DNA from: Meiothermus sp.
GTDB taxonomy: Bacteria > Deinococcota > Deinococci > Deinococcales > Thermaceae
DNA length: 64,000 nt
Direction: 5' to 3'
Assembly (NCBI RefSeq): GCF_026004075.1
Contig: NZ_BPIK01000001.1
Coordinates: forward strand, 784,041-848,040
In this document: positions 1 to 64,000 of the stretch, one piece after another
Layout: every line of letters begins with the position of its first letter
Numbering within the stretch: position 1 is the first letter of the stretch
The notes under the pieces: generated by a model
Databases searched by the model: none
The model's input: only the letters and a program-made list of their open reading frames with translations
Told to the model about the DNA's origin: nothing
Position numbers and translations under genes: made by a program

Positions 1-384
1 GAGAAGTGTCGAATTGGATCTAAATGTATTATAAGTCGCTACGTAACCATAAATTACAACACAACCATCGGAGATCGCACCAAAATAATGGATCTAACTC
101 ATGTGACGGGAAACTGTCGAATTGGCAACGATGTATTTATTAGTTTGACTGTCGGGATGACAAACGACAATGCTATTGGGCGTATGGATTATGACGAATC
201 CAGAGTTCAAGGGCCGGTGATTGAGGATGGTGCGGCAGTCGGGGCAGGAGTAACTTTGCTACCGGGAGTAAGGATAGGCCGTAATGCTTTGGTTGGAGCG
301 GGTTCGGTGGTCACAAAGGACGTTGATCCAAACACCCTAGTAATGGGTATACCAGCCCGATTCGTAAAAAAGTTAGGTGACTGA
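1..384 (+). CDS. Hexapeptide-repeat sugar acetyltransferase, 5' end missing
   Basis: The reading frame is open from base 1, so the N-terminus lies outside the window. The visible 127 residues show left-handed beta-helix hexapeptide repeats (for example ITIGD-like, CRIGND, VIEDGAAVGAGV, VRIGRNALVGAGSVV) and end with the typical cap MGIPARFVKK. This is the fold of acyl-CoA dependent sugar N/O-acetyltransferases. The gene is followed at once by a 3,4-ketoisomerase and an aminotransferase, so by analogy with FdtC/QdtC it probably acetylates the 3-amino group of a dTDP-3-amino-3,6-dideoxyhexose. The fold is clear; the substrate is inferred from context only. Confidence 0.85.
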   Translation, partial: EKCRIGSKCIISRYVTINYNTTIGDRTKIMDLTHVTGNCRIGNDVFISLTVGMTNDNAIGRMDYDESRVQGPVIEDGAAVGAGVTLLPGVRIGRNALVGAGSVVTKDVDPNTLVMGIPARFVKKLGD

Positions 385-385
385 T

Positions 386-796
386 ATGCCACTGGATCAA
401 GTACGAATAATCACTCTGCCTAAGATTAGCGACCCGAGAGGCAACCTAACCTTTGTTGAAGAAAATAGACACGTGCCTTTCGAAATCAAACGGGTTTATT
501 ATCTTTATGATATACCTGGCGGAGAGGGCAGAGGTGGACACGCCCATTATGAACTCGAGGAGTTTATTATTGCTGCTTCGGGAAGTTTTGATGTCATTCT
601 TGATGATGGTTATGTGAGACACCGTTTTCATCTTAATCGTTCGTATTTTGGTTTGTATGTTCCAAAGATGGTTTGGCGAGAATTAGACAATTTTTCTTCT
701 GCCTCGGTGTGTTTGGTGCTCGCTTCTAATTTTTATGATGAACTAGACTATATTCGTGATTACAGCGAATTTGTGAAGAGGGTTCGAGATGGATGA
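386..796 (+). CDS. fdtA: dTDP-4-oxo-6-deoxyglucose 3,4-ketoisomerase (FdtA/QdtA/WxcM-like cupin)
   Basis: The 136-residue protein is a single cupin domain. Near residue 50 it has GRGGHAH, the histidine motif of FdtA-type sugar ketoisomerases, followed by the cupin core [20 protein letters not shown] and the conserved later stretch [15 protein letters not shown]. Members convert dTDP-4-keto-6-deoxyglucose to the 3-keto isomer before transamination. I start at ATG 386 rather than GTG 377, because 377 overlaps the preceding gene; neither has a strong Shine-Dalgarno. It overlaps the next gene by 8 bases, consistent with translational coupling. The sequence does not tell me whether the product is the galacto (Fdt) or gluco (Qdt) epimer. 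Confidence 0.88.
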
Positions 797-1901
797 GATC
801 CCTTTTCTAGACCTTAGAGCGGCTTATCTTGAGCTGAAGGCTGAGATTGACGCTGCTGTACTGCGTTCCCTCGAGAGCGGATGGTACATTGGTGGTGCCG
901 AGGTCGAGGCTTTTGAAGCGGAGTATGCCAACTATTGCGGTGCCCAGTTCTGCATAGGTGTGGGAAACGGCCTCGACGCATTACACCTGTCACTCAAAGC
1001 TTTTGGGGTTGGCCCAGGTGATGAGGTAATTGTGCCCAGCAATACCTACATTGCAACCTGGTTGGCCGTGACATACTCGGGCGCCAAACCTGTTCCTGTC
1101 GAACCTGACGAGCGAACCTATAACCTAAACCCAGCACTTATTGAGGCTGCAATCACGCCTAGAACCAAAGCGATCATTCCCGTTCACCTTTATGGTCAAC
1201 CAGCTGACCTTGACCCGATTCTCGAGATCGCGCGTCGGTATGGCTTGAGGGTACTCGAGGACGCTGCTCAGGCACACGGCGCACGCTACAAGGGAAAGAG
1301 GATAGGTGCACACGGCGATGCTGTTGCCTGGAGCTTTTACCCAGGCAAGAACCTTGGAGCAATAGGGGATGCTGGAGCGGTTACCACAAACAACCCCGAA
1401 CTTGCTGAGCGAGTAAGTATGCTGCGCAACTACGGCTCCAGGGTGAAGTATGTCAACGAGCTGGCGGGTTACAACAGCCGCCTAGACCCCATCCAGGCCG
1501 CCGTGCTACGTGTAAAGCTTGCTTACCTGGATGAGTGGAATGAGCGTCGTCGTTTGGTTGCAGGGCTGTACCTAAAGCAACTAGCCAATACGGGGCTGAC
1601 GCTCCCGTACGTTCCCGAATGGGGCGAGCCTGTCTGGCATCTGTTTGTGCTTCGCAGCTCTGAGCGTGATCAGTTGCAGAAGCATCTTGCGTCCCAGGGT
1701 ATCGGAACCCTGATTCACTACCCGATTCCGCCCCACCGACAGCAGGCATATGCCGAAATGGGTCTGCAAGAAGGCTGCCTCCCAATCTCGGAAGCCATTC
1801 ACCGGGAAGTACTTTCATTGCCCATCGGCCCACACTTAAGCATGGCACAGGCAGGCCGCGTGGTGGAGGCTGTACAGTCTTTTGCATGGGCTCGATCTTA
1901 A
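789..1901 (+). CDS. fdtB: DegT/DnrJ/EryC1-family sugar aminotransferase (FdtB-like)
   Basis: The protein has 370 residues, the usual length for PLP-dependent nucleotide-sugar aminotransferases of the DegT/DnrJ/EryC1 family. It starts with the family signature [14 protein letters not shown]. The presumed Schiff-base lysine lies in [16 protein letters not shown] near residue 187, preceded by [11 protein letters not shown], which contacts the cofactor. Together with the upstream ketoisomerase and acetyltransferase it would give dTDP-Fuc3NAc or dTDP-Qui3NAc for a surface glycan. It overlaps its neighbours at both ends (8 and 16 bases), so the four genes are probably one transcription unit. Confidence 0.9.
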
Positions 1902-3304
1902 GGGCTACCTTGATCTTGGGTAGCGGCTCTGTCGTAAGCCTGTTTGCTGGCTTTATCGCGAACAAGGCTTATGCGATATGGGTTGGCCCGGAAGGGCTGG
2001 GTTTGCTGAGCTTACTGCAAGGCTTGCTTGGACTGGCTGCGCTGGTTGCTGGGATGGGTTTACCCTCTGGATTGGTTCGCCTGGGAGCAACGGCCGCAAG
2101 CCAAAATGACAGCACATTTATAGCTGCGCTACGCCAGGCGTCTTGGCAACTTTATGCGCTGCTTGCAGGCACGGTGGTTTTGCTGTCGCTGCTCTTCGGC
2201 CAGCCTATTGCTCGTTTAATGTTGGCAGACAGCCCTGCTTCGATCCTTGTCTGGGTTGTTCTTGCTGTGCTACTCAGTTTAGCTGCGGGCTTGCAGATTG
2301 GCCTGTTGAATGCCTACCATCGCGTCGAGATGCTGGCTCGAGTGACGGCACTCTCTAGCATCTTTGGGGCGGCTTGGGGTGTTGGATTGGTCTGGTTGTG
2401 GCGTGAAACAGCATTGCCTTTGGTCTTAATGGGTGTTCCGACAGCCCAGTTGGTTTTGTCGAGCTATTTTGTTCGAAATCTGTATTTAACTAGAGAAAAA
2501 CCCCTTCTAGCGAGGGTAAGAGAGGCTCGAGCCCAGTTGCTGCGATTCGGCTTTCCTTACACCCTGAGCCAGCTGGTTGGCAGTGCGGTACAGCTTGCAA
2601 TGCCCTTTTTTGTGCTACACCAACTCGGTCAAGAAAACGTGGGTTACTACAGAGCTGCCGTATTATTTTCTACCGCCTACATTGGATTTTTACTAAATGC
2701 ATTGGGTCAAGATTACTATCCCCGGTTATCTTCCGTTAGAGATCGGCCCGAGGTCTTCCGTCAGACTATACACCTCCAGCAAACTTTTGTTCTACTGATA
2801 GGTGGCCCTCTTATCACACTTTCGATAGCACTGGCTCCCCCGATGGTAACGATTTTGTTTTCTACTGAGTTTGAGCCTGCAGTGAAAGTACTGCAGTGGC
2901 AACTGCTGGGCGATCTATTACGGTTTTTGAGCTGGACGCTTGGTTTTGCTGTACTGGCCATATTGCCCAGTCGCATGTATCTATTCACCGAAACGCTGGG
3001 GGGCGGGATGATGTTGGGGTTTTGTCTGTGGGGCATGCAGCAGTTTGGCTTGCAGGGCTTGGGTATAGGCTGGCTGCTCGGGTATGGCGGTTATTTGCTC
3101 GTTTTAGCACTGGTGCTAGTAGCAAACAAAACCTGGGCGCCCACATGGACGAATGTGGGTCTACTCATGCTGGGTCTAGGCGTGGCAACACTAGTGCGGT
3201 TTTTTTCCCAGCCTTGGGGGTTGCTAGTTGCATTAGTATGGACACTGATGTGTGGTTTCTGGCTGCTTGTTTGGCTTCGACAGGTTCGGGTTGAGGTGAG
3301 ATAG
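1886..3304 (+). CDS. Wzx-type lipid-linked oligosaccharide flippase
   Basis: A 472-residue polytopic membrane protein with about a dozen hydrophobic segments. It opens with [30 protein letters not shown], typical of the polysaccharide transport (MOP/Wzx) superfamily. Family members flip undecaprenyl-diphosphate-linked sugar repeats across the inner membrane. It overlaps the aminotransferase by 16 bases and is 2 bases from the next glycosyltransferase, so it belongs to the polysaccharide operon. The DNA here is more AT-rich than downstream housekeeping genes. Specificity for the glycan made by this cluster is inferred from position. Confidence 0.88.
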
Positions 3305-3306
3305 AA

Positions 3307-4245
3307 ATGGCCGAGCCTCTGGTTAGCGTTTTAATCCCGGTTTATAACCACGCTCGCTATGTGCGTCAGTGTTTGGACAGTTTGTTGAGCGAAGGTTGGC
3401 CCAACCTCGAGGTTCTGGTTGTAGACGATGGTTCCACGGATAACTCTTTTGAGATGGTGCAAGCATGGCGCACGCAGCACTCGACCGCGTTCAAACGCTT
3501 TATATTAGAAAGACAAGACAACAAGGGCTTATGTCGAACTCTAAACTATTTGGTTCGAAAAGCTGAGGGAGATTTCCTGACGCTAGTAGCTAGTGATGAT
3601 TACCTTTTACCCAATGGTATAGCCAGGCGGATTGAGTATTTAACAAACAACCCTGAAAAGCTAGCGGTTTTTGGCGACAGTATAGTAGTAGATTCTTGTG
3701 GGCGACAAACCGGGCGCAGTGCCTTGACTCAGATCTATAAATTTTCAGCCCGGCCGGAGGCGTTAAAGGTTTCGAGACTAATGGCGCTGGAGCTCATCTT
3801 GAGATGGTCTGTTCCTGGGCCGGGTTTGCTTTTGAGGCGTACTGCATTCGACGATACTTTGGGAGTGGGCTACTACAACGAGTCGGTCATGATCGAAGAT
3901 CGAGATTACTATCTGCGGTTACTGGCTCGAGGCGCTCTTGGATTCATCGACATTCCCGTTGCCGCATACAGATGGCATCAAGAAAACACGGTTAATGCTA
4001 ATGGAGCCAAAAGGATGCGCCAGTATGCCGATCTTGCATCTATTGCACAGCGACTCTCACACCAATTCACTGGTATAGAGAGACTGGCCCTTTTGGTGGA
4101 AGCGAAGAAACGGGCAACTGCCTTCTCTGGGTTAGCGCCGACTCGACTACCAGCATGGTTTTTCTGGAGGTTGGTCTGGGCTTTGCTCCTGCTGATCCAG
4201 GATGCCCGGGTGTTTTTCTACCGCTTTGTAGGAGGTGTCGATTGA
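3307..4245 (+). CDS. Family 2 glycosyltransferase
   Basis: The 312-residue protein has an N-terminal GT-A fold. The nucleotide-binding start is PLVSVLIPVYNHARYVRQCL, followed by the acidic motif VVDDGSTDNS and a second aspartate motif VASDDYL near residue 98. A shorter C-terminal part contains an RDYYLRLLARG-like acceptor-region motif. Members use nucleotide sugars to extend lipid-linked glycans on the cytoplasmic face. A Shine-Dalgarno (GAGGTGAGAT) lies just before ATG 3307. The sugar donor cannot be told from sequence. Confidence 0.88.
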   Translation: MAEPLVSVLIPVYNHARYVRQCLDSLLSEGWPNLEVLVVDDGSTDNSFEMVQAWRTQHSTAFKRFILERQDNKGLCRTLNYLVRKAEGDFLTLVASDDYLLPNGIARRIEYLTNNPEKLAVFGDSIVVDSCGRQTGRSALTQIYKFSARPEALKVSRLMALELILRWSVPGPGLLLRRTAFDDTLGVGYYNESVMIEDRDYYLRLLARGALGFIDIPVAAYRWHQENTVNANGAKRMRQYADLASIAQRLSHQFTGIERLALLVEAKKRATAFSGLAPTRLPAWFFWRLVWALLLLIQDARVFFYRFVGGVD

Positions 4246-5159
4246 GTCACTTCCATGTGGAGATACTGCTCGCAACTTTTAATGGAGCACGGTACCTGCA
4301 GGATCAACTTGACTCGTTGGGTGCGCAAACCTATTCGAACTGGTCGCTTATTGTGCGGGATGACGGCTCTACTGATAGCACCCGAGACATACTTAAGACT
4401 TACTCACAGAGTTTCCCGGGGCGAGTAAGAATTATTGAAGATAGCGATAAGGGATTGGGGGCTAAGGGCAATTTTGCTCGTTTGCTAGAATATGCGTCTG
4501 CACCTTATGTAATGTTTTGTGACCAGGACGACATATGGCTGCCCAATAAGATAGAATTACTTCTTCATCGGATGCTAGAGGCTGAAGCTCACTGGGGCTC
4601 GGGTGTACCTCTTCTCATACACAGCGATCTTGAGGTTGTAAATCATGACCTATCTGTAATTGCTAATTCTTTCTGGAAATACCAGTACCTTGAGCCCACA
4701 TCAGGGCAGGGTCTAAACACCCTTTTGGTTCAAAATACGGTGACGGGCTGTGCAACCATTATTAACCGAGCGCTGTATCGAATGGCTTTACCTATTCCGC
4801 AAGAAGCTATTATGCACGACTGGTGGCTGGCTTTAGTTGGGTCTGCTTTTGGGCGGGTGGAGTTGGTGCCACAGCCTACCGTACGTTACCGCCAACATGA
4901 TTCAAACAGTATCGGTGCAAAAAGATGGGGGTGGGGTACAATGTTTAGCAAAGCAAAGAAAGTTCGAGGGATCATAGAAAAGACCCAAAGGCAGGCGCGA
5001 GCTTTCACTGAGCGATTCGGTATGTCAACCCCAAAAATTATTAGCGAGTACGGAAGGCTGCAAGAGCTGGATCCACTGTCCCGGCGTAGTTGGTTGCTTC
5101 GAAATAAGGTTCGCTGTTCTGGTTGGCTGCGCAACCTTGGTTTCTGGCTCTACGTATGA
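4242..5159 (+). CDS. Family 2 glycosyltransferase (rhamnosyltransferase-like)
   Basis: I start this gene at TTG 4242. A strong Shine-Dalgarno (GGAGGTG, 4231-4237) sits correctly before it, the TTG overlaps the TGA of the previous gene (TTGA), and the protein then begins right at the GT-A fold (VEILLATFNGARYL). An upstream in-frame ATG at 4155 would add a stretch unlike the family. The 305-residue product carries VRDDGSTDSTRD and the metal-binding motif FCDQDDIW, typical of GT2 enzymes related to rhamnosyltransferases. The overlapping start suggests coupling to the upstream gene. Confidence 0.87.
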   Translation: MSHFHVEILLATFNGARYLQDQLDSLGAQTYSNWSLIVRDDGSTDSTRDILKTYSQSFPGRVRIIEDSDKGLGAKGNFARLLEYASAPYVMFCDQDDIWLPNKIELLLHRMLEAEAHWGSGVPLLIHSDLEVVNHDLSVIANSFWKYQYLEPTSGQGLNTLLVQNTVTGCATIINRALYRMALPIPQEAIMHDWWLALVGSAFGRVELVPQPTVRYRQHDSNSIGAKRWGWGTMFSKAKKVRGIIEKTQRQARAFTERFGMSTPKIISEYGRLQELDPLSRRSWLLRNKVRCSGWLRNLGFWLYV

Positions 5160-6070
5160 CCGTATCATTGATCATTCCCACCTACAAAGCGGCCACGTTC
5201 CTACCAATACTGATCGAGGCGCTGTGGCGGCAAACCCTCAAACCCTACGAGATCATCATCATAGACTCCTCCTCTTCCGACCAGACAGTTGCAATCGCAC
5301 AAGAGATGGGCTGTCGGGTCGAAGTGATCCCACAGTCGGAATTCAACCATGGTGGAACGCGCAACCGTGCAGCGCGGCTGGCCAAGGGTGAAATCCTGGT
5401 TTTTATGACCCAGGATGCCCTCCCATCAGACGAATTCTTTCTACAAAAGCTGATCGAGCCCATCAGCCAGGGTACTGCTGTAGCAGCCTATGCTCGGCAA
5501 ATTCCCTATCCCGATGCCAACCCAACCGAGGCCTTTGGGCGACAGTTCAACTACCCGGCTCAGAGTCACCTGCAAACCCTCGCGCAACTTCCGTATAAAG
5601 GCTTCAAGACCTTCTTCTACTCCGATGTAGCCTCGGCTGTGCGGGCCGAGGTGTTCTGGGCCATGGGTGGCTACCCGGACTGGGTGATCGTTGACGAGGA
5701 TGTTTACCTCTGTGCCCGGTTGCTGAGAGCAGGCCACACGGTGGCCTATGCTGCAGAAGCAAAGGTCATTCACTCGCATAACTACAGCTTGAGCCAGCAG
5801 TTTCGCCGCCTGTTCGATGTAGGGGTTTTTGTAGATCAGGCTGGTGATATGTTGACAGGGGCCAAAACCAGCGGCGAGGGGTTGCGGTTTGTGCGGCATA
5901 TGACCATGCATCTGGCCCAAAAAGGTGCCTGGGGATGGGTTTTGTATGGCTGGCTCGAGGCAGCCCTTAAATTTGTCGCCTACCAGATGGGCCGTCGCCA
6001 CCGCTGGCTGCCTGTTTCGCTCAAACGCATACTGAGCTTACACCGGCGCTTCTGGGGCGTTGCAAGTTGA
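5156..6070 (+). CDS. Family 2 glycosyltransferase
   Basis: The ATG at 5156 overlaps the preceding TGA (ATGA), which I prefer to the in-frame ATG at 5123. The 304-residue protein starts MTVSLIIPTYKAATFLPILI and has the acidic motif IIDSSSSDQT, the motif FNHGGTRNRAA seen in rhamnosyltransferase-type GT2 enzymes, the aspartate motif TQDALPSD and a C-terminal VDEDVYLCARLLRAGH. It probably adds one residue to the repeat unit. From about here the DNA becomes more GC-rich than the first 5 kb. Confidence 0.87.
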   Translation: MTVSLIIPTYKAATFLPILIEALWRQTLKPYEIIIIDSSSSDQTVAIAQEMGCRVEVIPQSEFNHGGTRNRAARLAKGEILVFMTQDALPSDEFFLQKLIEPISQGTAVAAYARQIPYPDANPTEAFGRQFNYPAQSHLQTLAQLPYKGFKTFFYSDVASAVRAEVFWAMGGYPDWVIVDEDVYLCARLLRAGHTVAYAAEAKVIHSHNYSLSQQFRRLFDVGVFVDQAGDMLTGAKTSGEGLRFVRHMTMHLAQKGAWGWVLYGWLEAALKFVAYQMGRRHRWLPVSLKRILSLHRRFWGVAS

Positions 6071-6121
6071 TCTGCGGCATTTGCCCCAAGAAAAGCGGCA
6101 ACAGGCGATAGGCTAGAGGGG

Positions 6122-7576
6122 ATGCAGTCACGTATTCCAAGGGTTTTGCCCTATCCTGTAGCCAGGTCAAATGCTGTGGTCGCAAGCAAGCCTTGGCTCA
6201 CCATTACCACGCTCGTAGTGGGCGATCTTCTCACCCTTACGGCCCTGATGGCTGCAACGGTATGGGCTCGCTATGTGCTGGGGGGGGTATACGAGTTCCA
6301 GACCTACTGGCAGCTTTGGCCCACACTGTTTTTGTTCGTGGCGGTTTACGCCCTATTGGGGCTCTATCCCGCGGTGGGGCTGAGTGTACCTGAGGAAATC
6401 CGCCGCGTCTTTACCGCAACGACTTTGGTTTATCTGCTGTTAGGCTCTACCACCTTCTTGTTCAAAGAGGCTGAGACCTACTCCCGTGCCATCTTCCTGG
6501 TGGCTTGGGCGCTTAGTCTGGCAGGAGTGCCAATTACCAGGGCCCTCCTGCGACACTGGTTCGCTGCCAAACCTTGGTGGGGTTATCCGGTGGTGATATT
6601 GGGCGCGGGCAAGACGGGCGAGGCGGTGGTTAAAGCCTTGCGACAACAGCCCGGACTGGGCCTCAAGCCGGTGGCCTTCCTGGACGATGACCCCAGCAAG
6701 CGCGGCGATTTTGTGGGGGTTCCGGTGCTGGGTGGGTTGGAACTGGCTCCAAAAATTGCGCAAGAGTGGGGTATTCGACACGCGGTACTGGCGATCCCAG
6801 GTGCTTCAAGGGCACGCCTGCTGGAGGTAATTGAGCGCTACGGCAGCGCCTTCCCCAAGCTCACCCTCATCCCCGATCTGTTTGGCATGGCCAGCCTGTG
6901 GGTCTCGGCTACCGATATGGGGGGTATTTTGGGTTTGGACTTGCGCCACAACCTGCTGCAACCTTCAGCACGTTGGCTCAAGCGGGGTTTGGATTTGGTG
7001 GGGGTTCTGATGGGTGGCTTGCTGTTGCTGCCGTTTTTGGGTTTGCTTGCGCTTCTGATTCGCCTGGATTCGCCTGGCCCGGTGATTTTTGCTCACGAGC
7101 GCCTCGGCAAAGATGGGCGGCGCTTCCGGGCACTCAAGTTTCGCACGATGGTTCAAAACGCCGACCAGGTGCTTTTCAAAGCGTTGGAGCAAAACCCTGC
7201 CCTCAAGGCCGAGTGGGAACGCGACCACAAACTTCGCCGCGACCCCCGCATTACCCGCCTTGGGGTCTGGCTGCGGCGTACCAGCCTGGACGAACTGCCC
7301 CAGCTATGGAACGTGTTGGTGGGGGAGATGAGCTTAGTAGGGCCACGGCCTATTGTGCAGGCCGAGGTGGAGCGCTATGGCGACCGTTTCTCGCTTTATA
7401 CTCAGGTTTTGCCCGGCATGACCGGCCTGTGGCAGGTCTCGGGTCGCAACGATACCACCTATGCCGAGCGGGTGGCGCTCGATACCTACTACGTGCGTAA
7501 CTGGTCGCCCTGGCTCGACTTCTACCTATTGGCCCGCACGGTTTGGGCGGTGCTGTGGAGCAAGGGGGCTTACTGA
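6122..7576 (+). CDS. wbaP: WbaP-type polyprenyl-phosphate hexose-1-phosphate transferase
   Basis: The 484-residue protein has four or five N-terminal membrane segments (about 25-150), a central Rossmann-like domain with [17 protein letters not shown], then a re-entrant hydrophobic helix and the catalytic phosphoglycosyltransferase domain. The latter shows [21 protein letters not shown] with the catalytic DE pair, SLVGPRP and [14 protein letters not shown]. Members transfer hexose-1-phosphate to undecaprenyl phosphate and start repeat-unit synthesis. ATG 6122 lies 7 nt after a TAGGCT -10-like box, so a leaderless transcript is possible even though AGAGGGG also precedes it. It ends 5 bases past the stop of a convergent gene. 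Confidence 0.92.
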
Positions 7577-9195
7577 GCCTCGAGTTTCTCCAATAGTGCA
7601 GGAGCTTTCTGACCCCATTCTCCATACTGTCTATAGACGCTGTTCCCAAGTGGTATACCTGCTGGTTTGAAATTCGGCGGAAAGCGCTCGAGGCCTGCCC
7701 GCAATGCCTCGATAGCCTCGGGTTTTAACCCCAGTTCAATCGCGACTTCTGCCCGTTGCAAGTAAAACCACGGCCCGGCCAGAGGAAACTGCTGGTTGAT
7801 GGTGCGTAGAGCCTCGAGCCTCTCCTGAGGGCTTTCCGCATACTGAAGCTGGGCGCGGCGAATCCAGATACTCTTGGGGTTCAGCTCGGCAGCCCTGGCC
7901 AGCAGCGCCTTTTGCTCTTCCCCCGAGAGCCGCGCTGCCTCGGCTAAAACCTCGGGCCGGTAACCCAGGTGGCGCGTTACAGCGCAACTGCTCTGGCAGG
8001 GCCAGTACCACCATACGGCCAGAGCCATAGCGATGATTAGAAAAGGCACCCTCCAGAGTAGGTGCGTACTGGTGGGGATAGGCTTATGCACAAGTTGTCC
8101 GTACACTGCTCCCAAGCTGGCGAAGGCCAGCATCATCACGGCTGGGTACATGCCGGTAATGTCGAAGGCTAGGGTAGCCCAGAGCCCGGCGGCACCCAGT
8201 GCCCAGGGCCAGACTTTGGAGTTCCACCCCCGCCAAAGAATCCAGGCCAAAAGCCCTAGAAGCACGATTAGCCGGGGCCAGCCTCCGGTCGCAGCGGTCT
8301 CGAGGTAGTAGTTATGAGCGCTGCTAAAAAGTACTCCAGGGTATTGCTGATAGGCCGCCAAAACCTCTCGAAAGCTGCCATTGCCTGTTCCTAACGGTTC
8401 ATGCAGGGCAATGCTAAGGGTTTGTCGCCACATCTGAAGCCGGCTGCCGAAGCTGCCCTCGGTGCTGGCATCGCTGATTTGTTTTTCGATCGAGGTGCGT
8501 GTATCTAAAGCGGTTTGAATGGGATGAAAGGGAAGTGCAGCATCTACGCTAAACACAATCAAACCTACTAAGCCCAACCCGGCAAAAATGCGTGGAAGAT
8601 TGATTTGTTCTCGCCAAAGCCGATACACCAAGAGGGCAAGAACCAGTACGAAAGGTAAGTAGACCGCTCGAGCGCCCGACATCAAAGCGAGGTACAAAGC
8701 CGCAGTTAACAAGATACCGCTCAGCAGGGGCCACCTCGAGCGAAACAGCCACACCATAGCCAGCGGGATTAGCACCAGGGCCTGGGCCCCGGCTACATAG
8801 TGGCTCGAGCCAGAGAAGTACATCACCAAGCCAGCCCAGGCCAGCGTGAGGGTGGTTAGGAGGCCATACCCCAATAAGGCGATATTCAACCCCACAAAGC
8901 CTGCCAGCCAGGTTCCTGCGGCAAACGCAGCTAGGTAGGCCAGCTCCCACAAGCCCAACACCAGGGTGTTGCCAGGCGTAAGGCTCCAAAAAACGGTTAG
9001 AAGACCCAGCCCCCACCACACCCACAGGGCAAGCGGGATTTTCGGCAACACAAACCCTACACAAAAAAGCACCAGACTGCTCAACCAAACTGGAGCGACA
9101 TCATAATGCGAGTAGATCTGCTGCCATAGCCAAAGAAGTACAGCCAATAACAACATTGAATTAAAGAAAGTCTGAATATAACCGGATTTATACAC
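7570..9195 (-). CDS. O-antigen ligase/polymerase-family membrane protein with C-terminal TPR-like region
   Basis: The 541-residue protein has about ten to twelve membrane segments up to residue 400 and then a soluble helical region with tetratricopeptide character (EEQKALLARAAELNPKSIW, LKPEAIEALRAGLERFP). The Wzy_C/WaaL region is recognisable by LMSGARAVYLPFVLVL, a large loop with EPLGTGNGSF and SSAHNYYLETAATGG, including the His-Asn pair conserved in WaaL and PglL-type enzymes. The C-terminal TPR extension is common in proteins that act as oligosaccharyltransferases. GTG 9195 is favoured because TACAAT lies 6 nt upstream (leaderless start); ATG 9156 is the alternative. Polymerase, ligase and pilin glycosyltransferase cannot be separated from sequence. 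Confidence 0.85.
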   Translation of the reverse strand: MYKSGYIQTFFNSMLLLAVLLWLWQQIYSHYDVAPVWLSSLVLFCVGFVLPKIPLALWVWWGLGLLTVFWSLTPGNTLVLGLWELAYLAAFAAGTWLAGFVGLNIALLGYGLLTTLTLAWAGLVMYFSGSSHYVAGAQALVLIPLAMVWLFRSRWPLLSGILLTAALYLALMSGARAVYLPFVLVLALLVYRLWREQINLPRIFAGLGLVGLIVFSVDAALPFHPIQTALDTRTSIEKQISDASTEGSFGSRLQMWRQTLSIALHEPLGTGNGSFREVLAAYQQYPGVLFSSAHNYYLETAATGGWPRLIVLLGLLAWILWRGWNSKVWPWALGAAGLWATLAFDITGMYPAVMMLAFASLGAVYGQLVHKPIPTSTHLLWRVPFLIIAMALAVWWYWPCQSSCAVTRHLGYRPEVLAEAARLSGEEQKALLARAAELNPKSIWIRRAQLQYAESPQERLEALRTINQQFPLAGPWFYLQRAEVAIELGLKPEAIEALRAGLERFPPNFKPAGIPLGNSVYRQYGEWGQKAPALLEKLEAQ

Positions 9196-9201
9196 AGCTT
9201 T

Positions 9202-9211
9202 ATTGTAAAGT
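9202..9211. promoter_or_regulatory. Overlapping divergent -10 boxes between two ligase-like genes
   Basis: Only 24 bases separate the GTG at 9195 (minus strand) from the ATG at 9220 (plus strand). The minus-strand -10 box TACAAT is the complement of 9202-9207, and a plus-strand TAAAGT lies at 9206-9211, 6 and 8 nt from the respective starts. No convincing -35 is seen for either. Confidence 0.5.
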
Positions 9212-9219
9212 CCAATTTA

Positions 9220-10581
9220 ATGTTCAGTCGTACTTTTCTGCACCAATGGTTGTGGCCGATCTATGCTGCCATCTATGTTTTTTTATTCTATCCAACTTTT
9301 CTGGTAAACCCAGGTGCAAATCTTAGCAATGTTCTTTCCGAAGGATATCTGGTAAGGGCTTATGTTACAGCCCTTTTTTTGTTGGTTGGCTTTACGCTGG
9401 AATGGTCGGCACATCCTCAGTTGCAGCTTAGTGACGCTCGCTACTTGTCAAGAGCCTTACGTCACCACCCGGCCATTGCGCTGGCTTTGTTTTATGGGCT
9501 CTGGTCTGTAATAACCTCTTTCCTTGCACTAGAGCCAATTGCGGCATTAACGGGTTCATTTTATGGCAGTGGCGATGGTGCTTTATTTAGTCTCGCCCTT
9601 ATAGGGGTTTTTGTATTGGTTTATTTGCAAGCGCTACGTGATCCTGAGCTGCCACGTCGGTTGGCATGGGCTGTCGTAATCTCGGGTGTGGTAATGGCCT
9701 TACTTGCTATTATCGAAATCATTACCCGGCAGGGAGTTTTGTATCCAATTCATCCTGGAAGTTTGCCAATGGTAAGCTTCCCGCAAAAAGGACACTTGGC
9801 TGGGTTCTTTGTATTAGTTATTGGAATCTTATTTGGTTTTTTGCGTCAGCCTAGTAGGATTGCAATTCCTGCCCTTTTGGCAGTTAGTGTGGCACTGGGT
9901 TTAACCTTTAATCGGACAGCGTTACTAGCAATAGGCTTTGGGTGGTTGTGGTTGCTTGGTAAATGGCGACAAATGTTTGTAGTTGCTACAGTAATTGCCT
10001 CGGGTCTTTCGATGGGTTGGCTCATGGTCGGTACGCTAAACTCCGAGGGTGAGCGCCCGCTAATAAACAACACAACTGTTCAAACCCGTTATTACATCTG
10101 GAAAGCGGCTATGGGGGGTATTTTGGAGCGACCCCTGACCGGATGGGGGGCAGGCCAGTTTGATATGGTTTGGCCAAAGTTTTTATCGGAGGAAGAACTC
10201 AACCGATATGCTCAGATGGAGTGGGGAGTGAAGAGAGTCAAAGATGTTTTCCTAACTCCCAGAGCCTCACCAGTGCTCCTCGTAGAGCAAACCGATGGGA
10301 CAGTGGCAATCAAAGGGGTTTCAGTTTGGAAAGCCCATAATCAATTTTTGGATATCGCTTTGCTGCGCGGCTTGGTAGGCTTGCTGTGCTACCTAGGGCT
10401 GTTATGGTATGTCTTTCTTTCTATACGTAAGTTTCCTCCGCTGGCAATGGGACTCATTACCTACCATGCATTCTTGCTCTCATGGTTTGCTCCTTTTCAT
10501 ATTGAAGGAACTTTGTGGGCTGTTTTGGGAGGAGCTTGCGCTGTAGCGAGTTTAACTGGGCGTAGAACGAATATTACCTGA
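9220..10581 (+). CDS. O-antigen ligase/polymerase-family membrane protein
   Basis: A 453-residue polytopic protein of about ten to twelve membrane segments. Family features are LTFNRTALLAIGFGW in the conserved SR-like helix position, a large periplasmic loop from about 285 to 390 containing ERPLTGWGAGQFD, and the catalytic-type KAHNQFLDIALLRG. The loop carries an insertion of about 45 residues before the His-Asn pair that has a counterpart in the neighbouring 10552-11976 protein, so these two are probably closer paralogues. The gene is relatively AT-rich. Its last 30 bases overlap the convergent neighbour's 3' end. Confidence 0.83.
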   Translation: MFSRTFLHQWLWPIYAAIYVFLFYPTFLVNPGANLSNVLSEGYLVRAYVTALFLLVGFTLEWSAHPQLQLSDARYLSRALRHHPAIALALFYGLWSVITSFLALEPIAALTGSFYGSGDGALFSLALIGVFVLVYLQALRDPELPRRLAWAVVISGVVMALLAIIEIITRQGVLYPIHPGSLPMVSFPQKGHLAGFFVLVIGILFGFLRQPSRIAIPALLAVSVALGLTFNRTALLAIGFGWLWLLGKWRQMFVVATVIASGLSMGWLMVGTLNSEGERPLINNTTVQTRYYIWKAAMGGILERPLTGWGAGQFDMVWPKFLSEEELNRYAQMEWGVKRVKDVFLTPRASPVLLVEQTDGTVAIKGVSVWKAHNQFLDIALLRGLVGLLCYLGLLWYVFLSIRKFPPLAMGLITYHAFLLSWFAPFHIEGTLWAVLGGACAVASLTGRRTNIT

Positions 10582-11976
10582 ATGTGCTGAGGATATGCTT
10601 GCCCAACCCATGGCTACAAGGAGCAGGTGCAATGGCTCAGTTCCAACCACAGGAAACCACGCAAGGTAGTAGACCATCAAAGCTATCGTTATCCAAAGCC
10701 ACGCGAGATTTCGGTTCCCCCAACTTTTCCAAACTGGAAACAAATAGAGAACGACCCATAACATTGCGCTTAGACCACCAAAAGCCAGTAGACGATCTAG
10801 TAAGAGATTATGTGCCTTATCGAGCGTGATCGGGTAATCTCGTTTAATATTGGCCTGGCCGCCAAATCGTTCAAACTCCACATGGATATACCTGCTGCGC
10901 AGTTGCTCTCGTGGAGGCATAACGACAGTGGCATTGGCGACCTGCGCGTCGCGGGGCCAGGCTAGTTCTGTTTTGGTCAATTCCAGCAAATCGGCTACTG
11001 GCGGGTCGCGTAAGAGAGATAGCCTGAAGGCATCTGACCCTCCTCCAATCAAGGGTGCACCCGGAATTTTGCTCAGGCTTTGATAAGCCAATGCCCAGAT
11101 TTGAAAACGACTCTCGAGGGTGTTGGTTTCTGTATATTCACGCGTAAAGCCTTGCGGGTTTGGAACAACAAACTGAACACAAAATACTGACATAACAGCA
11201 AACGTGGAGATAAGCAGCGTGCGCCAAGTACGGTGTATCAAGCTTAGGCCGACCACGCCAACAATTAGGGCTATCAGAGCTGCGCGATTCCCGGTTGCGC
11301 CAAGAGCGAGTGCGGAAAGAAAGAGACCAAGCAGAGTTAACCAACGATATTCTTTTCTTGACTGCTCTATGGTTAGCCATATGCCCAGCAATATAGTGGG
11401 CAAAAGGAGGCCAGCCAGCATGCCGGGGTGGCTTAGGCTGCCAACCGGGCTGCTGTACATACTCCACTTCACCAGTGGTCCGATAGGGTCGAGCTGTAGC
11501 CGTTGTAAAAGGGCTAGTACTGCTTGAATGCTTCCCCCAACGAACAATGCTGCCATAAGAGTAATCCGAAGATGGGGCAACTTAAGGAGCATTTGGTAGG
11601 CGAAAATTCCAAAAAGAACCAGACCCAAATGGTATAGCAAGCCATCAAGCCGTCGCTGTGGGCCAAGCAGGGCATAGCTCCAGTCATCCCGCGCGTTGAG
11701 GCTACTCACTAAGACCAGTAACAAATGAACAGATAGTAGCAAAACAAAGGGTTTGCGCCACTGTATCTCCCTAAGACTAAGCATTCCCAATAAGCCAATC
11801 AGCAACAGTACCAGAACCTTTGGAAATAACTGAAACATTTCAAGCGCCTGGGCTAGCTCAGTATCAAAAATTAGACCGGGTTTCCAGAAGGGTGCACCAG
11901 GAACAATAACCAATGGAAAGAAGGTAGTAAAGGCAATTAAGGAGATAGTAGAACGATGTTGATTGGGCGAGTTCAT
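10552..11976 (-). CDS. O-antigen ligase/polymerase-family membrane protein
   Basis: The 474-residue product begins at ATG 11976, which sits 7 nt after a good -10 box TATAGT (leaderless). A TTG at 12015 is open in frame but falls next to a hairpin I read as the upstream gene's terminator. The protein has about a dozen membrane segments, the helix motif TGNRAALIALIVGVVG, and a large loop with GAPLIGGGSDAF and LDKAHNLLLDRLLAFGG that carries the His-Asn pair. It is the third superfamily member in a row and lies just downstream of two pilin genes on the same strand. A role as pilin oligosaccharyltransferase is possible but unproven. Confidence 0.82.
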   Translation of the reverse strand: MNSPNQHRSTISLIAFTTFFPLVIVPGAPFWKPGLIFDTELAQALEMFQLFPKVLVLLLIGLLGMLSLREIQWRKPFVLLLSVHLLLVLVSSLNARDDWSYALLGPQRRLDGLLYHLGLVLFGIFAYQMLLKLPHLRITLMAALFVGGSIQAVLALLQRLQLDPIGPLVKWSMYSSPVGSLSHPGMLAGLLLPTILLGIWLTIEQSRKEYRWLTLLGLFLSALALGATGNRAALIALIVGVVGLSLIHRTWRTLLISTFAVMSVFCVQFVVPNPQGFTREYTETNTLESRFQIWALAYQSLSKIPGAPLIGGGSDAFRLSLLRDPPVADLLELTKTELAWPRDAQVANATVVMPPREQLRSRYIHVEFERFGGQANIKRDYPITLDKAHNLLLDRLLAFGGLSAMLWVVLYLFPVWKSWGNRNLAWLWITIALMVYYLAWFPVVGTEPLHLLLVAMGWASISSAHSGNIRSTPS

Positions 11977-12015
11977 TAGGGGTACTATAGCGCTTTTGGC
12001 ATTAGCGAAAGACAA

Positions 12016-12041
12016 GAATGCCCCTCATAAGAGGAGCATTC
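12016..12041 (-). terminator. Hairpin downstream of the second pilin gene
   Basis: The stem GAATGC-x-CCTC pairs with GAGG-x-GCATTC around an ATAA loop, with one internal mismatch. On the minus strand it is followed by the T-rich stretch TTGTCTTT. It lies 18 bases past the pilin stop, as expected for a rho-independent terminator. Confidence 0.55.
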
Positions 12042-12058
12042 GTAGCTCAAACACTATT

Positions 12059-12409
12059 TCATGGAAGAGTGAAGGTTCGGCCAGCAGCACTGGATACAAC
12101 TACCTGGGCAATGTTGCCACCTAGATCGCTTATCGTGCACGACTGCACCGTGTTTGCTCCAGGGCTTGTGATGACATAGCCTCCAGCTGAGTAGCCATTG
12201 GTACAATCGCCCGTGACCAAACTATTGTTTGTATCCTCGGCAAGGTAAGCATAGGCCGCTTTGTAGACGTTATGGCCGTAGGCTTGAGCAGCCCGATCAA
12301 TGCTTAATCGGCGTGCCTGGATTAGATTGGGCAGCAGCACCGCAGCCAGAATGCCGATGATGGCAATTACGATCAAGAGCTCTATAAGGGTAAAACCCCT
12401 GCTCTGCAT
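12059..12409 (-). CDS. Type IV pilin-like protein (second tandem copy)
   Basis: The start at ATG 12409 has a strong Shine-Dalgarno (GGGAGGTG) and gives a 116-residue prepilin with the short leader MQSRG followed by FTLIELLIVIAIIGILAAV. That includes the G/F prepilin peptidase site and Glu at +5. The rest resembles the neighbouring pilin closely (RAAQAYGHNVYKAAYAYLAED; two cysteines in TGDC and QSCT that probably form the C-terminal loop disulfide). An upstream in-frame extension to 12463 would bury the leader and is rejected. It is probably a structural pilin or minor pilin made by tandem duplication. Confidence 0.9.
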   Translation of the reverse strand: MQSRGFTLIELLIVIAIIGILAAVLLPNLIQARRLSIDRAAQAYGHNVYKAAYAYLAEDTNNSLVTGDCTNGYSAGGYVITSPGANTVQSCTISDLGGNIAQVVVSSAAGRTFTLP

Positions 12410-12424
12410 CGGCACCTCCCTGTC

Positions 12425-12458
12425 AAAACCAGGAGACCGAAACACTTCGATCTCCTGG
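12425..12458 (-). terminator. Strong hairpin between the tandem pilin genes
   Basis: CCAGGAGA-x-CGAA pairs with TTCG-x-TCTCCTGG around ACAC (12429-12458), a 12-bp stem with one mismatch. On the minus strand it is followed by TTTTGACA. It lies 22 bases after the first pilin stop and before the second pilin's Shine-Dalgarno, so it may be a terminator or an attenuator that lowers expression of the second copy. Confidence 0.6.
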
Positions 12459-12480
12459 CGCAAAGCATGAGGCTGAGGGG

Positions 12481-12828
12481 TTATTGACCGATGGTGTAGG
12501 TTTGGGAGTTGGCGCTGGTGACGGTTACACGGGGGGCGTTTGCAGTACCAGAAACGGTGCAGCTAGAAACGGTAGTGCCAGGGTCGGCTACAGAGTAGCT
12601 ACCAGCCGAATAGCCATCGGTACAAGAGCCTGTGATCAGAGTGTTGTCAGGGTTTTCAGCTACGTAGGCCAGAGCTGCCTTGTAAACGTTCTGGCCGTAG
12701 GCCTGGGCAGCGCGGTCGGTGGCAGTGCGGCGGGCGTTGAGCAGGTTGGGGATCAGCACGGCGGCCAGGATGCCAATGATGGCGATCACAATCAGGAGCT
12801 CGATGAGGGTGAAACCGGATTTCTTCAT
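12481..12828 (-). CDS. pilA: Type IV pilin (major pilin candidate)
   Basis: This 115-residue prepilin has leader MKKSG, cleavage before FTLIELLIVIAIIGILAAV and Glu at +5, all hallmarks of type IVa pilins. Two cysteines (GSCTDG and SSCTVSG) bracket a probable C-terminal disulfide loop. A clear Shine-Dalgarno (AGGAGAAGTACC) precedes ATG 12828. The hydrophobic N-terminal helix packs in the pilus core; in Thermus such pilins serve motility, adhesion and DNA uptake. The paralogue at 12059-12409 and three O-antigen-ligase-like genes lie directly downstream. Which copy is the major subunit is inferred only from order and the intervening hairpin. Confidence 0.93.
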   Translation of the reverse strand: MKKSGFTLIELLIVIAIIGILAAVLIPNLLNARRTATDRAAQAYGQNVYKAALAYVAENPDNTLITGSCTDGYSAGSYSVADPGTTVSSCTVSGTANAPRVTVTSANSQTYTIGQ

Positions 12829-13033
12829 GGTACTTCTCCTAAGGGTTCCGCACCGGGATATGGTATGGGTGCGGTATTGCGTAGTGCAGATAAAGCTTAG
12901 GGCCTCGAGGGAGCGGGCCTATTCCCGAACTCCAGGGTTTAGTATAGTCCGCGGTTTTGTAAGGCGTGTGGAATTTGACCCAACTCAAGGCCCGAAGCGT
13001 TACGTGAGCTAAAGGCTTGATAGATTGGTGCTT

Positions 13034-13756
13034 ATGGAAGTTAATCGGCTCATCGAGTTGGGGCGCTACGAGGAGGCCCGTAGCCGCATCCTGGCGGGAG
13101 AAAAGGGCGATGCCGACGGGTTGGCGGTGCTGCTCGAGCTGCGCGACTGGCTGCGTCTGAAGGAATATGGCAGGGCCCTAAAGGTGCTCGAGCAGGACGG
13201 CGACCTGGTGCAGGGCTATCTGGATGTGGCGCAGGCCAGGGCGGCCATTCAGGCGTTCGAAGCCGAGGACGAGCAGCAGATCAGGGCCTACCTGACCGAC
13301 CCCCATCTGGGGGCGGAGGCCTGGGCGGTGCTGGGGTTGGTGCGCATTTCGCACGGCGACCGCGCGCAGGCCCGGCAGGCTTTCGAGGCTGCGCTGCAGG
13401 CCGACCCCCGCCACTTTAGGGCCCAGACCAACCTGGCTAACCTGGCCCTCGAGGCCGGCCAGATTGATGAGGCTATCCGGCTATACCAAGAGGCGCTCAA
13501 ACTGAACCCCGAGTACGCCCTGGCCCATCACAACCTGGGTGCGGCCTACCGCAAAAAAGGCCAGATCGACAAATCGGTCTACCACATCAAGCAGGGCCAG
13601 CGCCTACAGATGCGCCCCGCGACGCGCCCCCCACGTGCATCTGTACCGGGGGCCGCGCCCCCCCTGCCCGAGCGCAGGCCCTGGCTGGGGGGCCGCTGGT
13701 GGCTCTGGCTTCTAGTGCTGGGGCTGGCGCTCTGGCTTATAAGCCGCCAGCCCTGA
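13034..13756 (+). CDS. TPR-repeat protein with C-terminal membrane anchor
   Basis: ATG 13034 follows TAGATT by 7 nt, so it is probably a leaderless start; the in-frame TTG 13025 overlaps that box. The 240-residue protein has helical repeats at the N-terminus and two to three canonical tetratricopeptide repeats at about 95-190 (GDRAQARQAFEAALQADPRH and GQIDEAIRLYQEALKLNPEY). A proline/arginine-rich linker follows, then a single C-terminal membrane helix (WWLWLLVLGLALWLI). It is probably tail-anchored with its TPRs in the cytoplasm. The partner is unknown. It is convergent with the permease downstream. Confidence 0.8.
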   Translation: MEVNRLIELGRYEEARSRILAGEKGDADGLAVLLELRDWLRLKEYGRALKVLEQDGDLVQGYLDVAQARAAIQAFEAEDEQQIRAYLTDPHLGAEAWAVLGLVRISHGDRAQARQAFEAALQADPRHFRAQTNLANLALEAGQIDEAIRLYQEALKLNPEYALAHHNLGAAYRKKGQIDKSVYHIKQGQRLQMRPATRPPRASVPGAAPPLPERRPWLGGRWWLWLLVLGLALWLISRQP

Positions 13757-13764
13757 GCAGGTGT

Positions 13765-14544
13765 TTAGGGCTCGAGGCTCGCTTCCTTGGGAGCAGGCTT
13801 GGATTTGGTGCCTACATAGCGTAGGGCCGTCCAGATGAGCACCACCGAAAAGGTGAGCCTGAGCCAGAACTCGGGGAGTTGATTGGCCACCAGGCCTCCC
13901 GCAAAAGCCCCGACCAAGATGCCTACTACCAGCCCCGGTACGTGGGCCTGGGCCAGGTTGCCATGGCGGTAGTGGGTGTACGACCCCACCAAGGCCGATG
14001 GCACCATAGCCAGCAGCGAGGTGCCCTGGGCGGTGTGCTGCTCGAGGCCCACCAGCAAAACCATAATCGGCACTGTAATGGTACCGCCACCCACGCCCAG
14101 CAAGCCCGAGGCAAAACCTGCGGCAGCCCCGGTAAAGACCAGGGGAATGATCCGAAGCCAGCCTTGCAGGGGCTCTTCCACGTGCGGAATGTAGGGCTTG
14201 AGGATCAGGCTCAGGGCCACCACCACCAGGTACCAGCCAAACACCCGCTTGAGCTTCCACTCCGGCAGCCGGTTGGCGAAGCGGGCTCCCCAGTTGGCCG
14301 TGAGCATGGCGCTGGGGAAGATGAGCAGGGCCGCCAGCCAGTCCACGGTACCCTGGGTGGCGTAGGTCAGGGCCCCTACCAAGCCGGTGAAGACCACCAT
14401 CACCAGGCTGGTAGCCACGGCCTGGTGCTGGGATAGCTTGAGAAAGGCCGACATCAGCGGAACCGCTATAATGCCGCCCCCAAGCCCCACCAAGCCACCA
14501 AATGCTCCTGCCAACAGGCCGATCCACAGACTCGAGAGATTCAC
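13765..14544 (-). CDS. TauE/SafE-family (TSUP) anion permease
   Basis: With GTG 14544 as start the protein has 259 residues and eight or so membrane segments. The two family repeats are visible as GLLAGAFGGLVGLGGGIIAVP near the N-terminus and AAAGFASGLLGVGGGTITVP in the middle. The family exports or imports sulfite, sulfoacetate and related anions; the substrate here is unknown. A TATAAC box lies 6 nt before GTG 14544, which supports a leaderless start; the open frame continues upstream to 14610 but would overlap the neighbouring gene. Confidence 0.88.
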   Translation of the reverse strand: MNLSSLWIGLLAGAFGGLVGLGGGIIAVPLMSAFLKLSQHQAVATSLVMVVFTGLVGALTYATQGTVDWLAALLIFPSAMLTANWGARFANRLPEWKLKRVFGWYLVVVALSLILKPYIPHVEEPLQGWLRIIPLVFTGAAAGFASGLLGVGGGTITVPIMVLLVGLEQHTAQGTSLLAMVPSALVGSYTHYRHGNLAQAHVPGLVVGILVGAFAGGLVANQLPEFWLRLTFSVVLIWTALRYVGTKSKPAPKEASLEP

Positions 14545-14579
14545 AGGCCAGTTATACCACGACCGGTGAAATTTTAGAT

Positions 14580-15572
14580 TCAAAATATACCCTGCAGCCA
14601 GCGCAGCCAATTCTCCCCCAGCACACCGCTTTGGAAGGCTTCGGGAACCAGCGCGGCGATTTTTTGTAGATCGGCGGGTGTATCGAGGCCGTGGGGGTTC
14701 TCGTTCAGGCCAAAGCCGCCGTCGAAGTCGGAACCGAGGCCCACCCTGTCCCAGCCAATCAGGCTGGCGGTGTGGGTCATATGCTTACCGACAACATCCA
14801 ATTTCACCCGTTCCATGCCGCGTTTCCAGGTGTGGTCGAGGAAAAACCCATACAGCACCGTGCCAATTACGCCGCCCCGCGCCCCAATGGCTCGGATCAT
14901 GGCATCGCTCAAGTGGCGGTTGGAGAACTCGAGCCCCTCCCCCCCCAGCAGAGCCCGTGGATTGCTGTGGGTGGCGCAGACCGGGCCTTGGAAGACCTCC
15001 AAGGCCTCCCAGAAAGCCTGCTCGTCCATGTGGGAAAAGTCCAGGGCCAGCCCTTGCTCGTCCATGGCTTGCAACAGTTCCATCCCCAGCGCGCTCAGGC
15101 CGCCGGGCTCGCGGGTGCCGCCGCAGTAGCGGGTGCGGTTCCAGGCGGGGCCAATCAGCCGCACTCCCTGGGCCTTCCAGAAAGCCACCTCGCCGGGCTC
15201 GCGGACGCACTCGGCGCCTTCAATCAGAATGACCAGGGCTGTGACCCTGTCCTCGGGCCACAAGGCCAGATGCCGGGTCAGGTCGGCCTGGCTGCGCAGG
15301 ATGCGCACCCAGCCCTGCTCTTCCCAGCGCAGGTACACCTCCAGTTGCCGGAGGGCCTGGGTGTGGGCGCTTTGGGGCTCTGGGTAGCGGCGGGGGTCTA
15401 CCCACAGGGTGGCAAAGCAGACCCCAACCTTCCCTTCGCGCAGGGCCGGTAGGGTTACGACGGGTATATCGGTGTGGGTATCGCGCTGGCGTAGCTCTGA
15501 GAGCGGTAGGGTGAGGTCGCGCCCCAGGTCTACTACGTTGTGGGCGAGGTCGAGGTGGGCGTCTACGATCAT
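14580..15572 (-). CDS. Membrane dipeptidase-family peptidase (M19)
   Basis: The 330-residue protein starts MIVDAHLDLAHNV, the first metal-binding HxD motif of M19 dipeptidases. It continues with LILIEGAE-like, LDFSHMDE, CATHSNPRAL with a zinc-binding histidine, and VGLGSDFDGGFG near the C-terminus, all in family order. These cytoplasmic zinc enzymes cleave dipeptides, including D-amino-acid containing ones. ATG 15572 lies 7 nt after TAGTAT, a leaderless arrangement, so the longer frame to 15635 is rejected. Confidence 0.92.
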   Translation of the reverse strand: MIVDAHLDLAHNVVDLGRDLTLPLSELRQRDTHTDIPVVTLPALREGKVGVCFATLWVDPRRYPEPQSAHTQALRQLEVYLRWEEQGWVRILRSQADLTRHLALWPEDRVTALVILIEGAECVREPGEVAFWKAQGVRLIGPAWNRTRYCGGTREPGGLSALGMELLQAMDEQGLALDFSHMDEQAFWEALEVFQGPVCATHSNPRALLGGEGLEFSNRHLSDAMIRAIGARGGVIGTVLYGFFLDHTWKRGMERVKLDVVGKHMTHTASLIGWDRVGLGSDFDGGFGLNENPHGLDTPADLQKIAALVPEAFQSGVLGENWLRWLQGIF

Positions 15573-15813
15573 GGGTTCAATACTAAAACAGGGGTGGCTG
15601 GTTGGCGCGGTTCTGGACAGAACTCGGCAATCCAAATATAGTCAGGAAACTGTGCTGAACTCGTTTTTTGCTGCCAGGACTGGCGGCAAAGGTAGAGACA
15701 ATCGCGATGGGAAAGCATTTTTCGTTTTGAACTGCTCTGGATTCTGTAAAGCCATTGCCGGTTTGTAGGGCATGCTGGTGTGACAAAACCGGTTAGCCCT
15801 TAAAACCAGGCTT

Positions 15814-17115
15814 ATGAACCTAGTCTGGCACCGCGCCGACCTTCGCTTGCACGACAACCCCGCCCTGGCCGAGGCCTTGCGAACCGGCCCTGCTGTGGGG
15901 CTGGTGGTTTTGGATCCCAATATTCTGCAAAACACCACCCCCCGGCGGCGGGCCTGGTTCTATCGGAACACCCTGGCCCTGCGCGAGGCCTATGCGGCGC
16001 GGGGGGGCCTCCTGCTGGTGCGCAGCGGCCTGCCCTGGGAGGTTTTGCCCCAGATAGTAACCGAGCTGGGCATTCAGCGGGTATTTGCCGTGCGGAACTC
16101 GACCCCCTATGCCCGGTTTCGTGACCAGAAGGTGGGGGAGGCGTTGCTGGGGCGCATCTGTTGGCTGCCGGGTCAGTACATCCACGAGCCGGGAAGCATC
16201 GTCAAGCCGAACGGGGGAGCCTACACGGTTTTTACGCCCTATTCCAGGCGCTGGTGGGCAGCCCCGGAGCCGGTTTTGCTCGAGGCCCCCGACCGCTTTC
16301 CACCCCTCCACCTGCCACCCGACTACAACCCAGGGCACCTTCCCCAGGAAACCTCGGACGTGCCCCTGCCACCCGCGGGCGAGGCGGCGGCCCTGGAGGC
16401 GCTCGAGGTCTTCTTGCGCGATAAACTGCCCCACTACCACCAGACCCGCGACGGGCTGGCCGGGGAGGGGGTCTCGAGGCTCTCCTACTACTTCACCCTG
16501 GGGGTTCTTTCGCCCCGGCTGGCCGCCCGTAAAGCCCTGCAGGTGGGGGGGGAGGGGGCCCGCAAATGGGTCAACGAGCTGTGCTGGCGCGACTTTAGCG
16601 GCGACCTGCTCTACCACCGCCCGCAGATGATGACCCAGGCCTTCGACCCGCGCTGGGAAGGCCTGCCCTGGAACGACGATAGCGGGTTGTTTGAGGCCTG
16701 GCTGCACGGCCAGACCGGCATCCCGGTGGTGGATGCCTGCATGCGTGAGCTACAGGCCACCGGCTTTCTGTCTAACCGGGGGCGCATGGTGGTGGCGCAG
16801 TTTGCGGTCAAGCTGGCTTTGCTACCCTGGCAGAAATGCGAGCGGGCCTTCCGCAACCTGCTCTTAGATGGCGACAACGCCTCCAACCTGCAGGGCTGGC
16901 ACTGGGCGGGGGGGCTGGGGGTGGACGCGGCCCCCTACTTTCGGGTGTTCAACCTGATCACCCAGGCCGAGACCCACGACCCCCAGGGATTGTGGCTAAA
17001 GCGCTGGGTGCCCGAGTCGGGGGGCCGGGCCCAGCCCTACAAAACCCCGGTTATTGACCTGGACGCGGCCCGCAGGCGGTATCTGGCGGCTGCGGAGGGG
17101 ATCGCCAAGGGCTAG
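15814..17115 (+). CDS. phr: Deoxyribodipyrimidine photo-lyase
   Basis: The 433-residue protein matches class I CPD photolyases in length and order: an N-terminal alpha/beta domain (NLVWHRADLRLHDNPAL) that can bind an antenna chromophore, and a C-terminal FAD domain with KWVNELCWRDF, TGIPVVDACMRELQATGFLSNRGRM and GDNASNLQGWHWAGG. It repairs UV-induced cyclobutane dimers with blue light. Start ATG 15814 follows TAAAAC by 7 nt, a weak -10 box. It is divergent from the dipeptidase, with 241 bases between the starts. Confidence 0.95.
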   Translation: MNLVWHRADLRLHDNPALAEALRTGPAVGLVVLDPNILQNTTPRRRAWFYRNTLALREAYAARGGLLLVRSGLPWEVLPQIVTELGIQRVFAVRNSTPYARFRDQKVGEALLGRICWLPGQYIHEPGSIVKPNGGAYTVFTPYSRRWWAAPEPVLLEAPDRFPPLHLPPDYNPGHLPQETSDVPLPPAGEAAALEALEVFLRDKLPHYHQTRDGLAGEGVSRLSYYFTLGVLSPRLAARKALQVGGEGARKWVNELCWRDFSGDLLYHRPQMMTQAFDPRWEGLPWNDDSGLFEAWLHGQTGIPVVDACMRELQATGFLSNRGRMVVAQFAVKLALLPWQKCERAFRNLLLDGDNASNLQGWHWAGGLGVDAAPYFRVFNLITQAETHDPQGLWLKRWVPESGGRAQPYKTPVIDLDAARRRYLAAAEGIAKG

Positions 17116-17221
17116 GTGGTGGTCAAATGGGCTTATTCGGGTGGTGTCGGCAAATAACACCGACTGGTTTGTTGGGCTCCAGGGGATAGTTTGAGCGCTG
17201 AGACTCGATAAAATCTGAAAC

Positions 17222-18151
17222 GTGCTACTATTTTTAGACGAGAGCGGAACCGACCATAAGGAGGCTCCCTACGAGGTATTAGCAGGTATTGCGGTTTCTG
17301 AGCGCAAAGCATGGTCGCTAATTGAAGCTATCCGCGAAGCCCAGCTCGAGACCTTTGGGGTCGAGCTGGTGGAGGTGTTGAAGGAGTTCAAGGGCAGTCA
17401 ACTACTGCACCGTAAAAAGTTCCGCCTCGCATCGCAGTTGCCTGATATGGACTCCACAAGCCGCCGTGAACTGGCCTTGTCGCTGCTAGAGAAGGGCAAG
17501 CGCTCGAGGGAAACCGGTAGGCCCGAGCAGATTTCCCGCGCCGAACTCACTGCCTATGCTCAAGCCTCGCTGCACTATGCCATGACCCTGCTTGACTTGT
17601 GCGCTGATTACAAGGTTCGGGTTTTCGCTAGCATTATCGAGCCTTCCGCGCCCTTGCCCAGCGAACCCGTGTTGCGAAAAGATTTTGCCTACCTATTCGA
17701 GCGCTTCTATTATAGCCTCGGGGACGCAGCTCCCGCAGAACACGGCCTATTGGTCTTCGATGAACTCGACATAACCCAGTCGCGCCGGATCAATACTCAG
17801 ATGCAACGCTACTTCCGCGACACCCGCAAGGGTCAGCAGCGGGCCAAGCGCATCTTGCCTGAGCCGTTTTTTGTTCATTCCGACCTAACCACCTTGGTAC
17901 AAGTAGCCGATTTAGTAGCCTACTGCCTCAACTGGGGTTGGCGCTTAACAGGCAAAATGAACCATCCCACCCGCCCAGAACTTGAGCCTTACGGTCAAAA
18001 AGCGGCCAACCTTCAGTACAAAGGCAAACCCCGTAAAGCCAAGGATGGCAGATGCTATCCCGTATACGGTATTTGCTACCTAGATGACCTGCGGCCCCGC
18101 GGGGAGCGGGTCAGCCTCGAGCCAAGTTCAGTGTTGGGAGGGGAACCGTAA
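17222..18151 (+). CDS. DUF3800 domain protein
   Basis: The 309-residue protein begins LLFLDESGTDH, the N-terminal DESG signature of DUF3800 (predicted RNase H-like fold), has LLVFDELD in the middle and ends its core with LTTLVQVADLVAYCLNW, the conserved C-terminal acidic motif. The acidic residues could bind metal for nuclease activity, but biochemistry of the family is thin. GTG 17222 follows TAAAAT by 7 nt, pointing to a leaderless transcript. DUF3800 genes are often in mobile or accessory regions; composition here is a little less GC-rich than the flanks. Confidence 0.85.
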   Translation: MLLFLDESGTDHKEAPYEVLAGIAVSERKAWSLIEAIREAQLETFGVELVEVLKEFKGSQLLHRKKFRLASQLPDMDSTSRRELALSLLEKGKRSRETGRPEQISRAELTAYAQASLHYAMTLLDLCADYKVRVFASIIEPSAPLPSEPVLRKDFAYLFERFYYSLGDAAPAEHGLLVFDELDITQSRRINTQMQRYFRDTRKGQQRAKRILPEPFFVHSDLTTLVQVADLVAYCLNWGWRLTGKMNHPTRPELEPYGQKAANLQYKGKPRKAKDGRCYPVYGICYLDDLRPRGERVSLEPSSVLGGEP

Positions 18152-18228
18152 CAAAAAGAAAAGGCAGTGCCAATGGCAAAGCCTCCAGTAAGCATTATGG
18201 CAGCAAACCACTATTCTGTCAAAGCTTT

Positions 18229-18846
18229 ATGACCCTCCTCGATCCACCACACCCTGATTTCCCAGCAGGCATGGCCGATTGGGGCTTTGAGCGCCTGACC
18301 GTGCTTGGCAACCACGAGCTTCTCAGGCAGCCTTTGGTTGGGGTGGTTTCCTCCCGCCAATGCCCTGCCGGCTTGATTCTGGCTGCGCACGATTGGGCAA
18401 AAACTGCCCGAGAACAGAACCTTGCCTTGGTTGGAGGGTTTCATACGCATTTCGGTAGTATCGTTCACTTTGACAAGCCTAAACGATACTACCGAAATGC
18501 TTTTCTACTCCCTTTGGTCGGCTTGAATCCTTCACCTCTGACTGCGGCGGGCGGTGAAGGATTCAAGCGGAAACGGTATCACTCGCCTGTTGAGCAAGAG
18601 GTGTTGCGCCTGGGTACAGACTTAAAGAAAGCACTCGAGGCAGGGCGCTTGCTGCTGGTCTCACCCTTTGGCGTGGGGGTTCGGAGGGCCGACAGTCAGA
18701 GGGCCGAGCGGCGCAATCGGTTGGTGGTAGGGCTGGCCTCGAGGGTTCTGGTCATCCATGCGGCTCCGGGCAGTGCTACGGAGCGGCTTGTTCGAGAGAT
18801 AAAGGCTTTGGGGAAACAGATGGAGGAACTCGAGGCTCTATCATGA
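18229..18846 (+). CDS. DprA/SMF-like Rossmann protein split by an in-frame palindromic insertion
   Basis: The 205-residue protein resembles the core of DprA/SMF: LTVLGNHELLRQPLVGVVSS then SRQCPAGLILAAHDWAKTA and LALVGGF, a Rossmann beta-alpha-beta start, and later GRLLLVSPFG, RAERRNRLVVGLASRVLVIH and GSATERLV, which match the GAxxTA-like DprA C-terminal part. It lacks DprA's N-terminal SAM and C-terminal winged-helix domains. Residues about 73-117 do not fit the family and are encoded by two perfect palindromes; removing them would join GGFH to SPVEQEVL as in uninterrupted relatives. ATG at 18843 of the next gene overlaps its stop. Function is uncertain; a DNA- or nucleotide-binding role is inferred. 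Confidence 0.7.
   Translation: MTLLDPPHPDFPAGMADWGFERLTVLGNHELLRQPLVGVVSSRQCPAGLILAAHDWAKTAREQNLALVGGFHTHFGSIVHFDKPKRYYRNAFLLPLVGLNPSPLTAAGGEGFKRKRYHSPVEQEVLRLGTDLKKALEAGRLLLVSPFGVGVRRADSQRAERRNRLVVGLASRVLVIHAAPGSATERLVREIKALGKQMEELEALS
18447..18500. repeat. Perfect 19-bp inverted repeat inside the DprA-like gene
   Basis: The left arm 18447-18465 and right arm 18482-18500 are perfect reverse complements (19 of 19) around a 16-base loop. It lies in frame within the DprA-like coding region and is the first of two adjacent palindromes. Confidence 0.95.
18521..18568. repeat. Perfect 16-bp inverted repeat inside the DprA-like gene
   Basis: The left arm 18521-18536 and right arm 18553-18568 are perfect reverse complements (16 of 16), again around a 16-base loop. 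It is 20 bases from the first palindrome and unrelated to it in sequence. Confidence 0.95.
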
Positions 18847-18998
18847 GGCGTAAAGGCTTCAAATCCCACCTACCCACCCAACTCTGCCCCGTCTGCGGCC
18901 TGCCCTTCCAGCGGCGCAAGAAATGGGCCAGGAACTGGGATACGGTCAAGTACTGCTCCCAGCGCTGCAAGCGCCAGGCCGAAGGGAGGCTGGCGTGA
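18843..18998 (+). CDS. DUF2256 small zinc-ribbon protein
   Basis: This 51-residue protein carries two CxxC-type pairs, LCPVCGLPF and YCSQRCKRQ, separated by RRKKWARNWDTVK, which is the layout of DUF2256 proteins. The four cysteines probably bind zinc. Its ATG overlaps the stop of the DprA-like gene (ATGA), and the next gene starts at a GTG that overlaps its own stop (GTGA). The three genes are thus probably translated from one message. Function is not known; DUF2256 genes are often found near photolyase/cryptochrome genes, and a photolyase lies 1.7 kb upstream here. Confidence 0.88.
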   Translation: MRRKGFKSHLPTQLCPVCGLPFQRRKKWARNWDTVKYCSQRCKRQAEGRLA

Positions 18999-19363
18999 GC
19001 GAACTGGCAGGGGAGCGGATCGCCCAGCAACTCATGCTGTGGGCGCTGGTGTGTCTAGCTGGTGCGATGTTTGGTCTGTGGCGCACTGGGCAGGTCTTCT
19101 GGAGGGCCTTCTGGTTCATGACCGGGGTCTGGGCGCTGGTCAACGCGGCCATCGCCTATGGGGGCTGGCTGGGGGCCGAGCCCGACCTAGCCAACCTTCG
19201 CCGCTTGCTCTGGATTAATGCCGGTCTGGATGTGCTGTACATTGCGGTAGGTTTGGGTTTATGGATGCGCCCAAGGCCGATGCTCAAAGGTTTTGGCCTT
19301 GCTATCGCAATCCAAGGCTTATTCTTATTTTTCTTTGACCTGTTGCACGCCCTACAAATCTAA
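18995..19363 (+). CDS. Small four-helix membrane protein, paralogue of 49093-49623
   Basis: From GTG 18995 (GTGA overlap with the previous gene) the product has 122 residues and four predicted membrane segments. Conserved patches are FWFMTGVWALVNAAIAYGG, RRLLWINAGLDVLYIAVG and LFFFDLLHAL. The same patches occur in the protein at 49093-49623, which has an additional N-terminal signal-like segment, so the two are paralogues. I do not recognise a characterised family. An in-frame start at 18923 would lie inside the zinc-ribbon gene and is less likely. Confidence 0.75.
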   Translation: MSELAGERIAQQLMLWALVCLAGAMFGLWRTGQVFWRAFWFMTGVWALVNAAIAYGGWLGAEPDLANLRRLLWINAGLDVLYIAVGLGLWMRPRPMLKGFGLAIAIQGLFLFFFDLLHALQI

Positions 19364-19493
19364 ACGTATCTTAGACAAATATTGTACTAATGCTGAACGA
19401 ATATCCTTAGCCCCAAGGTTGAAGGGCAGAACCATTTGGCAATTGCCGCCATACTCCAAGTCTGCCGTTCAACTTTAGTAGAGGAGAGCATGT

Positions 19494-19988
19494 ATGAAGC
19501 TAAGAACCCTGCTCGTGATCGGTAGCCTTGCCTTGGCCGCACTGGGCCTCACCCTGACCAACGCCCAGAGCACCACCCAGAACCAGACCATTGCCCAGAT
19601 AGTGGCCACCAACCCCAACTTCAGCACCCTGCTGGCTGCGGTGCAGGCGGCGGGCCTGGTGGAGACCCTCTCAGGCCCGGGCCCCTTTACGGTATTCGCG
19701 CCCACCAACGAAGCCTTTGCCAAGATCCCCAAGGCCGACCTGGACAAGCTCCTGGCCGATAAAGCCGCCCTTACCAAGGTGCTGACCTACCACGTGGTGG
19801 CGGGGCGGGTGCCCTCGAGCCAGGTGGTCACGCTCAAGGAGGCCAAAACCGTGCAGGGCCAGAGCGTGACCATCGAGGTCAAGGATGGCAAGGTGATCCT
19901 GAACGGTAACTCGACCGTTACTGTGGTGGATATCCAGGCCAGCAACGGCATTATTCACGTGATTGATACGGTTTTGCTACCCAAATAG
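19494..19988 (+). CDS. Secreted fasciclin-domain protein
   Basis: A 164-residue protein with an N-terminal signal peptide ([19 protein letters not shown], cleavage likely after NAQ) and one FAS1 domain. The two FAS1 signatures are clear: [15 protein letters not shown] and the C-terminal [13 protein letters not shown], with the central YHVVAGR. Such proteins are extracellular adhesion or surface-associated modules. ATG 19494 has a Shine-Dalgarno (AGAGGAGAG) and the gene ends with its own terminator, so it is probably monocistronic. Confidence 0.93.
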
Positions 19989-20003
19989 CAGAGCCGAATT
20001 TTT

Positions 20004-20035
20004 AGCCCCTGTCGCCTGGCAGGGGCTTTGTTTTT
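20004..20035 (+). terminator. Rho-independent terminator of the fasciclin gene
   Basis: AGCCCCTG pairs perfectly with CAGGGGCT around an 8-base loop, followed by TTGTTTTT. It lies 15 bases after the stop. Confidence 0.9.
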
Positions 20036-20136
20036 GTCCTGAGGTTGTTGGTTTGTAATCCAGATCGGTTTCCGAACCATCTGTCGCGGGATACCATGCC
20101 CTGGAAGAAAGTCCAGCAGGAAGGAAGGAGCAGGCT

Positions 20137-20790
20137 ATGCTTTGGACAAGGTGGATTGCAGGCTTGGTGCTGGTACTTGGTTTTGTGCTGGCCCAGGGGG
20201 GTACAGCCTACGTGCGCTTTGCCCACCTGGTGCCCGATGCACCCGCGGTGGATATCGTCTCGGGGGGTAATAAGGTCTTCGAGGCTCAGGCCTTCAAAGA
20301 TGTCACCTACTACGCCGAGGTGCCCGCTGGCAGCCTGACCCTGACCGTGCAGACCACCGGGCAGAACCCCGCCAAGGTGGCCGATGTGACCATCCGGGTG
20401 CAGGCGGGTAAGTACTACACGGTGATGGCCCTGGGCACGGCCTCCACCCTCCAGGCCCGCCTGGTCGAAGACCGCATCGCCCCCGCCGAGGGGGTGGCGA
20501 AGGTTCGTGTGATCCATGCCTCGCCGGACGCGCCCGCGGTGGATGTGGCCCTCAAGGGGGGGCCGGTGTTGTTCCGCAACCTGGCCTTCAACCAGCTCTC
20601 GGGCTATGGCATTGTTCCGGCGGGGGTGTACAACCTCGAGGTGCGCCCCACCGGCACCCGCACGGTTGCGCTGCCGCTCGAGGGGGTGGGGTTTGAGGGC
20701 GGCAAGGTCTACAGTGTGTTTGCGGTGGGCCTGCTGGCTGGAGAAACCCTCGAGGTCATCGTGGTGGAGGACAGCTTCGGCAGTCCATAG
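20137..20790 (+). CDS. Secreted DUF4397 protein with two repeats
   Basis: The 217-residue protein has a signal peptide (WIAGLVLVLGFVLAQ) and two DUF4397 immunoglobulin-like units, each opening with the same phrase: VRFAHLVPDAPAVDIV near residue 27 and VRVIHASPDAPAVDVA near residue 125. These domains are found on bacterial surface and secreted proteins, with unknown ligand. A strong Shine-Dalgarno (AAGGAAGGAGC) precedes ATG 20137, and a terminator follows. It is probably a stand-alone secreted protein. Confidence 0.92.
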   Translation: MLWTRWIAGLVLVLGFVLAQGGTAYVRFAHLVPDAPAVDIVSGGNKVFEAQAFKDVTYYAEVPAGSLTLTVQTTGQNPAKVADVTIRVQAGKYYTVMALGTASTLQARLVEDRIAPAEGVAKVRVIHASPDAPAVDVALKGGPVLFRNLAFNQLSGYGIVPAGVYNLEVRPTGTRTVALPLEGVGFEGGKVYSVFAVGLLAGETLEVIVVEDSFGSP

Positions 20791-20809
20791 CTTCCTCAAT
20801 ATCTGACCG

Positions 20810-20832
20810 GGTGGGCTTCGGCCCACCTTTTT
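20810..20832 (+). terminator. Rho-independent terminator of the DUF4397 gene
   Basis: GGTGGGC pairs with GCCCACC around a stable TTCG tetraloop, followed by TTTTT. It lies 19 bases past the stop. Confidence 0.93.
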
Positions 20833-20881
20833 GTGTGCTCCGGCCATGTTACAAATCCCTGGCGGCAGCAGGATAAGAGCC

Positions 20882-22171
20882 ATGCGTGCATGGATTCTGC
20901 TAATGATGGGGCTGCTGGGGTTGGGCCTGGCCCAGCCAGCCCGCTGGGAGGGCCAGCCCGAGTACCGGGCCATTCCGGGAGTCACGACTGCCGCCGGGGC
21001 GGCTCTGGACAGAAGCTACGTGCTGGTCTATCCGGCCCAGGGCACCCCACGCGGCACCTTGATCTTTGTTCCGGGTTTCTTGGGGGGCGCCACCAACTTT
21101 GATATTCTGGCCCGGCGATTGGTGCTGGCCGCGCCGGGCTGGGCAGTCTGGGCCTGGGATCGGCGGGCCAACGGCCTCGAGGATCGCCGGGGCTTCACCA
21201 CGCCCGACCCCTGGGCCTACTACCAGAACTACCCACTGCCCGAGTTTCCCTTCCTCAAGGACTGGGGGCTGCGGGTACACCTGGAGGATCTCGAGCGGGT
21301 GGTGAACCAGGCCCGCTCGAGCGGCCCGGTGGTGCTGGCCGGGCATTCGCTGGGGGCCAGCCTGGCCTCGCTCTACGCCCTGTACCGGGGTGATACCATC
21401 CGCGGCCTGATTTTGCTCGACGGTGCACCCCGCCTGATTCCCCTCACACGCGAGCAGTATTTTGGCGGTACCGAAGGTGGGTTTGGCCGGCTGGCCGGGC
21501 TCAATGATCTGCTGGAAGGTAAAGCACCTCCCTACATCAACGCTTTCGGGCTGAACCCGGTGGGCTTTGCCCAGGCCGAGGCCCAGGCTTTCATGACCGC
21601 ACAAGACCCCCAGGCCGACGCCCCTCCCGGCTGGGCGCCCTTCCGGGCCAGCCGGCTGGCCGCGGCCCTGTACCGTGTGGACGAGCGCTACGCCCTCTCG
21701 CCCATCTTTGCCGTCTCGGTGGGGCAGGCCACCGGGCGCGAGGGCATCAACCTGCTGAGCCTGGCGGTGGGCAGCCTGGTTTATACCATCCGGGGCCCGC
21801 GCGGTGGGCGGGTGGAGTGGCGCGACAGCGGCGAGGCCACCGACCCGCTGGAGTTCATAAACGCCTACGCCAACCCGGTTACGGGTTTCTCGGAGTGGTT
21901 TTTTCCCTACCGGCTTTCGCTCGATATCTCGGCCTATGACACCGCCATGCCCGAGCTCCAGCCGCGCGCGGTGCCGTATCCGGTGCTGGCCCTGGGCGCG
22001 GGGCGGGGTTTGCTGCCGCAGGTGAGCAATTTTCGCAGCGTGGGGGAGGTATTCCCCAGCACCAACCTGGACATTCGCATCCTGCCCGGCCTGACCCACC
22101 TGGACATCCTTACCAGCCGCAAGGGGGATGTGGTGGGCCCCATCGCCCAGTACCTGCAGGGGGTGCGCTAG
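20882..22171 (+). CDS. Secreted alpha/beta hydrolase
   Basis: Starting at ATG 20882 the protein has 429 residues and a signal peptide (MRAWILLMMGLLGLGLAQ). An alpha/beta-hydrolase core follows: IFVPGFLGGATNFD forms the oxyanion region, and LAGHSLGASLASLYAL carries the nucleophile Ser156 in GHSLG. A C-terminal LTHLDILTS supplies a likely catalytic histidine. Substrate is unknown; the size suggests an esterase or lipase-like enzyme with a sizeable cap. The in-frame ATG 20831 lies in the upstream terminator's T-run and would hide the signal peptide. An antisense frame covering the locus is a shadow. Confidence 0.88.
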   Translation: MRAWILLMMGLLGLGLAQPARWEGQPEYRAIPGVTTAAGAALDRSYVLVYPAQGTPRGTLIFVPGFLGGATNFDILARRLVLAAPGWAVWAWDRRANGLEDRRGFTTPDPWAYYQNYPLPEFPFLKDWGLRVHLEDLERVVNQARSSGPVVLAGHSLGASLASLYALYRGDTIRGLILLDGAPRLIPLTREQYFGGTEGGFGRLAGLNDLLEGKAPPYINAFGLNPVGFAQAEAQAFMTAQDPQADAPPGWAPFRASRLAAALYRVDERYALSPIFAVSVGQATGREGINLLSLAVGSLVYTIRGPRGGRVEWRDSGEATDPLEFINAYANPVTGFSEWFFPYRLSLDISAYDTAMPELQPRAVPYPVLALGAGRGLLPQVSNFRSVGEVFPSTNLDIRILPGLTHLDILTSRKGDVVGPIAQYLQGVR

Positions 22172-22467
22172 CCAATGGACCCCAGAAGCTCGGTTCTTTG
22201 GCGCCATGCGCCACTTTGCCCGGGGCCTCGAGGTTGGGCTGTAGCTATATAACCTGGGACAAGCGCAACCCAAAAGAGCAGGCGTCCATCTGCCAGCAGG
22301 CCCAGCTTTTGCGCCGACGCATTGCCCAGGGTGAGGTTTAGATGGCAAAGGGCTCAACAAAAACTCAAGGCTCGTTACACACCGAGATTTCACAGTGGCG
22401 ATCTTTGCCGGAAAAGCTGTTTTGGTCGGTATTTATGCACGTAACTATGGCAGGGCTCCCCGCGTGA
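22171..22467 (+). other. Gap with two possible small ORFs or a gene remnant
   Basis: The 420-base gap between the hydrolase and the GGDEF/EAL gene holds an open stretch (22171-22341) without an ATG. Its end reads plausibly as protein (CSYITWDKRNPKEQASICQQ and then AQLLRRRIAQGEV); TTG within it could start about 34 residues. Directly after its stop, ATG 22342 opens a 41-residue frame to 22467. I recognise neither. The stretch could be a small cysteine-containing gene or the remnant of a decayed one. Confidence 0.25.
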
Positions 22468-22593
22468 CCTTGGTGCCGGGTGTGATTAACGTTCCGAAGA
22501 GGGGCAATTGTGGGTAGAATCACTGAGTGCTAGAACGGCTTTGACAGGGCAAGCCCAAAGCGCACGTTCGGTTTGCATACGGGAGACGAAGAC

Positions 22594-25092
22594 TTGTTCA
22601 CACAGATGCTGACCTGGTTGAAGCTGCGCAGGCTCGAGCTGCTGCTGGGCCTGGGTTTCGTGCTGGTATATGCCCTGGCCTTTCCGCTCCTTTACCAGAC
22701 CCTCAACCACGGTGCACTGCACCTGGCTTTGCCGGGGGTGGCCCTGCTGAGCTGGGGCCTGGGCCTGGGGGGGGCATTGGGGGTAGGCCTGGCGATGCCC
22801 TTTCTGCACCTGGGCCTGCTGCAAGCAACGGGCGTTCCGTGGGACTCGAGCCTGCGGGAAGTGATGCTGGTGATGGGGGCGGTGGGCCTGCTGACCTGTT
22901 TGGTGGTGGGCCTGTTTCGGTTTCAGTACGACCGCCGCTGGGCTGCTGAGGCGGCCATGCGGCAAAGCCGGGCCCAGGCCGAGGCGCGCAACCTCGAGCT
23001 GGCCCTCTTCTCCAAGGTGCGCGACGGGCTGGCCCGCGACCTCGAGCCGCTGGCCCTGATGCGCGGGGTGGTGGATGCTCTGCAGGAACACCCGCGCTTC
23101 GACAGCATTGCCGTCTATCGGCCCGAGGCTGCCTCTTTGCGGCTGCTCTGGGCTGGGGGCCGACAAACCCTGCCCGAACAGTTCGAGCCCACCCACGAGA
23201 TCGTGCACCGGGCGGCCCACCTGGCCGAAACGGTGGTGATGTACAGCACCGAGGAGCGCAGCAAAGCCGGTCTGCTGGGCGAGCGCAGCCTGGTGGCGGT
23301 TCCGCTGCCGGTCAAGGGCAAGGTGGTGGGGGTGCTGGTGGTGGGCAGTGCCCATACCGACCTCGAGCCGCGCGACGTGCGTTTTCTGGAGGGGGTGGCG
23401 GGGCAGCTCAGCCTGGCTATTGACCGGGCCCAGGTCTACGAGGCCCTGCGCGAACAGGAGGCCATCTACCGCACCCTGATGGAGACCCTGCCCGATGCAG
23501 TCGCCCTCTACGACGGCTCCAGGCTGCTGTACCTCAACCCGGTGGGCCTGCGCGGGCTTGGTTACGAGCGCCTGGAGGAGGTGGTGGGCCAGCCCCTCAC
23601 CAAATTTGTTCATCCCGACTCGCTGCCGCGCGTGGCGGAGCGGGTGCAGCGCATTCTGGGAGGGGAACGGGATCAACTCGAGGAAATTCGCTTGCTCACC
23701 CGGGATGGGCGAGAGCTCGAGGTCGAGGCCCAGGGGGTGCGGGTGCAGATCGCAGGCCACGAGCAGGTCTTGATCTCCATCCGCGATGTGGGCGAGCGCA
23801 AGCGCCAGCAGGCCCGCATCGAGTACCTGGCCTACCACGACCCCCTCACCGACCTCCCCAACCGCCGCAAGCTGTGGGAGGTGGCCGAGAGTATTTTTGT
23901 GGCCGACCGGCGCAAGCGCGAGACCCCGGCCCTGATCTACCTCGACCTCGACAACTTCAAGCTGGTCAACGATACCCTGGGCCACCAGGCGGGCGACGAA
24001 CTCTTGCGCCAACTGGCCCAGCGCATCAGAGAGGTCTTGCGCCAGGACGACCTGCTAGCCCGCATGGGCGGGGACGAGTTCGCGGTACTGCTGCCCTCGG
24101 CGGATCACACCTCGGCCATGGCTGCCGCAAGGCGCATTGTCGAGGTGTTTGATTATCCCTTTTCGCTGGGCGAGCACGCCATTCACGCGCAGGCCAGCCT
24201 GGGGGTGGCGCTCTACCCCGAGCACGGCCAGACCCTGGATGAACTGGCCCGCGCCGCCGATGTGGCCATGTACCAGGCCAAGCAAGCCCAGACCCAGGTG
24301 GCCGTCTACGACCCTGCCCAGGACATCAACTCCATCGAGCGCCTGAAGACCATCCAGCAGTTGCGCAAAACCATCCAGCAGGGCCAGTTCCTCATTCAGT
24401 ACCAGCCCATCCTGAACATCGCCGAGCGCTACATCAACAAGTGGGAAGCCCTGGTGCGCTGGGAGCACCCCACCCGCGGCCTGCTGCGCCCGGCTGAGTT
24501 TGTGCCGCTGGCCGAGGAGTCGGGCCTGATTGGCGAACTGGATCTGGCCGTGCTGAAACAGGCGGTGCAGGACCAGAAGCGGCTGGGTGGCGAGCTGACC
24601 ATCAACTTTTCAGCCGTCACGCTGGCCCACCCCAACTGGGTGCGGGAGGTGGTGCGTGCGCTGGTGGACGAGGCCCTGCAGCCCAGCATGCTGTGGCTCG
24701 AGATCACCGAGTCGGCCCTGCTGCCCGAGCGGCAAAAATGGCTGGGGGGGCTGGTGGCGTTGCGCGGCCTGGGCGTGCGGGTGGCCCTGGACGATTTTGG
24801 CATGGGCTACTCCTCGCTGGCCCACCTCAAGCAGGTGCCGGTAGACCTAATCAAGATTGACAAAAGCTTTGTGGCAGAGATCGGCCAAAGCCAGACCTCG
24901 GAAGACATCCTGCGGGCCATGCTGCAACTGGCCAGCGCCTTTGGCCTCAAGACCCTGGCCGAGGGGGTGGAGAACCGAACCCAGCTCGAGTGGCTGGCCC
25001 GCCACGGCTGCCACTATGCCCAGGGCTACTACATCGGCCTGCCGGTCTCGGTGGAGCAGGCGGTTGAGGCTGCTTTTACCAAAGCCTACTGA
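22594..25092 (+). CDS. Membrane GAF-PAS-GGDEF-EAL cyclic di-GMP protein
   Basis: The protein has about 832 residues: three to four membrane segments (to about residue 110), a short coiled coil, a GAF-like domain (about 140-290), a PAS domain (about 295-410), a GGDEF domain with intact ARMGGDEFAVLLP and an EAL domain. In the EAL part the metal and catalytic positions are kept: WEALVRWEHP, INFSAV, LEITESALL, ALDDFGMGYSS, LIKIDKSF, AEGVEN and AQGYYIG. Both cyclic di-GMP synthesis and hydrolysis are therefore possible. I use TTG 22594 because GGGAGA is suitably placed; TTG 22573 and ATG 22606 are alternatives. It stands alone. Confidence 0.93.
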   Translation: MFTQMLTWLKLRRLELLLGLGFVLVYALAFPLLYQTLNHGALHLALPGVALLSWGLGLGGALGVGLAMPFLHLGLLQATGVPWDSSLREVMLVMGAVGLLTCLVVGLFRFQYDRRWAAEAAMRQSRAQAEARNLELALFSKVRDGLARDLEPLALMRGVVDALQEHPRFDSIAVYRPEAASLRLLWAGGRQTLPEQFEPTHEIVHRAAHLAETVVMYSTEERSKAGLLGERSLVAVPLPVKGKVVGVLVVGSAHTDLEPRDVRFLEGVAGQLSLAIDRAQVYEALREQEAIYRTLMETLPDAVALYDGSRLLYLNPVGLRGLGYERLEEVVGQPLTKFVHPDSLPRVAERVQRILGGERDQLEEIRLLTRDGRELEVEAQGVRVQIAGHEQVLISIRDVGERKRQQARIEYLAYHDPLTDLPNRRKLWEVAESIFVADRRKRETPALIYLDLDNFKLVNDTLGHQAGDELLRQLAQRIREVLRQDDLLARMGGDEFAVLLPSADHTSAMAAARRIVEVFDYPFSLGEHAIHAQASLGVALYPEHGQTLDELARAADVAMYQAKQAQTQVAVYDPAQDINSIERLKTIQQLRKTIQQGQFLIQYQPILNIAERYINKWEALVRWEHPTRGLLRPAEFVPLAEESGLIGELDLAVLKQAVQDQKRLGGELTINFSAVTLAHPNWVREVVRALVDEALQPSMLWLEITESALLPERQKWLGGLVALRGLGVRVALDDFGMGYSSLAHLKQVPVDLIKIDKSFVAEIGQSQTSEDILRAMLQLASAFGLKTLAEGVENRTQLEWLARHGCHYAQGYYIGLPVSVEQAVEAAFTKAY

Positions 25093-25244
25093 TCTGGAGA
25101 GTTTTGCTGGATCTTATTCAAACCCCACGCGCGGTTTCTTGTATGGGCCAGCCAATAAACCTTTACGGAGAAGAAGGTGTGGGGTTGCAAGGGATTTGCT
25201 TCTGCCTCACGGTGTTTGGCAGCAAACACACGTAACTTGAGGCC

Positions 25245-25877
25245 ATGAATACCTTGCTGTTGGGCGCGACGGGGGGCATCGGGCAGGCTCTGGCGCGGGG
25301 ACTGGCCGGGCGGGTGGGCCGGTTGTGGTTATCGGGCCGCAACGGCGCGGTTCTGGCCGCTCTGGCCCATGACCTGGGGGCCCTGGCCGTGCCCACCGAG
25401 CTGGCCCACGAGCTCGAGGTGCAGGCGCTGGCCCAGGAGGTAGGGCCGCTGGATCTGCTCATCTACGCGGCGGGGGCGGTGCAGAAAGCCAGCCTGCGCG
25501 AGCAGGGGATGGACGACCTCGAGCGCCTCTCCGCCGCCAACCTGACGGGCCTGGCCCTGGTGCTCAAATACGCCACCTTTAACCCGCAGGCACGGGGGGT
25601 GCTGCTGGGGGTTTACCCGGAGCTGATTGCCGTACCGGGTTTGTCGGGGTATGTGGCGACCAAGCTGGGGGCCGAGGGGCTTTTGAACGTGGCCCGCAAG
25701 GAATTCTGCCGCGAAGGGGTGCGCTTTTGCCTGGTGCGGCTGCCCGCGGTAGCCACCGGCCTCTGGGGCCCCCTGGGGGGTGCGCCCAAAAACGCCTTAC
25801 ATCCAGACGAGGCTGCGGCGCGTATCTTAGAGGGTGTCCTGAGCGAGCCTATGCCGGACGTGCTCGAGGTCAGGTAG
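25245..25877 (+). CDS. Short-chain dehydrogenase/reductase-like protein lacking the usual serine
   Basis: The 210-residue protein has the SDR dinucleotide fold start LLLGATGGIGQALARGL, the AAGAVQ and NLTG motifs, and the catalytic-type YVATK at about 145. At the place where SDR enzymes carry their catalytic serine (13 residues before the tyrosine) this protein reads LLGVYPEL, with valine, so the classical Ser-Tyr-Lys set is incomplete. It may be a structural relative or use other chemistry. ATG 25245 follows TAACTT by 6 nt, a leaderless context. The YceI gene follows 9 bases downstream. Confidence 0.82.
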   Translation: MNTLLLGATGGIGQALARGLAGRVGRLWLSGRNGAVLAALAHDLGALAVPTELAHELEVQALAQEVGPLDLLIYAAGAVQKASLREQGMDDLERLSAANLTGLALVLKYATFNPQARGVLLGVYPELIAVPGLSGYVATKLGAEGLLNVARKEFCREGVRFCLVRLPAVATGLWGPLGGAPKNALHPDEAAARILEGVLSEPMPDVLEVR

Positions 25878-25886
25878 GGGAGGAAG

Positions 25887-26420
25887 ATGCGCAATTGGCT
25901 AGTGTTGCTCTGGCTGGCTTTGCTGGCGGGCGGTGCCCAGGCCCAGACCGGCCAGTTCACCATCGAGGGGCGCGTGACCTATGCAGCCAGCTACAACCTG
26001 GGCCGCTGGGAGGGCAGCAACACCAGTGTGCGCGGTACGGTGCGCTGGAACCCCCAGACCGGCGAGGCCTCGGGCCAGGTTTGCGTGGAGCTGGGCCGCT
26101 TCGATTCGGGCAACCCCTTGCGCGATGCCGACGCGCGGGGGGTCTTCGACGTCAACCGCTTTCCCCTGAGCTGCCTGGAGGTGGAGCGCCTGACCCAGAC
26201 CGGCGAGGACGCCTTGCTGCTAGGAACGCTGGAAATTAGCGGAACCCGCCGCCCGGTGCGCATAGCCGGCAAACTCACCCACGAGGGCAGCGCCTACCGC
26301 TTTGTGGGGGGGTTCAACACCAGCTTCTCGGAATGGAGGCTGACCCCCCCAAGCCTGCTCTTTTTGCGGGTCAACGACCCGGTGGAGGTGCGCCTGGAGG
26401 CTCGAGCGCTCCCGCGTTAA
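25887..26420 (+). CDS. Secreted YceI-family protein
   Basis: A 177-residue protein with a signal peptide (WLVLLWLALLAGGAQAQ) and a lipocalin-like YceI beta-barrel. The family pattern is visible in SVRGTVRWNPQTGEASG, FDVNRFPLSCLEVER, GTLEISGTRRPV and SFSEWRLTPPSLLFLRV. YceI proteins bind isoprenoid-like lipids in the periplasm. A Shine-Dalgarno (GGGGAGGAAG) precedes ATG 25887. It probably shares a transcript with the SDR gene 9 bases upstream. Confidence 0.88.
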   Translation: MRNWLVLLWLALLAGGAQAQTGQFTIEGRVTYAASYNLGRWEGSNTSVRGTVRWNPQTGEASGQVCVELGRFDSGNPLRDADARGVFDVNRFPLSCLEVERLTQTGEDALLLGTLEISGTRRPVRIAGKLTHEGSAYRFVGGFNTSFSEWRLTPPSLLFLRVNDPVEVRLEARALPR

Positions 26421-26494
26421 GTAAAGCGAAGTTAAAGAACCTTCTGCACCTGGGGCAGGGGGGCCTTGATACCCTTAAAACCCGGAGGGATTCC

Positions 26495-27514
26495 ATGCAG
26501 AAACGAACCGCCCTGCTCCCGGTTCTGCCCTGGTTGCTGCTGGCCTGCAACGCCCTCGAGGCCGCACCCCCCGTCGTACCCCCCGACCAACCCACACCCG
26601 TTGCGGGGCAGGCCTGCCCCGACTGGGTGCACAACCGCCACGTGGTCAAAGGCCCCGATGGCGAGCTGTACCCCACCTGGCACCCCCAGGTAGACCCCGA
26701 GTACGGGTGCTACTTCGACCACGACCACGGCGACGACCCCCGCACCAGCCTGGCCAACCCCGAGCTGCCCCCCTTTGGTTACGTGGGCAAGCTGGCGGGT
26801 ATGCCGGAGGCCCACGAGGGTTTCAAGGTCTTCGTAGCCAACCGCGGCACCCGCAACGACGAAGACCGGGTGGCCCTGACCAGCACCCGCATCGTGGCCC
26901 ACATGGGCACGGGTGGGGTGCGCCGCTACAGCGTGCGCCAGCACTCCTTAATGTTCGACCTGGTGGCCCCCAGCGGGCACCGGGTGAGTGTGCAGGGGAT
27001 GGCCGACACCGGCCTGGTGGGCTCCATCTGCCAGCGCGACCTCACCCTGGGCGACGCTGACCCCAGCAACGACATTGGCCGCACCGTCATGACCCTTCCG
27101 GGAACCGGCTGCCATAGCAACAGCCCCGGCTCGCTCTACGAGATCTGGGCCTTCAAGCTCCGCCTGGCCGATATGGCCGAGGTGGTGGCCTCCACCGCCG
27201 TCTTCGACCCCATCACCACCATGAACCCTGCCAACCTCGCCGAGCTGCACTACACCGAGCAGGTCTTCAGCGGGTTTAGCGGGTTGCGCGGCTGCGACCG
27301 CGAGGCCTACCACGGCCCGATCTACTGGTACAACCGCAACGGTCCCGAGGTCTTCTACACCGATGCCTTTGGGCGGCCTGGTGGCCCCATCCGGCAGTTG
27401 GTCTCGCGCCACGATGATGTGGGCATCTGGATGTCGCAGCGTTCGGATGGCTTCCAGAACCAGTTCAAACTGATCAGCAAACACTGTGCGCCTGGGCTGG
27501 GGCTGAAAAACTAA
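26495..27514 (+). CDS. Lipoprotein of unknown function with His/Asp-rich motif
   Basis: ATG 26495 follows GGAGGGATTCC and gives a 339-residue protein with a signal peptide and lipobox (LPWLLLAC, Cys18). A short proline-rich linker leads into a domain with CPDWVHNRHVVKGPDG, YGCYFDHDHGDDPRTS near residue 70, and further on QHSLMFDL and LYEIWAFKL. The paired cysteines and the HDHGDDP motif look like a metal- or carbohydrate-handling surface domain, but I recognise no characterised family. It probably sits on the outer face of the inner membrane or in the outer envelope. Confidence 0.82.
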   Translation: MQKRTALLPVLPWLLLACNALEAAPPVVPPDQPTPVAGQACPDWVHNRHVVKGPDGELYPTWHPQVDPEYGCYFDHDHGDDPRTSLANPELPPFGYVGKLAGMPEAHEGFKVFVANRGTRNDEDRVALTSTRIVAHMGTGGVRRYSVRQHSLMFDLVAPSGHRVSVQGMADTGLVGSICQRDLTLGDADPSNDIGRTVMTLPGTGCHSNSPGSLYEIWAFKLRLADMAEVVASTAVFDPITTMNPANLAELHYTEQVFSGFSGLRGCDREAYHGPIYWYNRNGPEVFYTDAFGRPGGPIRQLVSRHDDVGIWMSQRSDGFQNQFKLISKHCAPGLGLKN

Positions 27515-27591
27515 TCCAGGGGCTCCCGGCCTGATCCGGTGCTCTGGGCTGCTCGAAGCCGAGGCTTACGCAGGACAGGTGCGCCCCTGCG

Positions 27592-28935
27592 CTAGTCGAA
27601 GATTTTGCCGGGGTTGAGCAGGTTGTGGGGGTCGAAAAGCCGCTTGATCTGGCGCATCCAGCCCAGGGCCGGGCCGTGCTCCTTGGGCAGGTACTTCTTT
27701 TTGCGCAAGCCCACCCCGTGCTCGCCGGTGCAGGTGCCGCCCAGGGCCAGAGTGTGCTCTACCAGCCGAAGGGAGAACTCCTCGGCTCGCGGGTCGCCCG
27801 GCTCGCAGACCACCAGGGTGTGAAAGTTGCCGTCGCCCACGTGTCCCAGGATGTTTCCGGTCAGGCCCAGTTCGCGCAGCAAGCGGCTGGAATAGGCCAC
27901 CAGATCGGGCATTTTGGAGATGGGCACGGCGGTGTCGGTGGAGAGGTACTCCTTGCCGGGAAACAGGTTGACCAGGGCCCAGTAGGCCTGGTGCCGGGCC
28001 TCCCACTGGGCAGTGCGCTCTTCCTGGGTGCGGGCGGCGTCTATGCTGATGGCCCCGGCCTCTCGCATGAGCTCGAGGGCCAGGTGGGACTCGGCCTCGA
28101 GGGCCGCGCGGGTGGAGGAGTGAAACTCCACGAACAGGACGGGTTTTTCTGGGTAGTTGCGGCCCAGGTAGCGGTTGATGGCTTTGATGCCGATCTCGTC
28201 CACCAGCTCGAGGCGGGCCACCGGTAGCCCGCTGACCATCACGGCGTAGGCGGCCTGGGCGGTGTCGGTCAGGTTTTCGAAGAAGACCCGCAGGGTGTGG
28301 ATGTGTTCGGGGATGGGGTGCAGCTTCAGGGTGAGGCGGGTGATGATACCCAGGGTGCCCTCGGAGCCGATGAAGAGGTCTTTCAGGTCGTAGCCGGCGC
28401 TGGTCTTGCGCACCCCCCGGCCCAGCTCCAGCACCTCGCCATTGGCCAGCACAACCTGCAACGCCAGCACGTTCTGGCGCATGCCTCCATAGCGCACGGT
28501 GGTGGTGCCCGAGGCGTTGGTGGCGGCCATCCCGCCCAGCGAGGCGTCGGCACCGGGGTCTACCGGAAAGAACAGACCTGTGCCCTTGAGGGCTTCGTTC
28601 AGGGCCTTGCGGGTCACACCGGGCTCCACCACGGCCAAAAAGTCTTCGGGGCGAACCTCCAGCACCCGGTTCATGCGGGAGACATCCAACGAGAGCGCTT
28701 TCCCCTGCGGAATAACCTGGCCCTCGAGGCTGGTTCCGGCCCCAAAAGGCACTACGGGAATGCGATGTTCGCGGGCCCAGGCCAGAGTGGTTTGAATGTC
28801 GGGAAGATTTTCGGCGTAGACCACGGCAATAGGGGGGTGGTGTGTCGGATAGCTTTCATCTTTGCTGTGGGCTTCCAGGTCGGCGGGGGCGGTGCTAACC
28901 TTTAGGGGCAAGAGGTGTTGCAAGCTTTCCACCAT
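27592..28935 (-). CDS. GlcD-like FAD-linked 2-hydroxyacid oxidase/dehydrogenase
   Basis: The 447-residue protein is a VAO/PCMH-fold flavoenzyme. The FAD domain shows IPVVPFGAGTSLEGQ and LFFPVDPGADASLGGMAATNASG, with YDLKDLFIGSEGTLGIIT further on; the C-terminal FAD-oxidase domain ends with GHVGDGNFHTLV and TGEHGVGLRKKKYL. Family members oxidise glycolate or D-lactate. Start ATG 28935 follows TAGGCT by 6 nt, a leaderless context. A paralogue is at 49641-51068. No GlcE/GlcF partners are adjacent, so a single-subunit D-lactate dehydrogenase-like activity is plausible. Confidence 0.92.
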   Translation of the reverse strand: MVESLQHLLPLKVSTAPADLEAHSKDESYPTHHPPIAVVYAENLPDIQTTLAWAREHRIPVVPFGAGTSLEGQVIPQGKALSLDVSRMNRVLEVRPEDFLAVVEPGVTRKALNEALKGTGLFFPVDPGADASLGGMAATNASGTTTVRYGGMRQNVLALQVVLANGEVLELGRGVRKTSAGYDLKDLFIGSEGTLGIITRLTLKLHPIPEHIHTLRVFFENLTDTAQAAYAVMVSGLPVARLELVDEIGIKAINRYLGRNYPEKPVLFVEFHSSTRAALEAESHLALELMREAGAISIDAARTQEERTAQWEARHQAYWALVNLFPGKEYLSTDTAVPISKMPDLVAYSSRLLRELGLTGNILGHVGDGNFHTLVVCEPGDPRAEEFSLRLVEHTLALGGTCTGEHGVGLRKKKYLPKEHGPALGWMRQIKRLFDPHNLLNPGKIFD

Positions 28936-29097
28936 GGCTCTAGCCTAACCGAACCAGACCGATGGTGAACACGTGACTTGGAGCCCTCGAGCGGGGTGAT
29001 ATTTGAACCATTAGAGAAGACTTAAGCGTTACGCCGATGGGTTTGGTGACGGATGCGCCCAAAGACTTGGCATTAACTGCTACCCTTGCTCGTAGTG

Positions 29098-29526
29098 ATG
29101 AGCGCTTTGACGAACACACACCAACCTACTGCACGTGAGAACCTACAACAACTGCTGCGCGAAGCCTGGCACAAGCTTGCACTGCAACCCCTGGAGTCAA
29201 CGGCCCCGGCGCGACGCGCCGAGCACTTGGCCCGCTGCGCAGGGGAGAACCGGGCCTGGGCCCAGAGCCTGTTTGTATGGGGGGTAGCCAGTTTATATGA
29301 GGGGGGAACCCACGAAGCCATCACGCTGTTGTCGAGGGCCCTGGCTGTTTACCGATTTCTGGGCGATGAAGAAGGCCAGTGGTCTTGCCTTAAGGCCATT
29401 GCCCTGGCCTGGAGCCATGCTGGGGACACAACCCAGGCCCTCGAGACCCACGCGGCTGCCAACAGCTTTAAGCGTCAGGCAGAGTTTTCAGCCCGAGCAA
29501 ACTGGCTGCGCTGGTTTACCGATTGA
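29098..29526 (+). CDS. Small TPR-like helical protein
   Basis: The 142-residue protein is all helical. One clear TPR-like hairpin (AQSLFVWGVASLYEGGTHEA then ITLLSRALAVYRFLGDEEG) is followed by a second (LKAIALAWSHAGDTTQALETH). No enzymatic motif is seen. I take ATG 29098; an in-frame GTG at 29095 and TTG at 29086 are alternatives, and a TACCCT box at 29081-29086 suggests a very short leader. The function is unknown. Confidence 0.65.
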   Translation: MSALTNTHQPTARENLQQLLREAWHKLALQPLESTAPARRAEHLARCAGENRAWAQSLFVWGVASLYEGGTHEAITLLSRALAVYRFLGDEEGQWSCLKAIALAWSHAGDTTQALETHAAANSFKRQAEFSARANWLRWFTD

Positions 29527-29627
29527 CGCTGGCTGCCCCGGACTGTCAAGGCCAAACTTCTCTTTTTGCCGTCTGGGACGGTTTATTTGCGCTTGACCAG
29601 AACGCCTGTTTTGGTGCAAGCTAAAGT

Positions 29628-30023
29628 ATGGCAAGCCTTAGACGGGAAGTGTGGCAAGACGTAGAGGTGAACCTGGAGCTTTCGCTCGAGTTCGACCCTG
29701 AGGAGTTTTTGCGGCGCTACCCAGGGCTCTCGCTGGTGCTGGCCGAGCTGCTGGTGGGGCCGCCGCGGCGCTGGCGCGACCCCGCCGAACTGCTGCCCTA
29801 TGCCGGTTGCAAGAGCCTCGAGGCCAAGCTGCCGCGCCTGCGCTTCAGCCCGCTGGAGACCCGCTCGCTGGGTCAGGCCCTCGACAAGCTGTTCACGGCG
29901 ATTGAGTTCAGCATTGTGGGGCATAAGGTGATGGCAGTACCGCCGCCCAGCCGGTTTATCGAGCTGCCCGAGGGTTGGCGGGCTCGGAGCGGGGTCTGGC
30001 TCTGCCACCGGCCACTGGCTTAG
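29628..30023 (+). CDS. Hypothetical protein
   Basis: A 131-residue soluble protein with no family I recognise. It has an acidic N-terminal strand pattern (VWQDVEVNLELSLEFDPEE), a leucine-rich middle and a C-terminal half containing VGHKVMAVPPPSRFIELP. GC-rich codon use and third-position bias are like neighbouring genes, which supports real coding. No clear Shine-Dalgarno precedes ATG 29628. Confidence 0.6.
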   Translation: MASLRREVWQDVEVNLELSLEFDPEEFLRRYPGLSLVLAELLVGPPRRWRDPAELLPYAGCKSLEAKLPRLRFSPLETRSLGQALDKLFTAIEFSIVGHKVMAVPPPSRFIELPEGWRARSGVWLCHRPLA

Positions 30024-30157
30024 ATGCCCAGACCGATTTGACCCATACCTAGCCGGAACGACTGATTGGATAACGCTCCAAATTCTATTGGGCCATATTC
30101 GCCATCTGTCCAAAAATGCCCTAAGCTGGAGTGGCGTAGCCGGATGCTGCGCGGGTT

Positions 30158-31255
30158 ATGCCGCAACGAATTTTGCTGGTTTACACAAAGGCAGGGGGTG
30201 GGCACTTTGCCCTGGCGAAAAATCTACACAAACTGCTGACCGAGCTCGAGCCCGAGTCCGAGGTTCGCCTGTTCAATTTTTTCGATGTGGGGCCGCGCTG
30301 GATTGCCCAGGCCATTCAGGATGGCTACAACTTTGCCGTCAACAAGCAGCGCTGGCTCTTTACGGTCTTTCAGGCGTTTTATCAAACCCGCCCGGCCATT
30401 CAGTCCTTTGCGCGGGTGCTGGGGATGCGCCTGGCGCCGGCCATCAACGAGTACCTCGAGGAATTTCGTCCCGATAAAATCATCTACTGCTACCCGGTGA
30501 ACCACGGCTTTCGCCGGCTGCCCTACGTGCGCAAGCACAAGCCCAAAACCCTCACCGTAGTAAGCGATATTTTTAGCCCGCACCTGTACTGGTTCATAGA
30601 CACCAAAGACCAGTACGTGGTGGCCAGCCCCGAAGCCTACAGCATCGCGCGGCGTTACCGGGTGCCCCCGGAAAACCTGCACTTCTTCCAGACCCTCATA
30701 GACCCCAAGTACAACAAGCCCCTCGAGCCCGCCCAGGTAGCCCGGCTGCGCGAGGAATGGGGCCTGGTTCATCCCTACACCGTGCTGGTGACGGGGGGTG
30801 GGGCCGGCCTAAAAATTAGCTTCAAGCTGGTGCGCGAGCTGATCAAAATCGAGGGCATCAACGTGGTGGTGGTGTGTGGGTATAACCAGAAGCTTTACCG
30901 GCAGCTCGAGGCTTTCAAGCAAAAGCACCGGCTATCTAACCTGATTCTGTTCGGCTTCACTCAGCAGATGTACGAACTGATTAATGTCTCCGACGTGGTG
31001 GTTTCCAAAGCCGGCCCTGCGACCATCGCCGAGGTGCTCTCCCAGCACAAAGACCTGATCGTCTGCGATTATGTATGGCCGCAAGAGTACGGCAACGTCG
31101 AGCTAATCCGGCACGAGAAGCTGGGGTATTACATCCGGCAGCCCCGCAAAATTGCCGACAAAATCCGGGAACTCAAAGACCGGCCCCCCGAGCGCAAAAC
31201 CCTCAACCTGCAAAACGACATCGTGCGGCTGGCCGAGTATATCCTCAGGCTTTAG
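30158..31255 (+). CDS. MGDG-synthase-like family 28 glycosyltransferase
   Basis: The 365-residue protein has two Rossmann-like halves of the GT-B fold. The N-terminal half begins RILLVYTKAGGGHFALAKNL, with the GGGH motif of MGDG synthase and MurG-type enzymes. The C-terminal half has VLVTGGGAGLK and the donor-binding VVVSKAGPATIAEVLSQHKD. Members transfer sugars from UDP- or other nucleotide donors to diacylglycerol; glycolipid synthesis is a plausible role in this thermophile group. It ends 11 bases into a convergent aldo/keto reductase. Confidence 0.88.
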   Translation: MPQRILLVYTKAGGGHFALAKNLHKLLTELEPESEVRLFNFFDVGPRWIAQAIQDGYNFAVNKQRWLFTVFQAFYQTRPAIQSFARVLGMRLAPAINEYLEEFRPDKIIYCYPVNHGFRRLPYVRKHKPKTLTVVSDIFSPHLYWFIDTKDQYVVASPEAYSIARRYRVPPENLHFFQTLIDPKYNKPLEPAQVARLREEWGLVHPYTVLVTGGGAGLKISFKLVRELIKIEGINVVVVCGYNQKLYRQLEAFKQKHRLSNLILFGFTQQMYELINVSDVVVSKAGPATIAEVLSQHKDLIVCDYVWPQEYGNVELIRHEKLGYYIRQPRKIADKIRELKDRPPERKTLNLQNDIVRLAEYILRL

Positions 31256-32210
31256 GCTTTTCGCCCAGAATCTTTTCGATTTTGTCCAGCGCTTCCTGGG
31301 GCAGGTCGACTCCGGCGGCGCCCAGGCTCTCCTCGAGCTGCTCGGGCTTGGTTGCGCCAGTAATGGCGCTGCTCACCCCTTTTTGCCGCAAGACCCAGGC
31401 CAGGGCCAGTTGGGTGCGGGTGAGGCCCAGCTCGCTGGCTACTTTCTTGAGGGCCTTGACCTTCTTGACGTTTTCCTCGGTCAGGAAGCGGTTGCCGAAC
31501 TGCGGGTAGCGCTCGAAGCGGCTGTCTTTGGGGACGCCCTTGTCGTAGCGCCCGGTGAGCATACCCATAGCCAGCGGGCTCCAGACCACCATACCCATCC
31601 CGAAGCGCTCGGTCTCGGGCAGGATTTCCTGCTCCACCCGCTCGCGGTAGAGCATCGAGTACTGCGGCTGCTCCACTACGGGCGGGTGCAGGCCGTTGTT
31701 GCGGGCAAACTGCACGGCCTCCACGATGCGGGCCGCCGGCCACTCGGAAGTACCCCAGTACAGCACCAGGCCCCGGTCTACCAGGTTGCTCATGGTGCTG
31801 ACGATTTCCTCCATGGGCACCTCGGGGTCGTAGCGGTGGCAGAAGTACAGGTCGAGGTAGTCGGTGCCCATGCGCTTCAGGCTTCGCTCGAGGCTTTCCC
31901 GCACGTGCTTGCGCGAGAGGCCCCGGCCGTTGGCGTCGTCGCTGGTAGGCCAGAAAACCTTGCTAGACAGCACCAGCTCGTGGCGGGGGAACTGCTCCAG
32001 CAGGGCCTTGCTCATCAGCTCTTCAGCCAGCCCTTTGGCGTAGACGTCGGCGTTGTCGAAAAAGTTAATCCCGCCCTCGTAGGCGATGCGGGTGATGGCC
32101 TTGATGTGCTCGAGGTCCTGCACCGCGTCGCCGTAGGTGACCCAGGCCCCCAGCGAAATTTCCGAAACCTTCAAGCCCCACTGACCAAGTTTGCGATAGC
32201 GCATGGGCAT
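31245..32210 (-). CDS. Aldo/keto reductase
   Basis: The 321-residue TIM-barrel protein has the family landmarks in order: MRYRKLGQWGLKVSEISLGA, GINFFDNADVYAKG with catalytic Asp and Tyr, LSSKVFW with the catalytic lysine, YLDLYFCHRYDP with the histidine, and IVVWSPLAMGMLTGRY-type and ALAWVLRQKGVSSAITG near the cofactor site. It is closest in style to the potassium-channel beta-subunit-like AKR branch. A strong Shine-Dalgarno (CGGAGGTTACT) supports ATG 32210. The two genes at its ends are convergent and head-to-tail respectively. Confidence 0.93.
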   Translation of the reverse strand: MPMRYRKLGQWGLKVSEISLGAWVTYGDAVQDLEHIKAITRIAYEGGINFFDNADVYAKGLAEELMSKALLEQFPRHELVLSSKVFWPTSDDANGRGLSRKHVRESLERSLKRMGTDYLDLYFCHRYDPEVPMEEIVSTMSNLVDRGLVLYWGTSEWPAARIVEAVQFARNNGLHPPVVEQPQYSMLYRERVEQEILPETERFGMGMVVWSPLAMGMLTGRYDKGVPKDSRFERYPQFGNRFLTEENVKKVKALKKVASELGLTRTQLALAWVLRQKGVSSAITGATKPEQLEESLGAAGVDLPQEALDKIEKILGEKPKA

Positions 32211-32264
32211 AGTAACCTCCGCCCGCCATCTTATCGCGGGTCACACCGGTGATTGGGATTTGGG

Positions 32265-32480
32265 TTACCTCGGCTCCTCGAGCTCGATGACCGCCGCCGG
32301 GGCCACGAAGCCCACCGACTTGTGGGTGCCGTCGCAGAAGGGCTTATTGCCCGAGTGCCCACAGCGGCACAGCGAGACCCTGGGCTTCTCGATGACCACC
32401 TCCTGGTCCCCCTGACGGAAGACGTACCTGCCGCCGGTTTCGATGCCGATGGAGCCATTCTCGCGAAACTCGATTTTCAT
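32265..32480 (-). CDS. CDGSH iron-sulfur domain protein
   Basis: With ATG 32480 the protein has 71 residues. It carries one CDGSH motif, CRCGHSGNKPFCDGTH, whose Cys38, Cys40, Cys49 and His53 would bind a 2Fe-2S cluster as in mitoNEET-type proteins. The start codon follows TAGAAT by 7 nt, so the transcript is probably leaderless; the open frame to 32531 is not needed. Bacterial members are cytoplasmic and of unclear role, perhaps electron transfer or cluster sensing. Confidence 0.92.
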   Translation of the reverse strand: MKIEFRENGSIGIETGGRYVFRQGDQEVVIEKPRVSLCRCGHSGNKPFCDGTHKSVGFVAPAAVIELEEPR

Positions 32481-32542
32481 GGATGCAATTCTAACCGTGT
32501 CTACTGTGTGGTAGAAATGGGGTAGCAGCACACCGCCTGGGT

Positions 32543-32571
32543 TTGACCTGGAGGCGCAGGCATTCCAGAAT
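32543..32571 (+). promoter_or_regulatory. Promoter of the VOC gene
   Basis: TTGACC (32543-32548) and CAGAAT (32566-32571) are separated by 17 bases, and the -10 box is 7 nt from ATG 32579. This is the best -35 in the set of leaderless promoters I noted. Confidence 0.7.
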
Positions 32572-32578
32572 ACTCTGG

Positions 32579-32977
32579 ATGTATACCACCCGCCTGGCTT
32601 ACGTACACCTGACCGTGCGGCACCTCGAGGCCGCCGTTACCTTTTACACCCGTTTCCTGGACTTGCAGCTCTCCGAACGTTTTGGCAAAACCGCCCTGCT
32701 GGTCTCCTCGGAGAACGATGCCCACTTCGAGCTGGCCCTTAGCGAAGGCACGCCATCGGGCTCGGTGGTGCTGGGGTTTGCCATTCTGTCCGAAGAGGAC
32801 TTCCGAGCGGCCCAGGATTTTGTGCGGCTCGAGGGGGTGCCCTTCCGGCTGGAGGATCGCGGGATCGCCTGGGTGCTGGGCCTGCAAGACCCCGATGGCA
32901 ACACGGTAGAACTGTTCCTGGATCGCCGCGCATCGGGGGGGCGGGCCTTCTGGCGGGGCGAGAGCGCCCCTCTCTGA
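32579..32977 (+). CDS. VOC/glyoxalase-superfamily protein
   Basis: The 132-residue protein is one vicinal-oxygen-chelate unit: LAYVHLTVRHLEAAVTFYTR at the N-terminus and LQDPDGNTVELF at the C-terminus, with potential metal ligands His and Glu. Members include glyoxalase, dioxygenase and resistance proteins; the substrate cannot be told. The start is fixed by the promoter 7 nt upstream, so the mRNA is leaderless. It is followed 95 bases later by a penicillin acylase gene. Confidence 0.88.
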   Translation: MYTTRLAYVHLTVRHLEAAVTFYTRFLDLQLSERFGKTALLVSSENDAHFELALSEGTPSGSVVLGFAILSEEDFRAAQDFVRLEGVPFRLEDRGIAWVLGLQDPDGNTVELFLDRRASGGRAFWRGESAPL

Positions 32978-33072
32978 TTGTTTCGTCGCCCGGGCGTTTT
33001 TCTGGGATGCACGCTGGCATAGGGTGCGCCACCAACTGTGGCTTTATACTGGGGCCAAAGCAAGGAGGAAGT

Positions 33073-35412
33073 GTGCGCATACTGCGTTTTCTGGGGCGTT
33101 TGTTGTTGTTGCTGATTGGACTGGCGCTGGTTCTGGCTGTGGGGGGTTGGTTCTGGTTGCGGGCGGCCACCATTCCGCAGCACACGGGGCGGCTGGCCCT
33201 TAAGGGTCTCTCGGCGCCGGTGGAGATGAGCCGCACTGCCGAGGGCATACTGCACATCAAAGCCCAGACCGACGAGGACGCGTTCTTCGCCCTGGGTGTA
33301 GCCCACGCCCAGGATCGCCTGTGGCAGATGGAGTTCCAGCGCCGGGTGGGGGCCGGGCGGCTTTCCGAGGTGATTGGGAAGGCCACCCTGGAGCAAGACC
33401 GCTTCCTGCGCACCTGGGGCTTCTACCGCGCTGCTGAACAAGCCTATGAGGGCCTATCGCCCTATGCCAGGTCGGCAGTGGACGCCTACGTGGCGGGCAT
33501 CAACGCCTACCTGGCCACCAACCCGCCCCTGCCGCTCGAGTTCCGCCTGCTGGGTTTCAGGCCCGAGCCCTGGAAGCCCGCGGATGTGCTGGTCTGGGCC
33601 AAGATGATGTCCTACGACCTTTCGGGCAACTGGCGCAGCGAGCTGCAGCGCCTGCAGTGGGCGGCCAAAGGCATGCCCGTGGCGCGCATGATGCAGCTCA
33701 AGCCCCCTTACCCCGCCGATGCGCCCACCGTGCTGCAGGCCGAGGATTTACAACTCCCTCCGCCAGCAAAGCCGGATGGGGAGTCGGCCCGTTCCCTCCT
33801 CAGCCTGGCATCCCGGCTGCCCCAGGCTCTGCACCTGCCGGGGGAGCTAATGGCCCGGGCCTCCAACAACTGGGTGATTGGCCCCGCGCGCACCGTGAGT
33901 GGAAAACCCCTGCTGGCCAACGACCCCCACCTGGGGCTGGGTGCGCCCTCGGTGTGGTATCTGGTGCATATCGAAGCCCCCACCTACAGGGCCATCGGTA
34001 GCAGCTTTCCGGGGCTTCCGGCGGTGGTGATTGGCCGCAACGAGCGCATCGGCTGGGGGGTGACGACAGTTGGGGCCGATGTGCAGGATCTGTACATCCT
34101 GGAGGAAGTTCCAGGTGGCTACCGCTACAAGGGACAGACGGAGCCCTGGCGCACCCGCACCGAGGTGATCAAGGTCAAAGGCGAACCCGACGTGACCCTC
34201 GAGGTGCGGGAAAGCCGCTACGGGCCGGTGATCAACGATGTGGTCAGGAACCCCGGCGCCAAGCCGCTTTCGTTGCGCTGGACCAGCCTCGACCCCACCG
34301 ACCGCACCATGGAGGCCTTCCTGGGGATCGCCCGCGCGCAGAACTGGGAAGAGTTCAAGGCTGCCTTAGCCCTCTACAACGCGCCCAGCCAGAACTTTGT
34401 TTATGCCGATGTGGACGGCAATATCGGCTATATGGCTCCAGCCCGCTTCCCCATCCGCCGGCCCGGCCACTCGGGCCTGATGCCGGTGCCGGGCGACGGC
34501 AACTGGGACTGGCAGGGCTACCTGCCCCAGGATCAGTGGCCGCAAGTCTATAACCCCAAAGAGGGCTTTATCGTCACCGCCAACAACAAGGTGACCGCCC
34601 CCAATTACCCGCACACCATCTCGCTGGAGTGGGAGGAACCCTACCGGGCCCAGCGCATCCGCGAGCTGATACTGGCCAAGGAAAAACTCTCCCTGGAAGA
34701 CATGGTCGCCATGCAGCAGGACATTACCAGCCTCTTGTACCGGGAGTTTAAGCCGGTTTTGGAGCTGCTCAACCCACTCTCGGAGAACGCGCGCCAGTGG
34801 AAGGCCCGTTTGCTGGCCTGGGATGGGGTGATGCGGGCCGAGCAGGTCGAGCCCACGGTCTTCCAGGCCTGGTACACCGAGCTGACCCGCTTGCCCAGCA
34901 AAGAGGTGGAGCAGGAGTTCTGGGAGCAGCCCCGCTACCTGCTGGCCGCCATGCGCCAGGGCGACCCGGCCTGCCAGACGCCCGATACCCAGACCTGCCT
35001 GGAATTTGCTGCCCTCGCCCTCGATAAGGCCCTCGACCGCTTCAGCAACAACCCCCCGCGCTGGGGCGAGGTGCACCGGGCCACCTTCCCCCACGCCATT
35101 CTGACCAACGTCTCGCCGCTCAACCGCCTCTCCGACCGGGCCGTGCCCCACGGGGGCGACCGCTACACCCTGAACCGGGCCTCCTACGACCCCAGCACCT
35201 TCCGCATGACGGTGGGGAGCAGCTACCGGCACATTCTGGATTTTGCCGATCTGGAGAACTCGAGGTTCATTCACCCCATGGGCCAGTCCGGTGCGCTTTT
35301 GTCGGGCGGATACGACAACCTACTGGCTAAATGGGCGGGGGGGCAGTACCTGCCCATGCGGATGGGGGAGACCAGCTTCAGGACGCGCCAGACCCTCGAG
35401 CCCCTACGCTAG
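33073..35412 (+). CDS. Penicillin acylase-family N-terminal nucleophile hydrolase
   Basis: I start at GTG 33073, just after AAGGAGGAA. The 779-residue precursor has an N-terminal membrane/signal segment (LGRLLLLLIGLALVLAVGG) and the features of the penicillin amidase S45 family: the alpha-chain motif AFFALGVAHAQDRLWQMEFQ, a self-cleavage site before Ser264 in ASNNWVIG, then LLANDPHLG, FPGLPAVVIGRNERIGWGVT and NFVYADVDGNIGYMAP. The enzyme should cleave itself into alpha and beta chains and hydrolyse an amide in the periplasm, such as an acyl-homoserine lactone or a penicillin-like compound. A paralogue is at 44335-46698. Confidence 0.93.
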   Translation: MRILRFLGRLLLLLIGLALVLAVGGWFWLRAATIPQHTGRLALKGLSAPVEMSRTAEGILHIKAQTDEDAFFALGVAHAQDRLWQMEFQRRVGAGRLSEVIGKATLEQDRFLRTWGFYRAAEQAYEGLSPYARSAVDAYVAGINAYLATNPPLPLEFRLLGFRPEPWKPADVLVWAKMMSYDLSGNWRSELQRLQWAAKGMPVARMMQLKPPYPADAPTVLQAEDLQLPPPAKPDGESARSLLSLASRLPQALHLPGELMARASNNWVIGPARTVSGKPLLANDPHLGLGAPSVWYLVHIEAPTYRAIGSSFPGLPAVVIGRNERIGWGVTTVGADVQDLYILEEVPGGYRYKGQTEPWRTRTEVIKVKGEPDVTLEVRESRYGPVINDVVRNPGAKPLSLRWTSLDPTDRTMEAFLGIARAQNWEEFKAALALYNAPSQNFVYADVDGNIGYMAPARFPIRRPGHSGLMPVPGDGNWDWQGYLPQDQWPQVYNPKEGFIVTANNKVTAPNYPHTISLEWEEPYRAQRIRELILAKEKLSLEDMVAMQQDITSLLYREFKPVLELLNPLSENARQWKARLLAWDGVMRAEQVEPTVFQAWYTELTRLPSKEVEQEFWEQPRYLLAAMRQGDPACQTPDTQTCLEFAALALDKALDRFSNNPPRWGEVHRATFPHAILTNVSPLNRLSDRAVPHGGDRYTLNRASYDPSTFRMTVGSSYRHILDFADLENSRFIHPMGQSGALLSGGYDNLLAKWAGGQYLPMRMGETSFRTRQTLEPLR

Positions 35413-35430
35413 GGCGGCACGGTTCAGGGC

Positions 35431-35480
35431 TTGACGTGCTGTCGCTCGAGTTTTAGTGTACTAGATAGCTAGTGCACTAA
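35431..35480 (+). promoter_or_regulatory. Promoter and YtrA-type operator of the GntR/ABC locus
   Basis: TTGACG (35431-35436) and TAGTGT (35454-35459) are 17 bases apart. Overlapping the -10 and the start region is the dyad TTAGTGTACTAG-ATAG-CTAGTGCACTAA (35453-35480), 11 of 12 positions symmetric. It lies directly before the Shine-Dalgarno of the regulator, so it is a likely autoregulatory operator. Confidence 0.8.
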
Positions 35481-35493
35481 GGAGGTGGCTCGA

Positions 35494-35871
35494 TTGTGGG
35501 ACTTGGACGTGGAAGCAGGGCCGATTTATGCGCAGATCGTACGGGGGGTGGAGCGGATGCTGGCCAATGGGCAGTTGAAACCAGGGGATAAGCTGCCCTC
35601 AGCGCGGGAGCTGGCGGCGGCCTTGAAGGTCAACCCCAACACGGTGATGCACGCCTACGGCCAGCTCGAGATGGCCCAGATCGCCGAGACCCGGCGGGGC
35701 CTGGGTACTTTTGTGCGGGAGGATGTAAACGTGGAGGGTATCCGGCTTCGCATTCTGCACGAGGCCGCCCAGCGCTTCTGGTTGGAGGTACAGAGCCTGG
35801 GACTCAGTCTCGAGGAGGCCCTCAAAGCCCTTAGAAGCCTGGGCCCCAACAGCGGCGGGGAGGTGCAGTGA
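35494..35871 (+). CDS. YtrA-type GntR-family repressor
   Basis: TTG 35494 is preceded by GGAGGT at the right distance; the GTG at 35485 overlaps that site, so I reject it. The 125-residue protein has the winged helix of GntR proteins (PIYAQIVRGVERMLANGQLK, KLPSARELAAALKVNPNTVM with the recognition helix, RRGLGTFV) and only a short helical C-terminal tail, which defines the YtrA subfamily. YtrA regulators control ABC transporters that respond to cell-wall stress. The operator at 35453-35480 lies just upstream and the next two genes encode an ABC ATPase and permease. Confidence 0.9.
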   Translation: MWDLDVEAGPIYAQIVRGVERMLANGQLKPGDKLPSARELAAALKVNPNTVMHAYGQLEMAQIAETRRGLGTFVREDVNVEGIRLRILHEAAQRFWLEVQSLGLSLEEALKALRSLGPNSGGEVQ

Positions 35872-36551
35872 TGCTGGCCCGACTAATTGGCGTGACCAAG
35901 CGCTATGGCAAAACCGAGGGGGTGCACGACCTGAGCCTCGAGCTCTACCCAGGGCAGGCGGTGGGGCTTTTGGGCCTGAACGGCTCGGGCAAGACCACCA
36001 CCCTCAAGCTCCTGGCCGGGATGCTTTTTCCCACCCAGGGCCGGGTGGAGGTGCTGGGAAAAACCCCACGCGAGAACCGGGGCCAGATTGCTTATCTCTC
36101 CGATGCCGACAACCTGTACGCCTGGATGACCCCGGACGATGCCGAACGTTTTATGCGGGGGCTGTACCCCGACTTCAACCCCAGGCGCTACCGCGAACTG
36201 CTGGCCTTCCTGGAGGTGCCGCAGCGCAGCTACCGTGCGATGTCGCGGGGGCAGCGGGCCCGTCTGCGGCTGGCGATGGTGCTGGCCCGCGACGCCCGGC
36301 TGTTTCTGCTCGATGAACCGCTCTCGGGCATAGACGTGATCTCGCGCGACCGCATCCTCAAAAGCCTGGTGCTGGAGTGGCGGGAGGAGGCCTGCTTGGT
36401 GCTCTCGACCCACGAGGTGAGCGAGGCCGAGGGAATTTTTGAACGGGTGCTGCTCTTGAAGGAGGGCCGCCTGGCCCTGGATGCCAAGGCCGAGGATTTG
36501 CGGGCCAGGGGACAGAGCGTGAAGGACGCCTTTATCGAGGTTTTGGCTTGA
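35871..36551 (+). CDS. ABC transporter ATP-binding protein
   Basis: The 226-residue protein has Walker A GLNGSGKTTTLKLL, a variant signature AMSRGQRARLRLA in place of LSGGQ, Walker B LFLLDEPLSGID and the switch histidine in LSTHEVSEAE. It resembles the ATPases of YtrB/drug-export type. ATG 35871 overlaps the stop of the GntR gene (TGATG), so it is translated from the same message. The partner is the membrane protein at 36637. Confidence 0.92.
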   Translation: MLARLIGVTKRYGKTEGVHDLSLELYPGQAVGLLGLNGSGKTTTLKLLAGMLFPTQGRVEVLGKTPRENRGQIAYLSDADNLYAWMTPDDAERFMRGLYPDFNPRRYRELLAFLEVPQRSYRAMSRGQRARLRLAMVLARDARLFLLDEPLSGIDVISRDRILKSLVLEWREEACLVLSTHEVSEAEGIFERVLLLKEGRLALDAKAEDLRARGQSVKDAFIEVLA

Positions 36552-36636
36552 TTGGAACGGAGAGGCGGATGGCAGGAGAGTATCCACTGAAGCCCTGCAC
36601 GCTGCAATCGTTGATCTGGCTAGGAGGTAGATCTTA

Positions 36637-37392
36637 ATGAACACGTTTTTGACTTTGCTCTGGCTCGAGTTTCGCAAGTTTAGCGGTTTCGGACTTGCGC
36701 TTTTGGTGGTGGGGGTGCTCTGGTTTTTTGTGGCCCGGCAGTTCTTCGAGTGGAACGGGAGCAACCTCGAGTCTGCCGCTGCTGTACTTGGCATAACCTT
36801 TTTGAGCGCATTTGTGGCTAGCATGGCTTTTCTGGTAGCCCTCGCCCAGGATTTCGCACGCGAGTACCGCGCTGGGCGCTGGGCACTGCTGCTGGGCTCA
36901 CCCCAGCCGGGCTGGCTGCACTTGGCGGTCAAAGCGCTGTTTGGCCTGATAGTGTTGACCCTCTTCAACGGGGGAATGTGGCTGGTGCAAGCTTTCTGGC
37001 TTGGCCAAGCTGGGGTCAACCTGCCCTTCAGCTTGGGGGCTAGTATGTGGCTCTATTTGCTGGGGGGGCTGGCGCTGGTAATCCCGGCGCTTTTCACGGG
37101 TCTTTGGATTGCGGCCTACATCCCCGGCAAGGCCACTACCCTGGCTTTCTTCATCGGCGCGATTGGACTGGGGCAAGTACTGGAGTGGAATGCGCGGCTC
37201 TTTGGTAACTGGTTTTACCAACTCCTGCCGCCCTGGAAACTGCCCGCGCCCAGTATTGAGCAGAACCCTATGGTTCGTTTGCAGTTGGAACGCTTTCCTG
37301 GCCTGCCCACCGAGGGCTTCGTGCTTTTGGCGGTGCTAACAGTGCTGTTCTTTTTGGCTGCCAGCCGCTTGTGGCAGGAAGTGGAGGCTTGA
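36637..37392 (+). CDS. ABC transporter permease-like membrane protein
   Basis: A 251-residue protein with about six membrane segments (for example LALLVVGVLWFFV, GLIVLTLFNGGMWLVQAFWL, LLGGLALVIPALFTGLWIAA and FVLLAVLTVLFFLAAS). It has no ATPase or solute-binding part and fits the permease half of the transporter with the preceding ATPase. A good Shine-Dalgarno (AGGAGGTAGATC) precedes ATG 36637. The substrate is unknown; the regulator type suggests a cell-envelope-active compound or lipid. Confidence 0.75.
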   Translation: MNTFLTLLWLEFRKFSGFGLALLVVGVLWFFVARQFFEWNGSNLESAAAVLGITFLSAFVASMAFLVALAQDFAREYRAGRWALLLGSPQPGWLHLAVKALFGLIVLTLFNGGMWLVQAFWLGQAGVNLPFSLGASMWLYLLGGLALVIPALFTGLWIAAYIPGKATTLAFFIGAIGLGQVLEWNARLFGNWFYQLLPPWKLPAPSIEQNPMVRLQLERFPGLPTEGFVLLAVLTVLFFLAASRLWQEVEA

Positions 37393-37393
37393 G

Positions 37394-37912
37394 ATGCCCA
37401 ATGCGCATTTTGGAACTGTCGAGGTCATCGTGTTTGGGGTGGTGTTTGCCTGGCTGGCCTACGCGGGCTACCGCCTGTGGACGGCCACCTTCAGCCCGAC
37501 GGCCCGCTGGGTGGGTGTTGCGTTTGTGGCCCTGGCAGCTTTAGGGCTGGCCCAGGATCTGTTCGATCTCAATCGGCAGTCGGTTAATGCCGGGGTGGTG
37601 GTGGCCGATGCTGGTGTGGTGAGTGGGGTAGTGGTGGTGAGCGGTGGCGGGGTCTGTATCCAGTGTGACCGTCGCCTGGACGGTGGCAGATACCGCTTGC
37701 GCGGTGGCTGGGTTGCGGGGGAGTATACCCTGCGACCGCAGGGGACTCAGCCCTATGCCATCGGGTACGAGAGTGGCGTGGCGCGCCTCGAGGACACCCC
37801 TTTGAAGCCTGGCTGCACCACGGGTTTTATATCCGAAGAAGCCCGGCTGGAATTCGCCGGTGCCAGCGAGGTGGTGCTCGAGGTGGGCCCCGGGGCTAGC
37901 TGTGTAAACTGA
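37394..37912 (+). CDS. Membrane-anchored protein with an extracytoplasmic Cys-pair domain
   Basis: The 172-residue protein starts one base after the preceding stop. Two N-terminal membrane segments (VIVFGVVFAWLAYAGYRLW and WVGVAFVALAALGLAQ) are followed by a domain rich in beta strands that contains GVCIQCDRRLDGG and a second cysteine pair around KPGC and ASCVN. The cysteines could form disulfides outside the membrane. I recognise no family. Its place in the operon suggests an accessory part of the export system. Confidence 0.65.
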   Translation: MPNAHFGTVEVIVFGVVFAWLAYAGYRLWTATFSPTARWVGVAFVALAALGLAQDLFDLNRQSVNAGVVVADAGVVSGVVVVSGGGVCIQCDRRLDGGRYRLRGGWVAGEYTLRPQGTQPYAIGYESGVARLEDTPLKPGCTTGFISEEARLEFAGASEVVLEVGPGASCVN

Positions 37913-37971
37913 GCTGTAGCGCAATCTACCCGATGACGCAGGCACAGACTTAGACCATGAGGTGAGGAAAG

Positions 37972-38586
37972 ATGCTGGATGTACTGCTGCAACCTACCAA
38001 CTTTTTTCGAGCCCTGGCCGAGCGCAAACCCAACCTGGTAGCCCCCTTTTTCATCGTGATTGCGGCCACCGCAGCGGCTTCGCTGGGGCAGGTGTTGCTG
38101 GTTCGATTATTGCCCGGCCTGCTGCCTGGGGGCTGGGTGGTGCAGATGGTGCTGGCCCTGGTGGGCGGGGTGGTGGTCGGCATGATCCTCTGGGGACTGG
38201 GCGGGCTCATCATTCGCCTGCTGGCCGGGCCGGATAGCCGGGCCTGGGAGGTGTATGGCTGGGCCAACGTCCCGGCCTTGCTGGTGGGGCTGGTGCTGAT
38301 CCCCTTTGGGGCTTTGTTTCCAGTAACCGCCGATCTGCCCCCGGTGCCGCCCATGACCGATGTCGAGGCGGTGCGGGCCTGGCAGCGGGAGTACCAGCAG
38401 GTGGTGGGCTCTGCATTGGGAACCCGTGTGCTGCAAGGATTGGGGCTTCTGGCTTCCGTCTGGTCGTTCTGGATTATCTGGTCGGGCCTGCGGGTGCTGG
38501 CCCCGGCTCGAGCCCTCTGGGCCACGCTGGCAGTGGCTGCGGTTTCGTTGGCTTTTTCGTTGTGGGGTATCCTGGCTCAGGGTTAA
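37972..38586 (+). CDS. Yip1-like multi-spanning membrane protein
   Basis: The 204-residue protein begins MLDVLLQPTNFFRALAERKP, the short amphipathic lead-in typical of bacterial YIP1-domain proteins, and has five membrane segments with RALAERKPNLVAPFFIVIAA, GMILWGLGGLIIRLLAG and VYGWANVPALLVGLVLIP. Function in bacteria is unknown. It has a Shine-Dalgarno (GAGGTGAGG) and lies between the YtrA-type ABC genes and the MacAB-type genes. Confidence 0.75.
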   Translation: MLDVLLQPTNFFRALAERKPNLVAPFFIVIAATAAASLGQVLLVRLLPGLLPGGWVVQMVLALVGGVVVGMILWGLGGLIIRLLAGPDSRAWEVYGWANVPALLVGLVLIPFGALFPVTADLPPVPPMTDVEAVRAWQREYQQVVGSALGTRVLQGLGLLASVWSFWIIWSGLRVLAPARALWATLAVAAVSLAFSLWGILAQG

Positions 38587-38610
38587 GGGCTGCAACTGGA
38601 GGCAATAAGC

Positions 38611-39840
38611 ATGAAACGTTGGTTCTGGGCTCTTTTGGTAGCCCTGTCGCTGGGTTTGACCCTGCTGGGCCTGCTGCGCCCGAGGGCCGAGCAGGGCCTT
38701 TCCGTCAACGTGGTGCGGGTGGAGCGGGGCGAGTTTATTCGGGAAGTACGGGCCAGTGGCACAGTAGAGGCGCGGGTCTATACCCTGACCTTCTCGCGGC
38801 CGGGGCGGGTAGCCGAGGTGCGGGTGAAGGAAGGGCAGGCGGTGCAGGCCGGTCAGGTGCTGGCGGTGCTCGAGACCGTCAACGAAACCGCACAGCTTCA
38901 GGCCGCCCGCGAGAGCCTGCAAGCCCTGCAGGCGCGGGCCCAGGCCCAGGAGACCGAGTTTGCCAGCAACCGCACCCGCTTGCAAAACCAGCTCCAGGAG
39001 GCCCGGCGCAACCTAGGCCTGTTGAAAGCCCTGCTGGCCGTGGGCGGGGTGGCTGCCAACGAGGTGCGCCAGGCCGAGCGCCAGGTCAGCGACCTCGAGG
39101 CCCAGCTGGCCAGCCTGCTGCAAAACCGTATCAGCACCCAGCGTGAGCTGCAGGCCCAGCTTCAGGCCCGGCAGAACGAGCTTGCAGCCCTGGAGCGAAC
39201 CATCGCCCAGTCCACGCTGCGGGCCCCGGTGGCGGGGGTGGTCTCGAGCGTGGGCTTCCTGGTGGGCGTCGAGACCACCGCGCCCAGCGGCAGTGGAACC
39301 TCGCTCAACACCCCGGCCATCCGCCTGGTGGAGGCCGGGAGCCTGCGCGTACAGGCCCGCTTATCCGAGGCGGAGATTCCCTTGGTGCGCCCCGGCCAGC
39401 CGGTGCGGATCGAACTCGACGCTGCCCCGGAGCAGCCCTTGCAGGGCAAGGTGGATCGCCTGGGGGTACAGGCCGAGGTGGCCGGTGGCGGAGGGAGTGC
39501 GGTGTTGCCGGTGTTCATACGGTTTTTAGACCCGCAGGCCGAGGCGGTGGCCCGGCCCGGCCTGACCGCTACCGCCAACATCACCACCCTGCGCCTGCCC
39601 AGCGCGCTCAAGATTCCCCTCGAGGCCCTGGTCGAGGAAGAAGGCAGGCGCTTTGTCTGGGTAGTGGATACCCAGAGCCGCACAGTGCGCAAACAGCCCA
39701 TCGTGCTCAAGGCCCGCAACCTGACCCAGGCCGCGGTGGAGGGGCTGGCCGAGGACAGCCTGCTGGTCTCGCTGCCGCCTGAAACCCTCAAGGAAGGTAG
39801 CAAGGTCAGCTACCGCCTGCCCGAGGCCGAGGAGCGCTGA
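38611..39840 (+). CDS. macA: Periplasmic adaptor (MacA/HlyD-like) of an efflux system
   Basis: A 409-residue membrane-fusion protein: an N-terminal membrane segment (ALLVALSLGLTLLGLL), a lipoyl half-motif (GRVAEVRVKEGQAVQAGQVLAVLE), a long coiled-coil hairpin (about 95-195, rich in Q/A/E/R), the returning lipoyl half (STLRAPVAGVVSSVGF) and beta-barrel and membrane-proximal domains. It links an inner-membrane transporter to the outer envelope. It is followed by a matching ATPase and FtsX-type permease, as in MacAB-like tripartite systems. Confidence 0.9.
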   Translation: MKRWFWALLVALSLGLTLLGLLRPRAEQGLSVNVVRVERGEFIREVRASGTVEARVYTLTFSRPGRVAEVRVKEGQAVQAGQVLAVLETVNETAQLQAARESLQALQARAQAQETEFASNRTRLQNQLQEARRNLGLLKALLAVGGVAANEVRQAERQVSDLEAQLASLLQNRISTQRELQAQLQARQNELAALERTIAQSTLRAPVAGVVSSVGFLVGVETTAPSGSGTSLNTPAIRLVEAGSLRVQARLSEAEIPLVRPGQPVRIELDAAPEQPLQGKVDRLGVQAEVAGGGGSAVLPVFIRFLDPQAEAVARPGLTATANITTLRLPSALKIPLEALVEEEGRRFVWVVDTQSRTVRKQPIVLKARNLTQAAVEGLAEDSLLVSLPPETLKEGSKVSYRLPEAEER

Positions 39841-39861
39841 TGCCAGGCGGCAGGAGCGAGG

Positions 39862-40584
39862 ATGGATATGGTTGCTTCCCAGCGTGAAGAAGTACCGGTG
39901 GTGGAGATGCGGGGTGTGACCAAGGTCTACCGCTCGGGCTCGAGCACCCGCACGGTGGAAGTGCGCGCGCTTGCAGGCGTCGACCTAACTATCTACCCCG
40001 GCGAGTACGTGGCCCTGATGGGGCCTTCGGGCTCGGGCAAGTCGACCCTGATGCACATCATCGGCCTGCTCGACACGCCCACCGAGGGCGAGTACCGCCT
40101 GGGGGGCGAGCCGGTGCGCGGTCTGGGCGAGGCCCAGCTGGCCCGCATCCGCAACCAGCGGGTGGGGTTTGTGTTCCAGGCGTTTTTTCTGCTGCCGCGC
40201 CTGACCGCGCTGCACAACGTGGCCCTGCCCCTGGTCTACCGGGGACTGCCGGCGTCGGAGCGGCTTAGGCGGGCCCGGGAGGCGCTCGAGGCGGTGGGTC
40301 TGGGCGACCGTCTCGACCACCTACCCTCCGAGCTTTCGGGGGGGCAGAAGCAGCGGGTGGCTATCGCGCGGGCCCTGGTGCAGGAGCCCGACTTGTTGCT
40401 GGCCGACGAGCCTACCGGCAACCTCGACTCCAGGTCTTCCGACGAGATACTGGCCCTGTTCGACATGCTGCACCGCCAGGGCAAAACCATTGTGGTGGTG
40501 ACCCACGAGCCCGATGTGGGGGCCCGGGCCCAGCGCATCGTGCGGCTGCGCGATGGCCGGGTGGCCGATGGAGGCACGGTATGA
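39862..40584 (+). CDS. macB: MacB/LolD-type ABC ATPase
   Basis: The 240-residue protein has Walker [17 protein letters not shown], the Q-loop [19 protein letters not shown], signature [16 protein letters not shown], Walker [14 protein letters not shown] and VVVTHEP. This is the type VII (mechanotransmitting) ABC ATPase family that works with FtsX-like permeases. Its stop overlaps the start of the permease gene. In MacB the ATPase and permease are fused; here they are separate polypeptides. Confidence 0.92.
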
Positions 40585-41846
40585 ATCCCGCCAAGGATGC
40601 CCCCCTCAGCTCAACGCGCGGAGGCCAGTCCGGTATGAACCCGCTCGAGAACTTCCGCATGGCCTTTGAGTCGCTGTGGGGCAACAAGCTGCGCAGTTTT
40701 CTGGCCTTGCTGGGCATTGTAATTGGGGTGTTCGCCGTCACGGCCATGATTTCTCTGGGCCAGATGGCCACGGCAGGCATCACCCAGGACCTCGAGGCCA
40801 TCGCCGGTCGTTCGATTTTCGTACAGCCCAACTTCAACGAGGGACAGGACTTCAGCACGGCGCCTATCCGCGAGGAAGATATCCTGGCTTTGCAAACCCT
40901 ACCCGCCGCAGTTATTCCGCAGCTTTTCACCAGCGCACAGTACGAGGTTCGGCCCGGCACGCGGCGCTCCATCCAGCTCCAGGGCACGCCCGGCGACCTG
41001 CCCCGGCTCGACCCCACCAACAAGCTGGCTAAAGGACGCTACTTCAGCGAGGCCGAAGCGCGGGGAGGGCTGGCGGTGGCGGTGCTATCCGACCGGGCGG
41101 CCCGCGATTTGTTTCCTGGCCGCGAGGCGGTGGGCCAGGTGGCCCGGCTGTACTACCCCGGTGGGGCCCGCCTCGAGCTCACCGTGGTGGGGGTCTTGCA
41201 GCCACCAGGGGGGCTGTTTGGGGGGCTGGGGGCGGCGGCGACCGTTTACGTCCCCAACGAGCTAATCTGGAACACCTCGCCCACCGCCCGCAAGGGCCAG
41301 TACGATTTTGTGGTGCTCTCCCTCAAAAAAGGGGCCGATGCCAGGCAGGTCACCCGCCAGGTGCAGCGCATCTTCGAGAGCCGCTACGGCAAGGGCAAGT
41401 ACCAGATCGCCTCCACCGAGAGCTTTCAGGACACCCTGCGCTCCATCACCCTAATTTTGCAGGCGCTGCTAGGGGCCATTGCCGGGCTTTCGCTCCTGGT
41501 GGGTGGTATTGGCATCATGAACATCATGCTGGTAAGCGTAACCGAGCGTACCCGCGAGATTGGCCTGCGCAAAGCCCTGGGCGCGACCTCGAGCCAGATC
41601 CGCCAGCAGTTTCTAATAGAAGCGGTGGTGCTCACGCTGGTGGGGGGTCTGCTGGGCGTGGTGCTGGCAGCGGGGCTGCTGCTGATGATCACCGCGACCG
41701 TGCCGTTCTTCAAAGTTTTCATCCTCAACCCGGCTACGGTGCTGCTGGCCCTGGCGGTGAGCGCCTTGGTGGGCCTGTTCTTTGGGGTATGGCCGGCGGC
41801 GCGGGCGGCGGCCCTCGACCCCATCGAGGCCCTGCGCTATGAATGA
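40581..41846 (+). CDS. MacB-type ABC permease (FtsX family)
   Basis: The 421-residue protein has the four-helix layout of MacB/FtsX permeases: an N-terminal segment ([20 protein letters not shown]), a large periplasmic domain (about 60-290) and three C-terminal segments with [31 protein letters not shown], the mechanically coupling motif. ATG 40581 overlaps the upstream stop; ATG 40635 would also be plausible as it begins at [13 protein letters not shown]. With the adaptor and ATPase it forms a tripartite exporter for a drug, peptide or lipid. Confidence 0.9.
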
Positions 41847-41849
41847 GAA

Positions 41850-41874
41850 AACCAGGGATTGGGAATCCCTGGTT
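41850..41874 (-). terminator. Terminator of the beta-barrel gene
   Basis: A perfect 11-bp stem (AACCAGGGATT with AATCCCTGGTT) encloses a three-base loop. On the minus strand it is followed by TTTTC. It lies 3 bases after the permease stop on the other strand and may work in both directions. Confidence 0.75.
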
Positions 41875-41894
41875 ATTGGGTTGGGTGTTTGGGT

Positions 41895-42353
41895 TTAGCG
41901 GAAGTAGAGCCGCGGCCCGAACTCCACGTCGAGGCCAAACTGGCTGCTGCCACCGGCAAAATAAAGTGCGGGCTTCAGCTCAACAAGAAAGTTGAAATTG
42001 CCGCTTACGGGGAGCTCGAGGCCGGCCGCGCCGGAGAGAACAAACACGGTAGTGCCCCCAGCTTGCAGGCCCAGCCCACCTCCAAAGTAGAAGTCCAGCC
42101 CAGGGTTGCGCAGGAAGTAGAGTGCATCTGCACCGATGCCAAAAGCAGTACCCCCGCTGCTGGTTTGTAGCCCAAACCCGCCGCGCAGGGCCAGCGGGCC
42201 TAGTGCGTTCTCAGCGCCCATACGGGCAGAAACGCTCAGGCCGAAGTTAGGTACCAGCGCCATATTTCCGCTGGCAACTTCACCAAACAGGCGTCCCTGG
42301 GCAAACGCCCCACCCAAGACCATGGCTACGAACAAGACAAGGAGTTTTTTCAT
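41895..42353 (-). CDS. Small outer-membrane beta-barrel-like protein
   Basis: I start at ATG 42353, 8 nt after GGAGG; GTG 42362 overlaps that site. The 152-residue protein has a signal peptide (LLVLFVAMVLGGAFAQ), then alternating glycine- and aromatic-rich strands such as GPLALRGGFGLQ, FGIGADALYFL, LDFYFGGGLGLQ and a C-terminal aromatic residue pattern (FGPRLYFR). This is the look of an eight-strand outer-membrane barrel. Function is unknown. Confidence 0.72.
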   Translation of the reverse strand: MKKLLVLFVAMVLGGAFAQGRLFGEVASGNMALVPNFGLSVSARMGAENALGPLALRGGFGLQTSSGGTAFGIGADALYFLRNPGLDFYFGGGLGLQAGGTTVFVLSGAAGLELPVSGNFNFLVELKPALYFAGGSSQFGLDVEFGPRLYFR

Positions 42354-42366
42354 CTTTTTCACCTCC

Positions 42367-42391
42367 GGGCGGCCCAGTAAAAAAGCCGCCC
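42367..42391 (-). promoter_or_regulatory. Hairpin next to the ribosome binding site of the beta-barrel gene
   Basis: GGGCGGC and GCCGCCC (7 of 7) enclose an 11-base loop and end directly at the GGAGG site on the minus strand. It could stabilise the message or affect initiation. A T-run lies in the loop, not after the stem, so it is not a normal terminator. Confidence 0.4.
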
Positions 42392-42449
42392 CGGTAGAGT
42401 CTAAAGCATTTAGGTCAAATTGCGATTAAGCTTATACCAAGGAGGCAGT

Positions 42450-43469
42450 ATGCAACGTTGGTTGACGGCGTTGGTTGTGGTTTTGGGGTTTGCTCTGGCC
42501 CAGGCTCCGGCAGGCTGGCAGGAAATTCGCCCGGGGGGTGCAGCGGTTTGCTCGGATGGTTCCCCCTGGCGTTTTTATGTCTCCCCGGGGGCCACCGACA
42601 AGGTGGTCGTCAATTTTCAGGGGGGTGGGGCCTGCTGGGATGCTGCTAGCTGCAACCCCCAGTCCCGCCTCTACACCACCCGCCTGCAACTTCAGGACTT
42701 GCAGGCCGGTCAGGGTATTTTCAACCGCAGTAACCCCGAAAACCCTTTCCGCGACTGGACGCACGTGTTCGTGCCCTACTGCACCGCCGACCTGCACTGG
42801 GGCAACAACACAGCCCGTTACGGCGATCTGACCATTCAGCATAAAGGGGCTGTCAACGCCCGCCAGGCGGTGCTCTGGGTCTTCAACAACATCCCTAATC
42901 CACAGAACGTGTTTGTTACCGGTTGCAGCGCGGGCGGCTATGGCTCGATTATGTGGGCCCCCTACTTCATGCGCCGTTACCCCAATGCGCAGGTAACACA
43001 GCTGGGGGATGCCGCCCTGGGGGTGGCCCCGGCCGCGTTCTTCCCGGTAGCCTCGAGGGCCTGGGGTATCCAGGGTGCGCTTCCAGGCTGGATTGGGGGC
43101 CTCGAGCCCGACCGTTTGGGCTCGAACGACCTATACCAAATTTTTGCCAAGGCCTTCCCCAACCGCAGCTTTGCTCAGTACAGCACCCTGGCCGACGAGG
43201 TGCAGATATTCTTCTACAGCCTGATTGTGGGCCAGCCACGCCCCACCCCTGAAATTGCCCAGCAATGGGTGCAGGGCGCCCTGGCGAACCTGGCTTCCAT
43301 CAAACAAGCGGCCCCCAACTTCTACAGCTACCTGGCCCCGGGCAACCAGCACTGCATTATCGGGCGGCCCGAGTTCTACAGCACCCGGGTGGGGGATGTG
43401 CGCTTTGTGGACTGGGTGCGCAAGCTGGTATCGGACGGTAAACCCGGCGACGTGGCCCCATCCAGATAA
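42450..43469 (+). CDS. Secreted pectinacetylesterase/Notum-family hydrolase
   Basis: The 339-residue protein has a signal peptide (WLTALVVVLGFALAQAPA) and a pectinacetylesterase-type alpha/beta hydrolase fold. Characteristic are VVNFQGGGACWD, the disulfide-prone cysteines, FVPYCTADLHWGN, VFVTGCSAGGYGSI with the nucleophile serine, LGDAA and a late histidine in NQHCI. Family members deacylate polysaccharides or lipids; related Thermus proteins are often labelled VtpJ-like. A strong Shine-Dalgarno (CAAGGAGGCAG) supports ATG 42450. Confidence 0.88.
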   Translation: MQRWLTALVVVLGFALAQAPAGWQEIRPGGAAVCSDGSPWRFYVSPGATDKVVVNFQGGGACWDAASCNPQSRLYTTRLQLQDLQAGQGIFNRSNPENPFRDWTHVFVPYCTADLHWGNNTARYGDLTIQHKGAVNARQAVLWVFNNIPNPQNVFVTGCSAGGYGSIMWAPYFMRRYPNAQVTQLGDAALGVAPAAFFPVASRAWGIQGALPGWIGGLEPDRLGSNDLYQIFAKAFPNRSFAQYSTLADEVQIFFYSLIVGQPRPTPEIAQQWVQGALANLASIKQAAPNFYSYLAPGNQHCIIGRPEFYSTRVGDVRFVDWVRKLVSDGKPGDVAPSR

Positions 43470-43496
43470 ACCGGCGAAACCCAGCCGGACTCATGC

Positions 43497-44312
43497 TCAG
43501 GAGGGGTCGCCCACCCCCTCCCATCCCAGCGCCTTGGTTATTTCCTCAGAGCCAGGCCTCTTTTGAGGAGCAAAGCTGGCAAACCAGTCGCGTAGGTGGG
43601 GCTCGAGGCCCACCAGCAGTTTGTGCACCGTCGATTTTCTGAGGGGTGCGGCTTGCAGCAGACCCTGCAGCAAGGCATCGCCCCTTTCCTCCACCAGCCG
43701 CGCGGCCTCGGTGGTGAACTGCCCCTGGAACCAGAGCTGGTCGGAAAGCCGCTTGGGTTTGGTCTCGTAGCTGCCCAGGCTGGGCTCACTGGGTGTGAGC
43801 TGGGCCAGTAGCAAGCCCCACTGCTTGGCTTTGGGGTAGAGTTCCGGCAAGGCCAGGTGGAGCGCAAGAAGATAGAGGTAGTTAGCCAGAAACTCGTCCA
43901 CCCAGCGAACCCGGGTGCGCAGCTTCCAGGCCACGGCCACGGCGTGGGCATACTCGTGGCCCAGGTTGAGGTCGAGGAAATCACCCGGCTGGCCCGGCGG
44001 TCTGCCGGCTCGCTGGATGGCCGGAACCAGGGCTTCGCGCAGCCGCCAGATCAGGCGCTCGGGGTAGCGGGCCGGTAAAAACAGGTACAGCCCTTCACGC
44101 AGGCTGGTGCGCTGGAAGGGGAAGCCGTAGGGGTGTTTGACCCGGGCGGCCCAGTCGGCCTCGTCCAGCACCATCAGGTGTACGGGTGGTATCGGGGCGT
44201 AGCGCGCCAGGCCTTTGCGTAAGTCCAGCAGGTAGCTTTGCATGGCCCTGGCCCGCAGAACCGAGCCTTCGGAGGCCTGGATGGGGATGTAGGGGTGCGG
44301 GAGGGACTGCAC
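43497..44312 (-). CDS. Putative zinc metallopeptidase with HExxH motif
   Basis: The 271-residue soluble protein has the zinc motif GHEYAH at 118-123 (His119, Glu120, His123) and a likely third ligand in WVDEFLANY (Glu140), the pattern of gluzincin-type peptidases. Otherwise I recognise no peptidase family and see no signal peptide. GTG 44312 lies 6 nt after TACAAT, a leaderless start. It is downstream of a penicillin-acylase gene on the same strand with 22 bases between. The catalytic assignment is from the motif alone. Confidence 0.72.
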   Translation of the reverse strand: MQSLPHPYIPIQASEGSVLRARAMQSYLLDLRKGLARYAPIPPVHLMVLDEADWAARVKHPYGFPFQRTSLREGLYLFLPARYPERLIWRLREALVPAIQRAGRPPGQPGDFLDLNLGHEYAHAVAVAWKLRTRVRWVDEFLANYLYLLALHLALPELYPKAKQWGLLLAQLTPSEPSLGSYETKPKRLSDQLWFQGQFTTEAARLVEERGDALLQGLLQAAPLRKSTVHKLLVGLEPHLRDWFASFAPQKRPGSEEITKALGWEGVGDPS

Positions 44313-44334
44313 ACCCCGATTGTACGGGAGGGGC

Positions 44335-46698
44335 CTACGGCCTCAGCTCGAGCGTCCAGGTAGGCCCCCAGTCGGCCGGGCGGGTGCTGAGGGGGATGTA
44401 CTGCTTATCGCGCCAGAGCCAGAGCAGGTTGTCGAAATGCGGGCTAAACACATCAGCAGACTGGCCCATGGGGTAGACGATGCGGCTGTTGTCGGGGTCG
44501 GAAAGGTCGAAGAGGGTGCGCAGGCTGGCCCCCGAGGTGTGCTGGAAGGTGTCCTGGTTGTAGTTTGCTACGTTCACGGTGTGCATCGAGCCGGGGGTGG
44601 GAATGGTGCGGTTGAACAGGCCGCCGATAAGCGGCGTGGAGGCCAGGGGGGAGGGAAGGCTGGCCTGGTGCAGCCGGCCCCACTGCCAGCCGGAGGGGTC
44701 GGGGCCCAGGCGGCGCTCGAGCTCGGCGCCGGCTTTCTCCAGGGCCTGGGCCATAAACTGGGCGCAGTTCCGGATGCCCGCGCTGGCATTCTGGCACCAG
44801 CGGCCATCCTCGCGCAGGGTTTTGACAAAGGTATAGGGCACCGGCGGGTAGCGCAGGCCCAGCTCATCCTCCAGCATCCGGGAGATCTCACGGTAGTAGA
44901 AGGCGAAGGCCGTGGCCCCCACCGAGTCCAGTTCGGCCCGCAAGTCCCAGTTGCGCACCGCGTTTTGCAGACGTCGGGCTGACTCGCTTTGGGGCTGTAG
45001 GGCCAGCAAGCCCGGTAGCAGCTCACGGGCAATGATGGAGTAGGTATCCCCCTGCCAGCGGGCCATGTCCTCGAGGCTGGCCCTGGGCGTAGCCAGAATC
45101 AGCTCGCGGATACGCTGGGCCCGGAACACCTCGGTGGTGTAGCTGGAGATGTCCGGCCCCCCGTGCGGCAGCACGCGGTTGTTGGCGCTCGAGACAAACC
45201 CCTCCCTGGGATTGACCACCTGGGGTAGCCGCTCAAAAGGCAGGTAGCCCTTCCACTGCTGCCCGGTGCTGGCGCTGGCCGGGAAGCGCCCGTCCCAGTC
45301 GCGTATGGGAACCCAGCCCGGTGCGAAATAGCCGATGTTGCCCTCCACATCGGCATACACAAAGTTCTGCATGGGGGCCACGTAGCGCCTCAGGGCCTGG
45401 CGGAACTCCTCGGCGTTTTGGGCGCGGTTCATGCCCAGGTAGGCGTCCAGGGTGGTGTCCTGCGGGTCGAGGCCCGTCCAGCGCACCGAAACGGCCTGCT
45501 TTTCCGTAGCGATGGCGGCGCCCGCCGTGAGGCCGGGCCGCAGGAAGGCCGGCCCCAGGTCGGAGATCACCGGGCCGTACTCGCTTTCCCGCACGGTGAT
45601 GGTCACCGGGTCGGCCCCCCGCACCCGGATGGTCTCCTGCCGAACCCGTAGCGGAACCAGGCCCAGCGGGGTGCGGTACGACTCTCCTTCCAAATCCAGC
45701 ACAAACAGATCCATCACGTCGGGCCGCACGTTGGTGGCCCCCCAGGCCACCCGGTCGTTGCGTCCCAGAAACACCCCCGGCACGCCCGGAATGGTGGCTC
45801 CAATAGCGTTGTAGGTGGGGCCGCGCAGGTCGGCGATGTACCACAGCGCAGGGTTTTGCAGCCGCAGGTGGGGGTCGTTGGCCAGCATTGGCTTGCCGGT
45901 GGTGGTGCGCGCACCGCTCAGCACCCAGTTGTTGGAGCCCTGGTCGGGGTTTTGGGGGGCAATGCTGAGCTGCCTGGATAGCGCGGCCACCTGCTCGAGC
46001 CGCTCCAGGAGGCCAGGGGAGAGTGCGGCTGGCTGGTATACCCGGCGGCTCTGGGCGGGCTCGTCCAGGCTGCGGAGGTCTTCGGGCTGAAGAATGGTGG
46101 GCCAGCCCTGCGGATAGGGCCCGCGCAGGTCGTTAAAGCCCTCGAGGCCCACCTTATTCAGGATGAAGGTGTTGTCTATCTCGTCCTGCCAGACCTGCCC
46201 CAGATCGTAGGACTGCAGCTTGCCCCAGGCCAGGGTGTCGGCGGGTGTCCAGGGCTCGGGGGTAAAACCCAGCAGGGCAAAGGGCAGGGGCAGGCTGCCC
46301 TCGCGGATGAACTGATTGACCCCGGCGGCGTAGGCCTCGAGGGCCCGGCGGGTGAACTCGGTGTGGTTGGGAAGGGAAGCCAAAGCGGCCCGGTAGAAGC
46401 CCCAGGTGCGGAAGAAGCGATCCTGCTCGATGGCCCCGCTGCCCAGAATTTCGGCTAGCCGCCCCTGCGCGGCCCGGCGGCCCAGCTCCATCTGAAAAAG
46501 CCGGTCGCGCGCGTGCACGTAGCCCTGTGCAAAAAACACGTCCATATCGCTGGCCTGAGCCCGGATGTGCGGAACCCCCCAGCGGTCGAAGGTAATGCGC
46601 ACCGGCCCCACAAGCCCCTGCACCTGCTGTACCTGATTAACCGGCACGCAGGAAGCCAGCACCAGCAAACCCATAAGCCACAAAAGCCGCCTGTGCAT
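44335..46698 (-). CDS. Penicillin acylase-family hydrolase, lipoprotein-like
   Basis: The 787-residue precursor starts with a lipoprotein signal (LLWLMGLLVLASC, Cys at about 17). The S45 family layout follows: VFFAQGYVHARDRLFQMELG, a spacer, the self-cleavage site before Ser255 in GSNNWVLSG, MLANDPHL, PGVFLGRNDRVAWGATN and NFVYADVEGNIGYFAP. It is clearly paralogous to the 33073-35412 protein along its whole length. An acylase acting on an amide outside the inner membrane is expected; acyl-homoserine lactones, beta-lactams or other amides are all possible. Confidence 0.92.
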   Translation of the reverse strand: MHRRLLWLMGLLVLASCVPVNQVQQVQGLVGPVRITFDRWGVPHIRAQASDMDVFFAQGYVHARDRLFQMELGRRAAQGRLAEILGSGAIEQDRFFRTWGFYRAALASLPNHTEFTRRALEAYAAGVNQFIREGSLPLPFALLGFTPEPWTPADTLAWGKLQSYDLGQVWQDEIDNTFILNKVGLEGFNDLRGPYPQGWPTILQPEDLRSLDEPAQSRRVYQPAALSPGLLERLEQVAALSRQLSIAPQNPDQGSNNWVLSGARTTTGKPMLANDPHLRLQNPALWYIADLRGPTYNAIGATIPGVPGVFLGRNDRVAWGATNVRPDVMDLFVLDLEGESYRTPLGLVPLRVRQETIRVRGADPVTITVRESEYGPVISDLGPAFLRPGLTAGAAIATEKQAVSVRWTGLDPQDTTLDAYLGMNRAQNAEEFRQALRRYVAPMQNFVYADVEGNIGYFAPGWVPIRDWDGRFPASASTGQQWKGYLPFERLPQVVNPREGFVSSANNRVLPHGGPDISSYTTEVFRAQRIRELILATPRASLEDMARWQGDTYSIIARELLPGLLALQPQSESARRLQNAVRNWDLRAELDSVGATAFAFYYREISRMLEDELGLRYPPVPYTFVKTLREDGRWCQNASAGIRNCAQFMAQALEKAGAELERRLGPDPSGWQWGRLHQASLPSPLASTPLIGGLFNRTIPTPGSMHTVNVANYNQDTFQHTSGASLRTLFDLSDPDNSRIVYPMGQSADVFSPHFDNLLWLWRDKQYIPLSTRPADWGPTWTLELRP

Positions 46699-46700
46699 AG

Positions 46701-48041
46701 TTACTCCTCAGTATATGGAATCGCTGCGGTGTGGGCCGGGCCTGTCGAACGCCCCCGGTGGGTCTTGACCACCCCGGCGGCTTCCAGCTCGCTTATCTCC
46801 TCCAAAGAAAGGCCCAGGGCTGCGTGCAGCACCTCCTGGGTGTGCTCCCCCAGCAGCGGGGGGTGTGAACGAATCTGGGCTGGGGTGCGCGAGAAGTGGG
46901 CCAGTGGGGAGCCCAGCAGCGGAACCGTCCCCAGCCAGGGGTGCTGCACCTGCTGGCGCATACCCCGGGCCTGGGCCTGGGGCTCGGCCAGTGCCTCGGC
47001 CAGATTGTTCACCGGCGTGACCGGAACCCCGGCCTGGGTGAAGCGCTCGAGCCACTCCTTACGCGGACGGGCCCGTAGGATGGCCTCGAGCCTCGGCAAA
47101 AGCTCGGCGCGGTGGGTGACCCGGCCCGCGTTGGTCTGAAAGCGCGGGTCATCCCACAGCTCCGGGTGCCCGGTGGCCTCACAAACCCGCCGGTACTGCT
47201 CGTCGTTGCCAATGGTCAGCATGAACCAGCCGTCCGCCGCTTCAAAGGCCCCATAGGGGACAATCTGGGGGTGGGCGTTGCCCAGCCGTTCGGGCAGTTG
47301 GCCGGTTAGCAGGTAGCTCTGGGCCAGGTTGACCATGGCCGAAAGCCCCACATCAAACAGCGCCAGGTCAATGTGCTGCCCCAGCCCGCTCTTCGCCCGC
47401 TCCTGCAAGGCGGCCAGCACCGCCACGGCCCCATGCAGCCCGGTCATCAGGTCTATCCAGGCCACCGGTACGCGCATGGGCGGGCCCTCCGGCGCCCCCG
47501 TGACCGACATAATGCCGCACAGGCCCTGCACCGCCACATCGTAGCCCGGTTCCTGGGCGCGGGGGCCGGTCTGGCCGTAGCCGGTGATGGACAGGTAGAT
47601 CAGCCGTGGGTTCAGCCTGAACAGGGTGGCATAGTCCAGACCGTAGCGGGCCAGGTCGCCGGTTTTGTAGTTTTCCACCAGCACATCGGCCTGCCGGGCC
47701 AGTTCCTGCACCATCTGCTGGCCCCTGGGGTCTTTGAGGTTGACCACCACGCTCTTTTTGCCCCGGTTGCAGGAGAGGTAATACGCGCTCTCCCCCTCCG
47801 GCCCCAGTTCCCAGCCCGGTTGCTCATCGGGCCCGGCCCGGTTTCCCTCATCCCCCGCCGGGGGGGAAGGGGGTGGCTGTCGTTTTGACAGGAAGGGGGG
47901 CCCCCAGCTACGGGTGTCGTCGCCCTTGGGGGGTTCGATCTTCCAGACCTCCGCCCCCAGGTCGGCCAGCATCTGGGTGCAGAAGGGGCCGGCCAGAATC
48001 CGGGAAAGGTCGAGTACCTTGAGACCATCCAGCGCGCCCAT
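46701..48041 (-). CDS. Family III CoA-transferase (CaiB/BaiF) with internal insertion
   Basis: The start ATG 48041 follows TAGTAT by 7 nt, a leaderless context; the long open extension to 48647 is antisense to galE and is rejected. The 446-residue protein has family III CoA-transferase features: GLKVLDLSRILAGPFCTQ, EVWKIEPP, NLKDPRGQ, DVLVENYKTGDLARYGLDY with the catalytic aspartate, and GYGQTGPRAQEPGYD. Residues 51-82 are an unusual proline- and glycine-rich stretch not expected in the family, encoded by palindrome-like G/C-rich DNA. The substrate is unknown. Confidence 0.9.
   Translation of the reverse strand: MGALDGLKVLDLSRILAGPFCTQMLADLGAEVWKIEPPKGDDTRSWGPPFLSKRQPPPSPPAGDEGNRAGPDEQPGWELGPEGESAYYLSCNRGKKSVVVNLKDPRGQQMVQELARQADVLVENYKTGDLARYGLDYATLFRLNPRLIYLSITGYGQTGPRAQEPGYDVAVQGLCGIMSVTGAPEGPPMRVPVAWIDLMTGLHGAVAVLAALQERAKSGLGQHIDLALFDVGLSAMVNLAQSYLLTGQLPERLGNAHPQIVPYGAFEAADGWFMLTIGNDEQYRRVCEATGHPELWDDPRFQTNAGRVTHRAELLPRLEAILRARPRKEWLERFTQAGVPVTPVNNLAEALAEPQAQARGMRQQVQHPWLGTVPLLGSPLAHFSRTPAQIRSHPPLLGEHTQEVLHAALGLSLEEISELEAAGVVKTHRGRSTGPAHTAAIPYTEE
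47796..47891. repeat. Palindrome-rich in-frame insertion within the CoA-transferase gene
   Basis: About 96 bases encode the extra residues 51-82. They contain CTGTC-AAAAC-GACAG and a long C-run followed by a G-run around CCGGCGG. Flanking residues (SWGPPF and GESAYYLSCNR) are those that are normally close together in the family, so the stretch looks inserted in frame. Confidence 0.55.
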
Positions 48042-48048
48042 GCTCGAG

Positions 48049-48073
48049 ATACTAAAGCTTTTATGGGTAGAAT
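48049..48073. promoter_or_regulatory. Interleaved divergent leaderless promoters of CoA-transferase and galE
   Basis: The minus-strand -10 box TAGTAT is the complement of 48049-48054, 7 nt before ATG 48041. The plus-strand -10 box TAGAAT (48068-48073) is 7 nt before ATG 48081. With usual 17-base spacing, each -35 region would fall on or next to the other promoter's -10. Confidence 0.65.
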
Positions 48074-48080
48074 CGGCGGC

Positions 48081-49085
48081 ATGAAGGTTCTGATTACAGG
48101 CGGAGCAGGGTATATCGGCAGCACCATCGCCAACGCACTCCTCGACACCGGCCATACCCCGGTGCTCCTGGACTCGCTGGTAACCGGGCCCCGGGTCTTT
48201 ACCGAGGGCAAAATTTTCTACGAGGGCGACATCGCCGACCGGGCCCTGCTGGAGCGCATTTTCCAGGAGCACCCCGATATTCACAGCACCATCCACTGCG
48301 CCGCGCGGATTGTGGTGCCGGAGTCGGTGGAGCAGCCCTACCTCTACTACCGCGAAAACGTCTGCAAGAGCCTCGAGCTCTTCAAAAACCTGGAAGAACT
48401 CGGCTACCCTCGAGTGGTGTTCAGCTCCTCGGCCTCCATCTACGACGCGGTGCCGGGGTTCAAGGTCACCGAGACCTCGCCGCTCAAGCCCAGTTCCCCC
48501 TATGCCCGCACCAAGTACATGATGGAGATGGTGCTGGAAGACCTGTCCAAAGCCACCCGTCTGCGCGGCATTGCCCTGCGCTACTTCAACCCCATCGGGG
48601 CCGACCCCAAGCTGCGCTCGGGCATCCACGTGCGCGAACCCAGCCACGTGCTGGGCAAGATGGTAGATGTGGCCCTGGGTAAGCTACCCGAGTTCACCAT
48701 CACCGGCGTAAACTGGCCCACCCGCGACGGCTCGGGCATCCGCGACTACATCCACGTCTGGGATCTGGCCATGGCCCACGTCAAAGCGGTGGAGCAGTTC
48801 GACCAGGTCATCGAAAAAGTGGGCAGCCCCTACGTGGTCATCAACCTGGGCACCGGCCACGGTGTCACCGTCAAGGAGCTGGTGGCCGCCTTCGAGCGGG
48901 TCTACGGGCGGCCCATCCCCAAGCGCGAGGCCCCACCCCGCCCCGGCGATGTGGCCGGGGCCTACGCCAACGCCGACCGGGCCCTGGAGCTTCTGGGCTG
49001 GAAGGCCGAACACTCGATTGACGAGGGCATCGCCAGCGCCCTGGCCTGGGGCCAGAAACGCAAAGAAATTCTGGGATACGCCTAG
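48081..49085 (+). CDS. galE: UDP-glucose 4-epimerase
   Basis: The 334-residue protein is an extended SDR enzyme: MKVLITGGAGYIGSTIANAL binds NAD, VVFSSSASIY carries the catalytic serine region, SSPYARTKYMMEMVLED contains the YxxxK pair (YARTK), and LRYFNPIGADP and RDYIHVWDLAMAH are GalE signatures. It interconverts UDP-glucose and UDP-galactose (possibly the GlcNAc/GalNAc pair) and could feed the glycan locus at the window start. ATG 48081 lies 7 nt after TAGAAT, a leaderless start, so the in-frame ATG at 48063 is unlikely. Confidence 0.93.
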   Translation: MKVLITGGAGYIGSTIANALLDTGHTPVLLDSLVTGPRVFTEGKIFYEGDIADRALLERIFQEHPDIHSTIHCAARIVVPESVEQPYLYYRENVCKSLELFKNLEELGYPRVVFSSSASIYDAVPGFKVTETSPLKPSSPYARTKYMMEMVLEDLSKATRLRGIALRYFNPIGADPKLRSGIHVREPSHVLGKMVDVALGKLPEFTITGVNWPTRDGSGIRDYIHVWDLAMAHVKAVEQFDQVIEKVGSPYVVINLGTGHGVTVKELVAAFERVYGRPIPKREAPPRPGDVAGAYANADRALELLGWKAEHSIDEGIASALAWGQKRKEILGYA

Positions 49086-49092
49086 CCCATGC

Positions 49093-49623
49093 TTATGGGC
49101 TTTCCAGGGCCAGGGCGTTGAACAGATCGAACAGCAACAACCAGGCCCCCTGCAAGGCGATGGCCCACCCGGCCCCCTGGCTGCGGGGGTCAGGCTGCAG
49201 GGCCAGCACCACACCCCCGGCGATGTAAAGAAGATCGAGACCGGCGTTGATATACAGCAGGTTGCGGAGGCTATCCTTGCCCGGCTCGGGCCCCAGCAGC
49301 CCCACCAGGGCGATGCCGGAGTTAACCGCCGCCCAGACCGAGTTGGTGAGCCAGAAGGAGCGCTGCCAGGGGTCGTCGCTGGTGAGCCCGACGGTGGAGC
49401 CTACCAGGGTCCAGGGTACGCTCCAGGCCAGAAGGCGGACGGAAAGCGCCAGCCCCCGGTAGCCCTCCGGGGCCGGGCCAAAGAGCAGCCGATCCCAGGA
49501 GGGTCGTTCGGGCGGCTGGGTCTCCGCCGCATAGGCCATTCCCACCGAAAAGGGGCTTTGCGCCTGGGCCAGCCCCACGAAGGCCAGGCAAGCCAAAAGT
49601 GAAAACCAGAGGCCTCTGCGCAT
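49093..49623 (-). CDS. Membrane protein, paralogue of 18995-19363
   Basis: The 176-residue protein has a signal peptide (WFSLLACLAFVGLAQAQ), a short soluble part and four membrane segments. The conserved patches FWLTNSVWAAVNSGIALVG, RNLLYINAGLDLLYIAGG and LLLFDLFNALAL match the protein at 18995-19363, which lacks the signal and soluble lead. The paralogy is clear; the function is not. GGAGG lies one base from ATG 49623, too close to be an ideal ribosome site. Confidence 0.78.
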   Translation of the reverse strand: MRRGLWFSLLACLAFVGLAQAQSPFSVGMAYAAETQPPERPSWDRLLFGPAPEGYRGLALSVRLLAWSVPWTLVGSTVGLTSDDPWQRSFWLTNSVWAAVNSGIALVGLLGPEPGKDSLRNLLYINAGLDLLYIAGGVVLALQPDPRSQGAGWAIALQGAWLLLFDLFNALALESP

Positions 49624-49640
49624 GCCTCCAGCTTCGCCGC

Positions 49641-51068
49641 TCAGTGTTCCGGCGAGTGGGGCTCGGGCAACACTTTGCCGGGGTTCAGGCGGTTGTGCGG
49701 GTCGAAGGCGGCCTTGACCCGCCGCAGGGCCTCGAGGGTCTCGGGGTCTACCGCTTCGCTCATAAAGTCGCGCTTCATCAGGCCGATGCCGTGCTCACCG
49801 GACAGCACACCCCCGTGCCGCAAGGCCACCCGGGCAATCTCGTGCAGCAGTTCCCAGACCTTCTCCTCGGAGTCCACCCTGGGGTCGTAGAGCACGTTGG
49901 GGTGCAGGTTCCCATCGCCAATGTGTCCAAACTGCACCACCTGCAGGCCGTACTGCCGGCCCAGCGCCTCGATGGCCCGCACCACCGCGGGCAGGCTCGA
50001 GCGCGGTACGGCAATGTCCTCGTTCAGCCGCTTGGGCTTGATGGCACCAATTGCGGGCGAGATCGAGCGGCGGGCTTTCCAGAGGGCCTCGCTCTCGGCG
50101 GCATCCTGGGCAACCCGCACGGTAGCCCCGTACTTCTGGCAGGCCTCGGCCACCCATTGCAGCTCCTCTTCCACGATGAGGGGATCGTCGCCGTCGGTGT
50201 CCACCAGCAAAATGGCTGCGACTTCGCGGGGCAGGCCCAGCCGCAGGTAGTCTTCCACCGCGTTGATGCAGCCGTTGTCCACGAACTCGAGCTTGCTCGG
50301 CACCGCACCCGCCGCAATAGCTTCCGAGACCGCTTCGGCCGCCTGCCCCACCTCACCAAAGATAGCCATCAGGGTGCGGGTGTAACGGGGGATGGGCTCC
50401 AGGCGCAGCCGGGCCTCGGTGATCAGGCCCAGCGTGCCTTCGGAGCCCACCAGCAGGCCCGCCAGGTCGTAGGCCTTGCGCTCCAGGCGGTGTACCTGGC
50501 CGGCAAAGTCTACGAACTCGAGCGCCTCCACATAATCGCCGGTCACGCCCTTCTTGAAGCACATGGGCCCCCCGGCGTTCTCGGCCAGGTTGCCCCCGAT
50601 GGTGCTGGTGCGAAAGGAGGCCGGGTCGGGGGGGTACCAGAGGCCATGCGGCCGGGCCTGCTCGCTGATTTGCTGGGTGACCACCCCCGGCTGCACGGTG
50701 GCGGTGCGGGCCTGGGGTTCGATGTGCAGCCCGGTCATGCGGGTGAAGGAGAGCACGATGGACTCCTGAACCGGTACCGCCCCCCCCGAGAGCCCGCTGG
50801 CCGCCCCCCGGGCCACGATGGGCAGCCCCACCTGGTTGGCGAAGCGCACCACCTCCACCACATCGGCGGTGCAGGTTGGCAGCACCACCAGGGCCGGGGT
50901 TACGCCCATAGCAATGCCGTCGTAGGAGTAGTTGCGCCGCTGGGCCCGCTCTAATAGCACCTTCTCCCGGCCCAGCCGCGCCTGCAATTCCTGGACGGAC
51001 TGGGCCGGCTGGGTGTAGCTGGGGCGGGACGGGGGCTTGAGGGGCTTTTTCCCGAGGTTGAGGGTCAC
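49641..51068 (-). CDS. glcD: GlcD-like FAD-linked oxidase (glycolate/D-lactate dehydrogenase family)
   Basis: The 475-residue flavoenzyme has the PCMH FAD fold: [43 protein letters not shown] and [18 protein letters not shown], followed by [16 protein letters not shown] and [14 protein letters not shown] at the C-terminus. It is closer to canonical GlcD than its paralogue at 27592-28935. GTG 51068 follows TAAGCT by 6 nt. No GlcE/GlcF genes are next to it. Confidence 0.93.
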
Positions 51069-51091
51069 GCCTATAGCTTATCAGGGCGGCC

Positions 51092-51589
51092 TCAGGGGCA
51101 GTTGTCAATCACCGGAATACCGGGAAAGACCAGCCGGGCCGAGCTGCCGTTGGTGGCAAAAACGGTGAGCTCGAGGCGGGTGGCCCCAATCTGGCGGGGC
51201 TGGGGCACCGGGGTAACCACAATGCTCTGCGGCGCTACGCTCAAGGGGGCGGTACCCTGGCTCAAAACCCAGTTCACCGTAATGCGGTTGTTCTGATTGA
51301 GGTAGCCGCCGCTTTCGCGGTTCATGCTGAGGGTGTGGGTAGCCTGGCCGGTTGTTTCGCCTACCAGCCTGGAATCCCAGCGGGCAATCCGGGCAAAGTC
51401 GTTGTAGCGGAAGCTGTAGGTAAGAGTGGTGAGTTTGTTGTCGCAGATGTACGAGCGCCCGCTGGCATCGCGGTAGTTGCTCTCGTAGCGCAGGTCGGAG
51501 ATGAGTAGCGTGTCGGAGGGGTTGGTGCCGATGGGGATGCAGCCTACCAGCGCTGTTGCCAACATAGAAGCCAGGAACCATCTTTTCAT
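51092..51589 (-). CDS. Small lipoprotein of unknown function
   Basis: The ATG 51589 gives a 165-residue protein with a lipobox signal (WFLASMLATALVGC, Cys at about 17) and a beta-rich domain (TLTYSFRYNDFARIARWDS, TRLELTVFATNGSSARLVF) with two further cysteines (SYICDNK and IDNCP). I recognise no family. The open frame to 51664 would place the signal peptide inside the protein and is rejected. It is divergent from the EVE gene. Confidence 0.72.
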   Translation of the reverse strand: MKRWFLASMLATALVGCIPIGTNPSDTLLISDLRYESNYRDASGRSYICDNKLTTLTYSFRYNDFARIARWDSRLVGETTGQATHTLSMNRESGGYLNQNNRITVNWVLSQGTAPLSVAPQSIVVTPVPQPRQIGATRLELTVFATNGSSARLVFPGIPVIDNCP

Positions 51590-51704
51590 GATTGAATCTT
51601 GGCTCGAGTGCCCCAGACCCTCATAAGAACAACTTAAACCAGGGTTTAGTTTGGGGGCCTGCACAGCAAAATCTAAAGTCCGGCTAAAGTTAGACTATCC
51701 CAGT

Positions 51705-52163
51705 ATGAGCTACTGGCTGCTCAAATCCGAACCCGATGTATTTAGCATCGACGACCTGAAAAAGCAAAAAACCACCCTCTGGGACGGCGTGCGCAACTAC
51801 CAGGCGCGCAACTTCCTGAGGGCCATGGAGGTAGGAGATCTGGCTTTCTTCTATCACTCCAGCACCGAGCCGCCCGGTATCGTGGGGCTATGCCGGGTAC
51901 TGGAGACCCAAATTGCCGACCCCAGCCAGTTCGACCCCAAGTCGCCCTATTTGGACCCCAGGAGCTCTGTCGAAAATCCGCACTGGTGGACGGTGCGGGT
52001 GGGTTTCGTGGAAAAATTCAGACAACCGCTCACGCTGAATTTGCTACGTAAACACTTTAGCCCCGACGAGCTTATTTTGCTTCGCCGGGGCAACCGTTTA
52101 TCGGTTATGCCGGTGGCAGCCGAGGTCGCAGAGAAGATTATTGCGTTGAGAGCGTTCCGATGA
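51705..52163 (+). CDS. EVE-domain protein
   Basis: The 152-residue protein is a single EVE (PUA-like) domain: YWLLKSEPDVFSIDDL at the start, TLWDGVRNYQARNFLRAM, LAFFYHSSTEPPGIVGL and DPRWWTVRV-type (NPHWWTVRVGF). The domain fold binds modified bases and is shared with THYN1. ATG 51705 follows TAGACT by 8 nt. Its 3' end overlaps the convergent PilC-like gene by 26 bases. Confidence 0.92.
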   Translation: MSYWLLKSEPDVFSIDDLKKQKTTLWDGVRNYQARNFLRAMEVGDLAFFYHSSTEPPGIVGLCRVLETQIADPSQFDPKSPYLDPRSSVENPHWWTVRVGFVEKFRQPLTLNLLRKHFSPDELILLRRGNRLSVMPVAAEVAEKIIALRAFR

Positions 52164-53358
52164 TTTTGAAGAGCGGCAGGAACATCCCGGCCACAATCAC
52201 ACCCACGATAAAGCCCAGGAAGATAATCATGAGCGGCTCGATAGCGGCGGTGAGGGCGCTAACGGCTTCGTCTACCTCGCGCTCGTAGAAGTCCGCAATC
52301 TTTTGCAGCATAGTATCCAGGGCGCCGGTCTCTTCACCAATGGCAATCATCGAGCTGACCATGGGCGGGAAGACCTGCGGGTGGGCCTGGATGGTGGTGT
52401 AGACCGGCTCGCCAGCCTGAATGGCGACTTTGGTTCGCTCGAGGATATCTTCCACAATGGCGTTGCCTGCTGTGCCTTTGGTGATGTCGAGGGCCTCGAC
52501 GATGTTGACGCCGCTCGAGATCAACAGGCCAAAAGTGCGCGAAAAGCGGGCCAGGGCGCTTTTTTTCATCAGGTTGCCAAAAACCGGGAGCTTTAGCTTA
52601 ATCTGGTCGATCTGGTGCCGGCCTTTGTCGGTGCGGTAGTAGGCTCGGTAAGCAAAGTACAGCGCCACCGCCATCAAAGCGATAAAGATGGTGCTCTGGC
52701 GCAAAAAGTCGGAGATGCCCATTAGGGCTCGAGTCAGCAGCGGAAGCTCCGAGCCCAGCCCGGTTAGAATCTGGGCGAACTGGGGCACAATTCCGGTTAA
52801 GAGGAAGTAGGTTACCCCAATAGCAAACACGAATACGATGGCCGGGTAGGTCAGGGCCGAGCGAATTTTGCCAATCAGGGCCAGCTCGTTTTCCAGGAAG
52901 GTAGCCAGCCGATCCAGAATGGCGTCCAGCGTACCCGAGGTCTCCCCGGCCCGTACCAGGTTGATGTAGAGACGGCTAAAGAGCTTGTGTTTGCTCAGGG
53001 CCTCGCTGAAGTTGGCCCCCCCTTCCACCTCGGTACGAATTTCTTTAAGGATGCTTTGAAACTTCTTCTTTTCGGTTTGCCGCTCCAGAATAGCCAGGGC
53101 CTGCACAATCGGCAAGCCCGCGTTCAGCATGGTGGCAAGCTGGCGGCTGAAGATGGCCAAGTCCTTGAGGCCCGGCTGAGGCTCGAGGCCTGGAAGCTTA
53201 ATTTCGGCCTGCAAGCCTTTCCCCGGCTCCTTTATTTCGGCGATAAACAGCCCCTTTTCGCGCAAGTTGCGGGCCGCCGTGCGCATATCCTCAGCTTCGA
53301 TGACGGCAGTCACCAACCGCCCCTGTCTATCCCTGGCCTTATATTGATAGGTTGGCAT
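52138..53358 (-). CDS. pilC: Type IV pilus/type II secretion inner-membrane platform protein (PilC/GspF)
   Basis: With ATG 53358 the protein has 406 residues, the usual length for PilC. An N-terminal domain (YQYKARDRQGRLVTAVIEAE) is followed by two GspF repeats, each with a soluble bundle and membrane segments; the second shows FGLLISSGVNIVEALDI and AIEPLMIIFLGFIVGVIVAGMFLPLF. It anchors the pilus assembly machine and would work with the pilins at 12059-12828. TATACT lies 9 nt upstream of the ATG. Confidence 0.94.
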   Translation of the reverse strand: MPTYQYKARDRQGRLVTAVIEAEDMRTAARNLREKGLFIAEIKEPGKGLQAEIKLPGLEPQPGLKDLAIFSRQLATMLNAGLPIVQALAILERQTEKKKFQSILKEIRTEVEGGANFSEALSKHKLFSRLYINLVRAGETSGTLDAILDRLATFLENELALIGKIRSALTYPAIVFVFAIGVTYFLLTGIVPQFAQILTGLGSELPLLTRALMGISDFLRQSTIFIALMAVALYFAYRAYYRTDKGRHQIDQIKLKLPVFGNLMKKSALARFSRTFGLLISSGVNIVEALDITKGTAGNAIVEDILERTKVAIQAGEPVYTTIQAHPQVFPPMVSSMIAIGEETGALDTMLQKIADFYEREVDEAVSALTAAIEPLMIIFLGFIVGVIVAGMFLPLFKIIGTLSTQ

Positions 53359-53420
53359 ACTCACTCTAGTATAGCCTCGGGAACGAAGTGCGCTGGTGAA
53401 AACAGCACATCCCCCTATTT

Positions 53421-53945
53421 ATGGACACCCAGACCCTTAAAGCCCAGATTCTGGCCGTTTTGTTTGCTGCTGGCAGGCCGCTTGCCCTGGGCGACCTCAG
53501 TCCACTGGGCACGGAAGACGCGCTACTGCGGGCCATCGTGGCCCTCGAGCACGACCTGAGCGACGGCAAATCGGGGGTGCAACTCGAGCGGGTGGCGGGC
53601 GGCTGGCGGCTGGTGGTGCATCCCCTGCACCTGACGGCGGTCGAGCAGGTGTTGCGCCCCACCCCCCCACGCATTTCCAAGGCGGCCCTGGAGGTACTGG
53701 CCCTAATTGCCTATCAACAGCCCCTTACCAGAGCAGAGCTGGAAGCTTTGCGTGGCAAGAGCGTGGAAGGGGTGCTCGAGGGACTGATCGAGCGCCAACT
53801 GGTGCGGGTAGTAGGAGAGAAGGAAGCTGTGGGACGGCCCAAGCTATATGGAACCACCGACCGCTTCCTGGAAATGTTCGGCCTGGAAAGCCTAGCCGAC
53901 CTGCCCCCAGTAGGAGAAGGCCCGATTTTGCTGCTGCGCAGCTAA
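53421..53945 (+). CDS. scpB: Segregation and condensation protein B
   Basis: The 174-residue protein has the ScpB winged-helix pair: LKAQILAVLFAAGRPLALGDL, the central ISKAALEVLALIAYQQPLTRAEL and VEGVLEGLIERQLVRVVG, then GRPKLYGTTDRFLEMFGL. It forms the SMC-ScpAB condensin with ScpA and SMC, neither of which is in the window. ATG 53421 has no clear Shine-Dalgarno. Confidence 0.95.
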   Translation: MDTQTLKAQILAVLFAAGRPLALGDLSPLGTEDALLRAIVALEHDLSDGKSGVQLERVAGGWRLVVHPLHLTAVEQVLRPTPPRISKAALEVLALIAYQQPLTRAELEALRGKSVEGVLEGLIERQLVRVVGEKEAVGRPKLYGTTDRFLEMFGLESLADLPPVGEGPILLLRS

Positions 53946-54009
53946 GGTGCGTGCATGGCGCGAAACCAGGCTTCGTTATAATGCCGCAGGTAGGGGAGGG
54001 TTATTTGTT

Positions 54010-54744
54010 GTGACGCTTCGGGTTGATGTGATCCCTAAACCCCCGTATCCACAGCCGGTATTGGTCGTGGATGTTTTTTATGGCAGCGTTGTGGGTGCTT
54101 TGCTATCTTCTGGAGCCCGGGAAGTATGGGTTGCCAAGAGCGTGCGGGCAGCGCAAATTCTGGCTGAAGGGGGTGGCTTGCTTCTGGGCGAACAGGAGGG
54201 CTTTCCACCGGAGGGTTTTCATGCTGGAGTCTCGTTGCAAATCCTCCCAGGGCTTGGCGTGAAAGGAAAAACCTGTGTGCTGCTGGCCCCGCCGCTGGCC
54301 GAGTCGCTGGAGCAGGTTCCGCTCGAAAGCACGCTGGCCTACTTCCGCAATGCCAGAGCCGTTGTGGCCTACGCGGCCGAGCAAAACATCGGCACGGTAG
54401 TTGCGGCGACGCAGGCCAGGCTCGAGCCCAGCCTGGCCAATACCGTGGCGGCGGGTTTTATTGCCAAACGTTTACATCAATCGTTGGGTGGGGTGGGCGA
54501 CCTGCAGGGCGGTGGCCGAATGGCCATGGCGCTGCTCAAGTCTTTCCCAGACCCGCAAGAGTCGCTGGTGCAGTCCGATATGGGTGAGCTGCTTTACCGC
54601 GCAGGACGTAGCGAGGAACTGGCCTTGTCCAGCCTGGTTAGCGTGGAAGAGCTAACGCCTAAACTAAAGCAGGTTAAGCGGCTCGAGGCCAGGCAGTACG
54701 GCCTGACCAAAGATCGGTTCGGATTTTGTTTCCAGGCGAGGTAG
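54010..54744 (+). CDS. ComB-like protein, probably catalytically degenerate
   Basis: GTG 54010 lies 9 bases after GGGGAGGG and is preceded by TATAAT at 53977-53982. The 244-residue protein aligns along its length with the ComB protein at 60130-60870 (LRVDVIPKPPYPQPVLVVDV against [22 protein letters not shown], and LLGEQEGFPPEGFHAG against [16 protein letters not shown]). It lacks DVIRATTT, which here reads DVFYGSVV, and the STTNGTR phosphate-binding motif, which reads LLAPPLAES. It is thus probably no longer a phosphatase. The WecG/TagA gene follows 3 bases later. Confidence 0.78.
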   Translation: MTLRVDVIPKPPYPQPVLVVDVFYGSVVGALLSSGAREVWVAKSVRAAQILAEGGGLLLGEQEGFPPEGFHAGVSLQILPGLGVKGKTCVLLAPPLAESLEQVPLESTLAYFRNARAVVAYAAEQNIGTVVAATQARLEPSLANTVAAGFIAKRLHQSLGGVGDLQGGGRMAMALLKSFPDPQESLVQSDMGELLYRAGRSEELALSSLVSVEELTPKLKQVKRLEARQYGLTKDRFGFCFQAR

Positions 54745-54747
54745 GCG

Positions 54748-55500
54748 ATGCAGCGGGTCGAGATTTTGGGGACACCGGTTGATCTCGTCGACCTCGAGCA
54801 AACCCTGAACTGGATCGAAAGCCAGGTAGCCCACCCTGGTTCCCTGTGCGCCCAGATCGTCACCACCAACCCCGAGGCTGTAGTGCGGGCCCAGACCGAG
54901 CCGGCCCTCAGGCAAGCCCTTCGGGAGTGCGAACTGATCACAGCGGATGGGGTCGGTATCGTTTGGGCGGTGCAGCTTCTAACTGGACACCGCCTTCGTG
55001 ACCGGGTGCCTGGCTCGGAAATCCTGCCCGCTGCTTTTGGCCGCTTTGGTTCCGGCTTAAGGGTTTATTTTCTTGGTGCAGCGCCCGGCGTAGCTCTGCG
55101 CGCCGCCCAGAACGCCCAGGCCCGCTGGGGCATTCAGGTGTGTGGGGTGCAGGATGGCTACTTCACCAACGAGGAAGACGTGGTAGAGGCCATAAGACAG
55201 GCCCAGCCCGATCTCCTGGTGGTGGGCATGGGTGAGCGGCAGGACACTTTTATTCACCGCAACAAGGCCCGATTGGGTGCCAAGGTCGCTATTGGCGTGG
55301 GCGGTATGATTGATGTTTTGGCCGGAGAGGTCAAGCGGGTGCCGGTCTGGGCGCAAAAGCTCAAGATTGAGTGGCTGGTACGCATTGCGCTTGACCGTCG
55401 GCGCTGGGGCCGATTCCCAAGGTTGCTCCACTTTGTGCGCCTGGTGTTGCGAGAAAAGCTACGCCATCTGTGGCCTAAGGGCACACATCGCGGCATCTGA
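54748..55500 (+). CDS. WecG/TagA/CpsF-family glycosyltransferase
   Basis: The 250-residue protein is a family 26 glycosyltransferase. Typical features are TTNPEAVVRAQTEPALR, the motif ITADGVGIVWA with the catalytic aspartate, DRVPGSEILPA, LRVYFLGAAPGVA and LLVVGMGERQDTFIHRNK. Members transfer N-acetylmannosamine or similar sugars to undecaprenyl-linked GlcNAc. It follows the ComB-like gene by 3 bases. It may add to envelope glycans separate from the first cluster. Confidence 0.93.
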   Translation: MQRVEILGTPVDLVDLEQTLNWIESQVAHPGSLCAQIVTTNPEAVVRAQTEPALRQALRECELITADGVGIVWAVQLLTGHRLRDRVPGSEILPAAFGRFGSGLRVYFLGAAPGVALRAAQNAQARWGIQVCGVQDGYFTNEEDVVEAIRQAQPDLLVVGMGERQDTFIHRNKARLGAKVAIGVGGMIDVLAGEVKRVPVWAQKLKIEWLVRIALDRRRWGRFPRLLHFVRLVLREKLRHLWPKGTHRGI

Positions 55501-55718
55501 GCTACCATACCCAAAATGTTGCACTGGGTATCTGCTGGAACCGCGATTGGACACACCCCTTGCCGAACCCAGCCACCAAGTAAAAGCTGGGGGCTTGTTA
55601 TGCGTACTCTGGCAGCACAGATCGCTTTTGAAAGCCTAAACCGCACTGCCGGAATGCACTTCTACGCTTTGTGAGCGGAACCGGTACTAAACCCACCGGA
55701 AATTTCCTGTAGATTCCC

Positions 55719-56636
55719 CTATAAATTCTCGGGGAAGAGTTGTATAGGGGTGCGACTTACGATACTGTCCAGCACCTTTTGTAAGGCAGCCCGCCTGACT
55801 GTCTGGTCGAGCTCACCCTTAACTTGGTCAAAGGTTTGGAAACCGGCAGCTTCGATGCGATTGAGCAAAATGACATGATATCCAAACTCGGTTTTGACAG
55901 GTGTTTTAGAGCTTTCGCCTGGTTTTAGCGTCATTAAGGCTTGCTCGAAGGGGGCCACATAGGTGCCTCTGGGTTCACAGCCGAGATCGCCACCTTCGTC
56001 TTTGCTACCGGGATCCTGTGAAAGCTCTTTGGCCAGATCGGCGAACTTTTCGCCCTTGCCCAGCCGGACGATTACCTGACTGGCTTCCTGGGCCGTGCCT
56101 ACCAGAATATGGGAGGAGCAGTACCGCGTGGGTACTGCAAACTGCTGTTTGGAGACCAGATAAAGCATCCGTAGGGCTGGCTCACTGATTTGTAGTTGTT
56201 GGAGGAGATGCTCGAGGTAGGCATTGTAGGTCAGCGCCTCGTACACCAACCCACGATAAGCCTCGAGGCTAGGTATGCCAGCTTCCTTGAGGGCTCGGAC
56301 AAGCTCTTCTTCGCTTTCAAAATCGGCTTTTATCTCTTCGATGGCTGCTTCTACCGCTTCCTTGGAGGCGGCAAAGCCCGCCGCTTCTGCTCCAAGAACA
56401 ATGGCCTGGTCGTGAGCCATACGTTCTAGGAACCGTGGTTTGAGTACGGCTAAGGCTTCTTCGCTGTAAGCCTGACCGCGTTGCCGCTCAGCATCGCGCA
56501 CAAATAGGCCAAACTGCAGATCGAACTGGCTTTTGGTAATGGTGATGCTGGCGACAGTTGCGACCACTGGGTCAGACTGGGCCATCACCAGTGACCATAG
56601 AGCCGTAATCAGGAAAATTGCGAGCTTCAGATTCAT
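55719..56636 (-). CDS. Secreted parvulin-type peptidyl-prolyl isomerase (SurA/PrsA-like)
   Basis: ATG 56636 has a Shine-Dalgarno (AGAGGTG) and gives a 305-residue protein with a signal peptide (LAIFLITALWSLVMAQ), a SurA-like N-terminal helical domain and a C-terminal parvulin domain with SSHILVGTAQEA, FADLAKELSQDPGSKDEGGDLG and TEFGYHVILL. It should help fold secreted or outer-membrane proteins. The frame to 56732 adds nothing useful. A promoter is seen at 56687-56715. Confidence 0.92.
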   Translation of the reverse strand: MNLKLAIFLITALWSLVMAQSDPVVATVASITITKSQFDLQFGLFVRDAERQRGQAYSEEALAVLKPRFLERMAHDQAIVLGAEAAGFAASKEAVEAAIEEIKADFESEEELVRALKEAGIPSLEAYRGLVYEALTYNAYLEHLLQQLQISEPALRMLYLVSKQQFAVPTRYCSSHILVGTAQEASQVIVRLGKGEKFADLAKELSQDPGSKDEGGDLGCEPRGTYVAPFEQALMTLKPGESSKTPVKTEFGYHVILLNRIEAAGFQTFDQVKGELDQTVRRAALQKVLDSIVSRTPIQLFPENL

Positions 56637-56686
56637 TGATTCACCTCTGCAGCTTACGCCCAGCAGCGGCCGCAAAACTGCTTGTG

Positions 56687-56715
56687 AAGCTATGCTAACA
56701 CGATTACGACTGCAA
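56687..56715 (-). promoter_or_regulatory. Promoter of the parvulin gene
   Basis: On the minus strand TTGCAG (complement of 56710-56715) and TAGCTT (complement of 56687-56692) are 17 bases apart, 50 bases from the start codon. The rest of the 297-base gap to the oxidoreductase gene holds nothing else I can name. Confidence 0.5.
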
Positions 56716-56933
56716 AAACACACCACCTCCACTCGCTCGAGCGTGGGCGGTCGCTTGTCCAGGCAGAGCAGTCATGGTCTTCATGGTGCAGCCTGGCCAT
56801 GCCCTGACCGATTGGCCTTCCTCCCAAAGTGGCCCAGCACAGGATAAAATCGGCAGGTGTGCAAGAACCGCATAGTATCCAGTGCAAATACCCATAAGCC
56901 TGCTAGCTGTTTGACCGGGTGCGAGGCCATTAG

Positions 56934-58247
56934 ATGAGCAAAGTGATCATCGTCGGCGGAGGGCTTTCGGGGTTAGCCGCGGCCTATTGGGCCTCCGAAG
57001 CCGGTCTGGAGGTTTATTTGGTCGAGGCCGCCCACAACCTGGGGGGGTGCCATCGAACAGTAACGCTAGAGGGACGATTTTTTGATCTGGGCGATGAGTA
57101 TTTTGATGCGCAGCCCAGCACCCTGCTTGAACTTTGTTCCCAGGTGGGCTTGGAGCCACAACCCTTCCCTAAGCTCCAGCGGGTAGTGCGGCTACGAGGG
57201 CAGGACTGGGTCTTGCCTTCTGGCTTCAACCCAGTGACGGGATATGGCCTGCATCAGTTGGCGACTCTGCCCTTTGGCCCTGGGGTCAAGTGGCGGCTGG
57301 CCGCGGAGCGCTTTGTACCCGCAGCCACGGTCAAGGACGAGTCGCTGGACGCCTTTGTTCGCCGGAGACTGGGCCCGGAAATTTGGGAGGTGCTGGAGCC
57401 TTTTCTAAGTGCGATACTGGGCGGCCCGGCGGAGGAGGCCGCAACCCCAGAAGCTTTCGCTGCCCTGCTCGAGCTCGAGCGTCAGGGGGGCCTTATGGTC
57501 GCCAGCCGTCGGCTCAAGACAGAGGGCCGCTGGTCCCTGGCTGGCGGCATGGGTAGCCTGGTTCAGGCTCTGGGTACCCACCTATTGTCCAAGGCGCGGA
57601 TTTTTACCGGGCAGGAGGCCCTGGCTATAACCCGCGATAAGGGGCGGTGGCAGGTGCACACACCTGGGGGTAGGCTCGAGGCAGAAGCAGTGGTGCTCGC
57701 GCTTCCAGCGCCACGCGCGGCCAGGGTATTTAGGCCCTCGGCTCCGCAGATGACCGCTTTGCTCAACCAGTTCCCCTACCGCCACAGTGCGAAGGCTTTC
57801 CTGCTTTTCCGCCACACCGGGCCTGAGGCCGGGCCGGTAGAGTATTACTGGGCTAAGACAGAAAGCTATGTCGGTTCGTCCCTCCGGCTGTCCCAGCTTG
57901 AGCCGGAGCTGACCCTGGCGCTTGTTCAGTTTATCGGAGATGTGGCTCACACTGCCGATGCCGAGCTTTCCCGCCTAGCCCAGCAGGATCTTTCCAGATA
58001 CCTGCAAACCCAGGTTCGCCCGTTGGCTGCCTGGGTTTTTCGCCAGCCCTATTCCAGGCCACAGTTCACGCCGGGCCACACCCGTCGGCTCGAGGCCCTC
58101 GAGCAAGCCCTGGTGCATGCACCGGGTCTTTTCCTTACTGGTAGCTACCTGGCTGGCCCTGGCCTGGCCCGTCAGATTGCATACAGTCACAAGATCACCC
58201 AGCACCTGCTCAACTTCCTGGCCCTCTCTGCACTTCAGGCCGACTGA
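56934..58247 (+). CDS. FAD-dependent amine-oxidase-type protein (protoporphyrinogen-oxidase-like)
   Basis: The 437-residue protein begins KVIIVGGGLSGLAAAYWASE, a dinucleotide fold, then VYLVEAAHNLGG-type glycine-rich FAD contacts, WSLAGGMGSLVQALGTHL and a C-terminal LFLTGSYLAGPGLARQI. This is the arrangement of HemY-like protoporphyrinogen oxidases and related flavin amine oxidases and carotenoid desaturases. Heme or carotenoid synthesis is therefore likely, with HemY the first guess. The ATG follows GAGGCCATTAG. Confidence 0.8.
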   Translation: MSKVIIVGGGLSGLAAAYWASEAGLEVYLVEAAHNLGGCHRTVTLEGRFFDLGDEYFDAQPSTLLELCSQVGLEPQPFPKLQRVVRLRGQDWVLPSGFNPVTGYGLHQLATLPFGPGVKWRLAAERFVPAATVKDESLDAFVRRRLGPEIWEVLEPFLSAILGGPAEEAATPEAFAALLELERQGGLMVASRRLKTEGRWSLAGGMGSLVQALGTHLLSKARIFTGQEALAITRDKGRWQVHTPGGRLEAEAVVLALPAPRAARVFRPSAPQMTALLNQFPYRHSAKAFLLFRHTGPEAGPVEYYWAKTESYVGSSLRLSQLEPELTLALVQFIGDVAHTADAELSRLAQQDLSRYLQTQVRPLAAWVFRQPYSRPQFTPGHTRRLEALEQALVHAPGLFLTGSYLAGPGLARQIAYSHKITQHLLNFLALSALQAD

Positions 58248-58489
58248 TGCTGGATTCAAAAAAACTATCATCAGACCCAAAGCCCCAAGAGAGTGTCTTT
58301 TTGAACCCTACGGCTGCTGAGCTTGTCGGAGCAGAGCACACCCCCACGCCCTTGGCGAAGGAAGCGCCTTCTTTCCAGGGTGCGCTGCTGTCCCGCTATA
58401 CAGATAATTTTGGCCGAACAGCCTCGACAATGTGCCTTACCAACTAACCGAATCTGGTATGGGGACTTAAGGGTTTTCTGGGGAATGCT

Positions 58490-59149
58490 CTAGGCCAAGC
58501 GTATCTCGGGAAGGCCTCGCGCTAGATGCTCGTCGTGGGTTGCGATGATTACCGCAGTGCCCAGGTCTTTAGCCAAACTTAGCAGAAGTTCCCAAACCCG
58601 CTCAGCATTGCGCCGATCCAGGCTGCCGGTAGGCTCGTCGGCCAACAGTAGCTTGGGCCGGTTGTAGAGGGCTCGAGCTACCGCGATCCGCTGCCGCTCA
58701 CCGCCGGAAAGGGCTTTGGGGAACAGGTTGGCGCGGCCTTGCAGCCCGATGCGATGCAGCAGCTCCTGACCCCAGGCGGTATCTATTTCACCTGCCAGAT
58801 ACCCCGGAACCAGGATGTTCTCAAGGGCAGTAAGCTCTGCTTGTAAATAGTGATGTTGAAAAACCAGGCCAGTGAAGCGCAACCGCCGCTGGGCCAGGGT
58901 TTCCTCGCCCTGCCCCCGAATGCTTTGTCCTTGCCACCGGATGTCGCCTTGCTGGAGGTTGAGCAGCCCTGCCAGCAGGTGTAAAAGGGTGGTTTTGCCA
59001 CTACCCGAGGGGCCCAGAATGACCCGAGCCTCACCCGCGCAGAGCGAGAAGCTGAGGTCTTGGAATAGCCTCACTTCGTCGTAGGCAAAGCCCAGATTTG
59101 TGACTTCCAGAACTGGTGTGTTATCTACTATTGGCAAAGCGTTACGCAC
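58490..59149 (-). CDS. LolD-type ABC transporter ATP-binding protein
   Basis: The 219-residue protein has Walker A LGPSGSGKTTLLHLLAG, the Q-loop TGLVFQHHYLQAELTALEN, signature ALSGGERQRIAVARAL, Walker [16 protein letters not shown] and ATHDEHLARG. It belongs to the LolD/MacB ATPase family. No permease is adjacent; the 241-base gap downstream to the oxidoreductase gene shows no intact gene. GTG 59149 lies 8 nt after TACACT, a likely leaderless start. Confidence 0.9.
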   Translation of the reverse strand: MRNALPIVDNTPVLEVTNLGFAYDEVRLFQDLSFSLCAGEARVILGPSGSGKTTLLHLLAGLLNLQQGDIRWQGQSIRGQGEETLAQRRLRFTGLVFQHHYLQAELTALENILVPGYLAGEIDTAWGQELLHRIGLQGRANLFPKALSGGERQRIAVARALYNRPKLLLADEPTGSLDRRNAERVWELLLSLAKDLGTAVIIATHDEHLARGLPEIRLA

Positions 59150-59154
59150 CCTTG

Positions 59155-59163
59155 TAGAGTGTA
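59155..59163. promoter_or_regulatory. Overlapping divergent -10 boxes of the ABC ATPase and Crp/Fnr genes
   Basis: The plus-strand box TAGAGT (59155-59160) is 7 nt before ATG 59168, and the minus-strand box TACACT (complement of 59158-59163) is 8 nt before GTG 59149. They overlap by three bases, so both cannot be open at once. Confidence 0.55.
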
Positions 59164-59167
59164 CTTG

Positions 59168-59845
59168 ATGTTGGCTGACACACAGGTACTTGCCAAGACC
59201 CCGCTATTCCAAGGGGTGCCTCCGCAGGCCCTCGAGGTGGCCCGGGAGGCATTTGTTACCCGCAACTATCCTGCGGGCAAATTGATATTCGAAGCAGGAG
59301 ATATGGGGGCTGCACTCTATATTGTGCAAAGCGGCCAGGTTCGCATTTACCGTACCTACCTGGATGGCCGGGAGCGGATGTTCGCTTACCTGGGCCCTGG
59401 GGAGGTATTCGGCGAGATGAGCCTGCTGGACGATCAGCCCCGCAGCGCCTCAGCCGAGACCACGGTAGACTCCGTTCTCTTGGTTCTGTATCAGGACGCT
59501 TACTGGAGCCTGGTGCGCAAATGGCCGGAAATCCTGCACAACCTGGCCACTATTCTGGCCCGCCGCTTGCGTGAGGCCGACCTCGAGCTCGAGGTGCTCT
59601 CCTTCGAGGAAGCCCGGGGCCGGGTGGCCTACGCCCTGACCAAGCTCCGCAAGCAGCGCTACGGCGATGGGCTCAGGATGAAACTAACCCACCAGGAGCT
59701 GGCCCAGCTTTCTGGAACCAGCCGCGAGACGGTAACCCGTGTTCTGCACGCTTTGCGCGAAGAAGAGCTGGTTAAGGTGGGGTCGGGTTACGTGGAAATT
59801 CTCGATCCGGCGGGGCTGGAAGAAGTTTTGTTCGGTTTGCGCTAA
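59168..59845 (+). CDS. Crp/Fnr-family transcription regulator
   Basis: The 225-residue protein has a cyclic-nucleotide-binding beta-roll (KLIFEAGDMGAALYIVQSGQV then PGEVFGEMSLLDDQPRSASAE, with the R and S that contact cAMP in Crp kept), a long helix and a winged-helix domain with LTHQELAQLSGTSRETVTRVL. In related Thermus species such proteins control stress and stationary-phase genes; here the ligand cannot be told. ATG 59168 lies 7 nt after TAGAGT, so the transcript is leaderless; GTG 59159 would overlap the box. Confidence 0.93.
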   Translation: MLADTQVLAKTPLFQGVPPQALEVAREAFVTRNYPAGKLIFEAGDMGAALYIVQSGQVRIYRTYLDGRERMFAYLGPGEVFGEMSLLDDQPRSASAETTVDSVLLVLYQDAYWSLVRKWPEILHNLATILARRLREADLELEVLSFEEARGRVAYALTKLRKQRYGDGLRMKLTHQELAQLSGTSRETVTRVLHALREEELVKVGSGYVEILDPAGLEEVLFGLR

Positions 59846-60129
59846 GCAGACCGTGTCGCCAAAACCAGGTTCCCCCCATTGCCCACCGATGTTGCGAATG
59901 GCACCGGTGGCTGGCCTATTTGCATGTTTTGGCGCGAGATTTTTGAACCGCAACCCTCGAGGTCACTTTCATAACGGCGGGGTTATCCTTTATGATTCCC
60001 TTCGTCCTCATTTATGTCTCAGCCTGCGGCCACTCGATTTCAAAAAAAACACGACTTAACAATAGGGTGCTATTTCGCTCATGAGGTGGGCCTGACCGGG
60101 CGTGAAGGTGTTTTTCAGAGGAAAAAGCT

Positions 60130-60870
60130 ATGCGCTTACGGGCCGATCTAGTTCCCCAAGACAACCTGAGTTATCCCGATGTGGTGTTGGTGGTTGATGT
60201 GATTCGAGCCACTACCACCGCCACTGCTTTTCTGGAAGCAGGGGCCGATGCTCTGTACCTTACGCCCGATCTGGAAAGCGCCCGGGCTTTTCGGGATACC
60301 GATGTGGTGCTGGCCGGGGAGGAAGGGGGGCTAAAACCCGCGGGTTTCGACTATGGCAACTCGCCACGGGAAGCCCTGGAAGCGCCGGTGGGCGGCAAAA
60401 TTGTGGTGATGAGCACCACCAACGGCACCCGCACCGCGCACCTGGCGGCCCGCAGCGCCAAGCACGTACTGCTGGCCTCGCTCTTCAACGCCCACGCCGC
60501 GGCCCGTCTGGCCCACCAACTGGCTACCGAGGAGGTGGCTATCCTGTGTGCTGGCAAGGAAGGCCGGATTGGCCTGGACGACGTCTACACCGCAGGGGTG
60601 CTGGCCGAGTTTTTGCAGATTATGGGCTCATATGAGCTGGAAGACGGCGCGCTGACGGCTCTCACCACGCGCCGGGCCTACCCCGACCCGCTCGAGCCCC
60701 TTCACCTGTCCGGCGCGGCCCAGGCCCTGCGCCAGGTGGGCCTCGAGGCCGATGTGCCTTTTTGCGCCCAGATCGCGGCCTCGCCGGCGGTGGGGATGCT
60801 CGAGGGCCGGGTGGGGGAGGCCCTCATTTTTAAGCGAGCCCAGCGGCCCAGCAACAGCGGCCAGGGCTAG
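60130..60870 (+). CDS. comB: 2-phosphosulfolactate phosphatase (ComB)
   Basis: The 246-residue protein carries the ComB motifs: [57 protein letters not shown] and [19 protein letters not shown]. Members dephosphorylate 2-phosphosulfolactate. The enzyme was defined in coenzyme M synthesis in methanogens, but in bacteria it supports sulfolactate formation or another route. It has a Shine-Dalgarno (AGAGGAAAAAG). The degenerate paralogue is at 54010-54744. Its TAG stop shares the palindrome CTAG with the convergent asnS stop. Confidence 0.9.
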
Positions 60871-62192
60871 GGCCGCATCCGGGTGTACATACGCGGGAAG
60901 GGGATGGCCTCGCGGATGTGCTCAATTCCACAGATCCAGCGCACGGTGCGCTCGAGGCCAATCCCAAACCCGGCGTGGGGCACCGTTCCAAATAGCCTCA
61001 AGTCCATGTACCAGTCGAACACCTCCTCGGGCAGGTTGTGCTCCCGGATCTTCTGGCGCAGCAGTTCGGGGTCGTGGATGCGCTCCGAGCCGCCGATAAT
61101 CTCGCCCACCCCTTCGGGGGCCAGCATATCGGCGTTTTTGACCAGGCGGGGGTCGTCGGGGTCGGGCTGCATGTAGAAGGCCTTGATGGCCGCCGGGTAC
61201 TTCTCCACAAAAATGGGCCGGTCGAACTGCGCGGTGAGGGCGGCTTCGTGGGGGGCGCCGAAGTCGTCGCCCCATTGCAGGGGGGTGAGCTCCAGATCGG
61301 GCTTGCTCTGGGCGATCTGGTTGACCATTTCCAGGGCCTGGGTGTAGGGGATGCGAAGGTAATGGCCCTGGGCGGTGGTTTCCAGCACGCTGGTGTCGCG
61401 CTCGAGCATCTCCAGCTCGAGCTTTCGGTTTTCCAGTACCCGCCCCACCAGGTAGACCACCAGGTCTTCCTGAAGCTGCATGTTTTCCTCGTGGGTCATG
61501 AAGGCCACCTCCGGCTCGATCATCCAGAACTCGAGCAGGTGGCGCCGGGTTTTGCTGCGCTCGGCCCGGAAGGTGGGGCCAAAGGTATACACCTTGCCAA
61601 AGGCCATGGCCCCAGCCTCGGCGTAGAGCTGGCCCGACTGCGAGAGGTAGGCCTTCTCCCCGTCGAACAGATCCACCTCGAACAGGTCGGTGGTGCCCTC
61701 CACGGCGTTGGGGGTCAGGATGGGGGCATCCAGCCGAACGAAACCCCGCGCGTGAAAAAAGTCGTGGATGGCCCGCTCGAGCTCGTCGCGTACCCGCAGC
61801 ACCGCCCAGGCCCGCCGGTGGCGCAGATAGAGGTGGCGGTGATCCATCAGGAAATCTACCCCGTGCTCTTTGGGGGTGATGGGATACTCCCGGCTGGGCC
61901 GGGAGATTACCCGTAGCCCCCGCACTGAAAGCTCGTAGCCGCCGGGGGCCCGGCTATCGGCCCGCACCAGCCCCCTTACCTCCAGGGCAGTTTCCTGGGG
62001 TAGGTGGTCGGCCTCCTCGAACTCGGCGTCGGGCAGCTCGCCCTTGAAGGCGGTAGCCTGCATGAAGCCGGTGCCGTCGCGCAGTTGCAAAAAGTGGATC
62101 TTGCCCTTGGAGCGGCGGCCGGTCAGCCAGCCCCGGATGACGACCTCTTGCCCGTCGTACTTTGCGATTTCCTCAATAAAAACCCTTTGCAC
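60867..62192 (-). CDS. asnS: Asparaginyl-tRNA synthetase
   Basis: The 441-residue protein has an N-terminal OB-fold anticodon-binding domain ([26 protein letters not shown]) and a class II catalytic core with [23 protein letters not shown], the motif-2 type [21 protein letters not shown] and the motif-3 [15 protein letters not shown]. The active site reads as AsnRS rather than AspRS. GTG 62192 lies 6 nt after TACAAT, a leaderless start; it is divergent from dnaE. Confidence 0.95.
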
Positions 62193-62317
62193 CCGTTGAT
62201 TGTAACCATAAAAGACCGCTCTGGTTAATCACGAGCGCCAGCAGCCCGTCGCCCCCTTCGCTTGGCCGCGCCCGACTTCACCATTGGGTTCCCGGTTTAC
62301 GTTATGATGCCCGCATA

Positions 62318-64000
62318 ATGGCGACCGAGCTTAATTCATCCGGGCAACCGCACAATCCCAACACCTGCCCAACCTGTAAATTCGCCCACCTGCACCAGCA
62401 CACCCAGTTCAGCCTGCTGGATGGGGCGGCCCGGCTCAAAGACCTACTGAAATGGGTCAAGCAGGTCTCGCCCGAGGAGCCCATGCTGGCCATGACCGAC
62501 CACGGCAACATGTTTGGGGCGGTGCAGTTTTACAAATACGCCACCGAGCTGGGGGTCAAGCCGATCATCGGCTACGAGGCCTATGTGGCGGCGGAGTCGC
62601 GCTTCGACCGCAAGCAGGGCAAGGGGCTGGATGGGGGTTACTTTCACCTCACGCTGCTGGCGCAGAACATGGAGGGCTACCAGAACCTCTCCCGCCTGGC
62701 CAGCCGGGCCTACCTCGAGGGCTTCTACGGCAAACCCCGCATCGACCGCGAGATTCTGCGCGAACACAACGCCGGCATCATCGCGCTTTCGGGCTGCCTG
62801 GGGGCCGAGATTCCCCAGTTCATCCTGCAGGAGCGCTTCGAAGACGCCGAAAAGCGCTTGCAGGAGTACCTGGCGATTTTTGGCCCGGAACGCTACTTTA
62901 TCGAGATTCAGGACCACGGCCTGGCCGAGCAGCACAAGGTGAACAGGGTTCTGAAGGAGTTCGCCGATAAGTACGGCCTGGGCCTGGTGGCTACCAACGA
63001 CGGGCACTACGTCAAGAAAGACGACGCCGAGGCCCACGCGGTGTTGCTGGCGGTGCAGTCCAAGGCCACCTGGGACGACCCCAACCGCTGGAAGTTTCCC
63101 TGCGATGAGTTCTACGTCAAGAGCCCCGAGGAGATGCGCCAGACCTTCGAGGACGAAAAAACCCTCTGGGGCAGCCGCATGGATGAGCTGTTCGACAACT
63201 CGGTGAACATCGGGCGGATGTGCGAGGTGGAGCTGGTGCCCAAAAAGGTGCAGTACCGCATCCCCAAGTACCCTTTGCCCGAGGGCCGCACCGAGGTGGT
63301 CTACTTCCGCGAGCTGACCTTTAACGGGCTGCTCAAGCGCTACCCCGACCGGGTAACCCCCGAGCTGTACCGGGAATTCCTGCGCAAGCTAGGCCGGCCT
63401 GTGCCCCACGGGGATGGGGAGGTGCTGGCCCTCGAGCTGGCCCGCATCGAGGACCTCGAGGCCACCCGGGCCCACCTGCCCGAACTCAGCGAAGGCATCC
63501 AGTGGGACGGCTGGGCCATTCTGTCCCGCGCCATCTACGAGCTGACCGTGGTGGAGCGCATGGGCTTTCCGGGCTACCTGCTCATTGTGGGAGATTTCAT
63601 TAACTGGGCCAAGGACAACGGCATCTCGGTGGGGCCGGGCCGCGGCTCGGCGGCGGGCTCGCTGGTGACCTATGCCACCCGCATCACCAACATCGACCCC
63701 CTGGAGTACAACCTGCTCTTCGAGCGCTTCCTCAACCCGGCCCGGGTCTCCATGCCCGACATTGACACCGACTTCTCGGACGTGCGCCGGGGCGAGGTGA
63801 TTGAGTACGTGCGCCAGCGCTACGGCGACGAGATGGTGGCCCAGATTGGCACCTTCGGTACGCTGGCCTCCAAGGCGGCCATTAAGGACGCAGCGCGGGT
63901 GTTTGGCCTCCCAGTTAAAAAAGCTGACGAGCTGGCCAAGCTTATCCCGGTGACCTTCGGTAAGCCGATGCCGCTGGACAAAGCCGTTGAAACCATTCCC
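62318..64000 (+). CDS. dnaE: DNA polymerase III alpha subunit, 3' end missing
   Basis: The frame is open from ATG 62318 to the window end, 561 codons with no stop. The N-terminal PHP domain starts FAHLHQHTQFSLLDGAARL and keeps AMTDHGN and other likely metal ligands, as in thermophile DnaE with zinc-dependent proofreading. Later come GDFINWAKDNGISVGPGRGSAAGSL and PDIDTDFSDVRRGE, with the catalytic aspartates of the palm. It is the replicative polymerase. TATGAT ends 9 bases before the ATG, so the leader is very short. No intein or frameshift is seen in this part. Confidence 0.96.
   Translation, partial: MATELNSSGQPHNPNTCPTCKFAHLHQHTQFSLLDGAARLKDLLKWVKQVSPEEPMLAMTDHGNMFGAVQFYKYATELGVKPIIGYEAYVAAESRFDRKQGKGLDGGYFHLTLLAQNMEGYQNLSRLASRAYLEGFYGKPRIDREILREHNAGIIALSGCLGAEIPQFILQERFEDAEKRLQEYLAIFGPERYFIEIQDHGLAEQHKVNRVLKEFADKYGLGLVATNDGHYVKKDDAEAHAVLLAVQSKATWDDPNRWKFPCDEFYVKSPEEMRQTFEDEKTLWGSRMDELFDNSVNIGRMCEVELVPKKVQYRIPKYPLPEGRTEVVYFRELTFNGLLKRYPDRVTPELYREFLRKLGRPVPHGDGEVLALELARIEDLEATRAHLPELSEGIQWDGWAILSRAIYELTVVERMGFPGYLLIVGDFINWAKDNGISVGPGRGSAAGSLVTYATRITNIDPLEYNLLFERFLNPARVSMPDIDTDFSDVRRGEVIEYVRQRYGDEMVAQIGTFGTLASKAAIKDAARVFGLPVKKADELAKLIPVTFGKPMPLDKAVETIP

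Follow-up and report, generated by a model that had tools for sequence, protein, structure and literature searches.

A WecG/TagA glycosyltransferase gene of Deinococcota is paired with a ComB paralogue that has lost most of the active-site signature in the Thermus/Meiothermus family

In the Thermus/Meiothermus family of Deinococcota (hereafter the family), a WecG-linked paralogue of the 2-phosphosulfolactate phosphatase ComB combines the features of a pseudoenzyme, namely loss of the ComB motifs, a retained predicted fold and purifying selection. We call this protein ComB2 and consider, with a probability of about 0.5, that in the family it is a pseudophosphatase that serves the glycosyltransferase WecG, whose gene follows its own, as a modulator or an accessory subunit. 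Family ComB2 is a putative pseudoenzyme branch of a known protein family with a conserved glycosyltransferase neighbour, and the pairing is new as far as we searched, no published account of it having been found in the open-licence literature covered. The genes that anchor the Thermus-like outer envelope to the cell wall via a pyruvylated polymer have been only partly worked out, and a conserved partner of WecG would hint at control of the WecG step. Ordinary ComB, WecG-linked ComB with most of the conserved residues, WecG-linked ComB without them and WecG alone also form a natural series for the passage from an enzyme to a non-catalytic helper, and "2-phosphosulfolactate phosphatase" would be a misleading annotation for ComB2 in Thermus and Meiothermus.

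The window, by which we mean the whole stretch of 64,000 nucleotides that was analysed, comes from a Meiothermus sp. genome of 3.25 Mb in 2 contigs with three PF04029 genes. The ComB2 gene (54010-54744, forward strand) starts with GTG, stops with TAG and encodes 244 amino acids, and residues 6-220 match the whole PF04029 domain (92.9 bits against a cut-off of 26.4). PF04029 was the sole family detected in all 49 ComB2 sequences of the profile set, and no DNA-binding or signalling domain was found in any of them. An ordinary ComB with an intact signature, ComB1, is encoded in the same window (60130-60870, forward strand; PF04029, 225.9 bits) and served as the comparison protein; it is near kin of 2z0j (TTHA1438) and 29% identical to ComB2. 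The third PF04029 gene (L002, G000:C2:629180-629800; 200 bits) encodes a protein with intact motifs and 55% identity to ComB1. A search of the source genome for ComA (PF02679) found none, so neither ordinary ComB nor ComB2 has the textbook substrate from the known route there.

Upstream of ComB2 lies scpB (53421-53945, forward strand; PF04079, 161 bits), which holds this position in part of the phylum, with the same order in many relatives. The ComB2 start is preceded on the forward strand by a conserved -10-like box, TATAATGCCGC (53977-53987, with TATAAT at 53977-53982), and by ggggagg (53993-53999), which reads as a Shine-Dalgarno-like run ahead of the GTG. Because a TATAATGCC box occurs within 75 nt upstream of ComB2 in 17/17 same-genus loci, the comB2-wecG pair probably has its own promoter. 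A longer open reading frame starting at 53947 is disfavoured relative to the start at 54010 on account of the conserved TATAAT and the ggggagg run. A second exact copy of TATAATGCCGC occurs on the forward strand of the window at 14467-14477.

The conservation of the ComB signature was assessed in 68 ordinary ComB proteins (32 ComB1/ComB3 from the phylum and 36 ComB from other phyla), in which 19 columns are near-invariant (at least 65/68), among them D23, R26, E64, N77, S78, P79, G99, N120, D151 and D208. Read by eye, the window ComB2 keeps 12 of these 19 and replaces R26, N77, P79, G99, G142, D151 and D208. In the alignment, DVFYGSVV (54070-54093, forward strand as for the following segments) stands in place of the DVIRATTT of ordinary ComB, with a gap after the glycine (DVFYG-SVV) and Y24 at the site of the universal arginine; V74-S75-L76 (54229-54237) occupies the place of the universal N-S-P; APPLA (54286-54300) replaces TTNGT, the ComB1 segment STTNGTR being aligned with LLAPPLAES; and A143-N144 (54436-54441) replaces a DD pair whose second aspartate is universal. 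The changes in the DVIRATTT and STTNGTR segments that the preliminary description had pointed out are thus present.

Motif counts, which cover 38 of the 48 family ComB2 found and 37 of the 47 other ComB2 found, revealed that these losses are shared by the whole family. Arginine occupies the R26 site in 67/68 ordinary ComB vs 0/38 family ComB2, D151 is present in 68/68 ordinary ComB and 37/37 non-family ComB2 but in 0/38 family members, and N77, P79 and G99 are likewise found in 0/38. Since these five universal positions carry identical replacements in 38/38 family members, we rejected chance or a sequencing error in one genome as the cause. D23 persists in 18/38 and D208 in 15/38 family ComB2, and E64, F73 and N120 in 38/38. 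From their conservation, the altered residues are presumed to be catalytic. In the non-family ComB2, chiefly N77 and G99 are gone, TTNGT having become SENLP, SENAP or similar, and R26, D151, D208 and S78-P79 are retained (two sequences appear without D23 owing to the choice of start); mean retention of the 19 columns is 0.88 outside the family and 0.61 within it. Because ComB2 outside the family keeps most universal residues, the loss is derived within the family; the existence of such orthologues, which the preliminary description had named as grounds for doubt, qualifies how far the loss extends and leaves the loss itself standing.

Despite these replacements, the single-chain AlphaFold2 model of the window ComB2 (pLDDT 95.6, pTM 0.93) has a predicted ComB fold. 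It matches 2z0j_H with a Z score of 32.6 (rmsd 1.6, 225 aligned) and 1vr0_B with a Z score of 28.5, at a Foldseek E value of 4.7e-19, so that the comparison with ComB crystal structures advised at the outset came out in favour of a ComB relative. Median dN/dS by the Nei-Gojobori method, with some pairs saturated, was 0.16 for ComB2 of the own genus and 0.26 for ComB2 of Thermus, close to the corresponding WecG values of 0.13 and 0.20; ComB1 gave 0.05 (5 sequences) and 0.24, respectively. In addition, 55 of the 244 ComB2 columns are identical in at least 37/38 family members. We conclude that family ComB2 is under purifying selection, with a predicted ComB-like fold. One same-genus ComB2 (L024, G041:C354:8527-9330) carries a Ser-rich insertion of ~24 residues ahead of its SLAN segment. 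Two PF04029 copies with one in-frame TAG each (G045:C24:24222-24908 and G033:C13:46419-47123) are perhaps decaying ComB3 genes or end-of-gene artefacts.

In a tree of 104 proteins built by a quick method, ComB2 forms one clade (SH-aLRT 99) beside ordinary Deinococcota ComB, and the family ComB2 forms one clade nested within it (SH-aLRT 100). Family membership was checked via identical contig stretches, which identified the G043 locus as M. taiwanensis and the G026 locus as C. roseus, and over 103 residues G060 ComB1 matches T. thermophilus 2z0j exactly. The residue loss took place once, before Thermus, Meiothermus and Calidithermus split, and what had been described in a single sequence as a ComB paralogue without catalytic motifs is therefore borne out as a family-wide loss of single origin. 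Because WecG-linked ComB2 spans the phylum and forms one clade, the simplest view is that comB2 and wecG have been passed on as a pair since early in the history of the phylum, and the difference in retained columns is most simply explained by two steps, in which the pocket motif was altered early in ComB2 and the arginine and aspartate residues were then lost in the family. Somewhat short of an even chance, in our estimate, is the fuller history in which a phosphatase gave rise to a dedicated partner of a GT26 (WecG/TagA) enzyme, at first as an active enzyme of altered specificity and then, in the family, as a purely regulatory pseudophosphatase. If true, a metabolic enzyme would have become a regulator of envelope-polymer synthesis in two steps, with both states alive in sister families.

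The wecG gene of the window (54748-55500, forward strand) is the genome's only PF03808 gene (173.7 bits) and encodes a WecG/TagA/CpsF glycosyltransferase of GT26. It lies downstream of ComB2, with 3 bp between the ComB2 stop and the wecG ATG at 54748, so the two genes, which had been described as fused into a two-gene unit, are adjacent but not fused. Using a profile built from 49 of 69 ComB2 sequences and setting its matches against PF03808 positions, we found ComB2 in at least 95 of 111 phylum genomes (the best 90 ranked rows plus G074, G075, G078, G080 and G102, hand-picked among rows mixed with ordinary ComB), and all 95 have a co-directional WecG match no more than 1.5 kb downstream of ComB2. 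A named collection of 79 loci contains 43 with WecG downstream, all from the phylum (Thermus, Meiothermus, Calidithermus, Truepera and related MAGs, one labelled only "bacterium" but placed by contig identity to G004), and no Deinococcus-named record. WecG was seen beside 0/36 of the ComB relatives from other phyla (Chloroflexota, Riflebacteria, Thermodesulfobacteriota, Planctomycetota and others), for some of which the contig is too short to show the whole flank. Within the scope of these searches, the comB2-wecG pairing is a feature of the phylum; the preliminary description had asked whether it is conserved in Deinococcota or found only in this genome, and the at least 95 genomes, together with pairing at 43/43 phylum loci of the named collection, settle that in favour of conservation. 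In most loci the two genes overlap by 4-22 bp or stand 2-4 bp apart, which suggests translational coupling of comB2 and wecG. In the Trueperaceae-labelled f5 genomes (L110-L123), the pair or a lone wecG sits between guaB-like and purF-like genes, as judged by eye from open reading frame starts, in surroundings that differ from the scpB context of the window.

Among the matches listed for the 111 phylum genomes, ComB2 without WecG was not seen, and WecG without a ComB2 candidate was seen in 13 genomes. Two of the latter were dropped, G021 because its WecG belongs to another subfamily (at most 110 bits to paired WecG, among sugar-nucleotide-like genes) and G087 because its WecG reaches the contig end, leaving the upstream region off the contig; in the remaining 11 the upstream region is visible. 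In G028, which is 100% complete and belongs to the same genus as the window, scpB and wecG lie side by side with ComB2 cleanly absent, and no TATAAT box was found before wecG. This locus (L105, 2647-2794), where both ComB2 and the box are gone from between scpB and wecG, amounts to a natural knock-out. A strict requirement of WecG for ComB2 is ruled out by the 11 WecG-only genomes: ComB2 is accessory, not essential.

WecG itself has the PF03808 domain, the catalytic threonine and aspartate and the C-terminal arginine, and T39, D67, R212, R219, R222 and R225 are present in 78/78 sequences, paired and unpaired alike (the truncated L017 and L086 were excluded from the alignment). Judged by motif, the counterparts of T39, D67 and the C-terminal arginines in T. 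italicus TagA would be T37, D65 and the region of R221, residues to which the available text of PMC6493773 assigns roles. Since WecG with all conserved residues occurs without ComB2, WecG activity does not in general depend on the latter; three columns separate paired from orphan WecG, all of them weakly.

The source genome encodes one CsaB-type pyruvyltransferase, one clear, strong UDP-GlcNAc 2-epimerase and SLH domains at four loci, all outside the ComB2-WecG cluster. In Paenibacillus alvei, ManNAc is added to lipid-PP-GlcNAc by TagA, followed by pyruvylation by CsaB with PEP as the donor (PMC6030368, available text), and pyruvylated polymer is the ligand of SLH-type outer-membrane proteins in Deinococcus-Thermus (PMC10628300, available text). 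Given the P. alvei TagA/CsaB precedent, WecG likely makes a precursor of a pyruvylated secondary-cell-wall polymer: it would most likely add ManNAc to lipid-PP-GlcNAc, and CsaB would pyruvylate the product to yield the polymer to which SLH-domain envelope proteins are anchored. TagA is described as passing from an inactive dimer to an active monomer at the membrane (available portion of PMC6493773), so a step exists that a partner could control. As a pseudophosphatase partner of WecG, family ComB2 would have lost phosphate-ester hydrolysis by the ComB mechanism and would probably bind WecG, for example to set its dimer/monomer or membrane-bound state, perhaps sensing a small ligand in the remnant of its pocket, where E61, S75 and N114 are kept. 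A WecG-binding protein that shifts the dimer/monomer balance would be useful yet dispensable, like ComB2.

The rates of ComB2 and WecG covary beyond ScpB across 26 genomes (partial r 0.76; 0/5000 permutations), but inside the own genus the value is 0.35, below the 0.65 of WecG and ScpB, so the link from mirror-tree covariation is mixed. A direct interaction of the two proteins is what we infer, with gene linkage as indirect evidence, and adjacency alone need not mean common function. The possibility raised in the preliminary description, that ComB2 has a regulatory or structural part in making envelope glycans, fits these data as an inference, with the qualification that ComB2 is not strictly required, WecG also occurring alone.

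Family ComB2 might instead catalyse a new reaction, as an enzyme whose specificity changed before the split (TTNGT to SENLP/SENAP) and whose site was rebuilt in Thermus/Meiothermus to act on a phospho-compound near the WecG step. E61, F70 and N114 are kept in 38/38 family members and S75 in 36/38, and H71, R113 and R236 are both family-specific and family-invariant; moreover, non-family ComB2 retain nearly all acidic and arginine residues with an altered pocket motif, which makes an ancestral ComB2 enzyme likely. For the family protein we nevertheless regard a new reaction as unlikely, because the equivalents of R26 and D151 are gone in 38/38 and those of D208 and D23 are unevenly kept, a substrate is not indicated and the genome is without ComA. 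The ComB fold recognises 2-phospho-carboxylates, and the pocket signature of family ComB2 is partly kept. Together with the use of PEP as the CsaB donor (PMC6030368, available text), this would fit a sensor of a small molecule, for instance PEP-like or a sugar phosphate, that regulates WecG or transcription without a stable enzyme complex; as the residues lost are the presumed phosphate- or metal-binding ones and ComB2 is without a DNA-binding or signalling domain, such a role appears quite improbable.

The pairing might also reflect nothing beyond an inherited neighbourhood and translational coupling, with wecG riding on the ComB2 promoter and ribosomes and ComB2 having an unrelated job. Overlapping genes, one promoter-like box common to both and flanking genes that vary between families would be expected on these terms, but the order is kept in 95/95 ComB2 genomes, across families with differing surroundings, and among the matches listed WecG was found without ComB2 and ComB2 never without WecG, which leaves mere linkage with poor odds. 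That the ComB2 gene is decaying and about to be lost, as its clean disappearance from G028 could be taken to mean, we consider very improbable in view of 38 aligned family copies that are all open, dN/dS of 0.16-0.26, 55 near-invariant columns and a confident predicted fold.

Compared with ComB proper (PF04029; 1vr0, 2yyv, 2z0j), ComB2 has the full-length profile match, the predicted fold (Z 28-33) and shared ancestry with ordinary Deinococcota ComB, but the window protein is without 7/19 near-universal residues, is WecG-linked and comes from a genome without ComA. The ComB2 of Trueperaceae and other non-Thermus families belong to the orthologous clade and have the identical gene order with WecG; unlike family ComB2, they possess R26, D151, D208 and S78-P79, with mainly TTNGT and N77 changed, and they may therefore be active enzymes, as judged from these residues. 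The partner gene has its counterparts in WecB/TagA/CpsF (GT26) proteins such as TagA of T. italicus and P. alvei, with which WecG shares the catalytic threonine and aspartate and the C-terminal arginine, whereas no ComB-like partner is mentioned in the available portions of PMC6493773 and PMC6030368. The trypanosome AdoMetDC prozyme (PMC5201418, available text) is likewise a dead paralogue retained beside a working enzyme, but prozyme and enzyme are paralogous and ComB2 and WecG come from unrelated families.

Elsewhere in the window, 30158-31255 encodes a relative of MGDG synthase (PF06925/PF04101), a glycosyltransferase that may be a glycolipid enzyme, and two large penicillin-amidase family proteins (PF01804, >750 bits each) are encoded ~9 kb apart on opposite strands, at 33007-35412 and 44335-46698.
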